Origin: Streptomyces sp. H39-S7
GTDB lineage: Bacteria; Actinomycetota; Actinomycetes; Streptomycetales; Streptomycetaceae
Direction of reading: 5' to 3'
Length of the DNA: 64,000 bases
NCBI RefSeq assembly: GCF_027158205.1
Contig: NZ_JAPVLU010000019.1
Location: 101,683 to 165,682 of the forward strand
Made by a program: the position numbers and the translations under genes. Of the stretch, positions 1 to 64,000 are shown piece by piece (positions within the stretch are counted from its first letter, which is position 1; each line of letters opens with the position of its first letter). The notes under the pieces are model-generated. The model searched no databases, was not told where the DNA came from, and saw nothing but the letters and a program-made list of their open reading frames with translations.

Positions 1-369
<369 letters not shown>

Positions 370-391
370 TCAAGTGCCTAGGGTCGGAGGC

Positions 392-598
392 ATGGCTTCT
401 ACTTCGTCCCCCGTGTCCCCCGTCGTCGAAACCGACTCGCTCGCCGAACTGCTCGGCGACTGCCGTCGGATGGCCCCGCACTGGGCGGTGCCCGCCCATG
501 CGGCGCCTTCGGCCGCCGCCCCCTCAAGCCTGCACGGCATCACCGTGCCCCTCGCGTCCGCGCACGTCGTGGACGGTATGGCGGAGTACGGCGCCTGA
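392..598 (+). CDS. Small hypothetical protein (68 aa)
   Basis: I do not recognise this protein. The frame runs from ATG 392 to TGA and has almost exclusively G or C in third positions, the Streptomyces coding signature; the overlapping longer frame lacks this here. The product is soluble, Ala/Pro/Ser-rich, with the piece ELLGDCRRMAPHW. A GGAGG sits only one base before the ATG, too close for normal ribosome binding. A TAGGGT element about 8 bases upstream would fit a leaderless transcript. It precedes the secreted-protein gene on the same strand. Moderate confidence only. Confidence 0.45.
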   Translation: MASTSSPVSPVVETDSLAELLGDCRRMAPHWAVPAHAAPSAAAPSSLHGITVPLASAHVVDGMAEYGA

Positions 599-704
599 TC
601 CCGGGCCCGTCCCGGGCCGGCCGCGGACCCGCGCGGGGGGAACCGCGCGGGCACCGGATCCGTCACAGCTGCATCTGACGGTACGGAGCCGAGGGAGCAG
701 CACG

Positions 705-2342
705 GTGAGCACCGAACGCAACGAAGACACGATGGACCATCCCGTCCCGCGCCGCCGCTTCAGGTCGCCACTGGCGATCGCCGCGATGGCCGCGGCGGTC
801 CTGGTGGCCGGCGGCGGCGGGGCCTACTGGGCGACGGCGAACGCGGGCAACGGCACCGCGGACGAGAAGGAGAGCGGGTCACCCGCGCCGCTGGCGCTGG
901 ACGGCGCCAGGAACGACGTGGCGGCCGGCACGGACAGCGGCAGCGCGACCGCTCCCGGCGCGCGGTACCCGGTCGTCAAGCCGCTGCCGGCCGGCCCGAA
1001 GTCGGCGCCGGTCCACCGGCCGCACGGGCAGGTCACCCAGGCGACCGTCGAGAAGCTGGCGAAGGCGCTGGACGTGCCCGGCCCCGTCAAGCTCGACCAC
1101 GACTTCTGGCGGGCGGGCGGCACCCCGGACGGCAGCGGCCCCTTCTTGCAGGTCAACCGGTCGGGCGAGGGCAACTGGTCGTACTCGCGGCTCGGTCCGC
1201 TCGCCAAGTGCTACCGGACGGCCCCGATGCAGCCGGGCACGCCGAGCGCTCCGGGCGCGGGCGGCGGCCTCGACTCCCCGGTCTGCTCCGGCCCCCCGGC
1301 CGCCTCGGCGGACGGCGCGTCCGGCACGTCGACCTCGTCGGACGCCGCGTCCGGCCCGTCGGCCGCGTCCTCCGGACCGTCCGGCGCGGGCCAGGGCGCG
1401 GTGTCCGAGGACCGGGCGAAGCAGGCCGCGGCACCGGCCCTGGCCGCGCTCGGGCTGACCGGCGCCAGGGTCGACGCGAGCGAGACGGCTGGCGCGGTGC
1501 GCATGGTGAACGCCGACCCGGTGGTGGGCGGCCTGCCGACGCACGGCTGGCGCACCACCCTGCGGATCGGCGCGGACGGGCAGCTGAGCGGCGGTTACGG
1601 CCTGCTGGCGACGCTCGAGAAGGGCGACCAGTACCCGGTGGTCGACGCGGCCCGGGCCCTGAAGCAGCTGGAGGGCTCCGGGACGGGCAGCGCGGACCAC
1701 GGCGTCGGCGGGACCTGCCCGTCGCTGCTCCCGAAGCAGCCGACGGCGCCGAGCGACGACAAGACGCTGCCGCAGACCATGCCGTGTGTGCCGGCCACCG
1801 AGCAGAAGCTCGAGGTCCGCGGCGCATCGTTCGGGCTGTCGGCGCAGTTCGTCTCGGGCGCGCGGGCGCTGGTGCCGTCCTGGCTGTTCGACGTGGCGCA
1901 GGCCGGTGTGGCCAAGGCGCACACCGTCGCGCAGCCGGCGGTGGAGGCGCGCTACATCCAGCGGGACGCGCCGGGCACGGGGCTGCCGAGCGAGCCGGGC
2001 GGCCCGGGTACGACCGAGCCGACACAGCCCGCCGACCCGGCGGATCCGGTGACGCCGACCGACCCGAAGGCGCCGCAGAAGCAGAAGGCCGTCTCGTACA
2101 CCGTGCGCGGCAACGTCCTGGAGCTGCACTTCTGGGCCGGGGTCTGCTCCACCTACGCGGCGACCGCCGAGGAGTCCACGGCGGCGGTGACCGTGCGGAT
2201 CACCGGCACGCACGATCCCGCCAAGCGGGTGTGCATCATGATCGCCAAGGACACCGTCCGGACGGTGCGCCTGGAGCACCCGCTCGGCGACCGCAAGGTC
2301 GTGGACCTGTACGACGGCGCGATCGTGCCGCTGCTCAAGTAG
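705..2342 (+). CDS. Membrane-anchored large secreted protein (hypothetical)
   Basis: A 545-residue protein. The open frame extends to 297, but the GTG at 705 (in-frame ATG at 732 as alternative) is chosen: it follows GGGAG and marks the start of protein-like composition. An Arg-rich N-terminus (PRRRFR) is followed by one hydrophobic segment (about residues 20-43), i.e. a signal-anchor. The rest is an extracellular domain with Pro/Ala/Ser/Gly-rich linkers (about 200-225 and 425-455) and several Cys in CxxP-like contexts that could form disulfides. S. coelicolor has a 'large secreted protein' at this locus (SCO2160). No catalytic motif seen. It converges on the Fe-S carrier gene across a strong hairpin. 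Confidence 0.8.
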   Translation: MSTERNEDTMDHPVPRRRFRSPLAIAAMAAAVLVAGGGGAYWATANAGNGTADEKESGSPAPLALDGARNDVAAGTDSGSATAPGARYPVVKPLPAGPKSAPVHRPHGQVTQATVEKLAKALDVPGPVKLDHDFWRAGGTPDGSGPFLQVNRSGEGNWSYSRLGPLAKCYRTAPMQPGTPSAPGAGGGLDSPVCSGPPAASADGASGTSTSSDAASGPSAASSGPSGAGQGAVSEDRAKQAAAPALAALGLTGARVDASETAGAVRMVNADPVVGGLPTHGWRTTLRIGADGQLSGGYGLLATLEKGDQYPVVDAARALKQLEGSGTGSADHGVGGTCPSLLPKQPTAPSDDKTLPQTMPCVPATEQKLEVRGASFGLSAQFVSGARALVPSWLFDVAQAGVAKAHTVAQPAVEARYIQRDAPGTGLPSEPGGPGTTEPTQPADPADPVTPTDPKAPQKQKAVSYTVRGNVLELHFWAGVCSTYAATAEESTAAVTVRITGTHDPAKRVCIMIAKDTVRTVRLEHPLGDRKVVDLYDGAIVPLLK

Positions 2343-2372
2343 CGGCTCCCGCAGGGACGCCTCGCGGCACGA

Positions 2373-2412
2373 CGAAGGCGGCGGTCACCCTCCCGGGTGG
2401 CCGCCGCCTTCG
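2373..2412. terminator. Bidirectional hairpin terminator
   Basis: CGAAGGCGGCGG (2373-2384) pairs with CCGCCGCCTTCG (2401-2412), with an inner CACCC/GGGTG stem. It lies between the convergent secreted-protein gene and the Fe-S carrier gene. There is no T-tract, which is normal for Streptomyces. Confidence 0.8.
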
Positions 2413-2419
2413 CGTGAGA

Positions 2420-2785
2420 TCAGGAGAACGAGTCGCCGCAGGCGCAGGAGCCGGTGGCGTTCGGGTTGTCGATCGTGAAGCCCTGCTTCTCGATCGTGTC
2501 CACGAAGTCGATGGAGGCGCCGCCCAGGTACGGGGCGCTCATGCGGTCGGTGACGACCTTCACACCGTCGAAGTCCTTCACGACGTCGCCGTCGAGCGAG
2601 CGCTCGTCGAAGAACAGCTGGTAGCGCAGGCCGGAGCAGCCGCCAGGCTGGACGGCGACGCGCAGCGCCAGGTCTTCACGGCCTTCCTGCTCAAGCAAGC
2701 CCTTGACCTTGGCCGCAGCGGATTCCGACAGGAGAAGTCCGTCGTTCGCGGTGGTCTCGGCGGTCTTCTCGTCCTGAACCGACAT
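2420..2785 (-). CDS. erpA: A-type iron-sulfur cluster carrier (HesB/IscA/ErpA family)
   Basis: A 121-residue protein that receives and delivers Fe-S clusters to apo-enzymes. It has the three conserved family cysteines: one in GGCSGLRY near the middle and two in the C-terminal GSCACGDSF. The start at ATG 2785 is supported by GGGAG nine bases upstream; the frame itself runs further to 2893. Length fits the family plus a short acidic N-terminal extension (MSVQDEKTAE). It is divergent from nadA, whose product is a [4Fe-4S] enzyme; lipA in the same window is another plausible client (inference). The symbol is by similarity; other actinobacterial names are in use. Confidence 0.93.
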   Translation of the reverse strand: MSVQDEKTAETTANDGLLLSESAAAKVKGLLEQEGREDLALRVAVQPGGCSGLRYQLFFDERSLDGDVVKDFDGVKVVTDRMSAPYLGGASIDFVDTIEKQGFTIDNPNATGSCACGDSFS

Positions 2786-2914
2786 CTGCTTCACTCCCGG
2801 GTTGTTCGGACTTCTTCTGCCATCAACTCGTAACCGGTGTCCTCCCGGATTCATTCCGGGTCCGATACGTCCTATGCCCGTCAATGCTCGCACACACCCG
2901 GCCCGGAACGGAAT

Positions 2915-2985
2915 GCGTCACATTGACGCGACCCCCATCGTCAATCTGACACGAACGGGCTATCATAAATAACGTCAGGTAGACG
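2915..2985. promoter_or_regulatory. Cluster of three GTCA/TGAC-type inverted repeats between erpA and nadA
   Basis: Three dyads lie in the divergent intergenic region: GCGTCA-CAT-TGACGC (2915-2929, perfect), GTCA-ATC-TGAC (2940-2950, perfect) and CGTC-N5-GACG (2973-2985). The centres are 23 and 34 bp apart. An AT-rich TATCATAAAT (2961-2970) between the second and third could hold a -10 for nadA. Repeated similar dyads suggest operator sites for one regulator. I cannot name it; NAD-synthesis regulators exist in other bacteria but I cannot match their motifs here. Confidence 0.5.
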
Positions 2986-3020
2986 AAAAGGCTGTGCTGC
3001 ACAGAAAGGGCTCCGGGCCC

Positions 3021-4202
3021 GTGACCACCACAGAACCGCTGGATGTGCTGGATGTTCAGCCCACGCCGCTCGCCCTGCTGCTGCTCGGGCGGGAGTCCGA
3101 TCCCCGCAGCGAGCGCGGTGTCGACTGCCCCGGCGACCTGCCGGCCGCGTCCGACCCCGACCTGGTCGAGCGCGCCCGCGCCGCCAAAGCCAGGCTCGGC
3201 AGCAAGGTCTTCATCCTGGGCCACCACTACCAGCGCGACGAGGTCATCGAGTTCGCCGATGTGACGGGCGACTCCTTCAAACTCGCGCGCGACGCCGCCG
3301 CCCGCCCGGAAGCCGAGTACATCGTCTTCTGCGGAGTGCACTTCATGGCCGAGTCCGCGGACATCCTCACGTCCGGCGATCAGGCCGTGATCCTCCCGGA
3401 CCTGGCGGCCGGCTGCTCGATGGCCGACATGGCCACCGCTGAGCAGGTCGCCGAGTGCTGGGACGTGCTGACCGAGGCGGGCGTGGCCGGGACCACCGTC
3501 CCCGTCTCCTACATGAACTCCTCCGCCGACATCAAGGCCTTCACCGGCCGGCACGGCGGCACGATCTGCACGTCCTCGAACGCCGAGCGCGCCCTGGAGT
3601 GGGCGTTCTCGCAGGGCGAGAAGGTGCTCTTCCTTCCCGACCAGCACCTCGGGCGCAACACCGCGGTACGCGACCTGGGCCTGTCGCTCGACGACTGCGT
3701 CCTCTACAACCCGCACAAGCCGAACGGCGGCCTGACCGTCCAGCAGCTGCGCGACGCCAAGATGATCCTGTGGCGGGGCCACTGCTCCGTGCACGGCCGC
3801 TTCTCGATCGAGTCGGTCGAGGACGTCCGCGCCCGGATACCCGGCGTGAACGTCCTGGTGCACCCCGAGTGCAAGCACGAGGTCGTCTCCGCCGCCGACT
3901 ACGTGGGCTCGACGGAGTACATCATCAAGGCGCTGGACGCGGCCCCGGCCGGCTCGGCGTGGGCGATCGGCACCGAGCTGAACCTGGTCCGCCGGCTCGC
4001 CAAGGCGCACCCGGACAAGCAGGTCGTCTTCCTCGACAAGACCGTCTGCTTCTGCTCGACGATGAACCGCATCGACCTGCCGCACCTGGTGTGGACCCTG
4101 GAGTCGCTGGCGGACGGCAAGCTCGTCAACCGCATCCAGGTGGACGAGGAGACCGAGCGGTACGCCAAGCTCGCGCTGGAGCAGATGCTCGCCCTGCCGT
4201 AG
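3021..4202 (+). CDS. nadA: Quinolinate synthase NadA
   Basis: A 393-residue enzyme that condenses iminoaspartate with dihydroxyacetone phosphate to quinolinate, the NAD precursor; it is oxygen-sensitive and holds a [4Fe-4S] cluster. Family signatures: HHYQRDEV near residue 75, FCGVHFMAESADIL (Cys104), HPECKHEV (Cys284) and KTVCFCSTMNR (Cys343/345). Three of these Cys are the expected cluster ligands. GTG 3021 follows GAAAGGG; an in-frame GTG at 2994 gives a less typical N-terminus. nadB and nadC are not adjacent. Upstream dyads suggest specific regulation. Confidence 0.96.
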   Translation: MTTTEPLDVLDVQPTPLALLLLGRESDPRSERGVDCPGDLPAASDPDLVERARAAKARLGSKVFILGHHYQRDEVIEFADVTGDSFKLARDAAARPEAEYIVFCGVHFMAESADILTSGDQAVILPDLAAGCSMADMATAEQVAECWDVLTEAGVAGTTVPVSYMNSSADIKAFTGRHGGTICTSSNAERALEWAFSQGEKVLFLPDQHLGRNTAVRDLGLSLDDCVLYNPHKPNGGLTVQQLRDAKMILWRGHCSVHGRFSIESVEDVRARIPGVNVLVHPECKHEVVSAADYVGSTEYIIKALDAAPAGSAWAIGTELNLVRRLAKAHPDKQVVFLDKTVCFCSTMNRIDLPHLVWTLESLADGKLVNRIQVDEETERYAKLALEQMLALP

Positions 4203-4215
4203 AGACGGCGAACGC

Positions 4216-4260
4216 CGAACGGGCGGGCCGGGACCCTGGGGGTTCCGGCCCGCCCGTTCG
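4216..4260. terminator. Bidirectional terminator
   Basis: Perfect 16-bp arms (4216-4231 and 4245-4260, beginning CGAACGGGCGGGCC) enclose a 13-base loop, between the 3' ends of nadA and the PspAA gene. Confidence 0.85.
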
Positions 4261-4295
4261 TGAGCGGTACGAGGTGCGAGGTGTTGTCGCCCGGC

Positions 4296-4574
4296 TCAGC
4301 CGGGGATGAGCCCGTCGTCGCCGAGCATCTCCCTGACCTCCGCGAGGGAGGCGTCGGGAGACGGAAGGATCAGCTCCGACGGTTCCAGCGAGGCGTCGGG
4401 AAGCGGTTCGCCCAGTTCTCGTACGGCGTCGAGCAGGGCTCCCAGTGTCTTGCGGAAGCCCGCCTCGTCACCGCTCTTGATCTCGGCGAGCAGTTCGTCG
4501 TCCAACACGTCGAGGCGGACGAGATGGCTGTCGGCCACCTGCATCTGCCCCTCCCCCATGATCCTGACGATCAT
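4296..4574 (-). CDS. pspAA: PspAA domain protein, partner of PspA
   Basis: A 92-residue acidic protein (MIVRIMGEGQMQV near the start) consistent with the small PspAA domain found beside PspA homologues in actinobacteria. It is the downstream gene, 47 bp after pspA on the same strand, with its own AGGAGG before ATG 4574. PspAA proteins are thought to act with PspA in membrane-stress responses; the exact role here is inferred. No membrane segment or catalytic motif is visible. Confidence 0.85.
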   Translation of the reverse strand: MIVRIMGEGQMQVADSHLVRLDVLDDELLAEIKSGDEAGFRKTLGALLDAVRELGEPLPDASLEPSELILPSPDASLAEVREMLGDDGLIPG

Positions 4575-4621
4575 GACGGCGCCTCCTAGTGGGTGCGGCT
4601 ACGGCCTGGCAGTCGTCGGCG

Positions 4622-5392
4622 TTACTGCTTGTCCATCCGCGGCCGGTCCTCGGGCTGCTTGCCGCCCTCGATGGCCTGCTGCGAGGTGCCGCCGGCCAGC
4701 TCGGCCTTCATGCGGGCCAGCTCCAGCTCGACGTCCGTACCACCGGACAGCCGGTCCAGCTCGGCCTGGATGTCGTCCTTCTGCAGGCCGCTCTGGTCGT
4801 CGAGGGCACCGGACGCCATCAGCTCGTCGAGGGCACCGGCCCGCGCGCGCAGCTGCTCGGTCTTGTCCTCGGCACGCTGGATCGCCATGCCGACGTCGCC
4901 CATCTCCTCGGAGATGCCGGAGAACGCCTCGCCGATCTTGGTCTGTGCCTGGGCCGCCGTGTACGTGGCCTTGATGGTCTCCTTCTTCGTACGGAAGGCG
5001 TCCACCTTGGCCTGCAGCCGCTGCGACGCGAGAGTGAGCTTCTCCTCCTCGCCCTGCAACGTCTGGTGCTGCGTCTCCAGGTCCGTGACCTGCTGCTGCA
5101 GCGCCGCCCGGCGCGACAGCGCCTCGCGGGCCAGATCCTCGCGACCCAGCGCCAGCGCCTTGCGGCCCTGGTCCTCGTAGGTCGACGACTTCTTCTGCAG
5201 CTCGTTCAGCTGCAGCTCCAGGCGCTTGCGCGAGGTGGCGACATCGGCCACACCCCGACGTACCTTCTGCAGCAGTTCCAGCTGCTTCTGGTACGAGTAG
5301 TCAAGCGTCTCGCGCGGGTCCTCGGCCCTGTCCAGGGCCTTGTTGGCCTTCGCGCGGAAAATCAGTCCCATCCGCTTCATGACACCGCTCAT
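4622..5392 (-). CDS. pspA: PspA/IM30 family membrane-stress protein
   Basis: A 256-residue, almost entirely alpha-helical coiled-coil protein. It opens with MSGVMKRMGLIFRAK, continues with KALDRAEDPRETLDYSY and has long heptad-rich helices (about 40-220). PspA proteins line the inner membrane face, preserve barrier integrity under envelope stress and form ESCRT-III-like oligomers (established for the family). ATG 5392 follows GAGG. It is the first gene of a two-gene operon with pspAA. The C-terminal tail is Glu/Gln/Lys-rich and probably disordered. Confidence 0.94.
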   Translation of the reverse strand: MSGVMKRMGLIFRAKANKALDRAEDPRETLDYSYQKQLELLQKVRRGVADVATSRKRLELQLNELQKKSSTYEDQGRKALALGREDLAREALSRRAALQQQVTDLETQHQTLQGEEEKLTLASQRLQAKVDAFRTKKETIKATYTAAQAQTKIGEAFSGISEEMGDVGMAIQRAEDKTEQLRARAGALDELMASGALDDQSGLQKDDIQAELDRLSGGTDVELELARMKAELAGGTSQQAIEGGKQPEDRPRMDKQ

Positions 5393-5586
5393 GGGCCTCG
5401 CGCGCCCCCTTCTCGGACTACAGCTCCAGCACCTCTACAGACCCCACAGTACGGGCCCTGGTTCCATTACCGCACTGTTCCGGGGCGGATGCGCTCCTCC
5501 CTAGGGACGATCACGGTTCGGTGACCTAAGGCCCAAGGAGTAGGTGAGGGCTGGGGTTCCCGCCCCGGTGCACGTAACCTGGAGTC

Positions 5587-6168
5587 GTGTTCCGACGTCG
5601 TTCCCCAGATGAGCAGGCCTCAACCACCTCGGTGCTTGAGGACCAGCCCCGCGACCCGCAGGCTCCCAAGGGTCGCCCCACGCCCAAGCGCAACGAGGCC
5701 CAGCGCCGCACCCGTGCCACCGTGCCGACCGACCGCAAGGCCGCCGGCAAGCAGGCACGGGAAGCTCGCCGTGCCGAGATGGCCAAGCAGCGCGAAGCGC
5801 TGGCAGGTGGCGACGAGCGCTACCTGCCGGTCCGAGACAAGGGACCGGTGCGCAAGTTCGTCCGGGACTATGTCGACTCGCGCTACCGCGTCGCGGAGTT
5901 CTTCCTCCCGCTCGCGGTGGTCATCCTCGTCCTGAGCATGATCCAGAACACGCAGCTGCGGAACCTCTCGCTGCTGCTGTGGATGGTCGTGATCGTCCTG
6001 ATCGTGGTCGACTCCGTCATCACCACGATCCTGCTGCGCAAGCAGCTGCGGAAGCGCTTCCCCGACAAGAACCTCCGCGGTGCGGTGGCGTACGCCCTCA
6101 TGCGGACGCTCCAGATGCGTCGCCTGCGGTTGCCGAAGCCGATGGTCAAGCGCGGCGTGAAGCTCTGA
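5587..6168 (+). CDS. DUF3043 membrane protein
   Basis: A 193-residue protein matching the actinobacterial DUF3043 family. The N-terminal half is basic and disordered (RRSPDEQ, PKRNEAQRRTR). The conserved block RDYVDSRYRVAEFFLP (about 95-112) precedes two transmembrane helices (about 105-125 and 131-153), then a basic cytoplasmic tail. Function unknown. GTG 5587 has GGAG a few bases upstream. The methyltransferase gene starts at or overlaps its stop codon, suggesting one transcript. Confidence 0.85.
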   Translation: MFRRRSPDEQASTTSVLEDQPRDPQAPKGRPTPKRNEAQRRTRATVPTDRKAAGKQAREARRAEMAKQREALAGGDERYLPVRDKGPVRKFVRDYVDSRYRVAEFFLPLAVVILVLSMIQNTQLRNLSLLLWMVVIVLIVVDSVITTILLRKQLRKRFPDKNLRGAVAYALMRTLQMRRLRLPKPMVKRGVKL

Positions 6169-6956
6169 GCACCGGCAGATCCGGCTTCGAGGGCGGCGCG
6201 CCCGCCTGGCTGGAAGGGCTGGGCGGCCTGCGCAACGTCGTCCGCCAGGAGCTGGTGGCGCGCCAGCTCGACGAGCAGATAACGGCGCGCTTCGCCGTGG
6301 GCCGCCGGCTCCGGGTCCTCGACGTCGGCCCCGGCCAGGGCACCCAGGCACTGCGGCTGGCCCGTGCCGGGCACCAGGTCACCGGCCTGGAGTCCGACCC
6401 GGCGATGCTCGACGCGCTGCGCACCGCGCTGTCCGTCGAACCGGAGGGCATACGCGAGCGCGTCTCCCTCATCGCGGGCGACGGCCGCGAGACCGGGCGG
6501 CACTTCGGGCCCGGCAGCTTCGACCTCGTGCTCTGCCACGGGGTGCTGATGTACATGTCCGAGCCCGACCCGATGCTGGCGGCGCTGGCCAGGGTGCTCG
6601 CACCCGGCGGTCTGCTCTCGCTGCTCGTGCGCAACGCCGACGCGCTGGCCATGCGGCCGGGGCTGCTCGGCGACTGGCCCGGGGCGCTGGCCGCCTTCGG
6701 CAGCCAGACCTACACCAACCGGCTCGGCCTCGAGGTGCGCGCCGACCGCCGGGAGGCCGTGACCGTGACCCTCAACGGGCTCGGCACCCCGGTGGACGCC
6801 TGGTACGGGGTGCGGGTCCTCACCGACGCCGCGCCGAACGACGCGGCCCTGCCGGCGGATCTCGAACCGCTGCTGGCCGCCGAGGAGCGGGCCGGGCGGA
6901 CCGACCCGTACCGCGCGGTGGCGGCCCTCCTGCACCTGTGCGGAGTGCGCTCCTAG
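6165..6956 (+). CDS. SAM-dependent methyltransferase (class I)
   Basis: A class I Rossmann methyltransferase. Motif I is VLDVGPGQGTQALRLA, followed by the acidic loop GLESDPAML, and motif IV is FDLVLCHGVLMYM. Small-molecule methyltransferases use this fold; the substrate is unknown. The N-terminus EGGAPAWLEGLGGLRNVV is recalled from the S. coelicolor orthologue in this position. The start is uncertain: no ATG or GTG lies in the right place, and CTG 6165, overlapping the DUF3043 stop, is the best candidate, implying translational coupling. It ends facing a convergent gene across a terminator. Confidence 0.8.
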   Translation: MSTGRSGFEGGAPAWLEGLGGLRNVVRQELVARQLDEQITARFAVGRRLRVLDVGPGQGTQALRLARAGHQVTGLESDPAMLDALRTALSVEPEGIRERVSLIAGDGRETGRHFGPGSFDLVLCHGVLMYMSEPDPMLAALARVLAPGGLLSLLVRNADALAMRPGLLGDWPGALAAFGSQTYTNRLGLEVRADRREAVTVTLNGLGTPVDAWYGVRVLTDAAPNDAALPADLEPLLAAEERAGRTDPYRAVAALLHLCGVRS

Positions 6957-7033
6957 GACGCGAGGGACGCGGCACGCAACGTGACGCCGGGGTCGATCCG
7001 ACCGGTCCGACCCGTACGGGTCGGGAGGGGCGC

Positions 7034-7064
7034 GAGGGGCGCCCGCCTCCGGTGGGCGCCCCTC
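7034..7064. terminator. Bidirectional terminator
   Basis: GAGGGGCGCCC (7034-7044) pairs with GGGCGCCCCTC (7054-7064) around a 9-base loop, between convergent genes. Confidence 0.8.
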
Positions 7065-7077
7065 CCCGTCGGACGAG

Positions 7078-7287
7078 CTACTCCTCGTTGCCGTGCAGGC
7101 TCATCGGACCGTAGATCTTCGTCTCCCCGTCGAAGAGGACGACCTGGTCCGCACCGCCCTCCACCAGGTCCTTCCAGAGCTCACCGATCCAGGACTCGGC
7201 ATCCCCCTGGGTCGTGAACTCCTCCGGCTCCACCGCGGGCGCAACCTCGGTGCCGTCGGCCTTCTCGAACCGCCACGTCCACGCCAT
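7078..7287 (-). CDS. Small conserved acidic protein
   Basis: A 69-residue soluble acidic protein beginning MAWTWRFEKADGTEV, with a DAESWIGELWKDL segment. I recall it as a conserved Streptomyces hypothetical at this locus; no function is known to me. No membrane segments or catalytic residues stand out. It lies between a convergent methyltransferase and the divergent cobU, so it is a single-gene unit. Confidence 0.75.
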   Translation of the reverse strand: MAWTWRFEKADGTEVAPAVEPEEFTTQGDAESWIGELWKDLVEGGADQVVLFDGETKIYGPMSLHGNEE

Positions 7288-7405
7288 GTATTTCTCCTCG
7301 GTCCTCGGTCCACAGCTGCTGCTGTCCGTCGTGTACCTGTCCCGCAGGGTAACCGCATGGCGGACCCGGCGAGCCCGCCGTACGCGGACGCGAGACGATC
7401 AGGGG

Positions 7406-8611
7406 GTGGAACTGACACTGCTCGGCACCGGAGGCCCCGAGGGCCTGCCCCTGCCCGACTGCCCCTGCGCCTCCTGTGCGGGCGCCATCGGCGACCGCGA
7501 CGGGCCGCGCGCCGCGACCGCCGTCCTCGTGGACGGCGTGCTGCTGCTCGACCTCACCCCCGGCCTGGCCTTCGCGGCGGCCCGCTCCGGGCACTCGCTG
7601 GGCGGCGTGCGGCAGGCACTGCTGTCGCACCCGCACGACGGGCCCGCGGTGGAGATCCCCGCCGGCCTGCCGACGCCGGGCCGCGTACCGGACGGGCAGG
7701 AGCTGACGCTGCTGACCGGGCACCGGGTGCGCGCGGTCCCCACGGACGCGCCCGGCACCGGCTACGAGGTCGAGGGGCCGGACGGCATGCGCGCCCTCTA
7801 CCTGCCGCCGGGCTCCGCGCCGGCCGGGGTCCAGGAAGCCGCGGCCCCGTACAACATCGTGCTGTTCGACGCGGTCGACCGGCCCGACACGCTGGCCAGG
7901 CTGCGCGCCGCCGGCGCGGTGGGCGCGACCACCGACGTCGTCGCGGTGCACCTCGACCACAACGCGCCGCCCGGCGCCGAGCTGCGCCGCCGGCTCGCCG
8001 CGCTGGGTGTGCGCGCCGTCCCCGACGGCACGACGCTGACCGCCGGCGACTACCACGACGTACCGGACGTGCCCCGCCGCACGCTGGTGCTCGGTGGCGC
8101 ACGCTCCGGCAAGTCCGCCGAGGCGGAACGCCGGCTCGCCGCGTTCTCCGACGTCCTGTACGTGGCCACCGGGGGCGGCCGCGAGGGCGACCAGGAGTGG
8201 GCGCGCCGCGTCGCCCTGCACCGCGAGCGCCGGCCGGGCACGTGGGCGACGCAGGAGACCTGCGACCTGGTGCCGCTGCTCGCCGCGGACGGGCCGCCGC
8301 TGCTCATCGACTGCCTCGCGCTGTGGCTGACGTCCGCGATGGACTCCGTCGGCGCGTGGGACGACGACCGGTGGTCGTCGTCCGGTGAGCGCGCACTCCC
8401 CGACCTCACCGCCGGGTTGACGGCAGCGTGGCGGGCGACGCGGCGCACCGTCGTCGCGGTCAGCAACGAGGTGGGCTCGGGGGTGGTACCGGCGACGGCG
8501 TCGGGCCGCCGGTTCCGCGACGAGCTGGGGCGGCTCAATGCGGCGGTGGCTTCGGAGTCGGAGCATGTGCTGCTGGTGGTGGCGGGTCAGGCGTTGACGC
8601 TGCGCGGCTAG
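7406..8611 (+). CDS. cobU: Bifunctional adenosylcobinamide kinase/guanylyltransferase with N-terminal extra domain
   Basis: A 401-residue protein. The C-terminal 175 residues are CobU: P-loop LVLGGARSGKS (about 227-237), then EVGSGVVP and an RFRDELGRLN motif near the C-terminus. CobU phosphorylates adenosylcobinamide and transfers GMP, activating it for the lower-ligand step of coenzyme B12 synthesis. Residues 1-215 form an added domain resembling a reduced metallo-beta-lactamase/PhnP-like fold (ELTLLGTGGPEGLP, PDCPCASC, LLSHPHDG); I recall this fusion as usual in Streptomyces. GTG 7406 follows AGGGG. cobT and cobS lie downstream, same strand. Confidence 0.9.
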   Translation: MELTLLGTGGPEGLPLPDCPCASCAGAIGDRDGPRAATAVLVDGVLLLDLTPGLAFAAARSGHSLGGVRQALLSHPHDGPAVEIPAGLPTPGRVPDGQELTLLTGHRVRAVPTDAPGTGYEVEGPDGMRALYLPPGSAPAGVQEAAAPYNIVLFDAVDRPDTLARLRAAGAVGATTDVVAVHLDHNAPPGAELRRRLAALGVRAVPDGTTLTAGDYHDVPDVPRRTLVLGGARSGKSAEAERRLAAFSDVLYVATGGGREGDQEWARRVALHRERRPGTWATQETCDLVPLLAADGPPLLIDCLALWLTSAMDSVGAWDDDRWSSSGERALPDLTAGLTAAWRATRRTVVAVSNEVGSGVVPATASGRRFRDELGRLNAAVASESEHVLLVVAGQALTLRG

Positions 8612-8637
8612 GGGGTGGGTCCGGCGCCGGGCTCTCC

Positions 8638-8715
8638 GGTGCGGGGGTGCGAAATCGACTATTTACGAGCCTGGCGGCTCACAAATAGCTCGGCAGCATT
8701 TCGCACCCCCGCACC
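8638..8715. repeat. Nested palindrome between cobU and cobT
   Basis: An outer perfect 18-bp stem pairs 8638-8655 with 8698-8715 (its core is GCGGGGGTGCGAAAT). Inside it is an AT-rich second hairpin, CTATTT (8659-8664) with AAATAG (8683-8688), an AC/AC internal loop, then GAGCC/GGCTC closed by TGGC. The 377-bp gap 8612-8988 holds no credible gene otherwise. The two-tier shape and AT-rich inner stem are unlike the simple GC hairpins that end other genes here. It could be a palindromic repetitive element, a structured RNA or an unusual terminator. Confidence 0.85.
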
Positions 8716-8988
8716 TGCGACCCCGTCCCCTCGCGTCACCGACAGGTCTGCGGTGGTGCGAGCCTGCCGGCATCCGCGGGCTGGTTGGGTAGGTCCGCGG
8801 GCGCGCTGGGGCTGGGCGGCGGCGAGCCGTGCGGGCGCACGCTTGCGACGGCTGTCGCGAGCCCCGGCCGGCGCGGACGGTGCGCCCCGGCCCCAAGGGC
8901 CCGCGCCGGGCCGCGCACCATCCCCCGGCCGGTGGCCGGGAGGCGCCCCCTTCCCACCAGCACCGGCGCAGCCGGTACTGTGCGGCGA

Positions 8989-10125
8989 ATGAGCGGCCTG
9001 AATCTTGATGACTTCGGCTCCCTGGTGGAGCGTCCCGACGCCGGTGTGCGGCGTGACGCGCAAGACCGGTGGCAGCGGCTGGTGAGCCCGGCGGGCGCTC
9101 TCGGCAAGCCCGCGGAGCTGGCGGAGTGGCTGTCCGCTGCTCAGGGGTGCGTTCCGGCGCGGCCGATCGCCCGGCCGCGGGTGCTGCTGTTCGCCGGGGA
9201 CCATGGTGCGGCGAGTCTGGGGGTCTCGGCGCACGAGCCCGGTACGGCGGTGGCGCTGGTCCGGACGGTGCTCGACGGGGGCGCTCCCGTGAACGTGCTG
9301 GCCCGTCAGTTCGGGGCGCAGATTCGCGTGATCGACATGGCGCTGGACTGCGACCCGGCGGAACTGCCCGCCGACGTCACCGCGCACCGGGTGCGCCGCG
9401 GTTCGGGCCGGGTGGACGTGGAGGACGCGCTCACCGTCGAGGAGGCCGAGCTGGCCTTCCGCGCGGGTATGGCCATCGCCGACGAGGAGGCCGATTCCGG
9501 CACCGACCTCGTTCTGCTCGGTGACATCAGCGTCGGCGGCACCACTCCCGCCGGCATCCTCGTGGCGGCGCTGTGCGGTACGGACGCCTCCGTGGTGACC
9601 GGCCGGGGCTCCGGCATCGACGACCTCGCGTGGATGCGCAAGTGCGCGGCGATCCGTGACGGGCTGCGCCGGGCCCGTCCGGTCCTGGGCGACCAGCTCG
9701 AACTGCTGGCCGCGAGCGGTGGCGCGGACTTCGCCGCGATGACCGGGTTCCTGCTGCAGGCGGCCGTGCGCAAGCTGCCCGTCGTCCTCGACGGAGTCGT
9801 CACCGCGGCCTGCGCCCTGGTCGCGCAGCGCGTGGCGTTCCGGGCCCCCGACTGGTGGCTGGCGGGCCAGGCCAGTGGCGAGCCGGGGCAGGCCAAGGCC
9901 CTGGACCGGCTCTCCATCGAGCCGCTGCTCGACCACGGCGTTCAGGTCGGCCAGGGCACCGGCGCGCTGCTGGCGCTGCCGCTGCTGCAGGTCGCGGCGG
10001 CGCTGGCGGCGGAATTGCCGGACGTGTCCGGCGAGCCGGTCGTGGAGCGGGTCCCCGAGCCCGCCGGGGAACCCGTCTCCGTCACGTCGGACGAGCCGCC
10101 CGCGGATCCGGTCGAGGGCCGGTAA
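8989..10125 (+). CDS. cobT: Nicotinate-nucleotide--dimethylbenzimidazole phosphoribosyltransferase (CobT), divergent active site
   Basis: A 378-residue protein in the CobT fold; the enzyme makes alpha-ribazole phosphate from nicotinate mononucleotide and dimethylbenzimidazole. Family blocks: SPAGALGKPAELAEWL, FAGDHGAA, GDISVGGTTPAG (about 178-189), GRGSGIDD, SGGADFAAMTG and VGQGTGALLALPL. Two active-site regions differ from the enterobacterial enzyme: the GEMGIGNTT block has Asp179 for Glu, and GEGTGA reads GQGTGA (Gln322). The 40-residue C-terminal tail is acidic and Pro-rich. ATG 8989 gives the canonical start. Cobalamin neighbours support the role. Confidence 0.9.
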   Translation: MSGLNLDDFGSLVERPDAGVRRDAQDRWQRLVSPAGALGKPAELAEWLSAAQGCVPARPIARPRVLLFAGDHGAASLGVSAHEPGTAVALVRTVLDGGAPVNVLARQFGAQIRVIDMALDCDPAELPADVTAHRVRRGSGRVDVEDALTVEEAELAFRAGMAIADEEADSGTDLVLLGDISVGGTTPAGILVAALCGTDASVVTGRGSGIDDLAWMRKCAAIRDGLRRARPVLGDQLELLAASGGADFAAMTGFLLQAAVRKLPVVLDGVVTAACALVAQRVAFRAPDWWLAGQASGEPGQAKALDRLSIEPLLDHGVQVGQGTGALLALPLLQVAAALAAELPDVSGEPVVERVPEPAGEPVSVTSDEPPADPVEGR

Positions 10126-10230
10126 CGCGGCGATCCGGCCGCTCCCTGGCGGCCGGAACGGGTGTTCGGCCGGAACCGGTCGGCCCTCCTGTGACGAGGA
10201 TCCGGACATTCCGTCATAAGATCCAAAACC

Positions 10231-12012
10231 ATGGGAACGGGCAGCACGACACCGGGGCGCACGGCGCAGGACGGGGAGAGCCGTCCGCATGTCTGGGGGC
10301 AGCGCTCCGCCGCCTACGCCGTCTGGTACCTGCGGGTCGTCGCGTTCCTGAACTTCCTCGGGGCGGTGTGGGTCTCCTTCGGTGCCGACATCCGCCGGCA
10401 CAACATCGAGGACCTCTTCACCCCGTACCTGCTGACCGCGGGCTTCACCACGGGTGTGTTCGCGCTCTTCTTCGCCGTCACCATGCGGCGGCGCAAACGG
10501 GCCGCGTGGGTGCTCAATCTCGTGCTGAGCGGGCTGTTCCTGCTGGTGCTCGCGCTGTCGATGGCCGCGTACGGCGAGTTCCGCGGCCACGTGCAGAACT
10601 GGATCACGCTGGCGCTGACCGGCTCCTTCGTCGCCGCCCTGCTGGTCGGCCGCCACGAGTTCCGGGCCAAGGGCGACCGCTCCAACCCCCTGCACGCGGT
10701 CCTGACCGCCGTCGGCGGCCTCATCGTGGGCTCGCTGATCAGCGCACTCCTGGTCCTGGCGACCAACCGGGAGCACGGCTCGGGCTTCTGGGACGGCTTC
10801 CGCTACGCGATCAAGCGCATGATCGCGCTCGACCCGAATGACGACAATTTCGCGAACATCTCAACGCCCGGGTGGGTGGATGTCGTCATCAACGTCATGA
10901 GTGCGTTGCTCTTCCTGCTGGTGCTGTACGTGGCGTTCCGTTCGCCGCGCGGCCGGGCCCTGCTCGGCCCGGAGGACGAGACCAAGCTGCGCGGGCTCCT
11001 GGACCGCTACGGCGACCGGGACTCGCTCGGCTACTTCGCGCTGCGCCGCGACAAGAGCGTCATCTGGTCGCCGAGCGAAAAGTCCGCGATCGCGTACCGC
11101 GTCGTCGGGGAGGTGTCGCTGGCGTCCGGTGATCCGATCGGCGATCCCGAGGCCTGGCCCGGCGCCATCGACGCCTGGCTCGCCGAGGCCCGCGAACACG
11201 CCTGGGTGCCCGCGGTGATGGGTGCGAGCGAGGAAGCGGGCGTGATCTACGCCCGGCACGGCCTGGACGCCCTGGAGATCGGGGACGAGGCGATCGTCGA
11301 GACCGCCGAGTTCACCCTGGACGGCCGCGCGATGCGGAGCGTGCGGCAGGCCTACAACCGCGTCAAGCGGACCGGTTACACCGTCACGATCCGTCGGCAC
11401 GACGACATCCCCGCGGACGGGATGGACGCGGTCCTGGAGCACGCCGACGCCTGGCGCGACGGCGAGACCGAGCGCGGCTTCTCGATGGCGCTCGGCCGGC
11501 TCGGCGACCCTGCCGACGGGCGCTGCGTGATGGTCGAGTGCCATGACGGCGAGGGCGTGCCGCGCGCGGTGCTCAGTTTCGTGCCGTGGGGCCCGCGGGG
11601 GCTGTCGCTGGATCTGATGCGCCGGGACCGCGACTCCGACAACGGGCTGATCGAGTTCATGGTCATCGAGCTGATCCAGCGCGCCGACGAGGTGGGCGTG
11701 CGGCAGATCTCGCTGAACTTCGCGATGTTCCGCTCGGTGTTCGAGCGCGGCTCGAAGCTCGGCGCCGGACCGGTGCTGCGGTTCTGGCGCTCCCTGCTGA
11801 CGTTCTTCTCGCGCTGGTGGCAGATCGAGTCGCTGTACCGGGCCAACGCCAAGTACCGGCCCATCTGGGAGCCGCGCTACCTGCTGTTCGGCAAGAGCAG
11901 CGAGCTGCCGCGGATCGGTATCGCCAGCGCCCGCGCCGAGGGCTTCCTCGAAGCGCCGCGGCTGCCGTCCCCGCTGCGTCGACGTGACCGAGAGCGGACC
12001 GCTGTCAGGTGA
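10231..12012 (+). CDS. DUF2156 membrane protein (phosphatidylglycerol lysyltransferase-like)
   Basis: A 593-residue protein. The N-terminal half (about 25-260) has six or so transmembrane helices. The C-terminal 310 residues form a cytosolic DUF2156 double-GNAT domain: YFALRRDKSVIWS, YRVVGEVSLASGDPIGD, RQAYNRVKRTGYTV, LSLDLMRRD, LNFAMFRSVFERG. The layout resembles MprF and LysX N-terminal regions, which transfer aminoacyl groups from tRNA to membrane lipids; this activity is inferred. The next gene overlaps its stop (GTGA), so the two are co-translated. It sits inside the cobalamin gene run without an obvious link to B12. Confidence 0.87.
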   Translation: MGTGSTTPGRTAQDGESRPHVWGQRSAAYAVWYLRVVAFLNFLGAVWVSFGADIRRHNIEDLFTPYLLTAGFTTGVFALFFAVTMRRRKRAAWVLNLVLSGLFLLVLALSMAAYGEFRGHVQNWITLALTGSFVAALLVGRHEFRAKGDRSNPLHAVLTAVGGLIVGSLISALLVLATNREHGSGFWDGFRYAIKRMIALDPNDDNFANISTPGWVDVVINVMSALLFLLVLYVAFRSPRGRALLGPEDETKLRGLLDRYGDRDSLGYFALRRDKSVIWSPSEKSAIAYRVVGEVSLASGDPIGDPEAWPGAIDAWLAEAREHAWVPAVMGASEEAGVIYARHGLDALEIGDEAIVETAEFTLDGRAMRSVRQAYNRVKRTGYTVTIRRHDDIPADGMDAVLEHADAWRDGETERGFSMALGRLGDPADGRCVMVECHDGEGVPRAVLSFVPWGPRGLSLDLMRRDRDSDNGLIEFMVIELIQRADEVGVRQISLNFAMFRSVFERGSKLGAGPVLRFWRSLLTFFSRWWQIESLYRANAKYRPIWEPRYLLFGKSSELPRIGIASARAEGFLEAPRLPSPLRRRDRERTAVR

Positions 12013-12719
12013 GCCCGTTCCTCAAGCGGTTCCGCGATTTCGCATACGTCGAATGGGGCGTTATATACCGAGACGTCACGTTTGAGCTGCGGACGAAGAA
12101 GCTGCGCGCGGTGCCCATGACGCTGGGCGCGTGCGCGTTGATCCTGGCTCTCCAGGTGATCCAGCACTCGGGGAGCACCGGCACCCAGTGGGTCAACCGG
12201 GTGGGCGGCGTCTACGCGACGCTCCCGTGGTGGAAGGCGCTGCTGCGCACTCCGCTGTCGCTCTTCGTCCCCGACCCGTCCCTGCCGGTGTGGGGGCTGA
12301 TCGCCCAGGTCGTCTTCATGTTCGGCATCGCCGAGATGACGGTCGGCAAGCGGCACACCCTCGGCATCGGGCTCCTGGCGACGGTCGCCGGCACGTCGTT
12401 CGCCCGGTACTCGCTCGCGGTGGGCCCCGACGGCTTCCTCGGGCTGCCGGTCTCCACCCTGGTCGTGCGCGACACGGGCCCCTCGGCGGCGGTCGTCGCG
12501 CTCGGCGTGTACGTGGCCTGCCGGTACCGGGCGTGGTGGACGGGTGGCGCGCTGATCGTCGCGATGCTCGTCGAGGTCGTCTTCATCGTGAACCTCGCGG
12601 GCTTCGAGCACCTGACGGCGATCGTCGCGACGCTGCTGCTGTGCGGCCTGGAGGGCCACCTCCGGCGGCGCCGGGAGGCGGCGCTTCGGCCGGAGCCGGC
12701 GCGGCGGACCCCGGGGTAG
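12009..12719 (+). CDS. Rhomboid-like integral membrane protein
   Basis: A 236-residue protein with about six transmembrane helices. The start GTG 12009 overlaps the DUF2156 stop, so partnership with that protein is likely. FMFGIAEMTVGKRHTL, DTGPSAAVVALG and GFEHLTAIVATLLL echo the rhomboid-like protein at 57.6 kb (DVGASYG, DAGHLAALLL). This suggests a rhomboid fold with a Ser in the GxS position and a His in the last helix. Whether it is an active protease is unclear because the full GxSG motif is absent. The classification is inference. Confidence 0.65.
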   Translation: MSPFLKRFRDFAYVEWGVIYRDVTFELRTKKLRAVPMTLGACALILALQVIQHSGSTGTQWVNRVGGVYATLPWWKALLRTPLSLFVPDPSLPVWGLIAQVVFMFGIAEMTVGKRHTLGIGLLATVAGTSFARYSLAVGPDGFLGLPVSTLVVRDTGPSAAVVALGVYVACRYRAWWTGGALIVAMLVEVVFIVNLAGFEHLTAIVATLLLCGLEGHLRRRREAALRPEPARRTPG

Positions 12720-12728
12720 CCTCACGCG

Positions 12729-13562
12729 GTGACCGACTCCGACTCCCACGCCGACTCCGGCTCCGACTCCGACTCCAGCTCCGGCAAGCCCTCCGCCGCG
12801 GACGCGCTCCGCTTCGCGTTCGGCACCCTCACCGCGCTGCCGGTGACCGTGACCCGCTGGGACCGGCCCGCCGCACGCGGCGGGATGCTGTGCGCGCCGG
12901 TCGTCGGCGCGGTGGTGGGCCTGTGCGCCGCCGCGGTCGGCGGAGCGCTGCTGCTCCTGGACGCCTCCCCGCTGCTCGCCGCCGTCGCCACCGCCGCCGT
13001 GCCCGCCGCCCTCACCCGCGGCCTGCACCTGGACGGCCTGGCCGACACCGCCGACGGCCTCGGCAGCGCCAAGCCCGCCGAGGACGCCCTGCGGATCATG
13101 AAGCAGTCGGACATCGGACCCTTCGGCGTCCTGACGCTGCTCTTCGTCCTGCTCACCCAGGTCGCCTGCCTGGCCGCCCTCTACGCCGGCAGCTGGTCGC
13201 ACGGCGCCGCCGCGGCCGCCGTCTCCGCCGTCGTCGCCCGCACCGCCATGACCCTGGCCTGCCGCGACGGCGTCCCCCCGGCCCGCCCGGACGGCCTGGG
13301 CGCCGCCGTCGCGGGCACCGTTCCGCTGCGGACGGCGGCCGTGGCGGCCGCCGGCGCAGTGGCGCTGGCAGCGGCGTCAGGATCCCTCTTCGGCCTGACG
13401 GGTGCCTTCCACTTCGCCCTGTCAGCCCTCCTCGCCCTCACCGCAGCCGAACTCCTCCTCCGCCACTGCCGCACCCGCTTCGGCGGCATCACGGGCGACG
13501 TCTTCGGCGCCCTGTCGGAGACGGCGGCAGCAGCGGCGCTGGTGGTCCTGACGCTGGGCTGA
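12729..13562 (+). CDS. cobS: Adenosylcobinamide-GDP ribazoletransferase (cobalamin synthase)
   Basis: A 277-residue polytopic membrane enzyme that joins adenosylcobinamide-GDP and alpha-ribazole, the last committed step of cobalamin assembly. Signatures: RGLHLDGLADTADGLGS (about 97-113, acidic metal site), MKQSDIGPFG, and RFGGITGDVFGALSE near the C-terminus. About six transmembrane helices. The N-terminal 22 residues are a low-complexity Ser/Asp tract (DSDSHADSGSDSDSSSG) encoded by GACTCC-like 6/12-bp repeats and probably disordered. GTG 12729 starts nine bases after the previous stop. Confidence 0.95.
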   Translation: MTDSDSHADSGSDSDSSSGKPSAADALRFAFGTLTALPVTVTRWDRPAARGGMLCAPVVGAVVGLCAAAVGGALLLLDASPLLAAVATAAVPAALTRGLHLDGLADTADGLGSAKPAEDALRIMKQSDIGPFGVLTLLFVLLTQVACLAALYAGSWSHGAAAAAVSAVVARTAMTLACRDGVPPARPDGLGAAVAGTVPLRTAAVAAAGAVALAAASGSLFGLTGAFHFALSALLALTAAELLLRHCRTRFGGITGDVFGALSETAAAAALVVLTLG

Positions 13563-13573
13563 CGCCTCACGCG

Positions 13574-13620
13574 TTGCCTGACAGGCACCGCCGTATATAC
13601 ACTAACCGCTAACCATCTAT
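13574..13620 (+). promoter_or_regulatory. Promoter/operator of the vapBC operon
   Basis: TTGCCT (13574-13579) and TATACA (13596-13601), 16 bp apart, form a fair sigma-70-type promoter, with the start expected near 13608. Overlapping it are TGCCTG-A-CAGGCA (13575-13587), a tandem CTAACC-G-CTAACC (13602-13614), and flanking TATATAC/ATCTATAT. The dyads are candidate sites for VapBC autorepression, which is the rule in this toxin-antitoxin class. Confidence 0.55.
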
Positions 13621-13632
13621 ATGGGAGGCGTC

Positions 13633-13842
13633 ATGTCCAAACTGCTCCTCGAAGTCGACGACGACGCCCTCGCGAAGGCCGCCGAGCTCCTCGGCACCTC
13701 GACCAAGAAGGACACGGTCAACACCGCCCTCCAGGAGATCGTCAGGCACCGCAGCCGCGCGATAGCGCTGGCCGAGATGCGCGAGCTGGGCGCCCAGGGC
13801 GACTTCGACCTCCTTCTCGACAAGGAGAACTTCCGCAGGTGA
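13633..13842 (+). CDS. vapB: VapB-family antitoxin (DUF2191 type)
   Basis: A 69-residue antitoxin beginning MSKLLLEVDDDALAKAAELL, with TSTKKDTVNTAL as the ribbon-helix-helix region and a C-terminal RELGAQGDFDLL tail expected to bind the toxin. ATG 13633 is preferred over ATG 13621 because GGGAGG lies just upstream. The PIN toxin start overlaps its stop by four bases. The pair probably represses its own promoter. Confidence 0.88.
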   Translation: MSKLLLEVDDDALAKAAELLGTSTKKDTVNTALQEIVRHRSRAIALAEMRELGAQGDFDLLLDKENFRR

Positions 13843-14261
13843 CGACGGTCTCCTACCTCGCCGACACTTCGGCCGCCGCCCGGCTGCTGATCAGCGACAA
13901 GTTCGACGCCCAGTGGGGGCCCGCGCTCGGCAGCGGACTCATCGCCCTCTGCGACCTCACCGAGCTGGAGATCCTCTTCTCCGCCCGGTCGCGTTCCGAC
14001 CGTGGGGCGAAGCAGGAACGCCTGCACCAGATCTTCAACTCGGCCCCGACGCCCGACGGCATCTTCCGACGGGCCCGCGAGGTCCAGGAACTCCTGACGG
14101 GGCACGGCGAGCACCGCTCGGCGGGACCGGTGGATCTCGTCGTGGCGGCCGTGGCGGAACTCTCGGACCTGACGCTGCTGCACTACGACGCGGACTTCGA
14201 GACCATTTCCAAGCACACGCACCAGCGCACGCGTTGGCTCACCGAGCCGGGCACCGCCTGA
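13839..14261 (+). CDS. vapC: VapC PIN-domain ribonuclease toxin
   Basis: A 140-residue PIN-domain protein. The acidic metal-binding residues are visible: Asp9 (SYLADTS), Glu42/44 (TELEIL), Asp99 (GPVDLVVAAVA) and Asp117/119 (HYDADFE). VapC toxins cleave tRNA or rRNA and are neutralised by VapB; the target here is unknown. GTG 13839 lies inside the antitoxin stop (GTGA), so translation is coupled. All catalytic acids are present, so the toxin looks functional. Confidence 0.9.
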   Translation: MTTVSYLADTSAAARLLISDKFDAQWGPALGSGLIALCDLTELEILFSARSRSDRGAKQERLHQIFNSAPTPDGIFRRAREVQELLTGHGEHRSAGPVDLVVAAVAELSDLTLLHYDADFETISKHTHQRTRWLTEPGTA

Positions 14262-14383
14262 ATTCGATCTCCCGTTAGTGGGGATGGTGTGGGTGTGGGG
14301 CGGGAGTGCGAATTTCTTCAATAATCCCTGCCGCCGGGAATGGAGGGTGAAGGGGTTCCATTCGGCGCTCGGAAAGGAATCCC

Positions 14384-14791
14384 ATGCGTAGATCCATCGT
14401 GGCCACCGCGCTGGCTGTAGCCGGCCTCGCGGGAGGCACGCTGTTCGCGGTCGCGCCGGCCGCATCCGCGTCCGGCCAGGCCTGTGCCACCAAGTCGCTC
14501 TCCACCGCCTACCGGGCCCACGGCTCGACCGTCAACAAGTCGGGCAGCAGCGGCTGCAGCGACCTGAACCTGACCTACTCGAACGACTCGACGTCCAACC
14601 TCGGCGACTCGTACGCCGGCTTCTACCGCAACTCGTCCGGCAGTTGGATCCGCGGCTCGCGCGGCTACGTCTGGGCCGATGACGGCAGCCACAGCCCGTG
14701 GATCGTCCTGCTCTCCGACGTCAGCTCCGGCACCCCCATGGGCGTCGGCAGCTACTACGACGGCGGCGACAGCGTGACCGTCGCCCACTGA
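14384..14791 (+). CDS. Small secreted protein
   Basis: A 135-residue precursor with a clear Sec signal peptide: RRS, a hydrophobic core (ATALAVAGLAGGTLFAVA) and an Ala-x-Ala site near residue 29 (AASASG). The mature domain of about 105 residues is Ser/Gly/Tyr-rich with two cysteines (QACATK, SGCSDL) able to form one disulfide. I do not recognise the family. An AAGG motif precedes ATG 14384. AT-richer sequence upstream (AATTTCTTCAATAAT) may hold the promoter. Confidence 0.8.
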   Translation: MRRSIVATALAVAGLAGGTLFAVAPAASASGQACATKSLSTAYRAHGSTVNKSGSSGCSDLNLTYSNDSTSNLGDSYAGFYRNSSGSWIRGSRGYVWADDGSHSPWIVLLSDVSSGTPMGVGSYYDGGDSVTVAH

Positions 14792-14861
14792 CCCGACCGT
14801 CGGACCGGGCCCCGGGTCACGCCCGGGGCCCGGTCGCGGGACCCGCGTCCTGGAGACCCCG

Positions 14862-15692
14862 GTGCTCAACAGAGCTTTCGCCATCAACCTGACCTGCGCC
14901 GTTATCGCCCTGGCAGCAGCCGGATGCACCGGCACGGCTGCCACCGAGACCCCGACCCCTTCCGTCGCGGCACCCCCTCCTGTGCGGACCACCTACGACA
15001 TCCCGGCGGACCTCACGGCCCTGATCCTGCCCACTACGGGCGTGGAGTCCCGGGGCAGCCAAGGCCTGGACCTCTTCGCCCAGACCATCGGCTACACCGC
15101 CACCCGCACCTGCGCCCGGTCCGCGCGCGTCCCCATGCCGGAGATCGCTCCCCCCATGCTGACGCGCTTCCTCGACCTGCCCGACCTCCAGCTCCTCCGG
15201 GCCCACGGCCTGAGCACCGACACCCCCGCCGACACCACCGCGTCCACCGCCCCGAAGGGATCGGCAGCGGCAGCGGCCCAGGACCGCTGCGTCACGGAGG
15301 GAGGCGCCGCCGCCCAGCGGTTCCGTGCCCTCTACGCGTCCTTGCAGGGGCAGTGGTGGCGCGACATCACCGCGCTGCGGGACCGGCCGCCGGTAGCCCA
15401 GGCATTCCACTCCTTCTCCCGGTGCCTGCGGGATCATCAGCTGAAGGCCCACACCGAGAGCGATTTCTTCGCCCTAGCCGACGCGAGCCCGCACGATCTC
15501 GCGCTCGCGCGCATTTATGCGACATGCATGGTCCCCGTCGAATCCGCACGGGATCCTCTCCGCAAGGAACTCCGCACCTCATTCGTCGCCCGCCACGGCA
15601 GTGAGATCAACACCATCCGGAATTCCCTCGTCCCAGGAATCCGCCAGTCCGAACGGACCCATGGAATCCGTATCGCCTTCCCCACTTCCTGA
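14862..15692 (+). CDS. Putative lipoprotein
   Basis: A 276-residue protein with a type II signal peptide: hydrophobic residues 8-21 and the lipobox LAAAGC, Cys22 being the lipidation site. A Thr/Pro-rich linker follows (ATETPTPSVAAPPP). The exported domain is mainly helical, with cysteines at RTCARSA, DRCVTE, SRCLRDH and ATCMVP, possibly two disulfides. I do not recognise a domain. GTG 14862 starts 70 bp after the small secreted gene, and both may share a promoter. Confidence 0.75.
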   Translation: MLNRAFAINLTCAVIALAAAGCTGTAATETPTPSVAAPPPVRTTYDIPADLTALILPTTGVESRGSQGLDLFAQTIGYTATRTCARSARVPMPEIAPPMLTRFLDLPDLQLLRAHGLSTDTPADTTASTAPKGSAAAAAQDRCVTEGGAAAQRFRALYASLQGQWWRDITALRDRPPVAQAFHSFSRCLRDHQLKAHTESDFFALADASPHDLALARIYATCMVPVESARDPLRKELRTSFVARHGSEINTIRNSLVPGIRQSERTHGIRIAFPTS

Positions 15693-15783
15693 CCGACTCT
15701 GACCAAAAACCGCACCCCTGTTCCCTTCCCGACCCCGCAGGATGAGGTGGAAGCACGGTTACGGGACTACGGGGGAACGGGCT

Positions 15784-16662
15784 ATGCAACATCTGGCAAG
15801 TCCTGAGGGCCACTGGGAGGTGGCGACGGCGCTGCCGCACGCGCGGCTGCGGCCGGGAGTTCAGCAGTACCGGGGGTTCCGGTTGGACCTGGGCCTGCCG
15901 CGGCAGCGGCTGGAGGTTCCGGACGGCGTCGTGACGCTGGTGTTCTCCTTCGACCACGAGCTGCGGGTGACGGAAGCCGCGACACCGTCGGCTCCCGGCA
16001 GCGCCCACCGCTCGATGCTCGTCGGACTGCGCACCACCGCCGGCCTCGGGCGGCACAGCGGCCGGCTGTACGGATTGGAGGTCATCCTCACGCCGTGGAA
16101 GGGATATTCACTGTTCGGGATCCCGATGCACGAACTGGCCGACACGATCGCCGACCCCATCGACCTGCTCGGCCCCCGCTGCCGCGATCTCGCCGACGCC
16201 CTCGCCTGCGCGCCCGGCTGGGCCCAGCGCTTCGACCTGCTGGACGCAACCTTCCTCCGCTGGTCCGCGGACGCCGTTCCGGCCTCCGCCCGCGTCCAGT
16301 ACGCCTGGCGGGAACTCGCCAGGACCTCCGGAGCCCTGCCCATCGGTCAACTCGTCGCCGCCACGGGCTGGGGCTGGCGCCAGTTGGAGAACCGCTTCCG
16401 CGCGGAGATCGGCCTGACGCCGAAGGGCGCGGCCCGCGTCATGCGGCTGCGCAAGGTGCTGCGACTGATGGCGGAGAACCGGCCAGTGGCCGGCATCGCC
16501 GCCGAGTGCGGATTCAGCGACCAGGCGCACCTGAACCGCGAGTTCAAAGCAATGATCGGCCGCACCCCCCGCCAGTTCCGGACCGCCCGAGCCCTCGACT
16601 TCACGGGCCCACCCACGGTCGACCGGGTGGACGGCCAGGTCACGAGCGTGGTCCTGTCCTGA
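15784..16662 (+). CDS. AraC-family transcriptional regulator
   Basis: A 292-residue regulator. The C-terminal AraC/XylS DNA-binding domain (about 195-275) has two helix-turn-helix units: IGQLVAATGWGWRQLENRFR and VAGIAAECGFSDQAHLNREF, ending with the family signature IGRTPRQFR. The N-terminal region is a cupin-like sensor of unknown ligand. ATG 15784 follows a GGGGGAAC ribosome site; the frame is open to 15742. It is transcribed toward the SUKH genes, which lie on the other strand. Confidence 0.88.
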   Translation: MQHLASPEGHWEVATALPHARLRPGVQQYRGFRLDLGLPRQRLEVPDGVVTLVFSFDHELRVTEAATPSAPGSAHRSMLVGLRTTAGLGRHSGRLYGLEVILTPWKGYSLFGIPMHELADTIADPIDLLGPRCRDLADALACAPGWAQRFDLLDATFLRWSADAVPASARVQYAWRELARTSGALPIGQLVAATGWGWRQLENRFRAEIGLTPKGAARVMRLRKVLRLMAENRPVAGIAAECGFSDQAHLNREFKAMIGRTPRQFRTARALDFTGPPTVDRVDGQVTSVVLS

Positions 16663-16690
16663 CGCTGCCAGCGGGTGCCCGCAGCGCCGC

Positions 16691-17305
16691 TCAGTTGTAC
16701 TCTGCGTCGGCGAACGGGTCCGGCTCACCGGTCCACGGATCCAGCCCGGCGGCTCGGAGACGTTTCTCCTCATTCGTATGCAGGAATTGTGGATCTGCCT
16801 CTCCCCACAACGAAAGGTCACCCAAAGGACACTCATCAAACTCCGCCCGGAACATACGGAGCAAGAAATCCGCCATGCCACAGTTGAACACGGTCCACTG
16901 TCGGTCGTCCTGATTCCATACCATCACCGGCCAGCGGTCAGGGTCTGCACCATCGGTTACCCAGCAGAGCAGGTCGGCACTGGCATCAACTCCCCAAACC
17001 ACCAGGGACGAAGATGCAGTCACCACTCCTTGCCCACCCGGACGACGATCCCAGTTGGCGCGAGCGTTGCGTGTCTCGGAAATCATGCCTTGAAATGCGG
17101 CATCCAATCCAAAGGGCTCCGGCGAGATCGTTGCCAAGTAATTGTCGATAGCGCCCCCGCCGTACACCTCCATGAACCGCTTGTAGTCCACAGGGAACTG
17201 GAATCCCCAGCCCTGTTCAACCGCAGCCCAGTCCACAACATCGCCCGCACCAGCGTGGGGCGGCATGATCCGCATCAACGCCTGGAAATCCGCTTCGCTC
17301 GCCAT
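16691..17305 (-). CDS. SMI1/KNR4 (SUKH) family immunity-type protein
   Basis: A 204-residue SUKH-fold protein. Typical features: WAAVEQGWGFQFPVDYKRFM (helix plus FP-x-DY-x-x-F motif), YGGGAIDNYL, LVVWGVDASADLLCWV and the C-terminal ADFLLRMF. SUKH proteins commonly neutralise secreted polymorphic toxins, and orphan copies can protect against competitors (established for the superfamily). ATG 17305 follows a strong AAGGAGG that itself overlaps the stop of the frameshifted SUKH gene upstream, so they formed an operon. GC content is lower than in neighbours, consistent with transfer. Confidence 0.85.
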   Translation of the reverse strand: MASEADFQALMRIMPPHAGAGDVVDWAAVEQGWGFQFPVDYKRFMEVYGGGAIDNYLATISPEPFGLDAAFQGMISETRNARANWDRRPGGQGVVTASSSLVVWGVDASADLLCWVTDGADPDRWPVMVWNQDDRQWTVFNCGMADFLLRMFRAEFDECPLGDLSLWGEADPQFLHTNEEKRLRAAGLDPWTGEPDPFADAEYN

Positions 17306-17319
17306 ACTGCACGTCCTCC

Positions 17320-17840
17320 TTAGATGATCGGGCTGTTGTCCATGGCGCTCCAGCGGGGTAGCCCGGTCGGCCATCCGCGCGGGCACTTTCCTCGACAAAG
17401 GATCAGTTCAAGGAAGTCAACCACTCCGCGATCGAAAATGAGCATTTCGGCACATTGCCGAAAGACGACCGCCACACTCCATCCGCTGTCCCCGATCGGC
17501 GGCAGAAGGAGACATGAATCGCCATTCCAGTCATGGTATCCCCAACGCACAATATCGTCCCAGACGCGCAATATTCGCTCGGGGACCCCTCGTTGCCATC
17601 ATGCACCTCATGAAGAATAAGCCGCTCCTCGCGAATGAAATCGAGAAGAGGATCCGTTCCATCGGGATGAGGGATATAGAGATGCCCCGCCACCACGGGA
17701 TATCCGTAACCATCGACAAACTCTCGGTAGTCCATCGGCAATTCGAACCCGAGCCAGTCGTCAATCGCCGCCCAGGACTCCGCCTTCCCAGATCGAAAAT
17801 TCCTTCGCTCTCCGAAAATCATCTCTACTCTTTTACTCAC
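17320..17840 (-). pseudogene. Frameshifted SUKH family gene
   Basis: Two frames together give one complete SUKH protein. The first begins at GTG 17840 (after AGGAGG) and runs through AESWAAIDDWLGFELPMDYR and HEVHDGNEG. The second carries ERILRVWDDIVRWGYHDW through FLELILCRG to a stop at 17320-17322. The switch falls in a C4/G4 tract around 17581-17589. One extra base there would give the expected NEGVPERILRVW join. Either a true one-base deletion or a sequencing error in a homopolymer. The stop abuts the ribosome site of the next SUKH gene. Confidence 0.8.
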
Positions 17841-17913
17841 CGCAAATTCCCCTCCTGTATGTCCGGGCTGAACAAATGGGATCATCGATCCCAGCCGCAC
17901 CAGGTGCTAGGCA

Positions 17914-18243
17914 TCATCTAGCGCGCACTACCGAAAACCGCGGCTCACCCAACTGCTCTATGGTCGGCTGATCCAATGGAGAAATATCGCCGCAGAGCCA
18001 CGCCACCAGAAATCTGGCCAAGGCTCCCGGGCACTCCCAAAAGAAATCACTTCTACTCGCCGTGACCACCGCTACAGCGCGGGAACTTTCGAACCGCCAG
18101 TAGTAGCTATCTCCGGACTGCGAGGCACCCCAGGGCAGAAGCCCCTCGCCATTCACCAACGGACGATACGTGGTGAATTCGGCGTCATAGCTTTCCTGCA
18201 GATCTTCCACATCCGAAGCCACCCCCTCGATGCTCGATGACAT
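17914..18243 (-). pseudogene. N-terminally truncated SUKH family fragment
   Basis: The 109 residues match only the C-terminal half of SMI1/KNR4 proteins: LLPWGASQSGDSYYWRFE, the VAVVTASRSDFFWECPG block and the final ARFLVAWLCGDI. The N-terminal half with the FP-x-DY motif is missing, and upstream frames on this strand do not supply it. ATG 18243 lacks a convincing ribosome site. It reads as a gene remnant in a decaying SUKH array, though a short expressed product cannot be excluded. The gap 18244-18456 shows no other gene. Confidence 0.65.
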
Positions 18244-18456
18244 CCCACCCGTTCGGGGGCCCGGACCTCAGTCCGTCTTTGCGGGCCGTGGCTACGACCA
18301 CGACATCTACCGCCACCAGGTTCGGGCCCGCGGCATCCTTCCGGCCATCGCCCGTTGCAGCACACCCCACGGCAGCGACCTGGGCGCCTATCGGCGTTGT
18401 CAGAGGGAGGCCTGATGATATTCCCGGCCAGTCACATATCAGGGACGAGGGAAGAC

Positions 18457-18993
18457 ATGCCATCGCCATTGGAACGCCTCCAGGCACTGCTCGGTGAGCC
18501 CGAGGAGGCGTGGGGCTGGCCGCGCCGAGAGGTCTGGGATGCCTCCGAACGGCACCTCGGTGTCACGCTGCCCGCAGACTACAAGGCCTTCATGGACGTG
18601 TACGGGCCGGGAACCCTCGGCGGGTACCTCCACCTGGACCGGCCGACGGGTCTCATGACCCCTGCCGAACTCGAGGACTTCTGGTCCCAGGAGGCATGGC
18701 GCGATGCACGGAGAGGGTCGGAGGACCTCTACCCCTTCCCCTTCCACCTCGACCCTGGTGGGCTCATCCGCTGGGGCCACGACGAGCACAGCAGCGAGTA
18801 CTACTTCCTGGCCAGCGACCCGGATCCGGGCAACTGGGAGATCGTGGTCGGCAGCGAGTGCGCAGAGTGGTACCGCACCAGCGGCACCTTCACCGACTTC
18901 CTGATGCGCTGCTTCGACGGCCTCGACCGGGCGCCGTTCATGGACCGCGCCTGGCCCGGAGGCGACGCCCGCTACGAACCCTTCGACATGTAG
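18457..18993 (+). CDS. SMI1/KNR4 (SUKH) family immunity-type protein
   Basis: A 178-residue intact SUKH protein, opposite in strand to the other three: WDASERHLGVTLPADYKAFM, VYGPGTLGGYLHL, GGLIRWGHDEHSSEYYFL and FTDFLMRCF. ATG 18457 follows GACGAGGGAAG; ATG 18415 after GGGAGG is a possible alternative. Its TAG stop ends exactly at the IS630 boundary: TA is the target duplication and G is the first base of the insertion. Restoring the empty site still gives TAG, so the protein end was not altered. Probably an orphan immunity factor. Confidence 0.85.
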   Translation: MPSPLERLQALLGEPEEAWGWPRREVWDASERHLGVTLPADYKAFMDVYGPGTLGGYLHLDRPTGLMTPAELEDFWSQEAWRDARRGSEDLYPFPFHLDPGGLIRWGHDEHSSEYYFLASDPDPGNWEIVVGSECAEWYRTSGTFTDFLMRCFDGLDRAPFMDRAWPGGDARYEPFDM

Positions 18994-19027
18994 TGCTGTG
19001 CCCGGGAAGGCTTGCCAGGTCGGGCGG

Positions 19028-20149
19028 TCAGGCTGCTGTTTGTAGTGGTCTGCCGCCCCATCGGATGCCCTTCTCACTGCGAATGCGGGCACGTTCGCGT
19101 CGTAGAGCTACGAGGAGGTCGGGGTGGCGGGCGTTCTTGTTACGCCACCGCAAATAGGCGTGCAGAGCCCAGGTCCGGGCGGTGTGGTTGGGGTGGTGGG
19201 AGTTGGCGAGGGTGAACTGCCGTAGCGGTCCGAAGTGCGCCTCGATTGGGTTGGCCCAGGAAGCGTAGGTCGGGGTGAAGCACAGCTCGACCTTGTTCTT
19301 GGCTGCCCATCTCTTCATCCGCCAGTTCGTGTGGGCGGAGAGGTTGTCCAGGATCACGTAGATCGGGGCGCCGTCCGGGCGGGCGGCGCGGATCGTTCTC
19401 AGTGCCGCCCAGGTGTGGTCGATGCTCTTGCGGCGCCGGTTGACGCCCCACATCTGGTCATCACCGATCGAGTAGCAGCCGTGGAAGTAGGTGATGCCGT
19501 GGGTGCGGCGGTAGGTCGCCGGGAGGCGGTCGGGGTGACTCTTGGGGGCCCAGCAGGAGTCGGCGGTGGGGCGGATACCGAGCGGGCCGAACTCGTCAAA
19601 GGCGAACGTGCGTTCCGGCCGTTCGTTGATCGCGTATTCGATCCGGTCCAGCTTGGCGTCAAAGTCCGGGTCTGGGGACTCCTTCCAGGTCTTCGTCCTC
19701 TGGAAGGTGATCCCGCGGCGGGCCAGTAAGCCCCGTAGGGCCTCGCGGCCGATCCGAATCGGGCGGACGATGTTGCGTCGTAGGTGATCGGCAAGCTTAC
19801 GGATCGACCAGCGGGTGAAGGGCTTACCGACCCGAGTCGGGCGGGTGGTGGCCGTCTGGATCACGAATTCCTCGTCGTCACCACTGAGCAGGCGGGGACG
19901 GCCTCCCGCCCACCGAGGGTCCAGGCAGGACAGCCCGATCTCGTTGAAGCGGTGGATCACGTCGCGGACGGTGTCCTCGTCAGCCTGGACCAGGCGGGCT
20001 ATGACCGGGGCGGTGCTGCCGCCGGCCGAGGCCAGCAGCATCATCGCCCGTCGAAACCGCACCGAGCTGGTGCTGCCCCTCCGCACGATGTGCTGGAGTT
20101 TCTGCCCCTCCTGCTCGGTCAGCCCGCGGACCCTGACCTGTTGCGCCAC
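19028..20149 (-). CDS. IS630-family transposase
   Basis: A 373-residue DDE transposase. The N-terminal helix-turn-helix region includes RFRRAMMLLASAGGS and VIARLVQADEDTVRDVIHRF. The catalytic core shows the first Asp in AFDEFGPLGIRP, the second in IYVILDNLSAHTN and the Glu in ASWANPIEAHFGPL, giving the DDE triad of the family. Length is normal for IS630. It contains a rare TTA codon (in LRGLLARRG), so full translation may depend on the bldA tRNA. It starts 83 bp inside the right end, after a large hairpin. Confidence 0.95.
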   Translation of the reverse strand: MAQQVRVRGLTEQEGQKLQHIVRRGSTSSVRFRRAMMLLASAGGSTAPVIARLVQADEDTVRDVIHRFNEIGLSCLDPRWAGGRPRLLSGDDEEFVIQTATTRPTRVGKPFTRWSIRKLADHLRRNIVRPIRIGREALRGLLARRGITFQRTKTWKESPDPDFDAKLDRIEYAINERPERTFAFDEFGPLGIRPTADSCWAPKSHPDRLPATYRRTHGITYFHGCYSIGDDQMWGVNRRRKSIDHTWAALRTIRAARPDGAPIYVILDNLSAHTNWRMKRWAAKNKVELCFTPTYASWANPIEAHFGPLRQFTLANSHHPNHTARTWALHAYLRWRNKNARHPDLLVALRRERARIRSEKGIRWGGRPLQTAA

Positions 20150-20161
20150 CCCGCCTCCCCA

Positions 20162-20195
20162 TGCTGGTTGGAAGCGTCGTCACTTCCAACCAGCA
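20162..20195. repeat. Subterminal palindrome of the IS630 element
   Basis: TGCTGGTTGGAAG (20162-20174) pairs perfectly with CTTCCAACCAGCA (20183-20195), 8-base loop, immediately upstream of the transposase start. It could be a transposase-binding site, an operator, or a hairpin that limits read-in transcription. Confidence 0.75.
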
Positions 20196-20231
20196 CAACG
20201 AGCAACCCGGCGAAGGTTCCCGGTCACAGCA

Positions 20232-20675
20232 CTAGCGCGCTGCCAGTTCGAACCACATCAGCTTGCCGGAGAGTCCGAAGGGCTCCTCCCCCAGTGCGTA
20301 TCCACCGCAGCGGTCCGCGAACAGGTCCAGCAGGAAGAGGCCGCGCCCGCCGTCCGCGTCCGGATCCGGATCCGGCGCCAACGCTGCCGGAAGTTCCGGG
20401 TTGTTGTCCCGGACCGTCACCCGCAGGCGGTGCGGTTGCCACATCACCCGCAGGGAGGCCGGGCCCTGCGCGTAGCGGTACGCGTTCGTCGCCAGTTCGG
20501 AGGTCAACAGCGCCGCCGTGTCGACCAGTTCGCGTAAACCGTGCGCCACGAGGACCGCCCGGACGGTCGTCCGGGCGACACCGGGCGCGCGCGGATCGTG
20601 CGGCAGTTGGAGTGCGTACTCCCACGCTTCGCTGGGAGTGGGGCGATCGGGACAGGGCGGTTGCATGGCATACAT
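20232..20675 (-). CDS. ATP-binding protein, anti-sigma-factor type (HATPase_c_2)
   Basis: A 147-residue GHKL ATPase domain of the RsbW/SpoIIAB-like kind numerous in Streptomyces. The N-box is LLTSELATNAYRYA; the G1 region includes RVTVRDNNPELP and the G2 loop GGRGLFLLDLFA. Such proteins bind ATP and regulate sigma factors or partner proteins. Codon 47 is the rare TTA (20535-20537), implying bldA dependence. The TAG stop uses the terminal base of IS630; without the insertion the frame would run six codons further. Divergent from the XRE/DUF397 pair, as in whiJ/abaA-like loci. Confidence 0.88.
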   Translation of the reverse strand: MYAMQPPCPDRPTPSEAWEYALQLPHDPRAPGVARTTVRAVLVAHGLRELVDTAALLTSELATNAYRYAQGPASLRVMWQPHRLRVTVRDNNPELPAALAPDPDPDADGGRGLFLLDLFADRCGGYALGEEPFGLSGKLMWFELAAR

Positions 20676-20821
20676 GGGCTTCTCCGGGCCGAGTTGGAGT
20701 GGCGTGCGTCACACTGTAGGACGGATAGTTAGATGGTTTCTACCAAACACGGTAAATCCATCGACTTGTGGACCCTCGGGGCCCAGAACGGCAGACTTGG
20801 CGTGATCGGAAAGAGGGGCCA

Positions 20822-21673
20822 ATGCCGCCGAGGACAACGCCAACTGCGCGACAGCAGCGCCTGGGTGCCGAGATGCGCAAGCTTCGGGAGAAGGCGGGGA
20901 TGTCCGCCCGCGAGGCCGGGGCGTTGCTGGGCGGGGACCAGGCGCGGATCAGCAACATCGAGACCGGCCGGGTCGGGCTCAGCGCGGACCGGGTCAGAAC
21001 GCTGGCCTGCAACTACGACTGCTCGGACGGCCAGCTGATCGAAGCCCTGACCGAGATGACCGGCGAGCGCAAACGTCAGTGGTGGGAGGAGTACCGCGGC
21101 GTCCTGCCGCCCGGCATGCTCGACATCGCCGAGCTGGAGCACCACGCCGTCGAGCTGCGCACCGCGCAGACCGTCAGCCTGCCGGGCCTGCTGCAGACCG
21201 TCGACCACGCACGGGCCGTCTTCCGCGAGGTGGTACCCACGCTGCCGCCCCCGGAGATCGAACACCGACTCTCACACCGGATCAAGCGGCAGGCCGTTCT
21301 CTACCGGGACGCCCCGCTCCCCTACACCGCAGTCATCCACGAGGCCGCCCTGCGGATGCAGTTCGGCGGCCGGACGGCCTCGCGGGAGCAGTTGCAGCAC
21401 ATCCTGGACGTGAGCGAGCGGGACAGCGTCACCGTCACGGTGATCCCCTTCGCCGCGGGCGGCTTCCCCGGCTCCGGTCAGACGATCGCCTACGCGTCCG
21501 GCGCAGTCCCGCAGCTGGACACCGTGCTGCTCGATCAGTCGCATGGTCCGGCGCTCCTGGACGCCGAGGCTCAGCTGGCCAAGTACCGCAGCATCCTGGA
21601 CGGCCTTGACCTGGTGGCTCTCGAGCCCGGAGAGTCCCGGGACTTCATCCGCGCGATCGCCCAGAGCCTCTGA
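20822..21673 (+). CDS. XRE-family regulator with DUF5753 domain (WhiJ-like)
   Basis: A 283-residue regulator. The N-terminal helix-turn-helix (about 15-70) reads LGAEMRKLREKAGMSAREAG then QARISNIETGRVG. The C-terminal DUF5753 domain (about 95-270) includes QTVSLPGLLQTVDHARAV and VTVIPFAAGGFPGSGQT. This is the whiJ-type arrangement: XRE-DUF5753, a DUF397 partner and a divergent ATPase. Such units influence development and antibiotic production in Streptomyces. ATG 20822 has GAGGGG upstream. The DUF397 gene starts 16 bases after its stop. Confidence 0.92.
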   Translation: MPPRTTPTARQQRLGAEMRKLREKAGMSAREAGALLGGDQARISNIETGRVGLSADRVRTLACNYDCSDGQLIEALTEMTGERKRQWWEEYRGVLPPGMLDIAELEHHAVELRTAQTVSLPGLLQTVDHARAVFREVVPTLPPPEIEHRLSHRIKRQAVLYRDAPLPYTAVIHEAALRMQFGGRTASREQLQHILDVSERDSVTVTVIPFAAGGFPGSGQTIAYASGAVPQLDTVLLDQSHGPALLDAEAQLAKYRSILDGLDLVALEPGESRDFIRAIAQSL

Positions 21674-21689
21674 AAGGCAGGACCACTCC

Positions 21690-21881
21690 ATGTCGGACTG
21701 GCAGAAGTCGTCGTACTGCGGTGAGAGCAGCAACTGCATACAGCTCGCCACCACCGGCCCCCGCGTAGCCCTACGCGAAAGCACCGCACCCGGGGTGGTC
21801 GTCACCACCACGCCCGCCCGGCTGCGGGCGTTCCTCGCCAGGGTCAAGGCGGGAGCCGCCGACGTGCCGCGTCAGGCGTAG
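21690..21881 (+). CDS. DUF397 small protein
   Basis: A 63-residue DUF397 protein: the WQKSSYCGESSNCIQLA start is the family hallmark (W-x-KSS-x-x-x-x-x-NC), followed by ALRESTAPG and a short helical tail. DUF397 proteins are small partners of the adjacent XRE-DUF5753 regulators and may modulate their DNA binding. An AAAGGCAGGA ribosome site precedes ATG 21690. Same transcript as the regulator. Confidence 0.93.
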   Translation: MSDWQKSSYCGESSNCIQLATTGPRVALRESTAPGVVVTTTPARLRAFLARVKAGAADVPRQA

Positions 21882-22009
21882 GCTCGGGCGCGGCGCAGCC
21901 GACGCCGCCCTGGCGTGCCGCCCCGCGGGCGTGGCGGAATACGATGCGAGGGGCGCGGCCGGCCCACCCCTTGGCCGACACAATTCGACGGAACAGGACC
22001 ACCCTCACC

Positions 22010-23521
22010 GTGACTGCACTGACACTCAGCACTTCCTCCGGCGCAGCGTTGCGCGCGGATGCCGTTGTCATCGGCGTGACCAAGGGCGCCAAGGGCCCCG
22101 AGGTCGCCGCCGGTGCGGAGGCCGTGGACGCCGCGTTCGACGGCAAGCTCGCCGCGACGCTGGAACTCCTCGGCGCCTCCGGTGGCGAGGGCGAGGTGAC
22201 GAAGCTCCCGGCTCCGTCCGGCGTGAAGTCGGCGGTGGTGCTCGCTGTGGGTCTGGGTGCGACGCCCGCCGACGGTGCCGGCTACGACGCCGAGGCGCTG
22301 CGCAGGGCCGCCGGTGCGGCGGCGCGTGCGCTGAGCGGGACGAAGAAGGCGGCGTTCGCGCTGCCGGCCGTGGACGCGGCGGGCGTGGAGGCGGTGGCGA
22401 CCGGCGCACTGCTGGGCGCGTACGCGTACACGGCGTACCGGGTGGACAGCGCCTCCGGCAAGGGTCCGCTGGGCGAGATCGCCCTGGTGGGTGCCAAGCC
22501 GCGCGACAAGGCGCACAAGGCCGCGGCCGAGCGGGCGACCGCGGTGGCCGAGGAGGTCAACCGGGCGCGTGACCTGATCAACATGCCGCCGAACGACCTG
22601 AACCCGAAGGCCTTCGCGGCCGCGGTCCAGGCCGCGGGCAAGGAGCACGGCCTCAAGGTCGAGGTGCTCGACGAGAAGGCGCTGGTCAAGGGCGGTTTCG
22701 GCGGCATCATGGGCGTCGGCCGGGGCTCGGCGACCCCGCCGCGGCTGGTGAAGGTGGCGTACACCCACCCCAAGGCGAAGAAGACCGTCGCGCTCGTCGG
22801 CAAGGGCATCACGTACGACTCGGGCGGCATCTCCCTGAAGCCCCCGGGCCACAACGAGACGATGAAGTGCGACATGGCCGGCGCGGCCGCCGTGTTCGCG
22901 ACCGTCGTGGCGGCGGCCAAGCTGGGCGTGCAGGTCAACGTGACCGGCTGGCTGGCGCTGGCGGAGAACATGCCGGGCGGCAACGCGACGCGCCCCGGTG
23001 ACGTGCTGAAGATGTACTCGGGCAAGACCGTCGAGGTGCTCAACACGGACGCCGAGGGCCGGCTGGTCCTGGCGGACGCGCTGACGCGCGCCTCGGAGGA
23101 GAACCCGGACGCGATCGTGGACGTGGCGACGCTGACCGGCGCGATGGTGCTGGCGCTCGGCACCCGTACGTTCGCGATCATGTCGAACGACGACGGCTTC
23201 CGTACCTCGGTGCACGAGACGGCGACGGAGGCGGGCGAGCAGGCGTGGCCGATGCCGATGCCGCCGGAGCTCCTCAAGGCGATGGACTCGCCGGTCGCGG
23301 ACATCGCGAACATGGGCGAGCGGATGGGCGGCGGCCTGGTGGCCGGTCTGTTCCTCCAGGAGTTCGTGGGCGAGGGCATCACCTGGGCGCACCTGGACAT
23401 CGCGGGCCCGGCGTTCAACGAGGGCGCGCCGTTCGGCTACACCCCCAAGGGCGGCGCCGGCACGGCGGTCCGCACCCTGGTCCGGCTGGTCGAGAAGGCC
23501 GCCGCCGGCGACGTTCTGTAG
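22010..23521 (+). CDS. pepA: Leucyl aminopeptidase (M17 family)
   Basis: A 503-residue di-metal aminopeptidase releasing N-terminal residues, notably Leu, during protein turnover. The catalytic C-terminal domain has the metal/active-site blocks VGKGITYDSGGISLKP (Lys and Asp), MKCDMAGAAAVFA, and the M17 signature NTDAEGRLVLAD. The N-terminal domain (1-170) is the usual hexamer-forming region. GTG 22010 follows GGAACAGGACC. It is a single gene ended by a strong hairpin. Confidence 0.96.
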   Translation: MTALTLSTSSGAALRADAVVIGVTKGAKGPEVAAGAEAVDAAFDGKLAATLELLGASGGEGEVTKLPAPSGVKSAVVLAVGLGATPADGAGYDAEALRRAAGAAARALSGTKKAAFALPAVDAAGVEAVATGALLGAYAYTAYRVDSASGKGPLGEIALVGAKPRDKAHKAAAERATAVAEEVNRARDLINMPPNDLNPKAFAAAVQAAGKEHGLKVEVLDEKALVKGGFGGIMGVGRGSATPPRLVKVAYTHPKAKKTVALVGKGITYDSGGISLKPPGHNETMKCDMAGAAAVFATVVAAAKLGVQVNVTGWLALAENMPGGNATRPGDVLKMYSGKTVEVLNTDAEGRLVLADALTRASEENPDAIVDVATLTGAMVLALGTRTFAIMSNDDGFRTSVHETATEAGEQAWPMPMPPELLKAMDSPVADIANMGERMGGGLVAGLFLQEFVGEGITWAHLDIAGPAFNEGAPFGYTPKGGAGTAVRTLVRLVEKAAAGDVL

Positions 23522-23600
23522 CCGACGGGTTCACGCGGGATCCGGGCATGCTTCCGGCGGCGCGTTTCAGCCGGAATGCAGTGCTCGCTTGTACGAACGT

Positions 23601-23630
23601 ACGGCCCCGGGCTAGCACGCCCGGGGCCGT
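23601..23630 (+). terminator. Terminator after pepA
   Basis: ACGGCCCCGGGC (23601-23612) pairs perfectly with GCCCGGGGCCGT (23619-23630), 6-base loop. The rest of the gap to lpd (23631-23890) has only a short TTTTCA-N3-TTTTCA direct repeat at 23799-23813 and no recognisable gene. Confidence 0.85.
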
Positions 23631-23890
23631 CCGCGCGACCGGGCAGGTGTTCGCCCTCAGCGAGATTCCAGCGCCCGGAGTGCCCCTTACGGGCCAGTAG
23701 CCTCCCAGGATGAGGCTTAAGTCCGTCTCAGACCACGGCCCGGTGACCCGTCCGCCGCGAACAAGTGCGAAGATGTTGGTCGGCACGACAGGGCCCAGTT
23801 TTCAAAGTTTTCAGACATAGCGGCCGATAAACAGCCGCCGCCCGGTCACCACAGACCGGCTCCGGCGTACCCATGCATGGAGGACGTGAC

Positions 23891-25279
23891 GTGGCGAACG
23901 ACGCCAGCACCGTTTTCGACCTAGTGATCCTCGGCGGCGGCAGTGGCGGTTACGCCGCGGCGCTGCGCGCGGCGCAGCTGGGCCTGGACGTCGCCCTGAT
24001 CGAGAAGAACAAGCTCGGTGGCACGTGTCTGCACAACGGCTGCATCCCCACAAAGGCTCTGCTGCACGCGGGCGAGATCGCCGACCAGGCTCGTGAGAGC
24101 GAGCAGTTCGGTGTCAAGACCACCTTCGATGGCATCGACATGGCGGGTGTCCACAAGTACAAGGACGACGTGATCGCGGGCCTGTACAAGGGTCTGCAGG
24201 GGCTGGTCGCCAGCCGCAAGATCACTTACGTCGCGGGTGAGGGCCGGGTGTCCTCCCCCACCACCGTCGATGTGAACGGCGAGCGCTACACGGGCCGCCA
24301 CCTCCTGCTGGCGACCGGCTCCGTGCCGAAGTCGCTGCCGGGCCTGAACATCGACGGCGACCGCATCATCTCCTCGGACCACGCGCTGGTCCTGGACCGC
24401 GTCCCGAAGTCCGCGATCGTGCTGGGCGGCGGCGTCATCGGCGTCGAGTTCGCCTCCGCGTGGAAGTCCTTCGGCGCGGACATCACGATCGTCGAGGGCC
24501 TGCCGCACCTGGCCCCGCTCGAGGACGAGAACAGCTCCAAGCTGCTGGAGCGCGCGTTCCGCAAGCGCGGCATCAAGTTCAACCTCGGCACCTTCTTCGA
24601 GAAGGCGGAGTACACGGCCGACGGTGTGAAGGTGACCCTCGCCGACGGCAAGACGTTCGAGGCCGAGCTGCTGCTCGTCGCCGTCGGCCGCGGCCCGGTC
24701 TCGCAGGGCCTGGGTTACGAGGAGGCCGGCGTCGCGATCGACCGCGGCTACGTCATCGTCGACGAGTACATGCAGACCAACGTGCCCACGATCTCGGCCG
24801 TCGGTGACCTCGTCCCGACCCTCCAGCTCGCGCACGTCGGCTTCGCCGAGGGCATCCTGGTAGCCGAGCGGCTGGCCGGTCTCAAGGCCGTGCCGATCGA
24901 CTACGACGGTGTGCCGCGCGTCACGTACTGCCACCCGGAGGTCGCCTCCGTCGGTATCACCGAGGCGAAGGCCAAGGAGCTGTACGGCGCCGACAAGGTC
25001 GTCACCCTGAAGTACAACCTCGCGGGCAACGGCAAGAGCAAGATCCTCAAGACCGCGGGCGAGATCAAGCTCGTCCAGGTCAGGGATGGTGCCGTCGTCG
25101 GCGTCCACATGGTCGGTGACCGTATGGGCGAGCAGGTCGGCGAAGCCCAGCTGATCTACAACTGGGAAGCGCTGCCGGCCGAGGTCGCCCAGCTCATCCA
25201 CGCGCACCCGACGCAGAGCGAGGCGCTCGGCGAGGCCCACCTGGCCCTCGCGGGCAAGCCGCTGCACTCGCACGACTAA
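23891..25279 (+). CDS. lpd: Dihydrolipoyl dehydrogenase (E3)
   Basis: A 462-residue flavoprotein that reoxidises dihydrolipoamide on E2 with NAD+. The FAD-binding loop [14 protein letters not shown] is at 15-28, the redox disulfide in [11 protein letters not shown] is Cys46/Cys51, the NAD fold is [11 protein letters not shown], and the C-terminal [12 protein letters not shown] holds the active-site His-Glu pair. GTG 23891 follows GGAGG. sucB, encoding the lipoylated E2, starts 50 bp downstream, so E3 and E2 are co-transcribed. lipB and lipA, which make and attach lipoate, are in the same window. Confidence 0.97.
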
Positions 25280-25329
25280 GCCCCTCAGCACGCACCCATC
25301 CGCACAGATCGTTAGGAGCAACCGCAACC

Positions 25330-27096
25330 ATGGCGGTTTCCGTAACCCTTCCGGCGCTCGGCGAGAGCGTGACCGAGGGCACCGTCACCCGTTGGCTCAA
25401 GGCCGAGGGTGAACGCGTCGAGGCAGACGAGCCGCTGCTCGAGGTGTCGACCGACAAGGTCGACACCGAGATCCCGTCGCCCGCCTCCGGCATCCTGGCC
25501 TCCATCAAGGTGGCCGAGGACGAGACGGTCGAGGTCGGCGCCGAGCTGGCCATCATCGACGACGGCTCGGGCGCGCCCGCCGCCGAGGCTCCGGCCGCGG
25601 CTCCCGCCGAGGTCCCCTCCACCGAGGCGTCCACCCCGGCCGAGGCCCCCGCGCCGGCCCCCGTCGCCGAGGCCCCCGCTGCCGAAGCCCCCGCGGCTTC
25701 CTCCGGCTCCTCCGAGGGAACCCCGGTCCTGCTGCCCGCACTGGGCGAGTCGGTCACCGAGGGCACCGTCACCCGTTGGCTGAAGGCGGTCGGCGAGACC
25801 GTCGAGGCCGACGAGCCGCTGCTCGAGGTCTCCACGGACAAGGTCGACACCGAGATCCCGGCCCCGACCGGTGGTGTCCTCCTGGAGATCCTCATCAACG
25901 AGGACGAGACCGCCGAGGTCGGCACCAAGCTCGCCGTCATCGGCGCCGCGGGTGCCGCTCCGGCCGCTGCCCCGGCCGCCGCCGCTCCGGCTCCGGCCCC
26001 CGCCGCTCCGGCCCCCGCGCCCGCTCCGGCCCCCGCCGCTCCGGCCCCCGCGCCCGCCCCGGCCCCGCAGGCCCAGGCACCGGCTCCGGCCGCGCCCGCC
26101 GCCCCGGCTCCGGCACCCGCCGCTCCCGCCCAGGCCCCGGCCGCCGCTCCGGCGCCGGCCTCCTCGGGTGACGACGGCGCCTACGTGACCCCCCTGGTCC
26201 GTAAGCTCGCCTCCGAGAACGGCGTGACCCTGTCGTCGGTCAAGGGCACCGGCGTCGGTGGCCGCATCCGCAAGCAGGACGTCATCGCCGCCGCGGAGGC
26301 CGCCAAGGCCGCTGCGGCGAGCGCCGCCGCCCCGGCCGCCGCGTCCGCTCCGAAGGCCGCCCCCGTGGCGTCCCCGCTGCGTGGCCAGACGGTCAAGATG
26401 ACCCGCATGCGCAAGGTCATCGGCGACAACATGATGAAGGCGCTGCACAGCCAGGCGCAGCTCACCAGCGTGGTCGAGGTGGACATCACCAAGATCATGC
26501 AGATGCGCAACAAGGCCAAGGACGCGTTCGCGCAGCGCGAGGGCGTCAAGCTCTCGCCGATGCCGTTCTTCGTCAAGGCCGCGGCCCAGGCGCTGAAGGC
26601 CCACCCGGTCGTCAACGCCCGGATCAACGAGGACGAAGGCACCATCACCTACTTCGACTCCGAGAACATCGGTATCGCGGTGGACTCCGAGAAGGGTCTG
26701 ATGACTCCGGTCATCAAGGGTGCGGGCGACCTCAACATCGCGGGTATCTCCAAGCGGACCGCGGAGCTGGCCGGCAAGGTCCGGGCGAGCAAGATCAGCC
26801 CGGACGAGCTGTCCGGCGCCACCTTCACGATCAGCAACACCGGCTCGCGCGGTGCGCTGTTCGACACGGTGATCGTGCCCCCGAACCAGGCCGCCATCCT
26901 GGGCATCGGCGCGACCGTCAAGCGTCCGGTGGTCATCGAGACCGCCGAGGGCACCGTCATCGGCGTCCGCGACATGACGTACCTGGCGCTCTCCTACGAC
27001 CACCGCCTGGTGGACGGTGCCGACGCGGCCCGTTACCTGACGGCCGTCAAGGAGATCCTGGAAGCGGCCGAGTTCGAGACCGAGATCGGTCTCTAG
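25330..27096 (+). CDS. sucB: Dihydrolipoamide acyltransferase E2 (2-oxoglutarate dehydrogenase type), two lipoyl domains
   Basis: A 588-residue E2. Two near-identical lipoyl domains carry the lipoylation Lys in DKVDTEIP at Lys43 and Lys171. They are joined to the rest by long Ala/Pro linkers (about 78-128 and 205-280). The peripheral-subunit binding domain is about 285-318 ([14 protein letters not shown]). The catalytic domain ends with SYDHRLVDG (His558, Asp562). It transfers succinyl or acyl groups to CoA. Actinobacterial E2s can serve both pyruvate and 2-oxoglutarate complexes, so the substrate is not fully certain. GGAG precedes ATG 25330. Confidence 0.95.
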
Positions 27097-27136
27097 GACC
27101 GCTACCGCGTCCCCGACGCGGTCAGGCCATCGCAGT

Positions 27137-27176
27137 CCGACGCCCCCGACCCGGTACTCCGGGCCGGGGGCGTCGG
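27137..27176 (+). terminator. Terminator after sucB
   Basis: CCGACGCCCCCG (27137-27148) pairs with CGGGGGCGTCGG (27165-27176), with an inner CCCGG/CCGGG stem and TACT loop. It ends the lpd-sucB unit. Confidence 0.85.
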
Positions 27177-27214
27177 CGTTGCACAGGACGTCGTACGGGA
27201 CGGGAGGCACCACC

Positions 27215-28231
27215 ATGCGCGCGGCGCGGCTGATCCACCTCGTCCTGCTGCTCCAGAACCGCGGCTCGATGCGGGCCGCCGAGCTGGCGGAGGCCCTGGA
27301 GGTCTCCGAGCGCACGGTCGCCCGGGACGTGCTGGCCCTGTCGGAGGCGGGCGTGCCGGTGTACGCCGAGCGCGGCAGAGCCGGCGGCTACCGGCTCGTC
27401 GGCGGGTACCGGACGCGCCTGACGGGGCTGGGACGGAACGAGGCGGAGGCGCTGTTCCTGTCCGGGGTACCGGGCGCGCTGCGCGACATGGGCCTGGCGG
27501 ACACCGGCTCCGCCGCCCGCCTCAAGGTCACCGCGGCCCTGCTCCCGGAGCTGCGGGACGCCTCGCACTCCGCCGCCCAGCGCTTCCACCTGGACGCGCC
27601 CGGCTGGTACCAGGAACCGGAGACACCACCGCTGCTCCCCGCACTCGCCGACGCCGTCTGGGACGACCGCCCCGTCAGCGCCCGCTACCGGCGGGGCGAG
27701 CGGGAGGTGGAGCGGGAGCTGGAGCCCTACGGCCTGGTCCTGAAGGGCGGCATCTGGTACCTGGCGGCCCGTACCGTGACCCCTGCGGCGGGGCAGTACC
27801 GGGTCTACCGCGTCGACCGCTTCACCGCCGTGGAGCCGGTCCCGGCCGCGACCGATGCCCCCGGCGGCCGCTTCGAGCGGGATCCCGGCTTCGACCTGCC
27901 CGGCTTCTGGGCGGAGCGCGCCGCCGAATTCGCCCGCGCGATCCTGCGCGACGAGGTCGTCGTACGGCTCACGGAGGCCGGCGCCCGGCGGCTGCCCGCC
28001 GTGGTCGACCGGGCCGCCGCGCAGGCGGCGCTGGACGCGGCCGGCCCGCCCGACGGGCGGACCGGCGTCACCGTCACCCTCCCCGTCGAATCACTCGACG
28101 TCGCCTTCACCCAACTGCTCGCGCTCGGCCCGGAGGCCGAGGTCATCGCGCCGGACGGGCTGCGCGAGCGCTTCGCGGAGGCGGCCAGGGCGATGGCGGA
28201 GCGGTACGCGCGGCACGAGCCGCAGCCGTAG
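27215..28231 (+). CDS. HTH/WYL-domain transcriptional regulator
   Basis: A 338-residue regulator of the YafY/PafBC type. The N-terminal winged helix (about 1-60) reads LLQNRGSMRAAELAEALEVS then ERTVARDVLALSEAG. The WYL domain (about 140-225) has PYGLVLKGGIWYLAART, and the C-terminal extension reads VTVTLPVESLDVAFTQLL. WYL domains sense ligands or nucleic acids in stress or metabolic control; the target is unknown. GGGAGG precedes ATG 27215. It converges on the SDR gene. Confidence 0.9.
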   Translation: MRAARLIHLVLLLQNRGSMRAAELAEALEVSERTVARDVLALSEAGVPVYAERGRAGGYRLVGGYRTRLTGLGRNEAEALFLSGVPGALRDMGLADTGSAARLKVTAALLPELRDASHSAAQRFHLDAPGWYQEPETPPLLPALADAVWDDRPVSARYRRGEREVERELEPYGLVLKGGIWYLAARTVTPAAGQYRVYRVDRFTAVEPVPAATDAPGGRFERDPGFDLPGFWAERAAEFARAILRDEVVVRLTEAGARRLPAVVDRAAAQAALDAAGPPDGRTGVTVTLPVESLDVAFTQLLALGPEAEVIAPDGLRERFAEAARAMAERYARHEPQP

Positions 28232-28255
28232 CCGTAAGAGATCCGACGACGCGTC

Positions 28256-29221
28256 CTACCGGTAATCCTCGACGGGAACCTCCCCGGTACCGGACGCCAC
28301 CTCCGCGAGGTAGCCCCAGGCGTCCGGGCGCGAGCCGTCCGTGTCGGTGAAGCCGTAGACCTGGGCGAGTTGGCCGCTGGACAGCGACTGGCCGTTCCAG
28401 CGGGCCACGTCCGGATCCGTGGCGAGGGCCGTGACGGCGCGGCCGATGAAGGCCGGGGACTCCGCGATGACGAAGTGCGGGCTGACCTTCGCCCCGTCGC
28501 GCCAGTTCGCCTCGGTCACCCCGAAGGTGTCGAGCATCTGCTCGGAGCGCAGGAACCCGGGGGTGAGGGAGACGGCGGTGCAGCCGTACTCCGCCAGCTC
28601 CTTCCCCAGGCCGAACGCCATCCGGATCGGCACGTTCTTCGTGACGTCGAAGAACAGGCTGTTGCGGTACTCCTTGTTGGTCTCGGCCGTGCCGTCGGTG
28701 ATCTCCACGACCAGGCCGCCGCGCCTGCGGATCAGCAGCGGCAGCGCGCAGTGGCTGGTGATCAGGTGGCTGTCGACGCCGAGGCGCAGCATCCGCAGGC
28801 CCTTCTCCAGGTCGATGTCCCACATCTTGGTGTCGAAGTCGATGTAGGCCTCGCCGCCCCAGGTGTCGTTGACGAGGACGTCGAGCCGCCCGTGGTCGCG
28901 GTCGATCCGGTCGACGAGGGCGCGGACCTGCTCGGGGTCGAGGTGGTCGGTCGGTACCGCGATGCCGGTGCCGCCGGCCGCGTCGATGAGTTCCGCGGTC
29001 TCCTCGATGGTCTCGGGCCGGTTCACCTCGCTGCGGCGCTCGCGCGTGGTGCGGCCGGTCGCGTAGACCACGGCGCCGGCCCGGCCCAGTTCCACGGCCA
29101 TCGCCCGCCCGGCGCCGCGGGTGGCTCCGGCGACCAGGACGACCTTGCCCTGGAGCGCGCCCGGGGTCGTGCCCTGGGGCGTGCTCCCGAACCCGTCATC
29201 GTCATTCTGCTTGTCGGCCAT
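28256..29221 (-). CDS. Short-chain dehydrogenase/reductase family protein with altered catalytic Tyr
   Basis: A 321-residue Rossmann protein: cofactor loop GATRGAGRAMAVE (about 32-44), LDVLVNDTWGG, and LTPGFLRSEQMLDTFGVTEA. The canonical Y-x-x-x-K motif reads F-D-V-T-K, so the catalytic Tyr is Phe (codon TTC, one base from TAC), and no usual Ser precedes it. It belongs to the long SDR branch related to DHRS1. It may be inactive, use another acid, or act as a binding protein. Upstream GGAGG supports ATG 29221. Single gene. Confidence 0.85.
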   Translation of the reverse strand: MADKQNDDDGFGSTPQGTTPGALQGKVVLVAGATRGAGRAMAVELGRAGAVVYATGRTTRERRSEVNRPETIEETAELIDAAGGTGIAVPTDHLDPEQVRALVDRIDRDHGRLDVLVNDTWGGEAYIDFDTKMWDIDLEKGLRMLRLGVDSHLITSHCALPLLIRRRGGLVVEITDGTAETNKEYRNSLFFDVTKNVPIRMAFGLGKELAEYGCTAVSLTPGFLRSEQMLDTFGVTEANWRDGAKVSPHFVIAESPAFIGRAVTALATDPDVARWNGQSLSSGQLAQVYGFTDTDGSRPDAWGYLAEVASGTGEVPVEDYR

Positions 29222-29304
29222 GCTGGACCTCCTGTAGTGGTTCGTACTGCACGACCGTCGCAGCCATACCCGACACCCTGTGTCAGGTTTCCTCCGGAGG
29301 CATC

Positions 29305-30300
29305 TTGCCGCTCCACATAGATCTGCTGACCGACCCCACCGGCACGCAGCTGCACGACTGGTACCAGGTGCTCGCCGCCGCCCTGGGCCACGACCTGCCC
29401 GGCGATCCGGTGCCCGCGTCCGAGGACGTGTACGCGCAGCTCGCGACGCCGAGCGCCTACAGCCGCAAGCTGCTGTGGCTGGCGCGGAACACCGCCGGCG
29501 CGCCGGTGGGAACCGCCGCGCTGCGGCTGTTCGACGAGCCGGGGCGCTCCCATCTCGCCTCCCTGGAGCTGTACTCGCACCCCGCCCACCGGCGGCTCGG
29601 TGCCGGTTCCCGGCTGCTGGCCACCGCCGTGGGCGCGGCCCGCGACGACGGGCGCCGCAGCCTCATCACGAGAACCACGGTCGGCACCCCGGGCGACCGC
29701 TTCCTGGCCACCCGTGCCTTCACCCCGGTCCTGAAGCTCACCTGGCGCCGGCTGCGGTTCGACAGCATGGACGCGGCCGCGATCGGCGCGCTCGCCGCCG
29801 AGGTGCATCCGGGCTACCGGCTGGAGACCTGGGAGGGCGTCGCCCCCGACGGGCTGATCGACGCTTTCGCGCTCGCCAAGCAGGCCATGGACGACATGCC
29901 GACCGGCGGGATGGACCTCGGCCACGTCCCGTGGACCGCCGAGCGGGTCCGGTCCATCGCCGAGGTCTTCGCCAAGCGCGGGGAACAGCTGATCACCGTG
30001 GCCGCGATCAGTGACGCGGACGGCTCGGTGGCCGGCTACACCGAGCTGGTCGTGCCGGCCGACGGCGCGGGGCGCGCGCTGCAGCACGACACGGCCGTCG
30101 TCCCCCGCCATCGCGGGCACGGCCTCGGGCGCTGGATGAAGGCGTCGATGATCCAGCGGATCGCGGCCGGGCAGCCCGCGGTGACGGAGATCGAGACCGA
30201 CAACGCCGACGACAACCGGCACATGGTCGCGATCAACGCGGGGCTCGGTTTCGTGCCCGTGCGGCAGACCGTGGAGTACCAGCTGAGCCTGGCGGAATGA
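29305..30300 (+). CDS. Tandem GNAT N-acetyltransferase
   Basis: A 331-residue protein with two GNAT domains. The N-terminal one (about 50-145) has LELYSHPAHRRLGAGSRLL as the acetyl-CoA loop. The C-terminal one (about 230-325) has TAVVPRHRGHGLGRWMKASM and ends EIETDNADDNRHMVAINAGLGF. The double layout resembles mycothiol synthase and aminoglycoside acetyltransferase relatives; the substrate is unknown. The start is TTG 29305 behind a strong CGGAGG, the only suitable start in the interval. Confidence 0.87.
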   Translation: MPLHIDLLTDPTGTQLHDWYQVLAAALGHDLPGDPVPASEDVYAQLATPSAYSRKLLWLARNTAGAPVGTAALRLFDEPGRSHLASLELYSHPAHRRLGAGSRLLATAVGAARDDGRRSLITRTTVGTPGDRFLATRAFTPVLKLTWRRLRFDSMDAAAIGALAAEVHPGYRLETWEGVAPDGLIDAFALAKQAMDDMPTGGMDLGHVPWTAERVRSIAEVFAKRGEQLITVAAISDADGSVAGYTELVVPADGAGRALQHDTAVVPRHRGHGLGRWMKASMIQRIAAGQPAVTEIETDNADDNRHMVAINAGLGFVPVRQTVEYQLSLAE

Positions 30301-30440
30301 GTTCTTCCGTCGCGTTCCGCGACCGCCGGGGGAGCGCTCTGCGACGTCATCCGGCCAATGAGGCCAAACGTGCGTAACGACACGGGCGCATACGGGGCAC
30401 TCCGCGTGCGTCCGGCCCCGGCAACCGGGAAGCTGGACGC

Positions 30441-30956
30441 GTGATGGACGAGACGGAGTTCTGGGAGATCATCGACAGCACCCGCGCGGCCGCGGACGGT
30501 GATCCGGAGGAACAGGCCGATCTGCTGATCGAGCGGCTCGCGCTGCTCGATCCGGACTCGGTCACGGACTTCGCGCGGCATTTCGAGACCCGCTTCGCGC
30601 GGGCCTTCCGGTGGGACGTGTGGAGCGCCGCGGACATCATGCTGGGCGGCGCGGACGACGAGGCGTTCGACTTCTTCCGCTGCTGGCTGATCGGCCAGGG
30701 CCGGCACGTCTTCGAGGGCGCCCTGCACAGCCCCGACGACCTGGCCTTCCTCGTCACCGAGTTCGACCCGGAGGTCGACGGCGACGCCGAGGAGCTGGGG
30801 TACGCGGCGGACGAGGCGTACGAGCAGCTCACCGGCGTGCGACTGCCCGACCTGGAGCTGCCGCGGCCCGGCGACCCGGAGGGCGAGCGGTTGGACATGG
30901 ACGACACGGACCTCATGGCGGACCGTTTCCCCAAGCTGTGGGCCCGTTTCGGCTGA
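30441..30956 (+). CDS. DUF4240 family protein
   Basis: A 171-residue acidic soluble protein opening with MDETEFWEIIDSTRAAADGD, the signature beginning of DUF4240, with WSAADIMLGGADDEAFDFF and RCWLIGQGRHVFEGAL in the centre. The family has no established function; members are frequent in Streptomyces. GTG 30441 and ATG 30444 are both possible starts. It converges on a GNAT gene with no obvious hairpin. Confidence 0.87.
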   Translation: MMDETEFWEIIDSTRAAADGDPEEQADLLIERLALLDPDSVTDFARHFETRFARAFRWDVWSAADIMLGGADDEAFDFFRCWLIGQGRHVFEGALHSPDDLAFLVTEFDPEVDGDAEELGYAADEAYEQLTGVRLPDLELPRPGDPEGERLDMDDTDLMADRFPKLWARFG

Positions 30957-31006
30957 CGGCGGGCGCGGCCTGACGCCGTTGACGGGCGCCCGGGGCCGCG
31001 GATCGG

Positions 31007-31528
31007 CTACGGAGCCGGCGTGGCCTGCTGCCCTGCGGTGAGGTCCAGCGGCCGGCCCATCAGCACGTCGTCCACGTAGGCGCCCTGCAGCAGGAACTCG
31101 CCCGGCAGGACCCCCTCGACCGTGTATCCGAGCGACTCGTAGAGCCGCCGCGCCGGGGCGTTGTGGCCCAGCACCCGCAGCGTCATCCGGGTCGCGCCCT
31201 GCCGGCCCGCCTCCCGCAGCGCCTCGTCCATCAGCCTGCGGGCGATGCCCCGGCCGCGGGCCCAGGTGTCCACGGCGAGCCCCTGGATCTGGCGGACGTG
31301 CGCGTTGCACCGCAGCGGGGTGGGCAGGACGATCCGCACGTAGCCGGCCAGCCGGCCGTCGATCTCGGCGACCAGGATCTCCTCGGGCGTGTGGCGCTCG
31401 TCGTAGAACGGCTCGCCGGGGTCGGGCTGCGGCTGCACCGCGTGCAACGGGGACCAGGTGCGGACGTCGATCCCGATGAGGCCGGCTTCGTCGGCGTAGG
31501 TCGCCGGACGGATCATCACATCTGACAT
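31007..31528 (-). CDS. GNAT family N-acetyltransferase
   Basis: A 173-residue single-domain acetyltransferase. The acetyl-CoA binding signature is VDTWARGRGIARRLMDEAL (about 98-116), followed by NAPARRLYESLGYTVEG; the N-terminus is MSDVMIRPATYADEAGL. RimI-like proteins and small-molecule acetylases share this form, so the acceptor is unknown. It is divergent from the TIGR01777 gene (78 bp gap). Confidence 0.9.
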   Translation of the reverse strand: MSDVMIRPATYADEAGLIGIDVRTWSPLHAVQPQPDPGEPFYDERHTPEEILVAEIDGRLAGYVRIVLPTPLRCNAHVRQIQGLAVDTWARGRGIARRLMDEALREAGRQGATRMTLRVLGHNAPARRLYESLGYTVEGVLPGEFLLQGAYVDDVLMGRPLDLTAGQQATPAP

Positions 31529-31605
31529 ACCGGCTTACTCTGCCATGCACGGCTCCCGGCCCTGGCAGCACCCCGTGCGGACCCGGCGCGGGCAGAATAG
31601 GCCCC

Positions 31606-32499
31606 ATGCGTATCGCAGTCACCGGCGCTTCGGGCCTCATCGGCTCCGCCCTCGTCCGCTCCCTCCGCGCCGACGGGCACGAGGTTTCCCGCCTGGTCCG
31701 GCGCGAACCCGCCGGCCCCGACGAGGTCCGCTGGGACCCCGCGCGCCAGTTCGTGGACGTCCAGGGGCTGGCGGGCTGCGACGCGGTCGTCCACCTCGCC
31801 GGGGCGGGCGTCGGCAACCACCGCTGGACCGCCGCGTACAAGAAGGAGATCCACGACAGCCGGGTCCTGGGCACCACCGCGATCGCCCGGGCCGTCGCGT
31901 CCCTCGACACCCCGCCCAAGGTTCTCGTCTGCGGTACCGCGGTCGGGTACTACGGCGACACCGGTGACCGGCCGGTGGACGAGGACGGCCCGTCCGGCGA
32001 CAACTTCCTCGCCGGCGTCGTCCGGGACTGGGAGGCCGCCGCGGAGCCCGCGGCCGCGGCCGGCATCCGGACGGTGTTCGCCCGCACCGGGCTCGTCGTG
32101 TCGCGTGCGGGCGGCGCCTGGGGGCGGCTGTTCCCGCTCTTCAACGCCGGGCTCGGCGGCCGGCTCGGCGACGGGCGCCAGTACTGGAGCTTCATCTCCC
32201 TGCACGACGAGATCGCCGCTTTCCGCCACATCATCGACACCGGGAGCCTGTCGGGGCCGGTGAACCTGACGGCACCGGAACCCCTCACCAACCGCGAGGT
32301 GACCGCCGCGATGGGCCGCGTCCTGCGCCGGCCCACCCTCGCCGCCGTCCCGGCGTTCGCCCTGCGCATCGCGCTCGGCGAGTTCTCCGAGGACGTCCTG
32401 ATGAGCCAGCGCGTGCTGCCGCGGCGGCTGCTCGACTCGGGCTTCACGTTCGCCTTCCCGGGCATCGAGGAGAGCATCCGGGCGGCACGCGGGCACTGA
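31606..32499 (+). CDS. TIGR01777 family NAD-dependent epimerase-like protein
   Basis: A 297-residue extended-SDR protein. The cofactor loop is TGASGLIGSALVRSL (about 6-20). VHLAGAGVGNHRWT, CGTAVGYYGDTGDR and the C-terminal domain VLMSQRVLPRRLLDSGF are hallmarks of the TIGR01777/YfcH family. The substrate and even the reaction are not established. ATG 31606. Its last codons form the first unit of a degenerate tandem repeat that continues into the intergenic region. Confidence 0.92.
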   Translation: MRIAVTGASGLIGSALVRSLRADGHEVSRLVRREPAGPDEVRWDPARQFVDVQGLAGCDAVVHLAGAGVGNHRWTAAYKKEIHDSRVLGTTAIARAVASLDTPPKVLVCGTAVGYYGDTGDRPVDEDGPSGDNFLAGVVRDWEAAAEPAAAAGIRTVFARTGLVVSRAGGAWGRLFPLFNAGLGGRLGDGRQYWSFISLHDEIAAFRHIIDTGSLSGPVNLTAPEPLTNREVTAAMGRVLRRPTLAAVPAFALRIALGEFSEDVLMSQRVLPRRLLDSGFTFAFPGIEESIRAARGH

Positions 32500-32607
32500 G
32501 CGGGGGCTCACGGGCGCTGAGTGGGAGCACGCGGGTGCTGGGTGGCTCACAGGCACCGAGCGGCCGTACGTGGGCACTTACCGGCCGCAGCGCGGGCACT
32601 GAGTGCC
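32486..32607. repeat. Degenerate ~20-bp tandem repeat at the end of the TIGR01777 gene
   Basis: About six imperfect copies of a 19-23-bp unit with core CACGCGGGCACTGAGCGG run from the last four codons through the stop into the spacer. Variants include CGGGCGCTGAGTGG, CGGGTGCTGGGTGG, AGGCACCGAGCGG, TGGGCACTTACCGG and CGGGCACTGAGTGC. Several copies repeat the gene's own terminal CAC-TGA. The remaining bases to 32722 are unremarkable. Confidence 0.75.
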
Positions 32608-32722
32608 GAAAGGCTGAATCGCACCGCACACCCGGTGCATCAGCCACGTGCGATGAGGGCATGACCCCTACCAGCGCCAGCTGACGCGAGCGGGGAACGA
32701 AGCCAACCTCCGGAGGGGCATC

Positions 32723-34036
32723 GTGCTCTCAACAGCACGGCAAGCGGACGTCGTCGTGATCGGAGCCGGGCTCGCGGGCCTGGCGGCGGCGCAGCATCTG
32801 ACCAGCGCGGGACTGACCGTCACCGTGCTGGAGGCGGGATCACGGGTCGGCGGCCGGATGGCCACCGACACGGTGGACGGCTTCCGGCTCGACCGCGGCC
32901 CGCAACTGCTCAACATGGCCAACCCCGACCTCCGGCGCACCCCGGGGCTCCAGGGGCTGCGGCTGCGCCCGTTCGCCCCCGGCGCCCTGGTGCGGGCCGG
33001 CGGGCGCGGCTACCGCGTCGGCGACACCCGCGGCGCCCGGGCCCGCGCCATGCTCTCCGCCGCCAGGACCCCGTTCGGCGACACCCTCGACCGGGCGGGA
33101 CTCGGCACCGCCCTCAACCGGCTGGCCGCCACCTCCACCGCCCGGCTCCTCGCCCGGCCCGAGACCACCGCGGCCGCCGCACTCGCCGCCCGCGGCTTCG
33201 CGCCCCGCCTCGTCGACGGCTTCGTGCGCCCGCGCCTGAACGCCCTGCTCTGCGACCCGGAGCTCTCCACCTCCAGCCGCTGCGCGGACCTCGTGCTGCG
33301 CGGCTTCGCCCGTGGCGGCACGTGTCTGCCCGCCACCGGCGCGGCCACCGTCCCGCAGCGCCTCGCCGCCGCCCTGCCGCCGGGCACCGTGCGGCTCGGT
33401 GTCCGGGCGACCGCCGTCGCCGTCAACGCCGTCGACACCGCCACCGACGGCCGGGGAACCGGTCAACTGCCCTGTCGCGCCGTGGTGGTGGCCACCGGCG
33501 CCCGCGCCGCCGGCGAACTCCTCCCCGGACTGCGGGTCCCCGCCTTCCACCCCGTCACGGTCGTCCACCACGCCGCACCCCGGTCCCCGCTGCGCGAACC
33601 CCTCCTGGTCCTCGACGCGGACCGGCACGGGCCCGTCTCGCACACGCTGCCGGCCAGCGAGCTGGACCCCTCGCGCGCGCCGGCCGGACGCGCCCTCGTC
33701 ACGTCCGTCCTCCTCGGCCGGCAGGAGACCGGCGGCGCCGACGACATCGCCGTCCGCAAACACCTGGCCGAGCTGTACGAGACCTCGACGGACGACTGGG
33801 AGCCGCTGGCCGCCCACCACGACCCCGAGGCCGTCCCCGTGATGACCGCCCCGCACGACTTACGGCGCCCGGTCCGCCTCCTGTGCGGCCTCTACGTCTG
33901 CGGCGACCACCGCGACACCAGCACCGTCCAGGGCGCCCTCGTCTCCGGCCGCCGCGCCGCCACCCACCTCCTCGCGGACTTCGGCTACCGCCCGGCGGCG
34001 GCCGTCCCCTCCCGCCAGGCCGGGGAAGCGGCCTGA
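32723..34036 (+). CDS. FAD-dependent amine oxidase/phytoene-desaturase-like oxidoreductase
   Basis: A 437-residue flavoprotein: dinucleotide motif VVVIGAGLAGLAAAQHL (9-25), VLEAGSRVGGRMAT, and the C-terminal FAD-binding LYVCGDHRDTSTVQGALVSG. This is the layout of NAD(P)-binding amine oxidase/protoporphyrinogen-oxidase-like enzymes. The substrate is unknown. Codon 380 is the rare TTA (33860-33862), so full-length product may need the bldA tRNA and appear late in growth. GTG 32723 follows CCGGAGGGG. Confidence 0.87.
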   Translation: MLSTARQADVVVIGAGLAGLAAAQHLTSAGLTVTVLEAGSRVGGRMATDTVDGFRLDRGPQLLNMANPDLRRTPGLQGLRLRPFAPGALVRAGGRGYRVGDTRGARARAMLSAARTPFGDTLDRAGLGTALNRLAATSTARLLARPETTAAAALAARGFAPRLVDGFVRPRLNALLCDPELSTSSRCADLVLRGFARGGTCLPATGAATVPQRLAAALPPGTVRLGVRATAVAVNAVDTATDGRGTGQLPCRAVVVATGARAAGELLPGLRVPAFHPVTVVHHAAPRSPLREPLLVLDADRHGPVSHTLPASELDPSRAPAGRALVTSVLLGRQETGGADDIAVRKHLAELYETSTDDWEPLAAHHDPEAVPVMTAPHDLRRPVRLLCGLYVCGDHRDTSTVQGALVSGRRAATHLLADFGYRPAAAVPSRQAGEAA

Positions 34037-34058
34037 CGGCCACCCCGTGAAAGGGCGT

Positions 34059-35534
34059 TCAGCCCAAGGACAGCCCTAGCGCGGCCGCCCGCTCGAAGAA
34101 GCCCCGCCCCGCACCGCTGTCCCGGAACGGCTCCAAGCGCCGCGCGAAGTCCCGTACGTACTCCACCGCCCGCGTGGAGCGCATCTCGGTCGCCTGCTGC
34201 ATCGCCTCTCCCGCCAGCACGCACGCCAGGTCCACCTCCCCCAGCCCCAGCCGCGCCGTGGCCAGCACCGTCCGGCAGAACACCCGGCTCCGCGCGTACC
34301 CCGGCCCCCGCAGTTGCAGCGAACGCTCGGCGTACTGCGCCGAGGCCCGGTACTGCTGCAGGTCCCGGTGGCAGTGGCCGAACTCGTCGGCGAGCTGTGC
34401 CTCGTCGAAGAACCGTGCCCAGGGCGGGACTTCGTCCCCCGCCCGCGCCGCGTCCAGCGAGCGCTCCGCGCGCGCGAGCGCCGCCGAGCAGGCCCGCATC
34501 TCACCGAGCAGACCGTGCCCGCGCGCCTCCGCCGCGTGCAGGAGGGCCTGCACGACGGCGGGCGCGCTCGTGCCGACCCCCTGCTGCGCCACCCGCGCCA
34601 GCTGGACCGCCTCGCGCCCGTGCCCGAGGTACACCGCCTGGCGGCTCATCGTGACGAGGACGTAGCCGCCGTAGACGCGGTCCGCGGACGCCTGGGCGAG
34701 GCGCAGGGACTGGACGAAGTAACGCTGGGCGAGGCCGTGCGCGCCGATGTCGTACGACGTCCAGCCGGCCAGCCGCGTCAGGTCGGCGACCGCGCCGAAC
34801 AGACGGCGTCCCAGGGCCTCGCCGTACGTGCCGCGCAGCATCGGCTCGGCCTCGTGCTCGAGGTACCGGACGAGCGCCTGGCGGGCGTGGCCGCCGCCGT
34901 ACGTGTTGTCGAGGGTCCGGAAGAGGTCGCCGACGGAGCGCAGCGCGGCGATGTCGCCCATGGTGACGCGCTGGCGGGAGACGGTGGCGCGGCCCGGCCC
35001 GTGGCCGCGCGTCTGCGCGGGGATCCGGGCCCGGCCGGCCCGTTCTGGCTCCCCGGAGCCACCGGCCCCCGCCCCGCAGCCGTGCGCCACATGCTCGTCG
35101 GGCCGCCCGATGAGCCAGTCGCGGCTCGGCACCACCAGCCCGGCCGGTGTGAACGCGATCTTGCGCAGTTCGGCCTGGCTGCCGGTGTCCTTCCGCCACA
35201 GCCCGCTGATGATGTCGACCGCTTCCTCCGGCCCCGAGGCGAACTCCAGGCCCGCGTAGACCGGCGCGCACGCGTCGAGCCCGAGGTCCTGTGCGGACAG
35301 CCGCCGCCCCAGCCGTCGCGTGAAGACCTCGGCGATGAGGGCGGGCGTGGTGCCGCGTGGCTGCTGGCCGCGCAGCCAGCGCGTCACGGAGGTCTTGTCG
35401 TAGCGCAGGTCCAGGCCGTGCTCGATACCGAGCTGATCGACCCGGCGGGCGAGCCCCGCGTTGGAGAAGCCGGCCTCCGAGATCAGGGTGGCCAGCTGGC
35501 GGTTGGGGGAACGCTGTGGGGATCGGTCCGTCAT
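34059..35534 (-). CDS. TPR-containing regulator of the NsdA/NsdB-like kind
   Basis: A 491-residue protein with an N-terminal helix-turn-helix-like domain (NRQLATLISEAGFSNAGLAR, TSVTRWLRGQQPRG), a Gly/Arg-rich linker (about 150-180) and a long tetratricopeptide-type helical region (about 190-480; AQRYFVQSLRLAQ, ARVAQQGVGTSAP). Similar Streptomyces proteins control sporulation and antibiotics. It is a paralogue of the island regulator at 44347-45735: both contain RLAGWT...FD/YDIG and AQR-F-QSLRLA blocks. Divergent from lipB. Confidence 0.8.
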   Translation of the reverse strand: MTDRSPQRSPNRQLATLISEAGFSNAGLARRVDQLGIEHGLDLRYDKTSVTRWLRGQQPRGTTPALIAEVFTRRLGRRLSAQDLGLDACAPVYAGLEFASGPEEAVDIISGLWRKDTGSQAELRKIAFTPAGLVVPSRDWLIGRPDEHVAHGCGAGAGGSGEPERAGRARIPAQTRGHGPGRATVSRQRVTMGDIAALRSVGDLFRTLDNTYGGGHARQALVRYLEHEAEPMLRGTYGEALGRRLFGAVADLTRLAGWTSYDIGAHGLAQRYFVQSLRLAQASADRVYGGYVLVTMSRQAVYLGHGREAVQLARVAQQGVGTSAPAVVQALLHAAEARGHGLLGEMRACSAALARAERSLDAARAGDEVPPWARFFDEAQLADEFGHCHRDLQQYRASAQYAERSLQLRGPGYARSRVFCRTVLATARLGLGEVDLACVLAGEAMQQATEMRSTRAVEYVRDFARRLEPFRDSGAGRGFFERAAALGLSLG

Positions 35535-35791
35535 CGGCTGTGCGGTCCACTTCCTTCGAGGGAACGGAAGTGCGTGAATGTAACGGCCGGTAGTACCACG
35601 ATCACCGTCCGAGGCTCAGATTCCCCCGAACGGGTGACGCCCTGCCCCATTGCCTCGTAAAGCCCGGCCTTCCGATCACCGACCGTGCTACCGACGCGGG
35701 ACGCGAACCCCTTCGAGGACCGCCTCCTCCCCTCCCCCGCGCCGGTCGTACAGTTGCAGGGGCGCCAACGAGGCGATTACGAGGAGCTGAC

Positions 35792-36571
35792 GTGACTGAC
35801 CTGCACTTCGTCCACCTGGGCTTCGGGCCGGACGCCGTCGAGTACCAGGAGGCGTGGCAGGAGCAGCGCCGGGTGCACGCCGCGCGCTTCGAGGACGAGA
35901 TCCCCGACACCTGCCTCCTGCTGGAGCACCCGCCGGTCTACACCGCGGGCCGCCGCACCGCCGACAACGAGCGCCCGCTGGACGGGACGCCGGTCGTCGA
36001 CGTGGACCGCGGCGGCAAGATCACCTGGCACGGCCCCGGCCAGCTCGTCGGCTACCCGATCCTCAAGCTGCCGCGCCCGGTCGACGTCGTCGCGCACGTC
36101 CGCCGCCTCGAGGACGCGCTGATCGCGACCTGCGCCGAGTTCGGCCTGGAGACCACCCGCATCGAGGGCCGCAGCGGCGTCTGGGTGCTGGGCGACCCCG
36201 TCGAGCAGCGGGCGGCGGGCGGCCTGACGCTGGACTTCGACCCGCGGCTCGCGGACGAGGAGTTCGACCCGCGGCTGAACGGCCCGGAGTACGCCCCGTC
36301 CAACGCCGGCCAGCGCCGGGAGGACCGCAAGCTCGCGGCCATCGGCATCCGCGTCGCCAAGGGCGTGACGATGCACGGCTTCGCGATCAACTGTGACCCG
36401 GACAACACCTGGTTCGACCGGATCGTGCCGTGCGGCATCCGGGACGCCGGGGTGACGTCGCTCTCCAACGAGCTGGGCCGGGACATCTCCGTCACCGACG
36501 TCGTGCCGGTGATCGAGAAGCACCTGCGGGCGGTGCTGGAGACCGCGGCGCCCCTCCCCCGGGCCGTGTAG
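35792..36571 (+). CDS. lipB: Octanoyltransferase LipB
   Basis: A 259-residue enzyme moving octanoyl from acyl carrier protein to lipoyl domains. Signatures: [29 protein letters not shown], the Lys in [17 protein letters not shown] and the acyl-enzyme Cys in RIVPCGI. GTG 35792 follows GAGGAG. lipA is 154 bp downstream. An insertion around residues 145-175 ([16 protein letters not shown]...) lengthens it relative to E. coli LipB, which seems usual in actinomycetes. Supplies lipoyl groups to SucB encoded nearby. Confidence 0.96.
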
Positions 36572-36641
36572 GGCTCCGCGGGAGGCGTGGGAGGCCGTCA
36601 CCCCCTTGGGGGAATGCCCCCACGAGCCTGCTGGTTGCCTC

Positions 36642-36661
36642 TGTTCGTACAGGTACAAACA
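36642..36661. promoter_or_regulatory. Inverted repeat upstream of lipA
   Basis: TGTTCGTAC-AG-GTACAAACA, nine-base arms with eight matches, 64-84 bp before the lipA start, within AT-richer sequence. A plausible operator or promoter-associated dyad; the binding protein is unknown. Confidence 0.45.
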
Positions 36662-36725
36662 ACGGGCGTACCCTGGGGTTCGCCGAAGATTCGAAGACAC
36701 GCTGGTGGAAGGGGAGTACCGGACG

Positions 36726-37703
36726 ATGTCCGCTGTCGCACCCGACGGACGCAAGATGCTGCGCCTGGAAGTCCGGAACGCTCAGACCCCCATCGAGCGG
36801 AAACCCGAGTGGATCAAGACCCGGGCGAAGATGGGCCCCGAGTACACGAAGATGCAGGCGCTCGTGAAGAGCGAAGGCCTGCACACCGTGTGCCAGGAGG
36901 CCGGCTGTCCCAACATCTACGAATGCTGGGAGGACCGCGAGGCCACCTTCCTCATCGGCGGCGACCAGTGCACCCGGCGCTGTGACTTCTGCCAGATCGA
37001 CACCGGCAAGCCGGCGGCGCTGGACCTCGACGAGCCGCGCCGTGTCGGCGAGTCCGTCGTGACCATGAACCTGAACTACGCCACCATCACCGGCGTCGCC
37101 CGCGACGACCTGGAGGATGGCGGCGCCTGGCTCTACGCCGAGACGGTGCGCCAGATCCACGCGCAGACCGCCGAGCGGGCCGAGGGCTTCACCAAGGTCG
37201 AGCTGCTGATCCCGGACTTCAACGCGGTACCCGAGCAGCTCGCCGAGGTCTTCTCGTCCCGGCCCGAGGTGCTCGCGCACAACGTCGAGACGGTGCCGCG
37301 CATCTTCAAGCGGATCCGCCCCGGCTTCCGCTACGAGCGCTCCCTCGAAGTGATCACCAGGGCCCGCGAGGCCGGGCTGGTCACCAAGTCCAACCTGATC
37401 CTGGGCATGGGCGAGGAGCGCGAAGAGGTCAGCCAGGCGCTGCGGGACCTGCACGACGCGGGCTGCGAGCTGATCACCATCACGCAGTACCTGCGGCCCT
37501 CACCGCGGCACCACCCCGTCGAGCGCTGGGTGAAGCCGCACGAGTTCGTTGAGCTCAAGGACGAGGCCGACCAGATCGGCTACGCCGGTGTCATGTCCGG
37601 GCCGCTGGTCCGTTCGTCGTACCGCGCGGGCCGGCTGTTCCAGCAGGCGATGGACCGCCGCCGGGAGACGGGCGAGCACTCGGTGGCGGCGCAGGCCGTC
37701 TGA
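36726..37703 (+). CDS. lipA: Lipoyl synthase (radical SAM)
   Basis: A 325-residue radical-SAM enzyme inserting two sulfurs into octanoyl-lipoyl domains. Both clusters are visible: the auxiliary cluster [14 protein letters not shown] (Cys56, 61, 67) and the SAM cluster CTRRCDFC (Cys82, 86, 89). The C-terminal RSSYRAG provides the conserved Ser ligand. ATG 36726 has GGGGAG upstream, while the frame stays open further up. Acts after LipB; targets include SucB. Terminated by a strong hairpin. Confidence 0.97.
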
Positions 37704-37733
37704 GATCCGGCTTCGGCCATGTGAATCCCCTCA

Positions 37734-37767
37734 CGGTGACGCGGAGCGGCTGCGCTCCGCGTCACCG
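37734..37767 (+). terminator. Terminator after lipA
   Basis: CGGTGACGCGGAGCG (37734-37748) pairs perfectly with CGCTCCGCGTCACCG (37753-37767), GCTG tetraloop. Confidence 0.88.
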
Positions 37768-37842
37768 GCTCCCATCAGGCGTGCGGCGCGGCGAAGCGGA
37801 ATCAGGGGCCTCGGCAAGGTTTCATGCGAGATTGACCGTGCG

Positions 37843-37858
37843 GTCACGGGCTGGTAAC
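37843..37858 (+). promoter_or_regulatory. GlnR box upstream of the SCO2195-like gene
   Basis: GTCAC-N6-GTAAC (37843-37847, 37854-37858) fits the Streptomyces GlnR pattern gTnAC-N6-GaAAC with one mismatch, 63 bp before the start codon. GlnR control of the SCO2195 gene is reported knowledge; the site itself is seen here. Confidence 0.65.
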
Positions 37859-37920
37859 ACAGTGTGGCGAGCCTGGTTCACGCACACTCATGCGATTCCG
37901 AGGCGTCCTGAGGGGGACCC

Positions 37921-38163
37921 ATGCAGGTTGAGTCCGCACAGCTCCGGCAGAGCACCCTCCACCCCACTGTCACCGTCACCGGGGCACTGCGTGCCGTGGA
38001 GGCGCTGCTGCTCGGCGGGGGTCAGCAGACCGCCCGTCGCAACGCCTGGTCGTCCGTGGTCGAGGACCGCCGCCGGGCCAAGGACCGGCGCGAGGTGCAG
38101 CACGTGATCGAGGCGCTGAACGCCCCGGCCGCCGGCCTGTACACGGGGCCGGATTCCTTCTGA
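37921..38163 (+). CDS. SCO2195-like GlnR-regulated small protein
   Basis: An 80-residue protein (MQVESAQLRQSTLHPTVTVT..., LLGGGQQTARRNAWSSVVED, YTGPDSF at the end) that I recognise as the SCO2195 family, named for membership in the GlnR nitrogen regulon. Function unknown. ATG 37921 follows TGAGGGGGACCC. It lies between lipA and the glnA locus and has its own GlnR-like box, so it is probably induced or repressed with nitrogen supply. Confidence 0.85.
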   Translation: MQVESAQLRQSTLHPTVTVTGALRAVEALLLGGGQQTARRNAWSSVVEDRRRAKDRREVQHVIEALNAPAAGLYTGPDSF

Positions 38164-38231
38164 CGGGCGGGCCGGCTCCTTGAGGGCCACCGATGCGCCC
38201 ACCGGCGCGCGGGCCACGTATCCTGTGCCGC

Positions 38232-38912
38232 ATGGCGAGGAAGGAAACATCCGAGAACCCTGGGCGTCTTCAGCAGATCGCTCAGACCTACAAGATGACC
38301 AGGCGGGCCGACTCCAAGGTCGGGCTCGTCGTTGCGGCTGTGGGAATCGTCACCTTCGGTGTCGTCCTCGCCCTCGGCTTCTTGATCGACCACCCGATCT
38401 ACGCGGGCATCCTGGGCTTGCTGTTCGCGTTTCTCGCGATGGCCATCGTCTTCGGCCGCCGGGCCGAGAAGGCCGCCTTCGGGCAGCTGGAGGGCCAGGT
38501 GGGTGCCGCCGCGGCGGTGCTGGACAACGTGGGCCGCGGCTGGACCGTGACCCCGGCGGTCGCGATGAACAAGAGCCAGGACGTGGTGCACCGTGCGGTC
38601 GGCAAGGCCGGCGTGGTGCTGGTCGGCGAGGGCAATCCGAACCGGGTGAAGGCCCTGCTGGCCGGCGAGAAGAAGAAGGTGGCGCGCGTCGTGCTGGACG
38701 TGCCGATCACCGACATCATCGTCGGGAACGAAGAGGGCCAGGTCCCGCTCAAGAAGGTGCGCACGACGCTGCTCAAGCTGCCGCGCGTGCTGGCCGGACC
38801 GAAGGTCACCGAGGTCAACGACCGCCTGCGGTCGCTCGGCACCCTCATGAGCAACATGCCGATCCCGAAGGGTCCGATGCCGAAGGGCATGCGGATGCCG
38901 AAGGGCCGCTGA
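38232..38912 (+). CDS. DUF4191 membrane protein
   Basis: A 226-residue protein of the DUF4191 family: a basic N-terminus (NPGRLQQIAQTYKMTRRAD), two transmembrane helices (about 31-52 and 57-74), then a cytosolic domain with AVLDNVGRGWTVTPAVAMN and VPITDIIVGNEEGQVPL. The C-terminal 18 residues are a Met/Pro/Lys/Gly repeat (PMPKGMRMPKG) encoded by near-15-bp repeats. No function assigned. ATG 38232 follows a GTGCCGC context; its position gives the conserved N-terminus. Confidence 0.87.
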   Translation: MARKETSENPGRLQQIAQTYKMTRRADSKVGLVVAAVGIVTFGVVLALGFLIDHPIYAGILGLLFAFLAMAIVFGRRAEKAAFGQLEGQVGAAAAVLDNVGRGWTVTPAVAMNKSQDVVHRAVGKAGVVLVGEGNPNRVKALLAGEKKKVARVVLDVPITDIIVGNEEGQVPLKKVRTTLLKLPRVLAGPKVTEVNDRLRSLGTLMSNMPIPKGPMPKGMRMPKGR

Positions 38913-38938
38913 CCCCCGCACGCACCGCAAACGACCAC

Positions 38939-38978
38939 AACGCCCTCGTGGACCGGGAAACCGGGCCGCGAGGGCGTT
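38939..38978. terminator. Bidirectional terminator
   Basis: AACGCCCTCG (38939-38948) pairs with CGAGGGCGTT (38969-38978); inner GG/CC and CCGG/CCGG pairs close on a GAAA loop. Between DUF4191 and the convergent RDD gene. Confidence 0.8.
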
Positions 38979-38990
38979 CTTCGTTCCGGA

Positions 38991-39069
38991 GGGCCGGGAT
39001 CCGGACCGGGATCCGAGCTCCAGACCTGGATCCAGACCTGGATCCGGGCCTAGATCCGGACTTCGACGG
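38991..39069. repeat. 12-bp tandem repeat across the RDD stop codon
   Basis: Six 12-bp units plus a 7-bp insert: GGGCCGGGATCC, GGACCGGGATCC, (GAGCTCC) AGACCTGGATCC, AGACCTGGATCC, GGGCCTAGATCC and GGACTTCGACGG. The RDD stop (CTA on this strand, 39050-39052) is in the fifth unit; sibling units have CTG in its place. Thus the gene's end is one unit of the array. Confidence 0.85.
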
Positions 39070-39517
39070 ATCGGGCGGCCTTGTCGTGCAGCCCACGGCC
39101 GTCGCGGTCCCACACCAGGGCCGGGATCACCAGCAGCAGCAGGACGGTACGCAGCACCACCGGGCCGACGCGGAGCCGTCCACCGCCGAGCGTGACGACG
39201 CGCAGGCCGAGCAGCCGCTTGCCCGGCGTGCTTCCGACGGTACCGAGGGTGACGACGCTCAGGGCGCCGAACAGCGCCAGCGTCCACGGATTGGACGCGT
39301 GGACGTCACGGTGCGCGATCAGGCCGTATGCGATCACCAGGCACAGCGTCCAGTCGACGAACACGGCGACGAACCGCCGGCCGACGCCGGCCAGCGAACC
39401 CGGCCCGTCCTTCGGCAGCCCCAGCCGTTCACCCCGGTAGCCGAAATCCGTGCCCATTTGCTCGGCCGCCGCGCGCGGTCCCGAAAGCCACGACCCGAGT
39501 GCATCCCTGTTGTCCAC
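39050..39517 (-). CDS. RDD family membrane protein
   Basis: A 155-residue membrane protein. Conserved RDD-domain features: VGRRFVAVFVDWTLCLVIAY (first helix with Arg and Asp), TPGKRLLGLRVV, and the last helix VLRTVLLLLVIPALVWDRDGRGLHDKAA with Arg-Asp-Arg and His-Asp. About three transmembrane helices. GTG 39517 is chosen because it gives the family N-terminus (DNRDALGSWLSGPRAA); the frame is open to 39565. Function unknown. Convergent with DUF4191; divergent from glnA. Confidence 0.9.
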   Translation of the reverse strand: MDNRDALGSWLSGPRAAAEQMGTDFGYRGERLGLPKDGPGSLAGVGRRFVAVFVDWTLCLVIAYGLIAHRDVHASNPWTLALFGALSVVTLGTVGSTPGKRLLGLRVVTLGGGRLRVGPVVLRTVLLLLVIPALVWDRDGRGLHDKAARSVEVRI

Positions 39518-39595
39518 CCGTCCACCGTACTGTGCCCTCCCGCGCCCCCCGTACGGCGCCTTCACCTCCCGCGCGCGGCCACCACGGCGTAGCGG

Positions 39596-39633
39596 TTAAC
39601 CTCGACGAAACAAATGGGTCATGCTTGGGAAAT
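39596..39633 (+). promoter_or_regulatory. Double GlnR box upstream of glnA
   Basis: Four half-sites with strict 11-bp spacing: TTAAC (39596), GAAAC (39607), GTCAT (39618) and GAAAT (39629). This is the a-b-a-b pattern of Streptomyces GlnR operators. It ends about 100 bp before the glnA start, and expression is therefore expected to follow nitrogen status. Confidence 0.85.
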
Positions 39634-39730
39634 CCCCGATCCCTATGGTCGGGGCCAGCGTGCGCCATCGCACTGGCCGCGCCTCGTGTTGCCATCCCGG
39701 ACTCTCCGAGCCGGGTCTAGGAGGAGTTGG

Positions 39731-41140
39731 ATGTTCCAGAACGCCGACGACGTCAAGAAGTTCATCGCGGACGAGGACGTCAAGTTCGTTGACGTCCGCT
39801 TCTGTGATCTGCCCGGAGTCATGCAGCACTTCACGGTCCCGGTCAGCACCTTCGACCCGACCGAGACGCTGATGTTCGACGGGTCGTCGATCCGCGGCTT
39901 CCAGGCCATCCACGAGTCCGACATGGCGCTCGTCCCCGACCTCACCACGTCGCGCCTGGACGCGTTCCGCAAGGACAAGACGCTCAACATCAACTTCTTC
40001 ATCCACGACCCGATCACGGGCGAGCAGTACAGCCGTGACCCGCGGAACGTGGCGAAGAAGGCCGAGGCCTACCTCGCGTCGTCCGGTATCGCCGACACCG
40101 CGTACTTCGGCCCCGAGGCCGAGTTCTACGTGTTCGACAGCGTGCGCTTCGCGACCAACGCCAACGAGTCGTACTACCACATCGACTCCGAGGCCGGCGC
40201 CTGGAACACCGGCTCCGAGGACAACAACCGCGGCTACAAGGTCCGCTACAAGGGCGGGTACTTCCCGATCCCGCCGGTCGACCACTTCGCCGACCTCCGT
40301 GCCGAGATCTCCCTGGAGCTGGAAGCGTCCGGCCTGCAGGTCGAGCGCCAGCACCACGAGGTGGGCACGGCCGGCCAGGCCGAGATCAACTACAAGTTCA
40401 ACACGCTGCTCGCAGCGGCCGACGACCTCATGCTCTTCAAGTACATCGTGAAGAACGTCGCCTGGCGCAACGGCAAGACCGCGACCTTCATGCCGAAGCC
40501 GATCTTCGGCGACAACGGCTCGGGCATGCACGTCCACCAGTCCCTGTGGACCGCGGGCGTGCCGCTGTTCTACGACGAGCAGGGCTACGCGGGCCTCTCG
40601 GACACCGCCCGGTACTACATCGGCGGCATCCTCAAGCACGCCCCCTCGCTCCTCGCCTTCACCAACCCGACGGTGAACTCGTACCACCGTCTGGTGCCCG
40701 GCTTCGAGGCCCCGGTCAACCTGGTCTACTCCCAGCGCAACCGGTCCGCCGCGATCCGCATCCCGATCACGGGCGCCAACCCGAAGGCCAAGCGCATCGA
40801 GTTCCGCGCGCCTGACCCGTCGTCCAACCCGTACCTGGCGTTCTCGGCGCTCCTGATGGCCGGCCTGGACGGCATCAAGAACAAGATCGAGCCGGCCGAG
40901 CCGGTCGACAAGGACCTCTACGAGCTCGCCCCCGAAGAGCACGCGGGCGTCCCCCAGGTCCCGACCTCGCTCCCCGCCGTCCTCGAAGCCCTCGAGAACG
41001 ACCACGAGTACCTGCAGGCCGGCGGTGTCTTCACCAGCGACCTGATCGAGACCTGGATCGACTACAAGCGCACCCAGGAAATCGCCCCCATCGCCCTCCG
41101 CCCGCACCCCCACGAGTTCGAGATGTACTTCGACCTCTAA
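39731..41140 (+). CDS. glnA: Glutamine synthetase type I
   Basis: A 469-residue GSI making glutamine from glutamate, ammonia and ATP. Signatures: [11 protein letters not shown] (about 51-61), [20 protein letters not shown], and [20 protein letters not shown]. Tyr397 sits in [11 protein letters not shown], the adenylylation site by position and context, so GlnE control is expected in addition to GlnR. ATG 39731 follows GGAGGAG. Its final 17 bases, encoding MYFDL and the stop, recur at 46383-46399. That repeat marks the left edge of an inserted island; the coding sequence itself is intact. Confidence 0.98.
41124..41140. repeat. Putative attL: glnA 3'-end core
   Basis: TGTACTTCGACCTCTAA, the last 17 bases of glnA, is identical to 46383-46399 in the same orientation; flanking bases on both sides differ. 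Interpreted as an attachment-site core. Confidence 0.7.
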
Positions 41141-41300
41141 ACGGTCCGGTCCGCCGACCTGGCGCGATCACCCAAGAGGCCACCTGACCTGCGGAAACAG
41201 TCCCCATCAGTTTCCACTGATCACGACCTCTTTCCACCCTCAGGTGCACCAGCGGTGCACCGAAGGGCGGAACGCCTGACGAAGAGTCAGCAGCATTGAC

Positions 41301-41340
41301 TGAGCCCTGGTGCTCTCCGCGAGGAGGGTGCTGGGGCTCA
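41301..41340. terminator. Hairpin downstream of glnA (island copy)
   Basis: TGAGCCC (41301-41307) pairs with GGGCTCA (41334-41340), with inner CTCC/GGAG pairing. Closely similar in sequence to the hairpin at 46417-46456. Likely ends glnA transcripts. Confidence 0.7.
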
Positions 41341-41381
41341 GTGCTGTGCTGGAAGGGGTCAGCTGCCGCCCAGCTCAGCCT

Positions 41382-41528
41382 TCACTGGTAGACGGCGACG
41401 ATCGGGACGTTCCTGGCCGCTGCGGTATTCGCCCGCCGGTAGACGATGGTCCACACCGAACCGGTCTTGTCCGGCACACCGCCAGCATCTGGTTGAGGCC
41501 CTCGCCGGGGCGGAGTTGTCTTCTCGGC
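41382..41528 (-). other. Unassigned open stretch after the chimera gene
   Basis: Directly after the chimera stop, the same frame stays open for about 48 codons to a stop at 41382-41384. It reads DKTGSVWTIVYRRANTAAA and NVPIVAVYQ at the end, which looks protein-like. It may be the tail of a lost gene; I cannot identify it. The rest of 41141-41381 holds only the hairpin. Confidence 0.3.
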
Positions 41529-44069
41529 TCAGGGGCGGCCGAGGGCGCGGTAGGTCCAGCCGGCGTTGCGCCAGCGGGTGGGGTCGAGGGTTCCGCGGCC
41601 GTCGATGATCTTGGCTTGGGTGACGCGGGTGACGAGGGGTTTGGGGTCGATGTGGGTGTATTGGGTCCACTCGGTCAGGTGCAGCAGGAGGTCGGTGCCT
41701 TCGGCGGCGGTGATGGGGTCGTCGATGAAGTCGAGTTCGGGGAAGGTCTTGCGGGCGCTGTCGAGGGCTTTGGGGTCGGAGACGGTGACCTCGGCGCCGT
41801 GCTGGTGGAGTTGCTGGGCGACGTGCAGGGCTGGGGAGTCGCGGATGTCGTCGGTGTCGGGCTTGAAAGCGGCGCCCCAGATGGTGATCCGCTTGCCGGT
41901 GAGGGTGCCGTCGCACTGTTCTCGGGCGAGGTCGACCATGCGTTCGCGGCGGCGGTTGTTGATCGCGTCGACTTCGCGCAGGAAGGCGAGTGCCTGGTGG
42001 GCGCCGAGTTCGTCGGCGCGGGCCATGAAGCCGCGGATGTCCTTGGGTAGGCACCCGCCGCCGAGGCCGGGCCGCAGGCCGCGGCGGCCGATGCGGGTGT
42101 CGTGGCCGAGCGCTTCGGCCAGTTCCATCACGTCGGCGCCGGTGGCTTCGCAGACTTCGGCCATGGCGTTGATGAAGGAGATCTTGGTTGCCAGGAAGGC
42201 GTTCGCTGCGGACTTCACGAGCTCGGCGGTGGCCAGGTCGGTGACGATGGTGGGTGTCCCGGCGTCGATGATTTTGCTGTAGCACTGGCGGAGCAGGGTC
42301 TCGGCCCGGGAGTGGTGGCCGGCGAAGCCCATGACGATGCGGTCGGGGCGCAGGGTGTCTTCGATGGCGAAGGATTCGCGGAGGAACTCGGGGTTCCAGG
42401 CGACCTCGATGCGGTCGGCTGCCGGGGAGAACTCGCGGAGGATGTCGACGATGCGCGGGACGGTGCCGACCGGGACGGTGGATTTCCCGACGATGACGGC
42501 GGGCCTGTGCAGTCGGGGTGCGAGCTGGCGGACGGCGGTGAAGACCTGGCTGAGGTCGTAGGCGTTGCCGGTCTTGGACTGCGGGGTGCCGACCCCGATG
42601 AAGTGCAGGTCTGCGTGGGCGGCGGCTTCCGCGTAGGAGGCGGTGAAGCGCAGGCGGCCCGAGGCGGTGTGTTCGGCCAGGAGAGCGTCGAGGTCGCGTT
42701 CGTAGAACGGGGCTTTGCCTGCGTTGAGGTCGGCGATCTTGGCCATGTTGCAGTCCATGCCGAGGACGTCGTGACCGAGTTCGGCCAGTGCGTCGGCGAC
42801 CACGTCCCCGATGCGGCCGCCGGGGTCCGGGCCGCGCAGGATCAGCCGGGTGAGCGTCTCCGCCGGCTCCAGCGGTTCACCCGCCGCGTGCAGGAGTTTC
42901 GCGGCGAGTGGCCGGTAGGACTCCAGCCCGGCGTCGATGACGGCGTTCGGACCGAAGAGGGCAAGCGCGTGGCGGACGTAGCCCATGAGGAATTCGTCCG
43001 GGCCCAGCCCGCCGACCACGACCCTGATCCCGAGGTCGGCGACGGCCTTGTAAGCCATGTGCTCGGAGAACGTCGACGCGTTGCCCATCGGATAGTCCAG
43101 GGCGGCGACGATGTCCGGCAGGCATTGGACGAAGTCGGCGGTGCCCGGCTCGACGACAATCAGTTCGGCGCCGATGTCCCGGGCGATGTTCGTGGCGATG
43201 ACGGATTCGTCCAGGCGGTCCTGGCCCGGGTAACGGACCGTGACGCAGACCGGTGGGCGCATGAGGTAGGCCAGTACCGAGGAGTCCAGGCCGCCGGAAA
43301 GAAGGAGCGCGAAGTCCCCGGTGGGGGCGCGTAGCGGGACCTGTTCGGCCAGGGTGACGGAGAACGTGGCCAGCGCGCTTTTGTAGGTGCCTTCGAATGG
43401 TTCTCGGTCTTCGAGGGTCCACCAGGTGCGTTGCTCCAGCGAGCCTGTGGTGACGTCGAACGTCAGTAGTCCAGCCGGGGCCAGGAGCTGGATGCCCTGG
43501 AAGGGGGTATCGGCGCCGATCGGCGTCTCGATGGCGAGCATCTCGGGGCGGACGACGAGCGGCGCGGTGCCGTAGCCAGTCAGCGTGGTGACCTCGGAGG
43601 CGAAGGCGAGCCGGCCCCCGTCCAGCCGCCAGTACAGCGGCTTCTCCCCTAATCGGTCCCGAGCCAGGAACAGCCGCCCGAGACGGGGGTCGTACGCAGC
43701 CAGGGCGAACATGCCGTCCAACCCCTCCAGGCAGGACGGCCCGATCTTGGCCCAGGCCCGCAGCAGCAGGTGCGCGTCGCTCTGCCCGGCAGACAGCTCG
43801 ATGCCCCAGGCGGCAGCCATGTCGCGGTAGTTGTAGATCTCGCCGTTGAACGTCAGCAGGACGCCGCTGTGCCGGTCGAGATAGGGGCCGGGCTGGGCGT
43901 CCGGGTCGACAACCAGCAGGGTGTTCATGGCCAGCACGGCCTTCCCATCGGTCGAAGCGGCGTGCAGGGTGCCGTCCGGACCCCGGTGGCGCTGGGAGCG
44001 GCCCATGGCACCGACGGTTGCTTCGTGCCGGATGGCGTCCGGTCCTGCCAGTCCTGCGATTCCGCACAT
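41529..44069 (-). CDS. Chimeric protein: asparagine-synthase-like N-half fused to UDP-sugar dehydrogenase
   Basis: An 846-residue frame. Residues 2-200 are a class II glutaminase (Cys2 in MCGIAGLAG, RHRGPDGT, FNGEIYNY). Residues 235-420 are the start of an AsnB ATP-pyrophosphatase domain (SGGLDSS at 258-264, GGLGPDEFLMGY at 353-364), missing roughly its last third. From about 425 the sequence is a UDP-glucose/UDP-ManNAc dehydrogenase lacking its first strand and GxGxxG loop: LGHDVLGMD, GKSTVPVGT, WNPEFLRES, catalytic Cys673 in GGGCLPKD, AAFKPDTDDIRDSP. ATG 44069 is preferred to the in-frame GTG at 44078 because it exposes the catalytic Cys. Codon 140 is TTA. Either a deletion fusion or a real multidomain enzyme. 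Confidence 0.85.
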   Translation of the reverse strand: MCGIAGLAGPDAIRHEATVGAMGRSQRHRGPDGTLHAASTDGKAVLAMNTLLVVDPDAQPGPYLDRHSGVLLTFNGEIYNYRDMAAAWGIELSAGQSDAHLLLRAWAKIGPSCLEGLDGMFALAAYDPRLGRLFLARDRLGEKPLYWRLDGGRLAFASEVTTLTGYGTAPLVVRPEMLAIETPIGADTPFQGIQLLAPAGLLTFDVTTGSLEQRTWWTLEDREPFEGTYKSALATFSVTLAEQVPLRAPTGDFALLLSGGLDSSVLAYLMRPPVCVTVRYPGQDRLDESVIATNIARDIGAELIVVEPGTADFVQCLPDIVAALDYPMGNASTFSEHMAYKAVADLGIRVVVGGLGPDEFLMGYVRHALALFGPNAVIDAGLESYRPLAAKLLHAAGEPLEPAETLTRLILRGPDPGGRIGDVVADALAELGHDVLGMDCNMAKIADLNAGKAPFYERDLDALLAEHTASGRLRFTASYAEAAAHADLHFIGVGTPQSKTGNAYDLSQVFTAVRQLAPRLHRPAVIVGKSTVPVGTVPRIVDILREFSPAADRIEVAWNPEFLRESFAIEDTLRPDRIVMGFAGHHSRAETLLRQCYSKIIDAGTPTIVTDLATAELVKSAANAFLATKISFINAMAEVCEATGADVMELAEALGHDTRIGRRGLRPGLGGGCLPKDIRGFMARADELGAHQALAFLREVDAINNRRRERMVDLAREQCDGTLTGKRITIWGAAFKPDTDDIRDSPALHVAQQLHQHGAEVTVSDPKALDSARKTFPELDFIDDPITAAEGTDLLLHLTEWTQYTHIDPKPLVTRVTQAKIIDGRGTLDPTRWRNAGWTYRALGRP

Positions 44070-44346
44070 CTGGTTCACCCCCGAGCGTGATTGGTGGAAC
44101 CCATCGGTGACGGCCGCCGCCGGGAGAGTGCTGCCCTTCCCGACGGCGACCTGCCCTCAGACAACCGGGTCCGACCAGCGGCCGGGAGGGCTCGCAAGGG
44201 GGCTTGCAACTCGCGGGCGGGGTTCACGTACCGGTGGCCAGGCAATACCCTCGGTGACCCACCACACGTGGTTGGCGTACGACTTCTTGCTGCAAAGGAG
44301 TACGGGGTCGCGTGCAGAACTCTCCGGAGTGGAAGAGGGGGACGCC

Positions 44347-45735
44347 ATGACGTCGACCGCCCGCCGGAGCCTGCCGCCCAACGCGGACCTGGCCCGGCTC
44401 ATCGAAGCGAGCGGCGTCAGCCGCAAAGCCCTCGCCCACCGCATCAACCAGCTCGCCCACCAGGCCGGGCTGACCACCGACTACTCCCATACCTCGGTGG
44501 CGAACTGGTGCCGGCGTGGCATGACCCCGAAGTGGCCGGTACCCCAACTCCTCGCCCAGGCCATCGGCGAACGCCTCGGACGACCCGTACGGCTGGCCGA
44601 GATCGCTATGGGCGAGGCGGAGACAGCGGACCCGGATGTGGGGTTGGATTTCCCCAGGGATCCCGCCGACGCCGTCCGCGTCGCCACTTCGTTCTGGAGT
44701 TCCGTGAACCGCCGCGACTTCCTCACCGGCAGCAGCTTCGCCGTCTCCGCCTTCACCACCCCCGTCACGCGCTGGCTGGTCAACCCCGCCGACGGAGCCG
44801 CCGCTCATCGCGGTGGCGTCCGCGTCGGCCAGAGCGACCTCGACGAGCTGCGCGAGGCAGCCGACGACGCCCGCCGTTGGGACTCCAAATACGGCGGCGG
44901 GAACTGGAAGGCCAACTCCGTCACCGCCTGCCTCGAACAGCGCGCCACCCCACTGCTGCAGGGCTCCTTCACCGACGGCGTGGGCCGCGACCTGTTCTCT
45001 GTGACCGCCGAACTCTCCCGCCTGGCCGGCTGGACAGCCTTCGACGTCGGCCAGCACGAAGCCGCCCAACGCCACTTCATCCAAGCTCTCCGCCTCGCCC
45101 GGGCTGGCGGCGACGTACAGCTCGGCTGCTACGTCCTGACCACTATGGCCATGCAATCCCTGTTGCGCGGCTTCGTCGGCGAAGCCGTCGACATGGCCCA
45201 GGGCGCCTTCGAACGGGCAAAAGGCACGGCCGCCCCACGAGTACTGGCCTTCACCAAGCTCATCGAGGCCCGCGCCCACGCCCGCACCAACGACGCACGG
45301 GCTGCCTCCGCCGCCCTTGCCGCCTCCGAAAACCTCCTCGGCCAGGCTCGCACCGGCGGTCCGGAACCCGCCTGGATCGACTTCTACAACCACGCACGGC
45401 TGTCCGCGGACGCCGCCGAGGTCTTCCGCGACCTGAAGAACCCCAAGGCGGCACTGGCCTGGAACCGGCAAGCCACCGCCATGCCGACCGGAGTCTTCAC
45501 CCGCTCGGTCGGCATGCGCCTGGCCATCGTCGGCACCGCCCACCTCCAGGCCCGCGACCTCGACCACGGCCTGGAACTCGGCAACCGATCCGTCGACATC
45601 CTCGCCCGCGTCCAGTCCGCCCGAGCACTGGACTACGTACGCGAGTTCAACACCGCCCTCACCCCCTGGCGACGCGAACCAGCCGTACGGGAATTTCTCC
45701 ACCGCACCCGCAAGGACCTCGGCATCGCCGCTTGA
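44347..45735 (+). CDS. TPR-type transcriptional regulator, paralogue of the 34-kb regulator
   Basis: A 462-residue protein. The N-terminal DNA-binding region has DLARLIEASGVSRKALAHRI and YSHTSVANWCRRGMTPKWPV. A NRRDFLTGSSFAVSAF segment near residue 120 looks like a twin-arginine motif, but its internal position suggests it is just a linker. A helical repeat region follows (about 160-450: ELSRLAGWTAFDVGQHEAAQ, RHFIQALRLARAG, ARAHARTNDARAASAALAAS). Similar regulators sit beside biosynthetic or accessory genes in Streptomyces. ATG 44347 follows GAGGGGG. It is divergent from the chimera and probably controls it. Confidence 0.82.
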   Translation: MTSTARRSLPPNADLARLIEASGVSRKALAHRINQLAHQAGLTTDYSHTSVANWCRRGMTPKWPVPQLLAQAIGERLGRPVRLAEIAMGEAETADPDVGLDFPRDPADAVRVATSFWSSVNRRDFLTGSSFAVSAFTTPVTRWLVNPADGAAAHRGGVRVGQSDLDELREAADDARRWDSKYGGGNWKANSVTACLEQRATPLLQGSFTDGVGRDLFSVTAELSRLAGWTAFDVGQHEAAQRHFIQALRLARAGGDVQLGCYVLTTMAMQSLLRGFVGEAVDMAQGAFERAKGTAAPRVLAFTKLIEARAHARTNDARAASAALAASENLLGQARTGGPEPAWIDFYNHARLSADAAEVFRDLKNPKAALAWNRQATAMPTGVFTRSVGMRLAIVGTAHLQARDLDHGLELGNRSVDILARVQSARALDYVREFNTALTPWRREPAVREFLHRTRKDLGIAA

Positions 45736-45769
45736 CACGGCCACGGGTTGCCAATATCGCGCGGCTACT

Positions 45770-46115
45770 GGACCAGACGCAATACGGGTCGATGTCCTGA
45801 ACGCCCAGCAGTTCGCGGATACGGTTATAAGTCCATGCGAGCTCGTGTGCCAGCTGTGCCACCGATAGGTCCAGAGAAGTTGGAGACGGATTCGGACGTA
45901 AATCCGGGTTGTCCGTCAAGAGCTCGGCGACGCTGGTACGTCCGGCTTGTGGTGGTGTCCGATGTCAGGCCAAGTTCACGGCATCGGTAGATGAGGGAAT
46001 GGATTGATACGCCCCGTACCTGCCTGAGTGCAGCCAAGCGTGCAAGGCCCATTCGCTTGGGCAGCAGCGGATGATGCTGTCCTGAGGGGTGAGAAACTCG
46101 GCCGCGAAAGCGCCG
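45770..46115 (-). pseudogene. ImmA/IrrE-family metallopeptidase remnant (C-terminal part)
   Basis: Pieces in different frames line up as the tail of an ImmA/IrrE protein: FAAEFLTPQDS, then LLPKRMGLARLAALRQVRG and VSIHSLIYRCRELGL, then SVAQLAHELAWTYNRIRELL with GVQDIDP. At least two frameshifts separate them, and the HExxH zinc motif is not found upstream. ImmA-type peptidases typically cleave partner XRE repressors in mobile elements. The remnant supports a former mobile element here. It is followed by the right copy of the glnA repeat. Confidence 0.65.
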
Positions 46116-46382
46116 GGTTCTTACAGAGCGTCCCGTCGTCCGTTTGCGCACGGCATCTGTAGACCATGGCCGGAGTGTGACGACACGTACCAATTGCCGA
46201 CAACGGTGCCTATTCAGCCAGTTAGGCGGCGAGCTGTTGCCAGGAACCGCTACAGCGCGGATCCGGAAGCAACCGCCGGTGCCGCCCGCTGTCCCTCGAC
46301 CTCCGGGACCCCGCTCGTGCACCCACAGTGCACCGGCAGCCCTCACACACCGCGTCCACGCAGGTCAGAGATGATTCCCAGT

Positions 46383-46399
46383 TGTACTTCGACCTCTAA
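46383..46399. repeat. Putative attR: second copy of the glnA 3' end
   Basis: TGTACTTCGACCTCTAA, identical to the last 17 bases of glnA at 41124-41140, but preceded by non-glnA sequence. The bases after it lead into a terminator that would naturally follow glnA. Confidence 0.7.
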
Positions 46400-46416
46400 G
46401 CACGCGCCGCGCGTCC

Positions 46417-46456
46417 GAGCCCGGGTCACTCTCCTTGAGGAGGGTGGTCCGGGCTC
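46417..46456. terminator. Terminator, probably the original glnA terminator
   Basis: GAGCCCGG (46417-46424) pairs with CCGGGCTC (46449-46456), with inner CTCCT/AGGAG pairs. It overlaps the stop codon of the convergent ArsR-like gene, so it may serve both strands. Confidence 0.75.
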
Positions 46457-47447
46457 AGGCGTTGGGGGGTGCGGTCAGGGCGTCGCCCAGGGGGGTTCGG
46501 TAGTAGAGGACCGAGCGGCCGGAGCGGGCTCGGGTCAGGAGGCCGGCTTTGCGGAGGACCGTGAGGTGGTCGCCGACCGCGCCGGGGGCCAGGCGCAGGC
46601 TCTGGGCGAGCTGCGTGGTGCTCGCGGGCTGGTCCAGGGCGGTCAGCAGCCGGGAGCGGGAGCGGCCGAGGAGGCCGGCGAGGGCGTCCGGTTCGACGGA
46701 GTCGGGGGTCTCCCACAGCGCGGACGTGCCGCGGGCGGGGTAGATGACGGCCTTCGGCCAGGGGTCGTCGATGTAGGTGGCCAGGTGGGGCCAGACGAAG
46801 ACCGACGGGATGAGCAGCAGCCCATCCCCCGCGAGGGTGGTGACGCTGCCCGTGGACGAGGACGTACGGCGGATGTCGATGCCGCCGTCGCGCCAGCGCA
46901 GGTCGGGGTGGAGGTCGTCGAGGGTGGCTGCCCAGCCCGAGCGGCCGAGGCGGCCGAGGCGGTGGACGACGTCGCGTTCGCAGATGGCGCGCAACTGCGG
47001 CCAGTCCTGGGCGAGCAGTTCGTGCCAGGCCTGGTCGAGGGCGTCGGCGACCCGCTCGACGACCGCGTCGCCGCGCAGGGTCGCGAGCACGCGCGGGTCG
47101 CGGGACGGGCGCGCGGCGAGGCACAGTTCGGCTTCCTCGTGGGCCTGGGACAGGCTCGTGCCACGGATCGCGGCGATGTCGTCGTCCCACGTCTGGTCGA
47201 GGCCGCGGGGCGGCAGCGCGACGAAGTTGGCGCCGAAGGTGCGGGTGTGGAGGGCGAGGGCCGCGTCCAGGTCGGTGTCGCGGCGCAGCCGCTGGAAGAC
47301 CGGCATCAGCCGGGCCGACCAGGCGGGCGGCAGCCGCTGCCTGGTGCGGCCCTCCAGGTAGCCCAGGAGGTTGCAGAGCTCGAAGGCCGGCGACAGCGCG
47401 AACCGGCTGCGGAGCAGGTCGTCGGTGCCGAACTCGAATCGCCGCAT
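46455..47447 (-). CDS. ArsR-like winged-helix regulator (DUF5937 type)
   Basis: A 330-residue regulator. The large N-terminal region (1-240) contains RFEFGTDDLLRSRFALSPAF and ends VFVWPHLATYIDDPWPKAVI. The C-terminal ArsR-like winged helix (about 255-325) reads QPASTTQLAQSLRLAPGAV then DHLTVLRKAGLLTRARSGR. This inverted arrangement is common in actinomycete regulators beside MFS exporters. It is divergent from an MFS gene with a perfect palindrome in between, so it likely represses both. ATG 47447. Confidence 0.88.
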   Translation of the reverse strand: MRRFEFGTDDLLRSRFALSPAFELCNLLGYLEGRTRQRLPPAWSARLMPVFQRLRRDTDLDAALALHTRTFGANFVALPPRGLDQTWDDDIAAIRGTSLSQAHEEAELCLAARPSRDPRVLATLRGDAVVERVADALDQAWHELLAQDWPQLRAICERDVVHRLGRLGRSGWAATLDDLHPDLRWRDGGIDIRRTSSSTGSVTTLAGDGLLLIPSVFVWPHLATYIDDPWPKAVIYPARGTSALWETPDSVEPDALAGLLGRSRSRLLTALDQPASTTQLAQSLRLAPGAVGDHLTVLRKAGLLTRARSGRSVLYYRTPLGDALTAPPNA

Positions 47448-47457
47448 GGTCCGAGCT

Positions 47458-47473
47458 TACGTCCTGGGACGTA
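47458..47473. promoter_or_regulatory. Palindromic operator between regulator and MFS exporter
   Basis: TACGTCC-TG-GGACGTA: perfect 7-bp arms with a 2-bp centre, 11 bp before the regulator start and 41 bp before the exporter start. Best candidate site for the adjacent ArsR-like regulator. Confidence 0.65.
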
Positions 47474-47514
47474 GGAGTCGCCCCGGTGGGGGCGCCGGGA
47501 ACAAGCTCCCGGTC

Positions 47515-48756
47515 ATGACGTTCACCCCAGCCCCGCCCCGGCGGACCACCTATCGGGAAGTGCTGTCCGACCAGCGCTTCCGGCTGCTCTTCGCCACCCG
47601 GACGGTGACGATCACCGCCGACGCCCTGCGGATCCTGACCCTCTCGGTGCTGATCTTCGCGACCACCGGCTCCCCGCTCATGGGCGCCCTGACGTTCGGC
47701 ATCGGGTTCCTCCCGCAGCTCGCCGGCTCGATGCTGCTCGGCTCGCTCGCCGACCGGGTCCGGCCGCGGCGGCTCATCGCCGCGGGCTACCTGCTGGAGT
47801 TCGCCGCGGCCACCGCGATGGCGCTGGCCCATCTGCCCGTGGTGTTCATCCTGCTGCTCGTCGCCGTGGTGGCGTTCCTGACGCCCGTTTTCCAGGGCGC
47901 GTCCAACCGCCTCGTCGCCGAGACGCTGACCGGCGACGCCTATGTGCTGGGGCGGTCGCTGTCCAGCATGTCGTCGTCCGCGGCCCAGTTGCTCGGGCTC
48001 GCGGGCGGCGGGATCGCCGTGACGTTCCTGGGTTCGCGGCACGCGCTGCTGCTGAGCGCGGGCGCGTACCTCGTCGCGTCGCTCGCCGTACGGCTGCGGC
48101 TGCCCGACCTGCCCGCGCCCGACAAGAAGGAGTCCGGGTCCCTGGTGCGGCACAGCTGGGCGGGCAACCGGGCGCTGTTCGCCGACCGCCGGGTGCGGAA
48201 GCTGCTGCTCGCGCAGTGGCTGCCGTCCGCCTTCGCGGCCAGCGCCGAGAGCCTCGTCGTGCCGTTCGCGGGGCGGCGCGGGTTCCCCGACGGGACCGCC
48301 GGACTCCTGCTCGCGTGCCTGCCGGTCGGCATGCTCGTCGGCAATCTGGTCGTCGGCCGCTTCGTGCGGCCCGCGACCCGCGAACGGCTGGTCGCCGTGC
48401 TGGTCGCGGTCCTCGGCCTGCCGCTGCTCTGCTTCGCCTTCGGACCGCCGTGGCCGCTCTGCGCGCTCCTGCTGCTGGTCACCGGTACGGGGTTCGCGTA
48501 CAGCCTGGGGCTGCAGCGCTCGTTCCTCGACGCGCTTCCGGAGGGCAGCCGCGGGCAGGCGTTCGGGCTGCTCACCTCCGGCATGATGACCGTGCAGGGA
48601 GTGGGTCCCGCGGTGTTCGGGGCGGCCGCCGAGGTCGTGTCCGTGGGGGCCGCCATCTCGTGCGCCGGGATCGCGTCGCTGTGCATGGCCGGCTATCTGG
48701 CGCGGGAGTCCCGCGGTGCCCGGCCGGTCCCGGCGGAAACAGCCGGGACCGGATGA
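47515..48756 (+). CDS. MFS transporter
   Basis: A 413-residue major facilitator protein with about 12 transmembrane helices. The motif-A-like loop LGSLADRVRPRRLIAAGYLL follows helix 2, and a repeat-like loop VVGRFVRPATRERLVAVL lies in the second half. The family member type (QGASNRLVAETLTGDAYVLG) resembles actinomycete multidrug exporters. The substrate is unknown. ATG 47515 is chosen for protein-like onset. Probably derepressed when the divergent regulator senses a ligand. Confidence 0.9.
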   Translation: MTFTPAPPRRTTYREVLSDQRFRLLFATRTVTITADALRILTLSVLIFATTGSPLMGALTFGIGFLPQLAGSMLLGSLADRVRPRRLIAAGYLLEFAAATAMALAHLPVVFILLLVAVVAFLTPVFQGASNRLVAETLTGDAYVLGRSLSSMSSSAAQLLGLAGGGIAVTFLGSRHALLLSAGAYLVASLAVRLRLPDLPAPDKKESGSLVRHSWAGNRALFADRRVRKLLLAQWLPSAFAASAESLVVPFAGRRGFPDGTAGLLLACLPVGMLVGNLVVGRFVRPATRERLVAVLVAVLGLPLLCFAFGPPWPLCALLLLVTGTGFAYSLGLQRSFLDALPEGSRGQAFGLLTSGMMTVQGVGPAVFGAAAEVVSVGAAISCAGIASLCMAGYLARESRGARPVPAETAGTG

Positions 48757-48775
48757 GACAGGGAGGCGATGACCC

Positions 48776-50065
48776 TCAGGACAGCGGGCCCGCGCCCGGC
48801 TCCATGGGCTCCTCCGGCGTCGGGAGCGTGAGCGTGGAGACCGCGCCGCCGTCGGGGGCGTTGGTGAAGCGCAGCTCGGCCCCGATCGTGCGGGCCTGGC
48901 CGACGGCGATCGTCAGGCCCAGGCCGTGGCCCTTGTTGCCGTTGCTGGTGGGCTCGGTACGGAAGCGCTGCGGGCCGTGGTCGAGCAGATAGCCGGGGTA
49001 GCCGTCGCCGTGGTCCCGGACGGTGATGGCGGGGCCGTCGACGGTGAGGACCACCGGGGGGCGGCCGTGCCGGTGCGCGTTGCCGATCAGGTTGCCGAGC
49101 ACCCGTTCGAGACGCCGCTGGTCGGTGACGAGGCAGATGTCGCGGACGACGCGGACCTCGGTGGGGAGCCCCGACCCGGCGACGGCGCGTTCGGCGAGCA
49201 GCCCCAGGAAGTGGGCGTCCGGTTCGACCTTCTCGGTACGGGAATCGAGCCGGGAGATCTCCAGCAGGTCCTCGGTGAGCCGGCGCAGGGCCTGGACGCG
49301 GTCCTGGACCAGTTCGGTGGGGCGGCCGGGCGGGAGGAGTTCGGCCGAGGTGTGCAGACCGGCCAGCGGGGTGCGCAGTTCATGGGCGACATCGGCGGTG
49401 AAGCGCTGCTCGCTCTGCAGCCTGAGCTGGAGCGACGCGGCCATGGCGTCCAGGGCCGCGGAGACCGCGGCGACCTCGTCCTGGGCGCTGGTGGGGCCGG
49501 CGGTGCGGGGATCGGCCACCCGGGCGTCGAGGTCGCCCGCGCTGATCCGGCGGGCGACGGCCGCGGTCCTGTGCAGCCTCCGGGTGACGCGGGAGACGGC
49601 GAAGATCCCGATCAGCAGGGTGCCGCCGATGGCCAGGGCGGACGACAGGATGATCGCCCGGTCCAGCCCCCTGATGCTCTCCGCGCTGCGCGTGTAGTCG
49701 AGCGGCACCGCCAGCACCTTCCCGCCCGCCGGACCGGCCGCCCACATCGTGCGGCGGCCGTCGAGGTCCCCGAACATGGTGCCGCGCTCGCCGCGCAGCG
49801 CGAGGTCCCGGAGCCGGTCGGGGAGGTCCGGCGGGTTCAGCGCCGTGCCGCGGCGCAGCGGGTCGCCCGCTATGTACGCCTGGGTGGCGGTGTCCAGCCT
49901 GCTCAGGGCGGCGGTGCGGGCCTGGTGGACGGTCTGCCGGGTGACCATGACGTGCACGAGGGTGCCGAGGACCACCGCGACGGCGCAGCACATCGCGGTG
50001 ATGAAGACGGCGGCCTTCCAGTAGAGGGTCGCCGCCCAGGACGGCAGCCGCCCGCGCAGCCTCAT
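48776..50065 (-). CDS. Sensor histidine kinase (orphan)
   Basis: A 429-residue membrane kinase: first transmembrane helix at about 18-40, extracytoplasmic sensor, second helix at about 140-160, HAMP (RRLHRTAAVARRISAGDLDA), phospho-acceptor His in DVAHELRTPLAGL, N-box NLIGNAHRHG and G-boxes DHGDGYPG and GHGLGLTIAVG. ATG 50065 overlaps the lipoprotein stop (ATGA), coupling translation; GTG 50080 is an alternative. No response regulator gene is adjacent, so its partner must be elsewhere. Confidence 0.9.
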   Translation of the reverse strand: MRLRGRLPSWAATLYWKAAVFITAMCCAVAVVLGTLVHVMVTRQTVHQARTAALSRLDTATQAYIAGDPLRRGTALNPPDLPDRLRDLALRGERGTMFGDLDGRRTMWAAGPAGGKVLAVPLDYTRSAESIRGLDRAIILSSALAIGGTLLIGIFAVSRVTRRLHRTAAVARRISAGDLDARVADPRTAGPTSAQDEVAAVSAALDAMAASLQLRLQSEQRFTADVAHELRTPLAGLHTSAELLPPGRPTELVQDRVQALRRLTEDLLEISRLDSRTEKVEPDAHFLGLLAERAVAGSGLPTEVRVVRDICLVTDQRRLERVLGNLIGNAHRHGRPPVVLTVDGPAITVRDHGDGYPGYLLDHGPQRFRTEPTSNGNKGHGLGLTIAVGQARTIGAELRFTNAPDGGAVSTLTLPTPEEPMEPGAGPLS

Positions 50066-50799
50066 CGGGGCCGCTTCCACGAGGTGTCGGAGTCGCCGCC
50101 CTCGGGGCCGGACTCACGGCGGCCGTGCCCGGGCGGAGTGGCGCGCCGGTAGTCGTCGCTCTGGATGGCCATGGCCCGCGCCTGCGGGTCCCAGGTCCAG
50201 ACCGTGCGCTGCTCGTACCCCTCGGACGGGGTCGGCTCCTGAACGACGAGGTTCCCGCCGGCCACCTGCACGGACATCGGTTTCGTGACGGTCGCCAGGA
50301 TGCGGATGAGCACACCGTTGTGGAGGGTGTAGCAGCGCAGCGCGAGGAAGCCGTCCACCATGTCGACGCCGAAGACGGCGTCGGCCTTCCCGTCGCCCGT
50401 CAGGTCGTAGTACTCGGGGCTGCGGATCGGGCATCCGGCGCGCCCGGCGGCGCCCGCCGGGCAGGCGGCGGCCTTCGCCGCGGTGTCCTCGTCGAGGGCG
50501 TCCGCCCCGGTGCGGGCGTCCGGGGTCGCGGCCATCTCGGCCTGGACGACGGCGACCGGGTCCACGCTCCTGATGTCCCCCGACGTCACCTTGGGCAGGC
50601 CGGGCACCGCGACGGGTCGTTCGTTCTCCGGCTCCCCGGGCTGCTCGGTGGCCGGCGGCCGATGGGGCCACAGTTTGGCGGGGGCGGACGCGACGGGCGT
50701 CGGCCCGGCGCTCTCGGCGTCGTTCGTCGCGGAGCACCCGGTCATCAGCACGGCGGCGCCCGTCGCCAGCAGGGCGAGCACGGTGCGGACGGCGGACAA
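50062..50799 (-). CDS. Lipoprotein co-expressed with the histidine kinase
   Basis: A 245-residue lipoprotein: hydrophobic signal with lipobox LMTGC (Cys22), Pro-rich linker, then an exported domain with CPAGAAGRAGCPI (likely disulfide), EYYDLTGDGKADAVFGVD (an FG-GAP/calcium-loop-like DxTGDGxxD motif) and RTVWTWDPQARAMAIQ. It is the upstream gene of an overlapping pair with the kinase. The pairing recalls CseA with CseC in the sigE operon, where a lipoprotein tunes envelope-stress sensing; that role is inferred. The C-terminal tail is charged and Gly-rich. Confidence 0.82.
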   Translation of the reverse strand: MSAVRTVLALLATGAAVLMTGCSATNDAESAGPTPVASAPAKLWPHRPPATEQPGEPENERPVAVPGLPKVTSGDIRSVDPVAVVQAEMAATPDARTGADALDEDTAAKAAACPAGAAGRAGCPIRSPEYYDLTGDGKADAVFGVDMVDGFLALRCYTLHNGVLIRILATVTKPMSVQVAGGNLVVQEPTPSEGYEQRTVWTWDPQARAMAIQSDDYRRATPPGHGRRESGPEGGDSDTSWKRPR

Positions 50800-50930
50800 G
50801 TGTCTCCCTGCGGCGGTTCGGGGCGGTGCTGGGCGGTGACGGATCGGAACTCGGGTCCGGTCGCGGACCCTGGTGGTCCAGGTCTATTGTCCGACAGCCT
50901 CGTCCCGCCGGCCCGGCGCACGGATGTGCC

Positions 50931-51039
50931 GGTGGTCACGCGACCTCCGACCAGTGGTCACGCACCCTCCGACCGGTGGTCACACGCCCTCCGCCCGGTG
51001 GTCGAGCGGCTCCGTCCGGCGGTCACGCCACCTCCAGGC
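50931..51039. repeat. 22-bp tandem repeat spanning the ArsR-family stop codon
   Basis: Five units of 22, 22, 22, 21 and 22 bp (50931, 50953, 50975, 50997, 51018). Four begin (G/A)G(T/C)GGTCAC; the 21-bp unit has GGTCGA there. Most continue ...CCTCCGNCC. The stop of the regulator (TCA on this strand, 51023-51025) lies in the last unit, and three of the four downstream units retain the same TCA, i.e. copies of the gene end. Confidence 0.88.
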
Positions 51040-51775
51040 GGTCCGGCTCGATGCCCAGCGTCCGGTGCAGTTCGTCCAGGCCCAGCGGGGTGACGCGGAC
51101 GGCGCGGCGGGTGCCGATACGGGTGGCCCAGCCCCGGTCGAGGACGAGCCGGCACAGCTCGGCGCCCGCCGTGCCCGCCAGGTGCGGGCGGCGCTCCGTC
51201 CAGTCCAGGCAGGACCGCGCGAGGGGCCGGCGGGAGGACGCGGCGGGGCCGGCGGCCGCGGACAGGTCGTAGGCGGACAGGTCGGCGCCGAGGCCGGTGA
51301 GCCAGGCCAGGCCAGGCCCGGTGAGGGCGAAGCCGGCGTCCTGGCTGAGCAGGCCGCGCGCGGTCATCGCGTCGGTGATCGCGACCCCGAGCCGTCCGGC
51401 CAGATGGTCGTAGCAGGTGCGGCCCCTGGCCAGCGCCTGGCCCGCGGAGTGCGCGCGCAGCCCGCCGCCGGCTGGTTTCCGCGGTGCGACGTGGGCCGCC
51501 AGGTCCTCGATCATGCGCGCGGTGTCGGGGTCGGCGAGCCGGACGTAGCGGTGTCTGCCCTGCCGCTCCTGGACCAGCAGGCCGCCGTCGACCAGCCGGG
51601 TGAGGTGCTCGCTGATGGTCGAGGGGGCGACCCCGCAGTGCCGGGCCAGCTCGCCGGACGTCCAGGCGCGGCGGTCGAGCAGGGCCAGACAGACGGAGGC
51701 GCGGGTCTCGTCGGCGAGCAGCGCGGCCAGGGCGGCCAGGGCGGCCAGGGTGGCGGGTGTGCGCGGACCGGTCAT
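51023..51775 (-). CDS. ArsR-family transcriptional regulator
   Basis: A 250-residue regulator. The N-terminal winged helix (about 10-85) reads LADETRASVCLALLDRRAWT, SGELARHCGVAPSTISEHLT and RLVDGGLLVQERQGRHRYVR. The C-terminal domain (about 120-250; CYDHLAGRLGVAITDAM) is a conserved extension seen in Streptomyces ArsR regulators. ATG 51775 is preferred; a GTG at 51799 lies inside the palindrome. Divergent from an EamA exporter, with a perfect 11-bp palindrome between them, so it likely autoregulates and controls the exporter. Confidence 0.9.
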   Translation of the reverse strand: MTGPRTPATLAALAALAALLADETRASVCLALLDRRAWTSGELARHCGVAPSTISEHLTRLVDGGLLVQERQGRHRYVRLADPDTARMIEDLAAHVAPRKPAGGGLRAHSAGQALARGRTCYDHLAGRLGVAITDAMTARGLLSQDAGFALTGPGLAWLTGLGADLSAYDLSAAAGPAASSRRPLARSCLDWTERRPHLAGTAGAELCRLVLDRGWATRIGTRRAVRVTPLGLDELHRTLGIEPDRLEVA

Positions 51776-51794
51776 GGGCCCATCATCGCCCCGC

Positions 51795-51820
51795 GACACT
51801 TCGGCGCCCGCCGAAGTGTC
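51795..51820. promoter_or_regulatory. Palindromic operator between ArsR regulator and EamA exporter
   Basis: GACACTTCGGC (51795-51805) and GCCGAAGTGTC (51810-51820): perfect 11-bp arms, 4-bp centre, 20 bp from each start codon. Strong candidate ArsR-family binding site. Confidence 0.75.
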
Positions 51821-51839
51821 CGGCCCCTACTTTTCCGGC

Positions 51840-52844
51840 ATGGACATCATGAAGGCGCGTGGGAAACGGGTACGGGACGGGCAGCGCTGGTGGGACGCGC
51901 TCGTGCTGCTCGCCGTGATCTGGGGCAGCAGCTTCCTGCTGATGAAGGTGGGGGTGGGCGTCCTGCCGCCCGCCTACGTGACGCTGGTGCGACTGCTCGT
52001 CGGCGCGGTGACGCTGCTGGTGTGGCTGCGGGCCACCGGAGCCCGGCTGCCGCGCGGCGCCCGGGGGTGGGGGCATCTCGCGGTGACCGGGGCGCTGGTG
52101 AACGTCGCGCCGTTCACCCTGTTCGCGTGGGGTGAGCAGCACGTCTCCTCGGTCGTCGCCGGGATCTTCAACGCCGCGACACCGCTGCTGACGATGCTGG
52201 TGGTGTCCGTCGTCCTGCCCGGGGAGCGGCCGGGCGGGCGCCGGCTGCTCGGGATGCCGATCGGCTTCGCGGGCGTCCTGGTGGTCCTCGGGGTGTGGCG
52301 CGGCGCCGACGGTTCGGACCTGGCGGGACAGCTGGCCTGCCTCGCGGCGGCCGGCTGCTACGCGGTGGGCTTCCCGTACGCACAGCGCTTCCTGGCGGGG
52401 CGCCCCGAGTCCACCGTCTCGCTCTCCGCCGCCCAGGTCGTGGTGGCGACGGCGGAGGCGGCCGTCCTGGCGCCGCTCGGCTCCGGCGGGCTGCCGGCCA
52501 CCGGCCCCGACGGATGGTCGCCGTCCGCCGTCGTCGCCCTGCTGCTGCTCGGCGTGCTGGGCACCGGGGTGGCGTATCTGCTCAACTACCGCGTCATCCG
52601 GCGCGCGGGGGCTGTGGCCGCGTCGACCGTCACCTATCTGATGCCGCTGGTGGCGGTGGTGGCCGGGGTGGTGCTGCTGGGTGAGGGCATGACGTGGAAC
52701 CAGCCGGTGGGCGCGCTCGTCGTGCTGCTGGGCGTCGCCGTCGGACGGCGGGGAGCGGGCGGCGGGGCCGCGGCCGCGGGGGTTCGCGCCCTGCCGAAAT
52801 CGCCTCGCACGGCGCGTGCCCCCGCTACTACGCTCGGCCGATGA
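51840..52844 (+). CDS. EamA/DMT-family transporter
   Basis: A 334-residue drug/metabolite transporter with ten predicted helices in two EamA repeats: LLAVIWGSSFLLMKVGV and PFTLFAWGEQHVSSVVAGIF in the first, AGCYAVGFPYAQRFLAG and TGVAYLLNYRVIRRAGAVAA in the second. Substrates of such carriers include amino acids and toxic metabolites; not assignable here. ATG 51840. The LD-carboxypeptidase start overlaps its stop (ATGA), so exporter and peptidase form one operon. Confidence 0.92.
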   Translation: MDIMKARGKRVRDGQRWWDALVLLAVIWGSSFLLMKVGVGVLPPAYVTLVRLLVGAVTLLVWLRATGARLPRGARGWGHLAVTGALVNVAPFTLFAWGEQHVSSVVAGIFNAATPLLTMLVVSVVLPGERPGGRRLLGMPIGFAGVLVVLGVWRGADGSDLAGQLACLAAAGCYAVGFPYAQRFLAGRPESTVSLSAAQVVVATAEAAVLAPLGSGGLPATGPDGWSPSAVVALLLLGVLGTGVAYLLNYRVIRRAGAVAASTVTYLMPLVAVVAGVVLLGEGMTWNQPVGALVVLLGVAVGRRGAGGGAAAAGVRALPKSPRTARAPATTLGR

Positions 52845-53890
52845 CAAGCCCTCTGTATCCCGCCAAACCGCGTCCCGGTGACCGCGTCGCGGTGCTGTCC
52901 CCGTCGTCCGGACTGCCGGGCCTGCTCCCGCTGCCGTTCGACCTCGGGCTGAGCCGGTTGGAGAAGGAGTTCGACCTGCGGGTCGTGGAGTTTCCGGCGA
53001 CCCGGCGGATGGGCTCCACCGCGCGGGAGCGGGCGGCCGATCTGCATGCCGCGTTCGCCGACCCGGAGATCAAGGCGGTGATCGCGAGCATCGGCGGCGA
53101 CGACCAGATCACCGTACTGCCGTACCTGGACGACGAGTTGATCCGCGCCAACCCCAAGCCGTTCTTCGGCTGGAGCGACAACACCTGCCTGCTGCACCAC
53201 TTGTACGGGCTCGGCATCGTCGGCTACCACGGCGGCTCGGTGATGGTGGAGTTCGGGCGGCCCGGGGCGATGCACCCGGCGACGGCGGACTCGCTGCGGG
53301 CCGCGCTGTTCACCACGGGCGCGTACGGGCTGACGCCGGTCGGTGAGTTCAACGAGGTCAACGGGGACTGGGCCGATCCGGCGACCTTCGTGGAGGCGCC
53401 GCGGATGACGCCCTGCGAGGGGTGGACCTGGCATCGGCCGGAGCGCGTGGTGGACGGCACGAGCTGGGGCGGGAACGTGGAGATCCTGTCGTGGCTGCTG
53501 ATGGCGGGACGGGAGACGGCACCGGCCGAGAGCCACCGGGGCCAGGTGCTGTTCCTGGAGACGTCGGAGGAGATGCCGCAGGCGGAAGAGGTCTACCGGA
53601 TCCTGCGGAGCATGGGCGAGCGCGGGCTGCTGCGGCAGTTTCCCGCGCTGTTGGTGGGAAGGGCGAGGGCCTGGCACATCGGCCGCCGCGACCAGCTCGA
53701 CGCGGCGGGCCGGGAGCGCTACCGCGCCGATCAACGGGAGGCCGTCCTGCGGGCGCTGGCACAGTACGCGCCGGAGACGATGGCGGTCTTCGACGTGGAT
53801 CTCGGGCACACCGACCCGCAGGTCGTCATCCCGTACGGCGGGCGGATCCGCGTCGACGGACCCGCCCGGCGCGTCACGGTCACCTACTGA
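52841..53890 (+). CDS. S66-family LD-carboxypeptidase (MccF-like)
   Basis: A 349-residue serine peptidase. Motifs: PRPGDRVAVLSPSSG at the N-terminus, IASIGGDDQITVLPYLDD, nucleophile Ser in PFFGWSDNT, and the Glu/His region with FLETSEEMPQ and GHTDPQVVIPYGG. The family includes murein tetrapeptide LD-carboxypeptidases and MccF, which destroys peptide-nucleotide antibiotics. Coupling to an exporter under an ArsR regulator favours a self-protection role, but this is inference. ATG 52841 overlaps the exporter stop. A 12-bp repeat array follows the stop. Confidence 0.9.
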   Translation: MTSPLYPAKPRPGDRVAVLSPSSGLPGLLPLPFDLGLSRLEKEFDLRVVEFPATRRMGSTARERAADLHAAFADPEIKAVIASIGGDDQITVLPYLDDELIRANPKPFFGWSDNTCLLHHLYGLGIVGYHGGSVMVEFGRPGAMHPATADSLRAALFTTGAYGLTPVGEFNEVNGDWADPATFVEAPRMTPCEGWTWHRPERVVDGTSWGGNVEILSWLLMAGRETAPAESHRGQVLFLETSEEMPQAEEVYRILRSMGERGLLRQFPALLVGRARAWHIGRRDQLDAAGRERYRADQREAVLRALAQYAPETMAVFDVDLGHTDPQVVIPYGGRIRVDGPARRVTVTY

Positions 53891-53891
53891 G

Positions 53892-53951
53892 CCGTGGCTG
53901 TGGCTGTGGCCGTCTCCATGGCCGCTTCCGTGGCTGTTTCCGTGGTCTGGG
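53892..53951. repeat. 12-bp tandem repeat after the LD-carboxypeptidase stop
   Basis: Five 12-bp units: CCGTGGCTGTGG, CTGTGGCCGTCT, CCATGGCCGCTT, CCGTGGCTGTTT and CCGTGGTCTGGG. They fill the gap between two convergent genes and end two bases before the oxidoreductase stop codon. Confidence 0.85.
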
Positions 53952-53953
53952 GA

Positions 53954-54988
53954 TCAGCCCGCGACCACGTCGATGAGGACCTTGCCGACCGCGTTGTCCT
54001 CGACGGCCGCGTGCGCGTCGCCCGTCTTCTCCAGCGGGAAGCGGTGCAGCGGCAGCCCGGCGTCCTCGCCGACGCGCAGCGCTCCATCGGCGACGGCGGC
54101 CGACACGTCGGCGACGGCGTTCGCCTTCGCCTGCTCCGGGACGGTGTAGACCAGGACGCCCTGCCAGCGCAGGTTGGGCACCATCGCCTGCCGGATCGGC
54201 ACGGTGATCTCGTCACCACCGTTGTTGGCGTAGAACGCGACGACCGCGTTCGGCGCGGCTACGGCGTGGTCGATGGCGGCGTTCACGGCGGGGGCGACCT
54301 CGACGACGATGTCGACGCCCTCGGGTACCAGCAGCCGGATCGTCGCGGCGGCGTCCTGCGTGCGGTAGTCGATGACGTGGTGGGCGCCCGCGGCGCGGGC
54401 GAGTTCGGCCTTCCGCGTGCTGCTGACCGTCGTCACCACCGTGGCGCCGGCCCAGCGCGCCAGCTGAATCGCCGCGTTGCCGACCGCGCCCGCGCCGCCC
54501 GCGACCAGCACGGTGCGGCCGTCGAGGGAGCCGGGGGCGAGGCGGTCGGGTCCGCCGTCCGCGACCGTGAGGGTGCGGTGCGCGGTCAGCGCCGGGATGC
54601 CGAGGCTCGCGCCGAGGTCGAAGGACGCCCCGTCGGGCAGCGGCACCGCCTGCCGGCCGGGGAGCACCACGTACTCCTGCGCCGTGCCCTCGTCGCGCTG
54701 CCAGGCCGCTTCCCAGATCCACACCCGCTGCCCGACGCGCTCGGGAGCGACGCCGTCGCCCACCGCGTCGATCACCCCGGCGCCGTCCTGGTTCGGCACC
54801 TGCTCGGCGCCGTCGCCCGGCCCGCCGGTGGCTCCCCGGCGCGACTTCCAGTCCGTGGGATTGACGCCCGAGACGTGCACCCTGACCCGGACCTCCCCCG
54901 GTCCCGGCGCCGGGACGGGGCGCTCGGTCAGGGACAGGACGTCCGGTCCGCCGGTGGTGGTGTGAACGATCGCCTTCATAGCCGTCAT
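53954..54988 (-). CDS. Zinc-independent MDR oxidoreductase (NADPH:quinone reductase-like)
   Basis: A 344-residue medium-chain reductase. The catalytic domain (1-135) has MKAIVHTTTGGPDVL and VSGVNPTDWKSRRG; the NADPH fold has VLVAGGAGAVGNAAIQLARW. Zinc-ligand cysteines are absent, as in the quinone reductase branch. These enzymes reduce quinones or enones. ATG 54988 or 54979 may start it. Convergent with the LD-carboxypeptidase gene across the 12-bp repeat. Confidence 0.9.
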   Translation of the reverse strand: MTAMKAIVHTTTGGPDVLSLTERPVPAPGPGEVRVRVHVSGVNPTDWKSRRGATGGPGDGAEQVPNQDGAGVIDAVGDGVAPERVGQRVWIWEAAWQRDEGTAQEYVVLPGRQAVPLPDGASFDLGASLGIPALTAHRTLTVADGGPDRLAPGSLDGRTVLVAGGAGAVGNAAIQLARWAGATVVTTVSSTRKAELARAAGAHHVIDYRTQDAAATIRLLVPEGVDIVVEVAPAVNAAIDHAVAAPNAVVAFYANNGGDEITVPIRQAMVPNLRWQGVLVYTVPEQAKANAVADVSAAVADGALRVGEDAGLPLHRFPLEKTGDAHAAVEDNAVGKVLIDVVAG

Positions 54989-55231
54989 ACCCGGTTACAA
55001 GGCACGACGCCCGCGGCTTCTTCCCGCCGCCCTGCTCCGGAGGGCGGATTCCCGCCATCCGCTTGATCCGCCGACCGCGAACGGCCGGGGTTTCCGGGCC
55101 CCGGCGAGTGATCCTGGCCGAAGACCCCGCCGAGGACTCCCGGAGGGTCCTCCGATCCCGAGCGAAGGATGCCCGATGACCGTCGAACGCATGACCATGG
55201 AACGCACCTTTGCGGTGCCCGGGGACCGGGC

Positions 55232-55711
55232 ATGAGCGCCGCGACCGGCGCGGGGGCCGGGGCCGACGAGGAGCGCGGCAGTTTCTACGAGGCGGTGGGC
55301 GGCATCGACGGCCTGCGCCGGCTGACCGAGTCCTTCTACGTGGTGGTCCGCGCCGATCCGCTGCTCGCGCCGGTCTTCGCGCACTTCACCCCGACGCACG
55401 TCGAGCACGTCGCGGTGTGGATGTCGGAGGTCTTCGGCGGCCCGGCCGGCTACACCGCCGAGCTGGGCGGCCACCCCGGTCTGATCCGCAACCACCTGGG
55501 ACTGTCCATCACGGAGGAACAGCGCGCCCGCTGGGCCGAGTTGATGATCTCCACGGCGGCGAAGGAACTGCCCGACGACAAGCTGCTGCAGCAGCGCTTC
55601 GCCGAGTACATCGAGTGGGGGACGCGGATCGCGCGCTCGGTCTCGCAGCCCGGAGTCGAACCGGGCAGCCCCGGCCCGGTGCCGCAGTGGGGCTGGAACG
55701 GGCTGGTCTGA
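55232..55711 (+). CDS. Truncated haemoglobin, group II (trHbO type)
   Basis: A 159-residue globin: FYEAVGGIDGLRRLTESFY (helices A-B, with the Tyr region), DPLLAPVFAHFTPTHVEHVA (CD/E), GGHPGLIRNHLGLSITEEQR (proximal His in RNHLGL-like context) and WAELMISTAAKELPDD. Truncated globins handle oxygen, nitric oxide or peroxide and bind haem in the cytoplasm. ATG 55232 is preferred over upstream starts in the same frame. The Pro/Gly-rich C-terminal tail PQWGWNGLV is typical of actinobacterial members. Confidence 0.9.
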   Translation: MSAATGAGAGADEERGSFYEAVGGIDGLRRLTESFYVVVRADPLLAPVFAHFTPTHVEHVAVWMSEVFGGPAGYTAELGGHPGLIRNHLGLSITEEQRARWAELMISTAAKELPDDKLLQQRFAEYIEWGTRIARSVSQPGVEPGSPGPVPQWGWNGLV

Positions 55712-55765
55712 CAGGGTGCGCCAACCGGACTGACGGCCCGGGACGTCGGCTGGGACCGGAACGAC

Positions 55766-56155
55766 CTACGGCAGCGTCGCCGCCTCCACGAGGCCCCCGC
55801 CGGCCTCGGGTTCCGGCAGTGCGACGGCTCCCGCGCTCGGTGTGATGCGGGGCCGGCGCGGGGAGCGGTCGCCGGACGCACCGCCGTGTCCGCGGTGCAC
55901 CAGGAGGCCGTTGACGGGGTCGGGTGCGGCGTCGAGCGCGGCCACGGTGCCGGGCAGCCCGCGCCAGGACTCCCACTGCCGTTCCTCACGGAAACTGACC
56001 TCGAACACGACGCCCCAGGAGCGGGCGTGCCACTCCCAGCTCAACGCGCCGTTGGTGACCGCCGATTCGATGAGCGACTCCGCATGGGCGTCGCGCCACC
56101 GCGCGGCGGAGGTCCTGGCGTTGAGGATCTCGATCGACCACCAGTCCGCAGCCAT
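55766..56155 (-). CDS. Hypothetical protein
   Basis: A 129-residue protein, MAADWWSIEILNARTSAARW at its start, with ESAVTNGALSWEWHARSWGV and FEVSFREERQWESWRGLPGT in the middle. I recall similar Streptomyces hypotheticals near glnII but know no function. The second half is Pro/Gly-rich and probably disordered. The start could be GTG six codons earlier. Convergent with the globin gene. Confidence 0.7.
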   Translation of the reverse strand: MAADWWSIEILNARTSAARWRDAHAESLIESAVTNGALSWEWHARSWGVVFEVSFREERQWESWRGLPGTVAALDAAPDPVNGLLVHRGHGGASGDRSPRRPRITPSAGAVALPEPEAGGGLVEAATLP

Positions 56156-56212
56156 GCCTTCGACGATAGACACGCGGGCGGCGGACGGCTAGGTCCCGTC
56201 GTCAAACCGGCG

Positions 56213-56250
56213 CCCGCCCGGCGCGGGCCCGGCACCGGGCGCCGGGCGGG
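56213..56250 (-). terminator. Terminator after the Gfo/Idh/MocA gene
   Basis: CCCGCCCGGCGC (56213-56224) pairs with GCGCCGGGCGGG (56239-56250), 14-base loop, just downstream of the oxidoreductase stop. Confidence 0.7.
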
Positions 56251-56281
56251 TCGGACAACCCCGCCCGGCACCCTGCCCGGC

Positions 56282-57169
56282 TCAGCTCTTGCCGAGCGCT
56301 TCCTCCACCGACGCGAGCGTCTCGGTGACGCGCAGCGCGAAGCGCGCGTCACAGGGGTGCGGCTGTCCGGTGCGGGCGGCGGTGATGAGGGCGTCGATCG
56401 CGTTCCGCAGCGCTTCCACCGCGCCTTCGCCGGGTTCCGGAGCCGTCACCACACCGCGCTCGCCGCGCAGCTCGACGGTGACTCCGGCGGCGGGTTCCGG
56501 TGCGGTCAGGCTGAGGGTGGCCGTGCTGGCCGCCCCGCCCGCGTGGCGCAGTGCCACATGGACGGTGTCGCCGCTGCCGCGGACGGCCGCGACGTCGGTG
56601 ACGTCGCCGAAGACCGGGAGGAGCACCGACAGGGCGTGCGGCCCCACGTCCCACAGGCCGCCCTTCTCCCGGCGCCACGGGGAGGCGGCGAACGGGCTGT
56701 CGCCGCCGGCGAAGACCGAGCCGAGCCAGTCGGCGCGGCCGGTGAACCAGCCGCCCGCGGCGGCCTGCTGGTCGACCCACTCCCCCGTCGTCCGGTCGAA
56801 GCGGACGGTGAAGAAGACGACCGACGCGACCCCGGACGCCTCGACGGCCTCGACGACCGCGCGGGCCTCGTGGACGGTCGCCGCGAGCGGCTTGTCGAGC
56901 AGCAGGTGGCGGCCGGCCGCGGCGGCGCGGGCGGCCAGCGGCGCCTGGACATCCGGGGGCAGCGCGATCGCGACCGCGTCCACGTCCGCGATCAGGGCGT
57001 CCACGTCGTCGTAGGCGCGGGTGCCGAAGCGTGCCGCCAGGTCGGCCGCCACCTCGGGCCTGCGGCCCCACACCCCGGTGAACTCGACGTCGGGGTGGCC
57101 GCTGAGGGCGGGCGCGTGGGCGATCTCCGCCCAGGGGCCGGTGCCCAGCAGTCCTACGCGGAACGTCAT
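56282..57169 (-). CDS. Gfo/Idh/MocA-family oxidoreductase
   Basis: A 295-residue NAD(P)-dependent enzyme: N-terminal Rossmann motif VGLLGTGPWAEIAHAPAL, then the family signature HLLLDKPLAATVHEAR, with the catalytic Lys in DKPLA. The C-terminal domain has WRREKGGLWDVGPHALSVLL (His). Substrates are usually sugars or inositols; unknown here. ATG 57169 overlaps the stop of the isomerase-like gene (ATGA), so the two are translated together. Confidence 0.92.
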   Translation of the reverse strand: MTFRVGLLGTGPWAEIAHAPALSGHPDVEFTGVWGRRPEVAADLAARFGTRAYDDVDALIADVDAVAIALPPDVQAPLAARAAAAGRHLLLDKPLAATVHEARAVVEAVEASGVASVVFFTVRFDRTTGEWVDQQAAAGGWFTGRADWLGSVFAGGDSPFAASPWRREKGGLWDVGPHALSVLLPVFGDVTDVAAVRGSGDTVHVALRHAGGAASTATLSLTAPEPAAGVTVELRGERGVVTAPEPGEGAVEALRNAIDALITAARTGQPHPCDARFALRVTETLASVEEALGKS

Positions 57170-57525
57170 GAGGAGTACCGCTGGTAGCTCGCCCGGCCGA
57201 GGTCACGGATCTCGACGGACGTGTGGACGGTCAGGCCGGGCGTCCCGGTCGTGTGCTCGCGGGCGAGCGCGAGGACGGCGGTGCTCAGTTCCAGCTTGGT
57301 CTCGGGGGTGCGGCCGTCCAGCAGGGCCACCTGGATGTGGATCATCGCCTCGTCGGTCCCGCCGTCCGAGATGACGATCTCGTCCAGTGGGCGGAAGCGG
57401 GTTTTGCAGCCGGACACCTGCGCGTCCGCGATCTTGGCGACCAGCGGGTGCAGGGCCTGTGCGAAGCCCTGGCGGTCGAAGGTGTCGGTGAGGGTGGCGG
57501 AGTAGTCCACGGCTATGTGCGGCAT
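57166..57525 (-). CDS. 5-carboxymethyl-2-hydroxymuconate isomerase-like protein (tautomerase superfamily)
   Basis: A 119-residue protein starting MPHIAVDYSATLTDTFDRQG, with the N-terminal Pro exposed after Met removal as in the tautomerase fold, and IHIQVALLDGRTPETKLELS in the second half, as in CHMI. CHMI isomerises a homoprotocatechuate-pathway intermediate, but no other genes of that pathway are present, so the true substrate is uncertain. ATG 57525. The adjacent Gfo/Idh/MocA gene overlaps its stop. Confidence 0.85.
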   Translation of the reverse strand: MPHIAVDYSATLTDTFDRQGFAQALHPLVAKIADAQVSGCKTRFRPLDEIVISDGGTDEAMIHIQVALLDGRTPETKLELSTAVLALAREHTTGTPGLTVHTSVEIRDLGRASYQRYSS

Positions 57526-57555
57526 GTCCGCAGCGTACTCAGTGATGATGGACCG

Positions 57556-58182
57556 ATGCCCCTCTTCGATCTCTCCGGACGCCGCCCCGGGACCGCCGGA
57601 AGTGCGAGCGCCCGCAAGCCCCCCTGGGCGGCCTCGGCCTATGTGACCGCCGTACAGTCCGGGGCGTACGCGCTGCGGCCGTTGCCGGAGCCGGACCGCG
57701 AGGCGGTGCTGCGCGCACACTCCACCAATGTCGACAATCTGCGGGCCGGTCGCTGGCACACCCTCCTGACCAGTGCCTTCCTGGTGGACCGACCGATCGA
57801 TCCGGCGTACGGAGTGATACTGCTCGGCGTTCTCGGCGGCGCCGAGGCCGTCTGGGGGTCGCGCCGGACCGCCGCGGTGTTCGCGCTGGGCCATCTCGGG
57901 GCGAGCCTGTTGGTATACGGCGGGCTGCGCGCGACGGACGCCGCGAAGGAGACCACGTCGGCGGTGGACGTCGGAGCCAGCTACGGCCTGAACGCGGTGG
58001 TCGGGGCCGCGGTCGTCTCCCTCCCGAACCGCACCGCACGGGCGGTGGCGGCGGCCGGCGTGCTGGGGCTCGCCGTGCGACCCCTGATGCGTAAGGGGCG
58101 CACGTTCACCGACGCCGGACATCTGGCGGCTCTTCTGCTCGGTCTGGGCGCGGGTCACCGGGGTGCGTTCACACGGGGTTAA
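57556..58182 (+). CDS. Rhomboid-like membrane protein
   Basis: A 208-residue protein with about five transmembrane helices. AGRWHTLLTSAFLVD, GHLGASLLVYGGLRA, DVGASYGLNAVVG (candidate Ser) and DAGHLAALLLGLGAGH (candidate His) follow the order of rhomboid proteases, though the GxSG signature is GASYG. Whether it cleaves substrates is uncertain. ATG 57556. It shares these landmarks with the protein at 12009-12719. Its TAA stop lies inside the glnII operator. Confidence 0.75.
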   Translation: MPLFDLSGRRPGTAGSASARKPPWAASAYVTAVQSGAYALRPLPEPDREAVLRAHSTNVDNLRAGRWHTLLTSAFLVDRPIDPAYGVILLGVLGGAEAVWGSRRTAAVFALGHLGASLLVYGGLRATDAAKETTSAVDVGASYGLNAVVGAAVVSLPNRTARAVAAAGVLGLAVRPLMRKGRTFTDAGHLAALLLGLGAGHRGAFTRG

Positions 58183-58205
58183 CACAAGGGACACAGCCGG
58201 GAAAA
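58168..58205 (+). promoter_or_regulatory. GlnR-type operator of glnII
   Basis: Half-sites at strict 11-bp spacing: TTCAC (58168), TTAAC (58179), GACAC (58190) and GAAAA (58201). They resemble gTnAC/GaAAC GlnR boxes with one or two mismatches each and end 106 bp before the glnII start. Confidence 0.7.
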
Positions 58206-58311
58206 ACGTTCTTGCCATGCTGCCAGCGGCTCGATCAACGGCGCTCGGCCAAGACCCCTCGTTCAGTGCATCACCGCACCCGCGAAGACAGTGGCTTAAG
58301 GATGGCGCCCC

Positions 58312-59331
58312 GTGACCTACAAGGCTGAGTACATCTGGATCGACGGCACCTCGCCGACCGCCAAGCTTCGCTCCAAGACGAGGATCCTGGCCGACGGCGC
58401 CGAGCTCCCGACCTGGGGCTTCGACGGATCCAGCACCAACCAGGCCGTGGGTCACGCGTCGGACCGCGTGCTCAAGCCGGTGTTCTCCTGCCCGGACCCG
58501 ATCCGCGGCGGCGATGACGTCCTCGTCATGTGCGAGGTGCTCAACACCGACATGACGCCGCACGAGAGCAACACCCGTGCGCTGCTCCGCCCGATCGCCG
58601 AGCAGTTCGAGGGCCAGGAGCCGATCTTCGGCATCGAGCAGGAGTACACCTTCTTCGACGGCTCGCGGCCGCTCGGCTTCCCGGTCAACGGCTTCCCGGC
58701 CGCGCAGGGCGGCTACTACTGCGGTGTCGGCTCCGACGAGATCTTCGGCCGCGACATCGTCGAGAAGCACCTCGAGAACTGTCTCGCCGCGGGCCTGGCG
58801 ATCTCCGGCATCAACGCCGAGGTCATGCCCGGCCAGTGGGAGTTCCAGGTCGGCCCGGTCTCGCCGCTGGAGGTCTCCGACCAGCTGTGGATCGCGCGTT
58901 GGCTGCTGTACCGCACCGCCGAGGACTTCAACGTCTCCGCCACCCTCGACCCGAAGCCGGTCAAGGGCGACTGGAACGGCGCGGGCGCGCACACCAACTT
59001 CTCCACCAAGGCCATGCGCGAGGGCTACGAGCCGATCATCACCGCCTGCGAGTCCCTCGGTGAGGGCAGCAAGCCGCTCGACCACGTCAAGAACTACGGC
59101 GCCGGCATCGACGAGCGCCTGACCGGCCTGCACGAGACCGCCCCGTGGAACGAGTACAGCTACGGCGTCTCCGACCGCGGCGCCTCGGTCCGCATCCCGT
59201 GGCAGGTCGAGGTCGAGCAGAAGGGCTACATCGAGGACCGGCGTCCGAACGCGAACGTCGACCCGTACGTCGTGACCCGCCTCATCGTCGAGACCTGCTG
59301 CACCGCGCTGGAGAAGGCCGGCCAGGTCTGA
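58312..59331 (+). CDS. glnII: Glutamine synthetase type II
   Basis: A 339-residue eukaryotic-type GS: YIWIDGTSPTAKLRSKTRIL, LPTWGFDGSSTNQA, FGIEQEYTFFDG, GDWNGAGAHTNFSTKAMR and DRGASVRIPWQVE carry the substrate and metal residues. It makes glutamine as a second, heat-labile isozyme besides GlnA. GTG 58312 follows AAGGATGG. The upstream GlnR-type sites predict induction under nitrogen limitation. No Tyr397-type adenylylation site, as expected for GSII. Confidence 0.98.
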   Translation: MTYKAEYIWIDGTSPTAKLRSKTRILADGAELPTWGFDGSSTNQAVGHASDRVLKPVFSCPDPIRGGDDVLVMCEVLNTDMTPHESNTRALLRPIAEQFEGQEPIFGIEQEYTFFDGSRPLGFPVNGFPAAQGGYYCGVGSDEIFGRDIVEKHLENCLAAGLAISGINAEVMPGQWEFQVGPVSPLEVSDQLWIARWLLYRTAEDFNVSATLDPKPVKGDWNGAGAHTNFSTKAMREGYEPIITACESLGEGSKPLDHVKNYGAGIDERLTGLHETAPWNEYSYGVSDRGASVRIPWQVEVEQKGYIEDRRPNANVDPYVVTRLIVETCCTALEKAGQV

Positions 59332-59353
59332 TCCGCTCCACCGGAACGTGCTG

Positions 59354-59396
59354 AACGGCCGAGGGGCCCGTCGACTCGACGGGCCCCTCGGCCGTT
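59354..59396. terminator. Long terminator after glnII
   Basis: Perfect 21-bp arms (59354-59374 and 59376-59396, beginning AACGGCCGAGGGGCCC) meet at a single central base. Between convergent glnII and the MMPL gene; the strongest hairpin in the window. Confidence 0.9.
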
Positions 59397-59404
59397 GCCG
59401 CAGG

Positions 59405-61597
59405 TCAGCGGAGCGCCTCCGCCGCGTACGCGTCCCGGATCGGCGGGACCGGGACGGCCGCCTCGCCGTGCGACACCTTCGGCAGCCAGTCCAGCCAGCG
59501 GGGCAGGTACCAGTTGCGCTCGCCGAGCAGGACCATCACCGACGGGAGCAGCAGGACCCGCACCACCGTGGCGTCCAGGAACACCGCCACGGCCAGGCCG
59601 ACGCCCATCTGCTTCATGTCCTGCATCGACAGGGTGGCGAAGACCGCGAAGATGGCGACCATGATCGCGGCGGCGCTGGTGACCGCGCCCGCCGTGGAGC
59701 GCACCCCGTCGCGTACCGCCTCGGTGGTGCTGATCCCCCGGTCGCGGGCCTCGCGGATCCGGGAGACGACGAACACGTGGTAGTCCATCGACAGGCCGAA
59801 CAGGACCACGAGGACGAACAGCGGCATCCAGCCCTCGATCGCGCCGACCGACTCCGTACCCACCAGGGACGCGCCCCAGCCGTGCTGGAAGACCGCGGTC
59901 ATGACTCCGAACGCGGCGCCCACGGAGAGCAGGTTGAGAAGGATGGAGGTGACGGCGACCGTCACCGAGCGGAAGCTGAACAGCATCAGCAGGAACGTCA
60001 CTCCCATGATGAAGACGAAGACCGGGACGATGCCCTTCTTCAGCTGGGCGTTGAAGTCGACGGAACCGGCCAGCTCTCCGGTGACGTAGGCGTGCTCCGC
60101 GACCGGGCCCAGCGTGTTCGGCACCAGGTCGTCGCGCAGGGTGGCGAGGGCGTGTTCCGAGACGGCGTCGCTGCCGTCCCCCGCGAGCGGCACCTCGATC
60201 ACCGCGATGTCCTGGGCGGCGTGCACCGCGGTGGTGACGCCTTTGCCGAACTCGCCGGACGCGGCCGCCTTCGCCGTGAAGCCGGTGATCGCGGCCCGGA
60301 CGCCGGGCGCCTCGATGTCCTGGGCCTGCACGACGATCCTGGCCGGCGCGGGACCGCCGGGGAAGGCCGTGGTGATCTGCTCGAACGCGGTGCGCAGCGG
60401 GGCGTCCGCCGGTACCTGCTTGTCCATCCCGAGCGACTCGGTGTGCATCCCCAGCGCGGGGACGGCCAGCGCCAGCAGCACTCCGGCGCCCAGCACCGCG
60501 AAGGTCTTGGGAGCGGCGATGACCGGCCGCAGCACGGCGCCGGAGACGCGGCCCGCCCGGCGGCGGGAGCGCGTCCCGCGGCCGAAGCGCGGCAGCCGGC
60601 CCCGCTCGACCCGGTCGCCGAGGAGCGACAGCAGGGCGGGGAGCACCGTCACGGAGCCGAGCATCGCGGTGAGCACGACGAGGATCGTCGCCATCGCGAA
60701 GCCCTTGAAGAGCAGCAGGCCGGACAGGAACATGCCCGCCATCGCGACCATGACCGTCAGCCCGGAGACCAGTACCGCCCGGCCGCTGGTGGCCGCGGCG
60801 ATCCGCAGGGCGGTCTCCGCATCGTGTCCCGCCGCCCGCTCGTCCCGTTCGCGGCGCAGGTAGAACAGGCAGTAGTCGACACCGACGGCCAGGCCCATCA
60901 GCAGCATCACGGAGCTGGTGGACTCGAAGATGTGCAGCTTGTGGCTGCCGACCGCCAGCAGGCCGCTCGCCCCGATGAACGCGGTGACCGCGAGCCCGAC
61001 CGGCAGCAGCGCCGCGACCAGGGCGCCGAAGGCGACCAGGAGGATGCCGAGCGCGAGCGGCACGGCCGTCCACTCGGCCTTCGCGAAGTCCTTGCTGATG
61101 ATGTCGCCGAGCCACTTGCCGGCGCTGGCGTCCCCGAACTCGTCGATCTGGACGTCCTGGTGGCCGTCGCGCACCTTCTGCACCGCGTCGAGCACCGGCT
61201 GCACGCGGTCGCCCGCGTCCTCCGCCCTGCCCTTCATCTCGAAGCGGATCAGCGCGGCGCGGTCGTCCCGCGAGGGCAGCGCGGCCTGCACCCTGCCCAC
61301 CTCGCCGGTGGCGCCGACCCCTTCGGCGACCGCCCGCGCCGCCGTCCTCCACTGCCCCGGCCCCTGGGAGCGGACCAGGACCATCTCGCCGGCCGGGTGC
61401 TCGAGGCCGTGCTCGGACAGGATCCTGTCCGCGGCGGCCGAATCGCCGGCGCCGTTCTCGTACGACTTCATCTCCGTCGTACCGACCATGCCGCCGATGA
61501 CCGAGGCCACCACCACGAACAGCAGCCAGCCGATGATCGCCGTTCTGCGGTGGCCGGCGCTCCACGCACCGAGCCGTGCCGCGAGATTGTCCTTCAT
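59405..61597 (-). CDS. MMPL-family RND transporter
   Basis: A 730-residue exporter with two MMPL halves and about 12 transmembrane helices: N-terminal helix IIGWLLFVVVASVIGG, exported loop, helix cluster FIGASGLLAVGSHKLHIFES and GLAVGVDYCLFYLRRERDE, then a second half with FVLVVLFGLSMDYHVFVVSR and AVFLDATVVRVLLLPSVM. Paired Asp residues in GVDY and SMDY drive proton relay. Actinobacterial members export lipids or antibiotics; cargo unknown. ATG 61597 is well inside an open frame that reaches 61786. Divergent from a two-component system. Confidence 0.93.
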   Translation of the reverse strand: MKDNLAARLGAWSAGHRRTAIIGWLLFVVVASVIGGMVGTTEMKSYENGAGDSAAADRILSEHGLEHPAGEMVLVRSQGPGQWRTAARAVAEGVGATGEVGRVQAALPSRDDRAALIRFEMKGRAEDAGDRVQPVLDAVQKVRDGHQDVQIDEFGDASAGKWLGDIISKDFAKAEWTAVPLALGILLVAFGALVAALLPVGLAVTAFIGASGLLAVGSHKLHIFESTSSVMLLMGLAVGVDYCLFYLRRERDERAAGHDAETALRIAAATSGRAVLVSGLTVMVAMAGMFLSGLLLFKGFAMATILVVLTAMLGSVTVLPALLSLLGDRVERGRLPRFGRGTRSRRRAGRVSGAVLRPVIAAPKTFAVLGAGVLLALAVPALGMHTESLGMDKQVPADAPLRTAFEQITTAFPGGPAPARIVVQAQDIEAPGVRAAITGFTAKAAASGEFGKGVTTAVHAAQDIAVIEVPLAGDGSDAVSEHALATLRDDLVPNTLGPVAEHAYVTGELAGSVDFNAQLKKGIVPVFVFIMGVTFLLMLFSFRSVTVAVTSILLNLLSVGAAFGVMTAVFQHGWGASLVGTESVGAIEGWMPLFVLVVLFGLSMDYHVFVVSRIREARDRGISTTEAVRDGVRSTAGAVTSAAAIMVAIFAVFATLSMQDMKQMGVGLAVAVFLDATVVRVLLLPSVMVLLGERNWYLPRWLDWLPKVSHGEAAVPVPPIRDAYAAEALR

Positions 61598-61825
61598 CCC
61601 GTCGCTCCCCCAAGGTTCCCGCCGGTTTCTCCGACCCCTTGAAGGTAGGAATCCGCGGCCGCCGGCCCCAGCCGTCCAGACCCCCGGTCCCGATGGTGTT
61701 GCCAGGTACACCCCAGAGGGGGGCCACCGCCAGTGACCTGCGCGGACGCCATCGGCAGACTGGGCGGTGCCAGGATGGTGGCGCACAGGCGTCGCCTACG
61801 GTCGACCGAACGGGGAGGGGCGGCC

Positions 61826-63130
61826 ATGAACGTCCGCAACGCGGGACTCGCAGGGGTGAGGGCACTCGCCCTGGCGGTGCTGGGCCTCGCCGAATCGATC
61901 GTCCTCTTCGTGTTCTCCGTGCTGTCGATCGCCTTCGTCGTCCTCGGCATCGGGATCTTCACCACGCCGTTGGTGATCGGCCGGGTGCGGGCCGCGGCCG
62001 ACCACCGCCGGGGGCTGGCGCTGCGCTGGTCGGGTGTCGAGATCGCCCGCCCCTACCGCCCCACGCCGGAGTTCGTGCCCGGGGTCGCCGGGCAGTGGCA
62101 GCGGCTGCAGTGGATCATCAGGGACCCCGCCACCTGGCGTGATCTGCAGTGGCTGCTGGTCGACATGACGGCGGGCACGATCCTCGCGTTCCTCACCGCC
62201 GGGCTGTTCCTGGAGGGCATCTTCGGCTGGGTGCTCGCCGCCTCCGTGTGGCGGCCGATCGTGTCGGCGGGCGGCACCTACTGGTACGCGTTCATCCCCG
62301 TCCACAACCAGACGACGGCCGTGCTGGCAGCCCTGCTCGGCAGCGTCTGGATCCTGCTCGGACTGCGCTTCGCCCCGACGCTGCTGCACCGGCACGCCCT
62401 GCTCACCCGGGCGTGCCTGGCCCCCACCCCGGCGGCGGTGGAGGAGGCGCTCAAGCGGCGGGTGGCCCGGCTGGCGGAGACCCGCTCCGACGCGGTCGAC
62501 AGCTCCGCCGCCGAACTCCGGCGCATCGAACGGGACCTGCACGACGGCGCCCAGGCCCGGCTCGTCGCCATGGGCATGAACCTCAGCCTCGTCGAGCACC
62601 TCATCGAGCACGACCCGGCGAAGGCCCGGAAGATCCTCTCCGAGGCCCGGCAGTCCTCCGCCGACGCGCTCACCGAACTGCGCGACCTGGTGCGCGGCAT
62701 CCACCCGCCGGTCCTCGCGGAACGCGGACTCGGCGACGCCGTCCGGGCGTTGGCGCTGCGCGGCGCGATCCCGACCGACGTCGCCGTCGACCTGCCCGGC
62801 CGCTTCGAGGCGCCGGTGGAGTCTGCGGCCTACTTCACCGTCTCCGAGCTCCTCACCAACGCCGCCAAGCACTCGGGCGCCGGGCGCGTCTGGATCGACC
62901 TGCGGCACGAGGGCGGCATGCTCCGCGTCTCGGTCACCGACGACGGCAGCGGCGCCGCCGATGTCTCGCGCGGCAGCGGGCTGCAGGGCATCGAACGCCG
63001 CCTCGGCGCCTTCGACGGCGTCCTGGCCGTGAACAGCCCGGTGGGCGGCCCGACGATGGTGACGATGGAGCTGCCGTGCGCGCCGGTCGCCCCGGCGCCC
63101 GAGGGGGGCCGGAAGGCCGGAACGGCCTGA
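61826..63130 (+). CDS. NarL-type sensor histidine kinase
   Basis: A 434-residue kinase with four transmembrane helices in the sensor half (about 15-45, 110-145, 165-190), then the DHp domain of the HisKA_3 type, AAELRRIERDLHDGAQARLV (phospho-His in RDLHDG), N-box SELLTNAAKHSG, G-boxes VTDDGSGAADV and GSGLQGIERRLGA. ATG 61826 follows GGGGAGGGG. A NarL/LuxR response regulator begins 0.5 kb downstream. Together they probably regulate the divergent MMPL exporter. Confidence 0.93.
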   Translation: MNVRNAGLAGVRALALAVLGLAESIVLFVFSVLSIAFVVLGIGIFTTPLVIGRVRAAADHRRGLALRWSGVEIARPYRPTPEFVPGVAGQWQRLQWIIRDPATWRDLQWLLVDMTAGTILAFLTAGLFLEGIFGWVLAASVWRPIVSAGGTYWYAFIPVHNQTTAVLAALLGSVWILLGLRFAPTLLHRHALLTRACLAPTPAAVEEALKRRVARLAETRSDAVDSSAAELRRIERDLHDGAQARLVAMGMNLSLVEHLIEHDPAKARKILSEARQSSADALTELRDLVRGIHPPVLAERGLGDAVRALALRGAIPTDVAVDLPGRFEAPVESAAYFTVSELLTNAAKHSGAGRVWIDLRHEGGMLRVSVTDDGSGAADVSRGSGLQGIERRLGAFDGVLAVNSPVGGPTMVTMELPCAPVAPAPEGGRKAGTA

Positions 63131-63147
63131 GCTCCGGCCCTTCCGGG

Positions 63148-63384
63148 TCAGGGGCCGGTCAGGTCCCCGGTCCGGTCGGCGCACCTGTCCGCCGACCGGT
63201 CCCCGCTGAGGTCGCCGCACCTGGCCCGGCGCCAGGCGCGGCGCAGCCGGTCGAGTTCCGCCAGCTCCGCCCGGGTCCAGGCGCTGCCGGACCGCGACCG
63301 GACGAAGCGGCGGATGGCCTCGTTCGCCGCGGAGGCCGGGCTCTGCTCGGAGGCGGGCGGAGGAGGAGCGGACATGCCGTTCAC
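63148..63384 (-). CDS. Small hypothetical protein with 12-bp-encoded C-terminal repeats
   Basis: A 78-residue basic protein with a disordered N-terminus (APPPPASEQSPAS), a helical middle (NEAIRRFVRSRSGSAWTRAE, LAELDRLRRAWRRARCG) and a C-terminal tetrapeptide array DLSG-DRSA-DRCA-DRTG-DLTG. Start may be GTG 63384 or ATG 63375. I do not recognise the family. It lies between the kinase and regulator genes on the opposite strand. Confidence 0.6.
   Translation of the reverse strand: MNGMSAPPPPASEQSPASAANEAIRRFVRSRSGSAWTRAELAELDRLRRAWRRARCGDLSGDRSADRCADRTGDLTGP
63154..63225. repeat. 12-bp tandem repeat at the 3' end of the small gene
   Basis: Six contiguous 12-bp units: GCCGGTCAGGTC, CCCGGTCCGGTC, GGCGCACCTGTC, CGCCGACCGGTC, CCCGCTGAGGTC and GCCGCACCTGGC. 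They end four bases from the stop codon and encode the acidic/basic tetrapeptide repeats. Confidence 0.8.
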
Positions 63385-63623
63385 TGTGCACCGGCGGTGT
63401 GACAGGCGTGTGAGCCGGGATTAAGAGCCGGATGAAGATTCGCTGTCGCGCGTGGGACGGGTGTGGACGGTGTGACGGGAGTGGTGGATCACGGATCGGT
63501 TGTCGGTACCGGCCGCTACGGTAAGCCGTATCCCATCAGCGCTGGCTGCGCCGGGAGGGCCCCGCCGACAGCGCGGCGGGGCCCAGCACCGTCCCGCCCC
63601 GCCCCGCTCACCATGGAGTTGCT

Positions 63624-64000
63624 GTGCGCGTCGTCCTCGCCGAAGACCTGTTCCTGCTGCGCGACGGACTGGTCCGGCTGCTGGAGGCGTACGACTTCGA
63701 GATCGCCGCCGCGGTCGACAACGGGCCGGAACTGCAGCGCGCCCTGGTGGAGTTGCGGCCGGACGTGGCGGTGGTGGACGTGCGGCTGCCGCCGTCGTTC
63801 ACCGACGAGGGACTGCAGGCGGCGCTGTACGCCCGGCGCGAGATCCCCGGCCTCCCGGTGCTCGTCCTCTCCCAGCACGTGGAGCAGTTGTACGCCCGGG
63901 AGTTGCTGGCGGACGGCACCGGCGGGATCGGCTACCTGCTGAAGGACCGGGTGTTCGACGCGGGCCAGTTCGTCGACGCGGTGCGGCGGGTGGCCGGCGG
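63624..64000 (+). CDS. NarL/LuxR-family response regulator, N-terminal part
   Basis: The gene is cut by the window end. The 125 visible residues form a receiver domain: RVVLAEDLFLLRDGLVRLLE (acidic pair), the phospho-acceptor Asp in VAVVDVRLPPSFTDEG, LPVLVLSQHVE (Thr/Ser switch region) and the conserved Lys in GYLLKDRV. A C-terminal LuxR helix-turn-helix is expected outside the window. GTG 63624 follows GGAGTTGCT. It is the likely partner of the kinase upstream. Confidence 0.9.
   Translation, partial: MRVVLAEDLFLLRDGLVRLLEAYDFEIAAAVDNGPELQRALVELRPDVAVVDVRLPPSFTDEGLQAALYARREIPGLPVLVLSQHVEQLYARELLADGTGGIGYLLKDRVFDAGQFVDAVRRVAG

Follow-up and report, generated by a model that had tools for sequence, protein, structure and literature searches.

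In a 64,000-nucleotide stretch of the soil bacterium Streptomyces sp. H39-S7, hereafter the window, the DNA directly behind glnA is very probably a decayed member of a Streptomycetaceae family of integrative mobilizable elements, which carry a tyrosine integrase and use the 3' end of glnA as their site. A first-pass annotation of the same DNA had described a 17-base repeat of the glnA end with a putative island between its copies; this observation is confirmed and largely explained by the comparisons below (features in Table 1).

Table 1 Features of the glnA region in the window
Feature	Position	Strand	Evidence or remark
glnA, type I glutamine synthetase	39731..41140	+	TIGR00653 above cut-off; attachment site at its 3' end
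attL core, final 17 bases of glnA with the stop codon	41124..41140	+	exact direct repeat
Conserved left end of element	41141..41290	+	consensus of 23 left ends
Left-side GTGCACC-N4-GTGCACC, putative arm-type sites of the integrase	41244..41261	+	
Strong hairpin, proposed to replace the glnA terminator	41299..41340	+	z -7.33 vs 200 dinucleotide shuffles
asnB'-'ugd deletion fusion (best reading)	41529..44078	-	junction near 42787-42790; domains and two collinear blocks vs plasmid asnB-nudix-ugd
NsdA-family TPR regulator (cargo)	44347..45735	+	NF053720 above cut-off
ImmA/IrrE-like gene remnant	45764..46111	-	72-75% DNA identity to part of G073 element
Right-end GTGCACC-N4-GTGCACC, proposed arm-type sites	46317..46334	+	
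GCAGGTCA motif ahead of attR	46360..46367	+	at most 1 mismatch in 13/14 right ends
attR core	46383..46399	+	exact direct repeat
Displaced native glnA hairpin (terminator)	46411..46462	+	z -5.55
ArsR-type regulator, chromosomal neighbour at empty site	46455..47447	-	Pfam HTH_5 and HTH_20

The glnA end as a probable attachment site

The repeat, TGTACTTCGACCTCTAA, is exact in both cores and on the same strand, as the first-pass annotation had read it. A search of the window allowing up to 3 mismatches returned the two cores, against a chance expectation of 0.01, and they are also the sole exact copies genome-wide, which led us to reject a chance repeat; a third, inexact match (2 mismatches) lies on another contig of the genome. 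Ahead of the 17-mer the match weakens, to 85% identity across the 27 bp ending at the core. As a separate observation, four viral contigs contain the 17-mer.

Fused at a single core, the window flanks align to the genome of a relative, G020, with 92% identity over 1388 columns and no gap at the junction. This is an empty site: the native hairpin stands directly behind glnA, and the ArsR-type regulator (93.6% protein identity) lies about 100 bp past the gene. In two other relatives, G019 and G021, copies of this 17-mer enclose islands as well; these two and the island of the window genome (G000) differ in content. Insertions with integrases sit at this glnA end in at least G546 and G463, both of the window element's family, and in G022, where the insertion is the remnant of an unrelated prophage; G010 has an integrase gene directly behind glnA, for which a second core was not found. 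The first-pass annotation had proposed glnA as the attachment site and had named an empty site and integrase-bearing insertions as the support to look for. Both were found, and the proposal is thereby supported; neither of the outcomes named as refuting it (identical genes behind glnA in all relatives, or a 17-mer at unrelated places with no empty site) was encountered. Window positions 41300-41432 are 86% identical to glnA-adjacent DNA of the seemingly element-free G007, which may be host DNA picked up by the element or the trace of an element in G007.

Conserved ends and a covarying hairpin

The islands have their inner ends in common: GTGCACC-N4-GTGCACC on both sides and GCAGGTCA ahead of attR. 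The window's left end is 92% identical to that of G021 and 89% to that of G019, and more weakly similar in a second genus. Exact GTGCACC repeats are kept in 12 of the 14 right ends, where those of G600, G660, G546 and G463 were chosen by eye for arm-like repeats ahead of the core, and G463 and G356 each have a second possible core. In the stretches read, no attR with arms was found for G073, G359, G543, G268, G540 and G432, nor for G665, whose second core is armless; G223 and G416 are on short contigs.

A left-end probe matched 12 of 394 genomes, 8 of them at glnA; the matches in G034, G142 and G242 were short and away from glnA, and that in G120 was the glnA end alone. Searched as a pattern, the left end was present in 16 of 392 sister-genus genomes (0 for the reversed-pattern control) and in 29 stretches of the 84,980-species collection (genome_contigs), 28 of them at the glnA 3' end and the odd one an unrelated MAG. 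The same end layout is found at glnA in two genera. Judged by sequence comparison, relatives insert repeatedly at exactly this glnA spot in many Streptomyces species, apparently rebuilding the gene end each time.

A hairpin like that of the window occurs in 23 of 23 left ends, in a survey controlled solely by shuffles (10 each) that kept base composition only. It shows covariation in an alignment of 16 of the 23 left ends, which leaves out G296, G215 and G356 (hairpin at +39) and G073, G543, G665 and G463. This covarying hairpin may stand in for the displaced glnA terminator; if it is a terminator, it would offer a clear example of an element safeguarding the gene it lands in even past the coding region.

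As the repeats and the empty site show, recombination between the chromosomal glnA end and a copy of it on the element rebuilds the last glnA codons at attL and leaves a second copy at attR. We propose that strand exchange falls within TACTTCGAC, that the integrase binds the GTGCACC repeats as arm sites, and that the left-end hairpin terminates glnA after displacement of its own terminator. In this reading the window copy has lost the genes for mobility as well as some of its cargo, while both att sites remain.

Intact relatives, cargo decay and rival readings

G546 carries an 18.3-kb element with a tyrosine integrase (PF00589 and PF14659), an HTH_17 protein with a putative excisionase role and a relaxase (PF03432 above cut-off; NikA and MobC matches just under cut-off). 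Neither a conjugation-machinery or FtsK/TraB domain nor phage genes were seen in those of its proteins that were scanned, namely 9 of its 15 called ORFs and the 76-aa HTH protein. By predicted gene content it is probably an integrative mobilizable element. The G463 integrase, also at glnA, is 89% identical to that of G546; a relaxase was not seen in G463, and intact members therefore need not all be mobilizable. Intact members encode the integrase, XRE-like and HTH proteins and a DUF3631 protein, some also a relaxase and a MobC/NikA-like protein. These genes form a decay series: G339 retains the relaxase and the C-terminal integrase part, G228 and G296 have relaxase remnants, and the window has none. 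Indeed, tblastn with four related integrases and an integrase HMM found no integrase in the window island, bearing out the annotated loss, and relaxase, MobC-like and DUF3631 searches gave no match there. Ten remoter integrases (~40-59% identical to that of G546) had no glnA core in the ~20-kb stretches read, and we therefore do not extend glnA specificity to them. We rejected a plasmid or phage origin of the integrase (plasmid records gave 2 matches at 35-39% identity and phage records none) and a serine-recombinase element (no Resolvase-domain match inside the interval in the 11 genomes with integrase-less intervals).

The chimeric gene and the TPR regulator of the first-pass annotation were both recovered, the latter as an NsdA-family protein. 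The chimera joins an AsnB N-terminal part to a nucleotide-sugar dehydrogenase, and asnB-nudix-ugd clusters on Streptomyces plasmids match it in two collinear blocks with ~1.07 kb missing between; from this alignment, the best reading is that a deletion of 1.07 kb fused the genes of such a cluster. We rejected a true bifunctional enzyme, since the plasmid clusters have separate genes with a Nudix gene between them and a fusion is simpler; P0002 (Streptacidiphilus sp. 4-A2, 1057 aa), a database protein with both domains (45-52% identity), keeps it slightly open. The annotated ImmA/IrrE remnant fared less clearly: it has no ImmA/IrrE match in Pfam, but the matching part of the G073 element has an open frame containing HELGH, which is probably ImmA/IrrE-like. 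Pfam and NCBIfam showed no phage structural or packaging domains in the two main window cargo proteins, and PADLOC returned nothing for them; for five further cargo proteins it gave TPR or CARF-type matches for four and nothing for one.

Integrase-less members could instead be non-autonomous cassettes that still move, driven in trans by the integrase of intact relatives or, following a tandem insertion, in cis; we consider this reading possible but doubtful. An integrase trace is missing in 11 of 14 complete intervals, yet the exact repeats mostly persist; 2.07 kb of cargo (window 43668-45736) is 95.9% identical in DNA to the G019 island; and in G019 and G339 the core is followed by a further left end, a tandem arrangement. 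Against this, integrases elsewhere in the 11 integrase-less genomes searched reach no more than 43% identity to the G546 integrase, the window cargo is visibly decaying, and glnA itself is 98.0% identical between G000 and G019, so the shared cargo may be inherited. A bolder reading, likewise possible but doubtful, is that of a family adapted to a central nitrogen gene, glnA, whose coding end and terminator it would both restore: the hairpin keeps its pairing at a near-fixed distance while its sequence varies, and most members would be integrase-free cassettes still circulating via helper integrases.

A prophage remnant is a very unlikely reading of the window element. G022 does have such a remnant at this glnA end, complete with a tyrosine integrase of its own and genes for a terminase small subunit and a tape measure, but it is without GTGCACC repeats, whereas the window ends are those of the relaxase-bearing G546 element, itself without phage genes among the proteins scanned. 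At E 1e-20, phage records yielded no relative of the G546 integrase. Least probable of all, the genes behind glnA could be native and lost from G020 through recombination between chance 17-bp repeats, a precise deletion that would mimic an empty site, but the islands differ in content, their end layout recurs in two genera and related elements encode integrases at this gene end.

Relation to known integrative elements

Read as a decayed integrative mobilizable element, the window copy is of a kind already known. The consulted part of PMC5704250 describes a cis-mobilizable element (CIME) as one without integration and transfer genes that keeps attL and attR. The window copy is flanked by attL and attR, has lost both sets of genes and has intact relatives (G546, G463) at the same att site; it therefore fits a CIME. 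The target itself also has precedent: the first-pass annotation had called a protein-coding site unusual compared with tRNA genes, and such sites are indeed the minority in one Streptomyces population, at 14 against 36 tRNA and 1 intergenic, but are already known in the genus (PMC9513070, in the portion consulted). We found no report of glnA as an integration site in the literature searched, mostly titles and abstracts, and glnA may be among those 14. As attB it is apparently undescribed, as are, apparently, the conserved GTGCACC repeats and the covarying left-end hairpin. The finding extends the range of Streptomyces integration sites to a gene of core metabolism, offers the G546/G463 integrase with its attP/attB pair as a candidate further site-specific integration system, and marks the glnA site as a hotspot whose cargo varies (NsdA-family regulators, Nudix genes, methyltransferases and an ABC exporter).

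Several systems are similar, as far as the excerpts of their descriptions go. AICEs of Streptomyces (PMC9513070, PMC3218068) likewise combine tyrosine integrases with accretion, empty sites and decayed copies that lie between direct repeats, and they too have a Nudix gene (Pif of pSAM2) and a protein-coding site (rlmN), whereas G546 has a relaxase and no FtsK/TraB domain among its proteins scanned. The TR1 IME and TR2 ICE at aviX1 of plant-pathogenic Streptomyces (PMC10711302) also integrate site-specifically and in tandem at the 3' end of a protein-coding gene; target and cargo differ, by description rather than sequence. Islands in dusA (PMC4482086) and at the end of trmE (SGI1, PMC8409611) are likewise integrase-driven in conserved protein-coding genes, and differ, again by description alone, in hosts, genes and integrase families. 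With the IMEs and CIMEs of PMC5704250, in the part consulted, the family shares retained att sites, lost mobility genes and accretion at a single site, and is set apart by the glnA site, the fixed GTGCACC repeats at both ends and the proposed replacement hairpin.

Repetition of the glnA end and the empty site

A search of the window located an exact, same-strand second copy of the last 17 bases of glnA (see table), where only 0.01 matches with up to three mismatches would be expected by chance; the exact recurrence claimed by the first-pass annotation is correct, and nowhere else in the 9.54-Mb genome does the 17-mer recur exactly. When one mismatch is tolerated, it occurs in 15 of the 35 genomes searched for the genus, a set to which the window's genome belongs; besides the latter, G019 (7,182 bp apart) and G021 (3,894 bp apart) have two exact copies, the first being the glnA end in each. 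The 17-mer (TGTACTTCGACMTCTAA) is also present in four IMG/VR viral-collection contigs (L057-L060).

Within a five-genome group, the glnA DNA of the window's genome (G000) is 98.0-98.2% identical to that of G007, G019 and G020 and 96.4% to that of G021; the site is occupied by the window's element family in G000, G019 and G021, and a single core is found in G020 and G007. In G020, glnA is directly followed by a hairpin, an ArsR gene and an MFS gene, the order found after the window's second copy, and the window flanks joined at one core align continuously with it (92% over 1388 columns) with a gap-free junction, providing the predicted strain with glnA joined directly to the sequence after the second copy. 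In G007, about 1.8 kb separates glnA from ArsR; this stretch is mostly present in G019 too (94% over 1483 bp). Its 133-bp piece immediately after glnA shows 86% identity to an island-internal segment of the window and may be host sequence picked up by the element, or else a vestige of an element in G007. In G019, the region behind attR contains an additional left end in degenerate form and recurring hairpins of the glnA type, which suggests tandem insertions.

Coordinates of features in the window and in related loci
Feature	Sequence	Position
attL core, last 17 bases of glnA	window	41124-41140
GTGCACC-N4-GTGCACC, left end	window	41244-41261
Counterpart of the G007 133-bp piece	window	41300-41432
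GTGCACC-N4-GTGCACC, right end	window	46317-46334
GCAGGTCA	window	46360-46367
attR core, second copy	window	46383-46399
Second left end and hairpins	G019, L020	11115-16850
Cargo	G215, L039	3766-9789
Cargo	G228, L092	2678-7312 and 13788-15950
Prophage remnant	G022, L053	2505-17902
Integrase locus	G010, L050, oriented	4100-7927

Intact relatives and spread of the family

The analysis supports the proposed reading of the island as an insertion at a glnA attachment site, which would make it a degraded copy from a widely distributed family of integrative mobilizable elements specific for glnA. An intact relative of 18.3 kb in G546 encodes, from its right end inwards, a tyrosine integrase (PF00589, PF14659), a protein that we take to be XRE-like, an HTH_17 protein and a DUF3631 protein, followed by a NikA/MobC-like protein (just below cut-offs), a relaxase (PF03432) and various cargo proteins, among them a methyltransferase, a regulator of the NsdA family and a Nudix protein. 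Related integrases (E 1e-40 or better) occur in 235 of 392 sister-genus genomes; only those of G463 (89%) and a G339 fragment (81%) are close to that of G546, the next among the matches listed reaching at most 59%. The G463 integrase lies between attL at glnA and attR, in an element where no relaxase was detected; together, the G546 and G463 elements bear out the expectation of integrase-bearing insertions at the same 17-mer. About 20 kb read around each of ten more distant integrases revealed no glnA core.

The core plus left-repeat pattern matched 16 of the 392 sister-genus genomes (reversed-pattern control, 0) and 29 stretches of an 84,980-species collection, 28 of which coincide with a glnA end (27 Streptomyces, 1 Streptacidiphilus), the remaining one being an unrelated MAG. 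Both ends were delimited in 14 intervals, which measure 3.9 to 18.3 kb between cores. Taking a closer core, one preceded by an imperfect repeat, would shrink the G356 element to 2.1 kb, and in G463 another core lies 1.2 kb ahead of that taken as attR. An HMM for the integrase, trained on 13 proteins including those of G546 and G463, matched only G546, G463 and G339 among these intervals, and a Resolvase-domain search of the 11 genomes with integrase-free intervals found no match inside them; the integrases that these genomes encode at other loci reach no more than 43% identity to that of G546. G339 retains a relaxase and the integrase C-terminal part, and G228 and G296 retain relaxase remnants.

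The same glnA end hosts two other integrase types without GTGCACC repeats. One belongs to a G022 prophage remnant (15.4 kb between cores) that has, besides a tyrosine integrase gene of its own, genes for a terminase small subunit and a tape-measure protein and an excisionase-like gene. The other, in G010, lies directly behind glnA, is 43% identical to that of G546 and has similar XRE/HTH/DUF3631 neighbours; the stretch read there contained no second core.

Conserved ends and a putative replacement terminator

The islands are more alike at their ends than in their contents. The window left end is 92% identical to that of G021 and 89% to that of G019, with weaker relatives in a second genus. It comprises the core, a GACCTGG-like motif, an imperfect palindrome around TGACCTGCGGAAAC and the repeats; the right end comprises repeats, GCAGGTCA and core. 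Left repeats are exact in 21 of 23 left ends, 14 of which were detected solely by a repeat-requiring pattern (7 of the other 9 are exact). Right repeats are exact in 12 of 14 right ends, those of G600, G660, G546 and G463 having been chosen for arm-like repeats before the core (9 of the other 10 are exact), and GCAGGTCA is found in 13 of 14 with one mismatch allowed. Because attL and attR agree in 13 or 14 of 14 elements at each of core positions 3-11 while position 2 differs in 9 of 14, the comparison suggests strand exchange within TACTTCGAC.

Insertion shifts glnA's own hairpin (z -5.55) 5.3 kb away, and the window left end carries a strong hairpin about 160 nt past the glnA stop (z -7.33). 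In all 23 left ends, the strongest 50-nt fold within 260 nt scores better than each of 10 composition shuffles; it starts at +129 to +159 in 20 and at +39 in three (G296, G215, G356). When 16 of these left ends were aligned, pairing was maintained despite changes on both sides, in one or more sequences, at 15 of 17 predicted pairs; part of these changes is one difference common to the three sequences of the first genus. Hairpins after genes are common; with shuffles as the controls, the left-end hairpin may be a replacement terminator of glnA.

Cargo, decay and known systems

A distant DNA search with the island matched 174 plasmid records, 4 of which cover at least 80% of it. The two plasmids inspected are linear and come from Streptomyces; in both, an NsdA-type gene faces separate asnB, nudix and ugd genes. 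The window aligns with this cluster in two collinear blocks and lacks about 1.07 kb between them, so that asnB is fused to ugd. The asnB match of G019 is limited to the first 140 residues, and the G073 element has an open reading frame with HELGH to which the window's IrrE-like remnant corresponds. Thus the window copy has lost its mobility genes, some of the genes of a cargo cluster and the intact form of the IrrE-like gene; both att ends are retained.

A second AsnB and nucleotide-sugar dehydrogenase fusion occurs in the 1057-aa protein P0002 of Streptacidiphilus sp. 4-A2 (45-52% identical to that of the window). Elsewhere, the G215 cargo combines two small frames resembling leader peptides with genes for a methyltransferase and an ABC exporter (these two by Pfam), perhaps a RiPP-type cluster. 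Among the cargo of G228 are genes for a 1544-aa NB-ARC/TPR protein and for a protein with an Mrr-type nuclease domain, which may serve in defence.

Literature searches, with supplements outside their reach, returned no report of glnA as an attachment site, which appears undescribed for an element of an already known kind. Cis-mobilizable elements are described in PMC5704250, and PMC9513070 gives 36 tRNA, 14 protein-coding and 1 intergenic sites for Streptomyces AICEs, together with decay, accretion and one element in rlmN. PMC10711302 places TR1/TR2 at aviX1.
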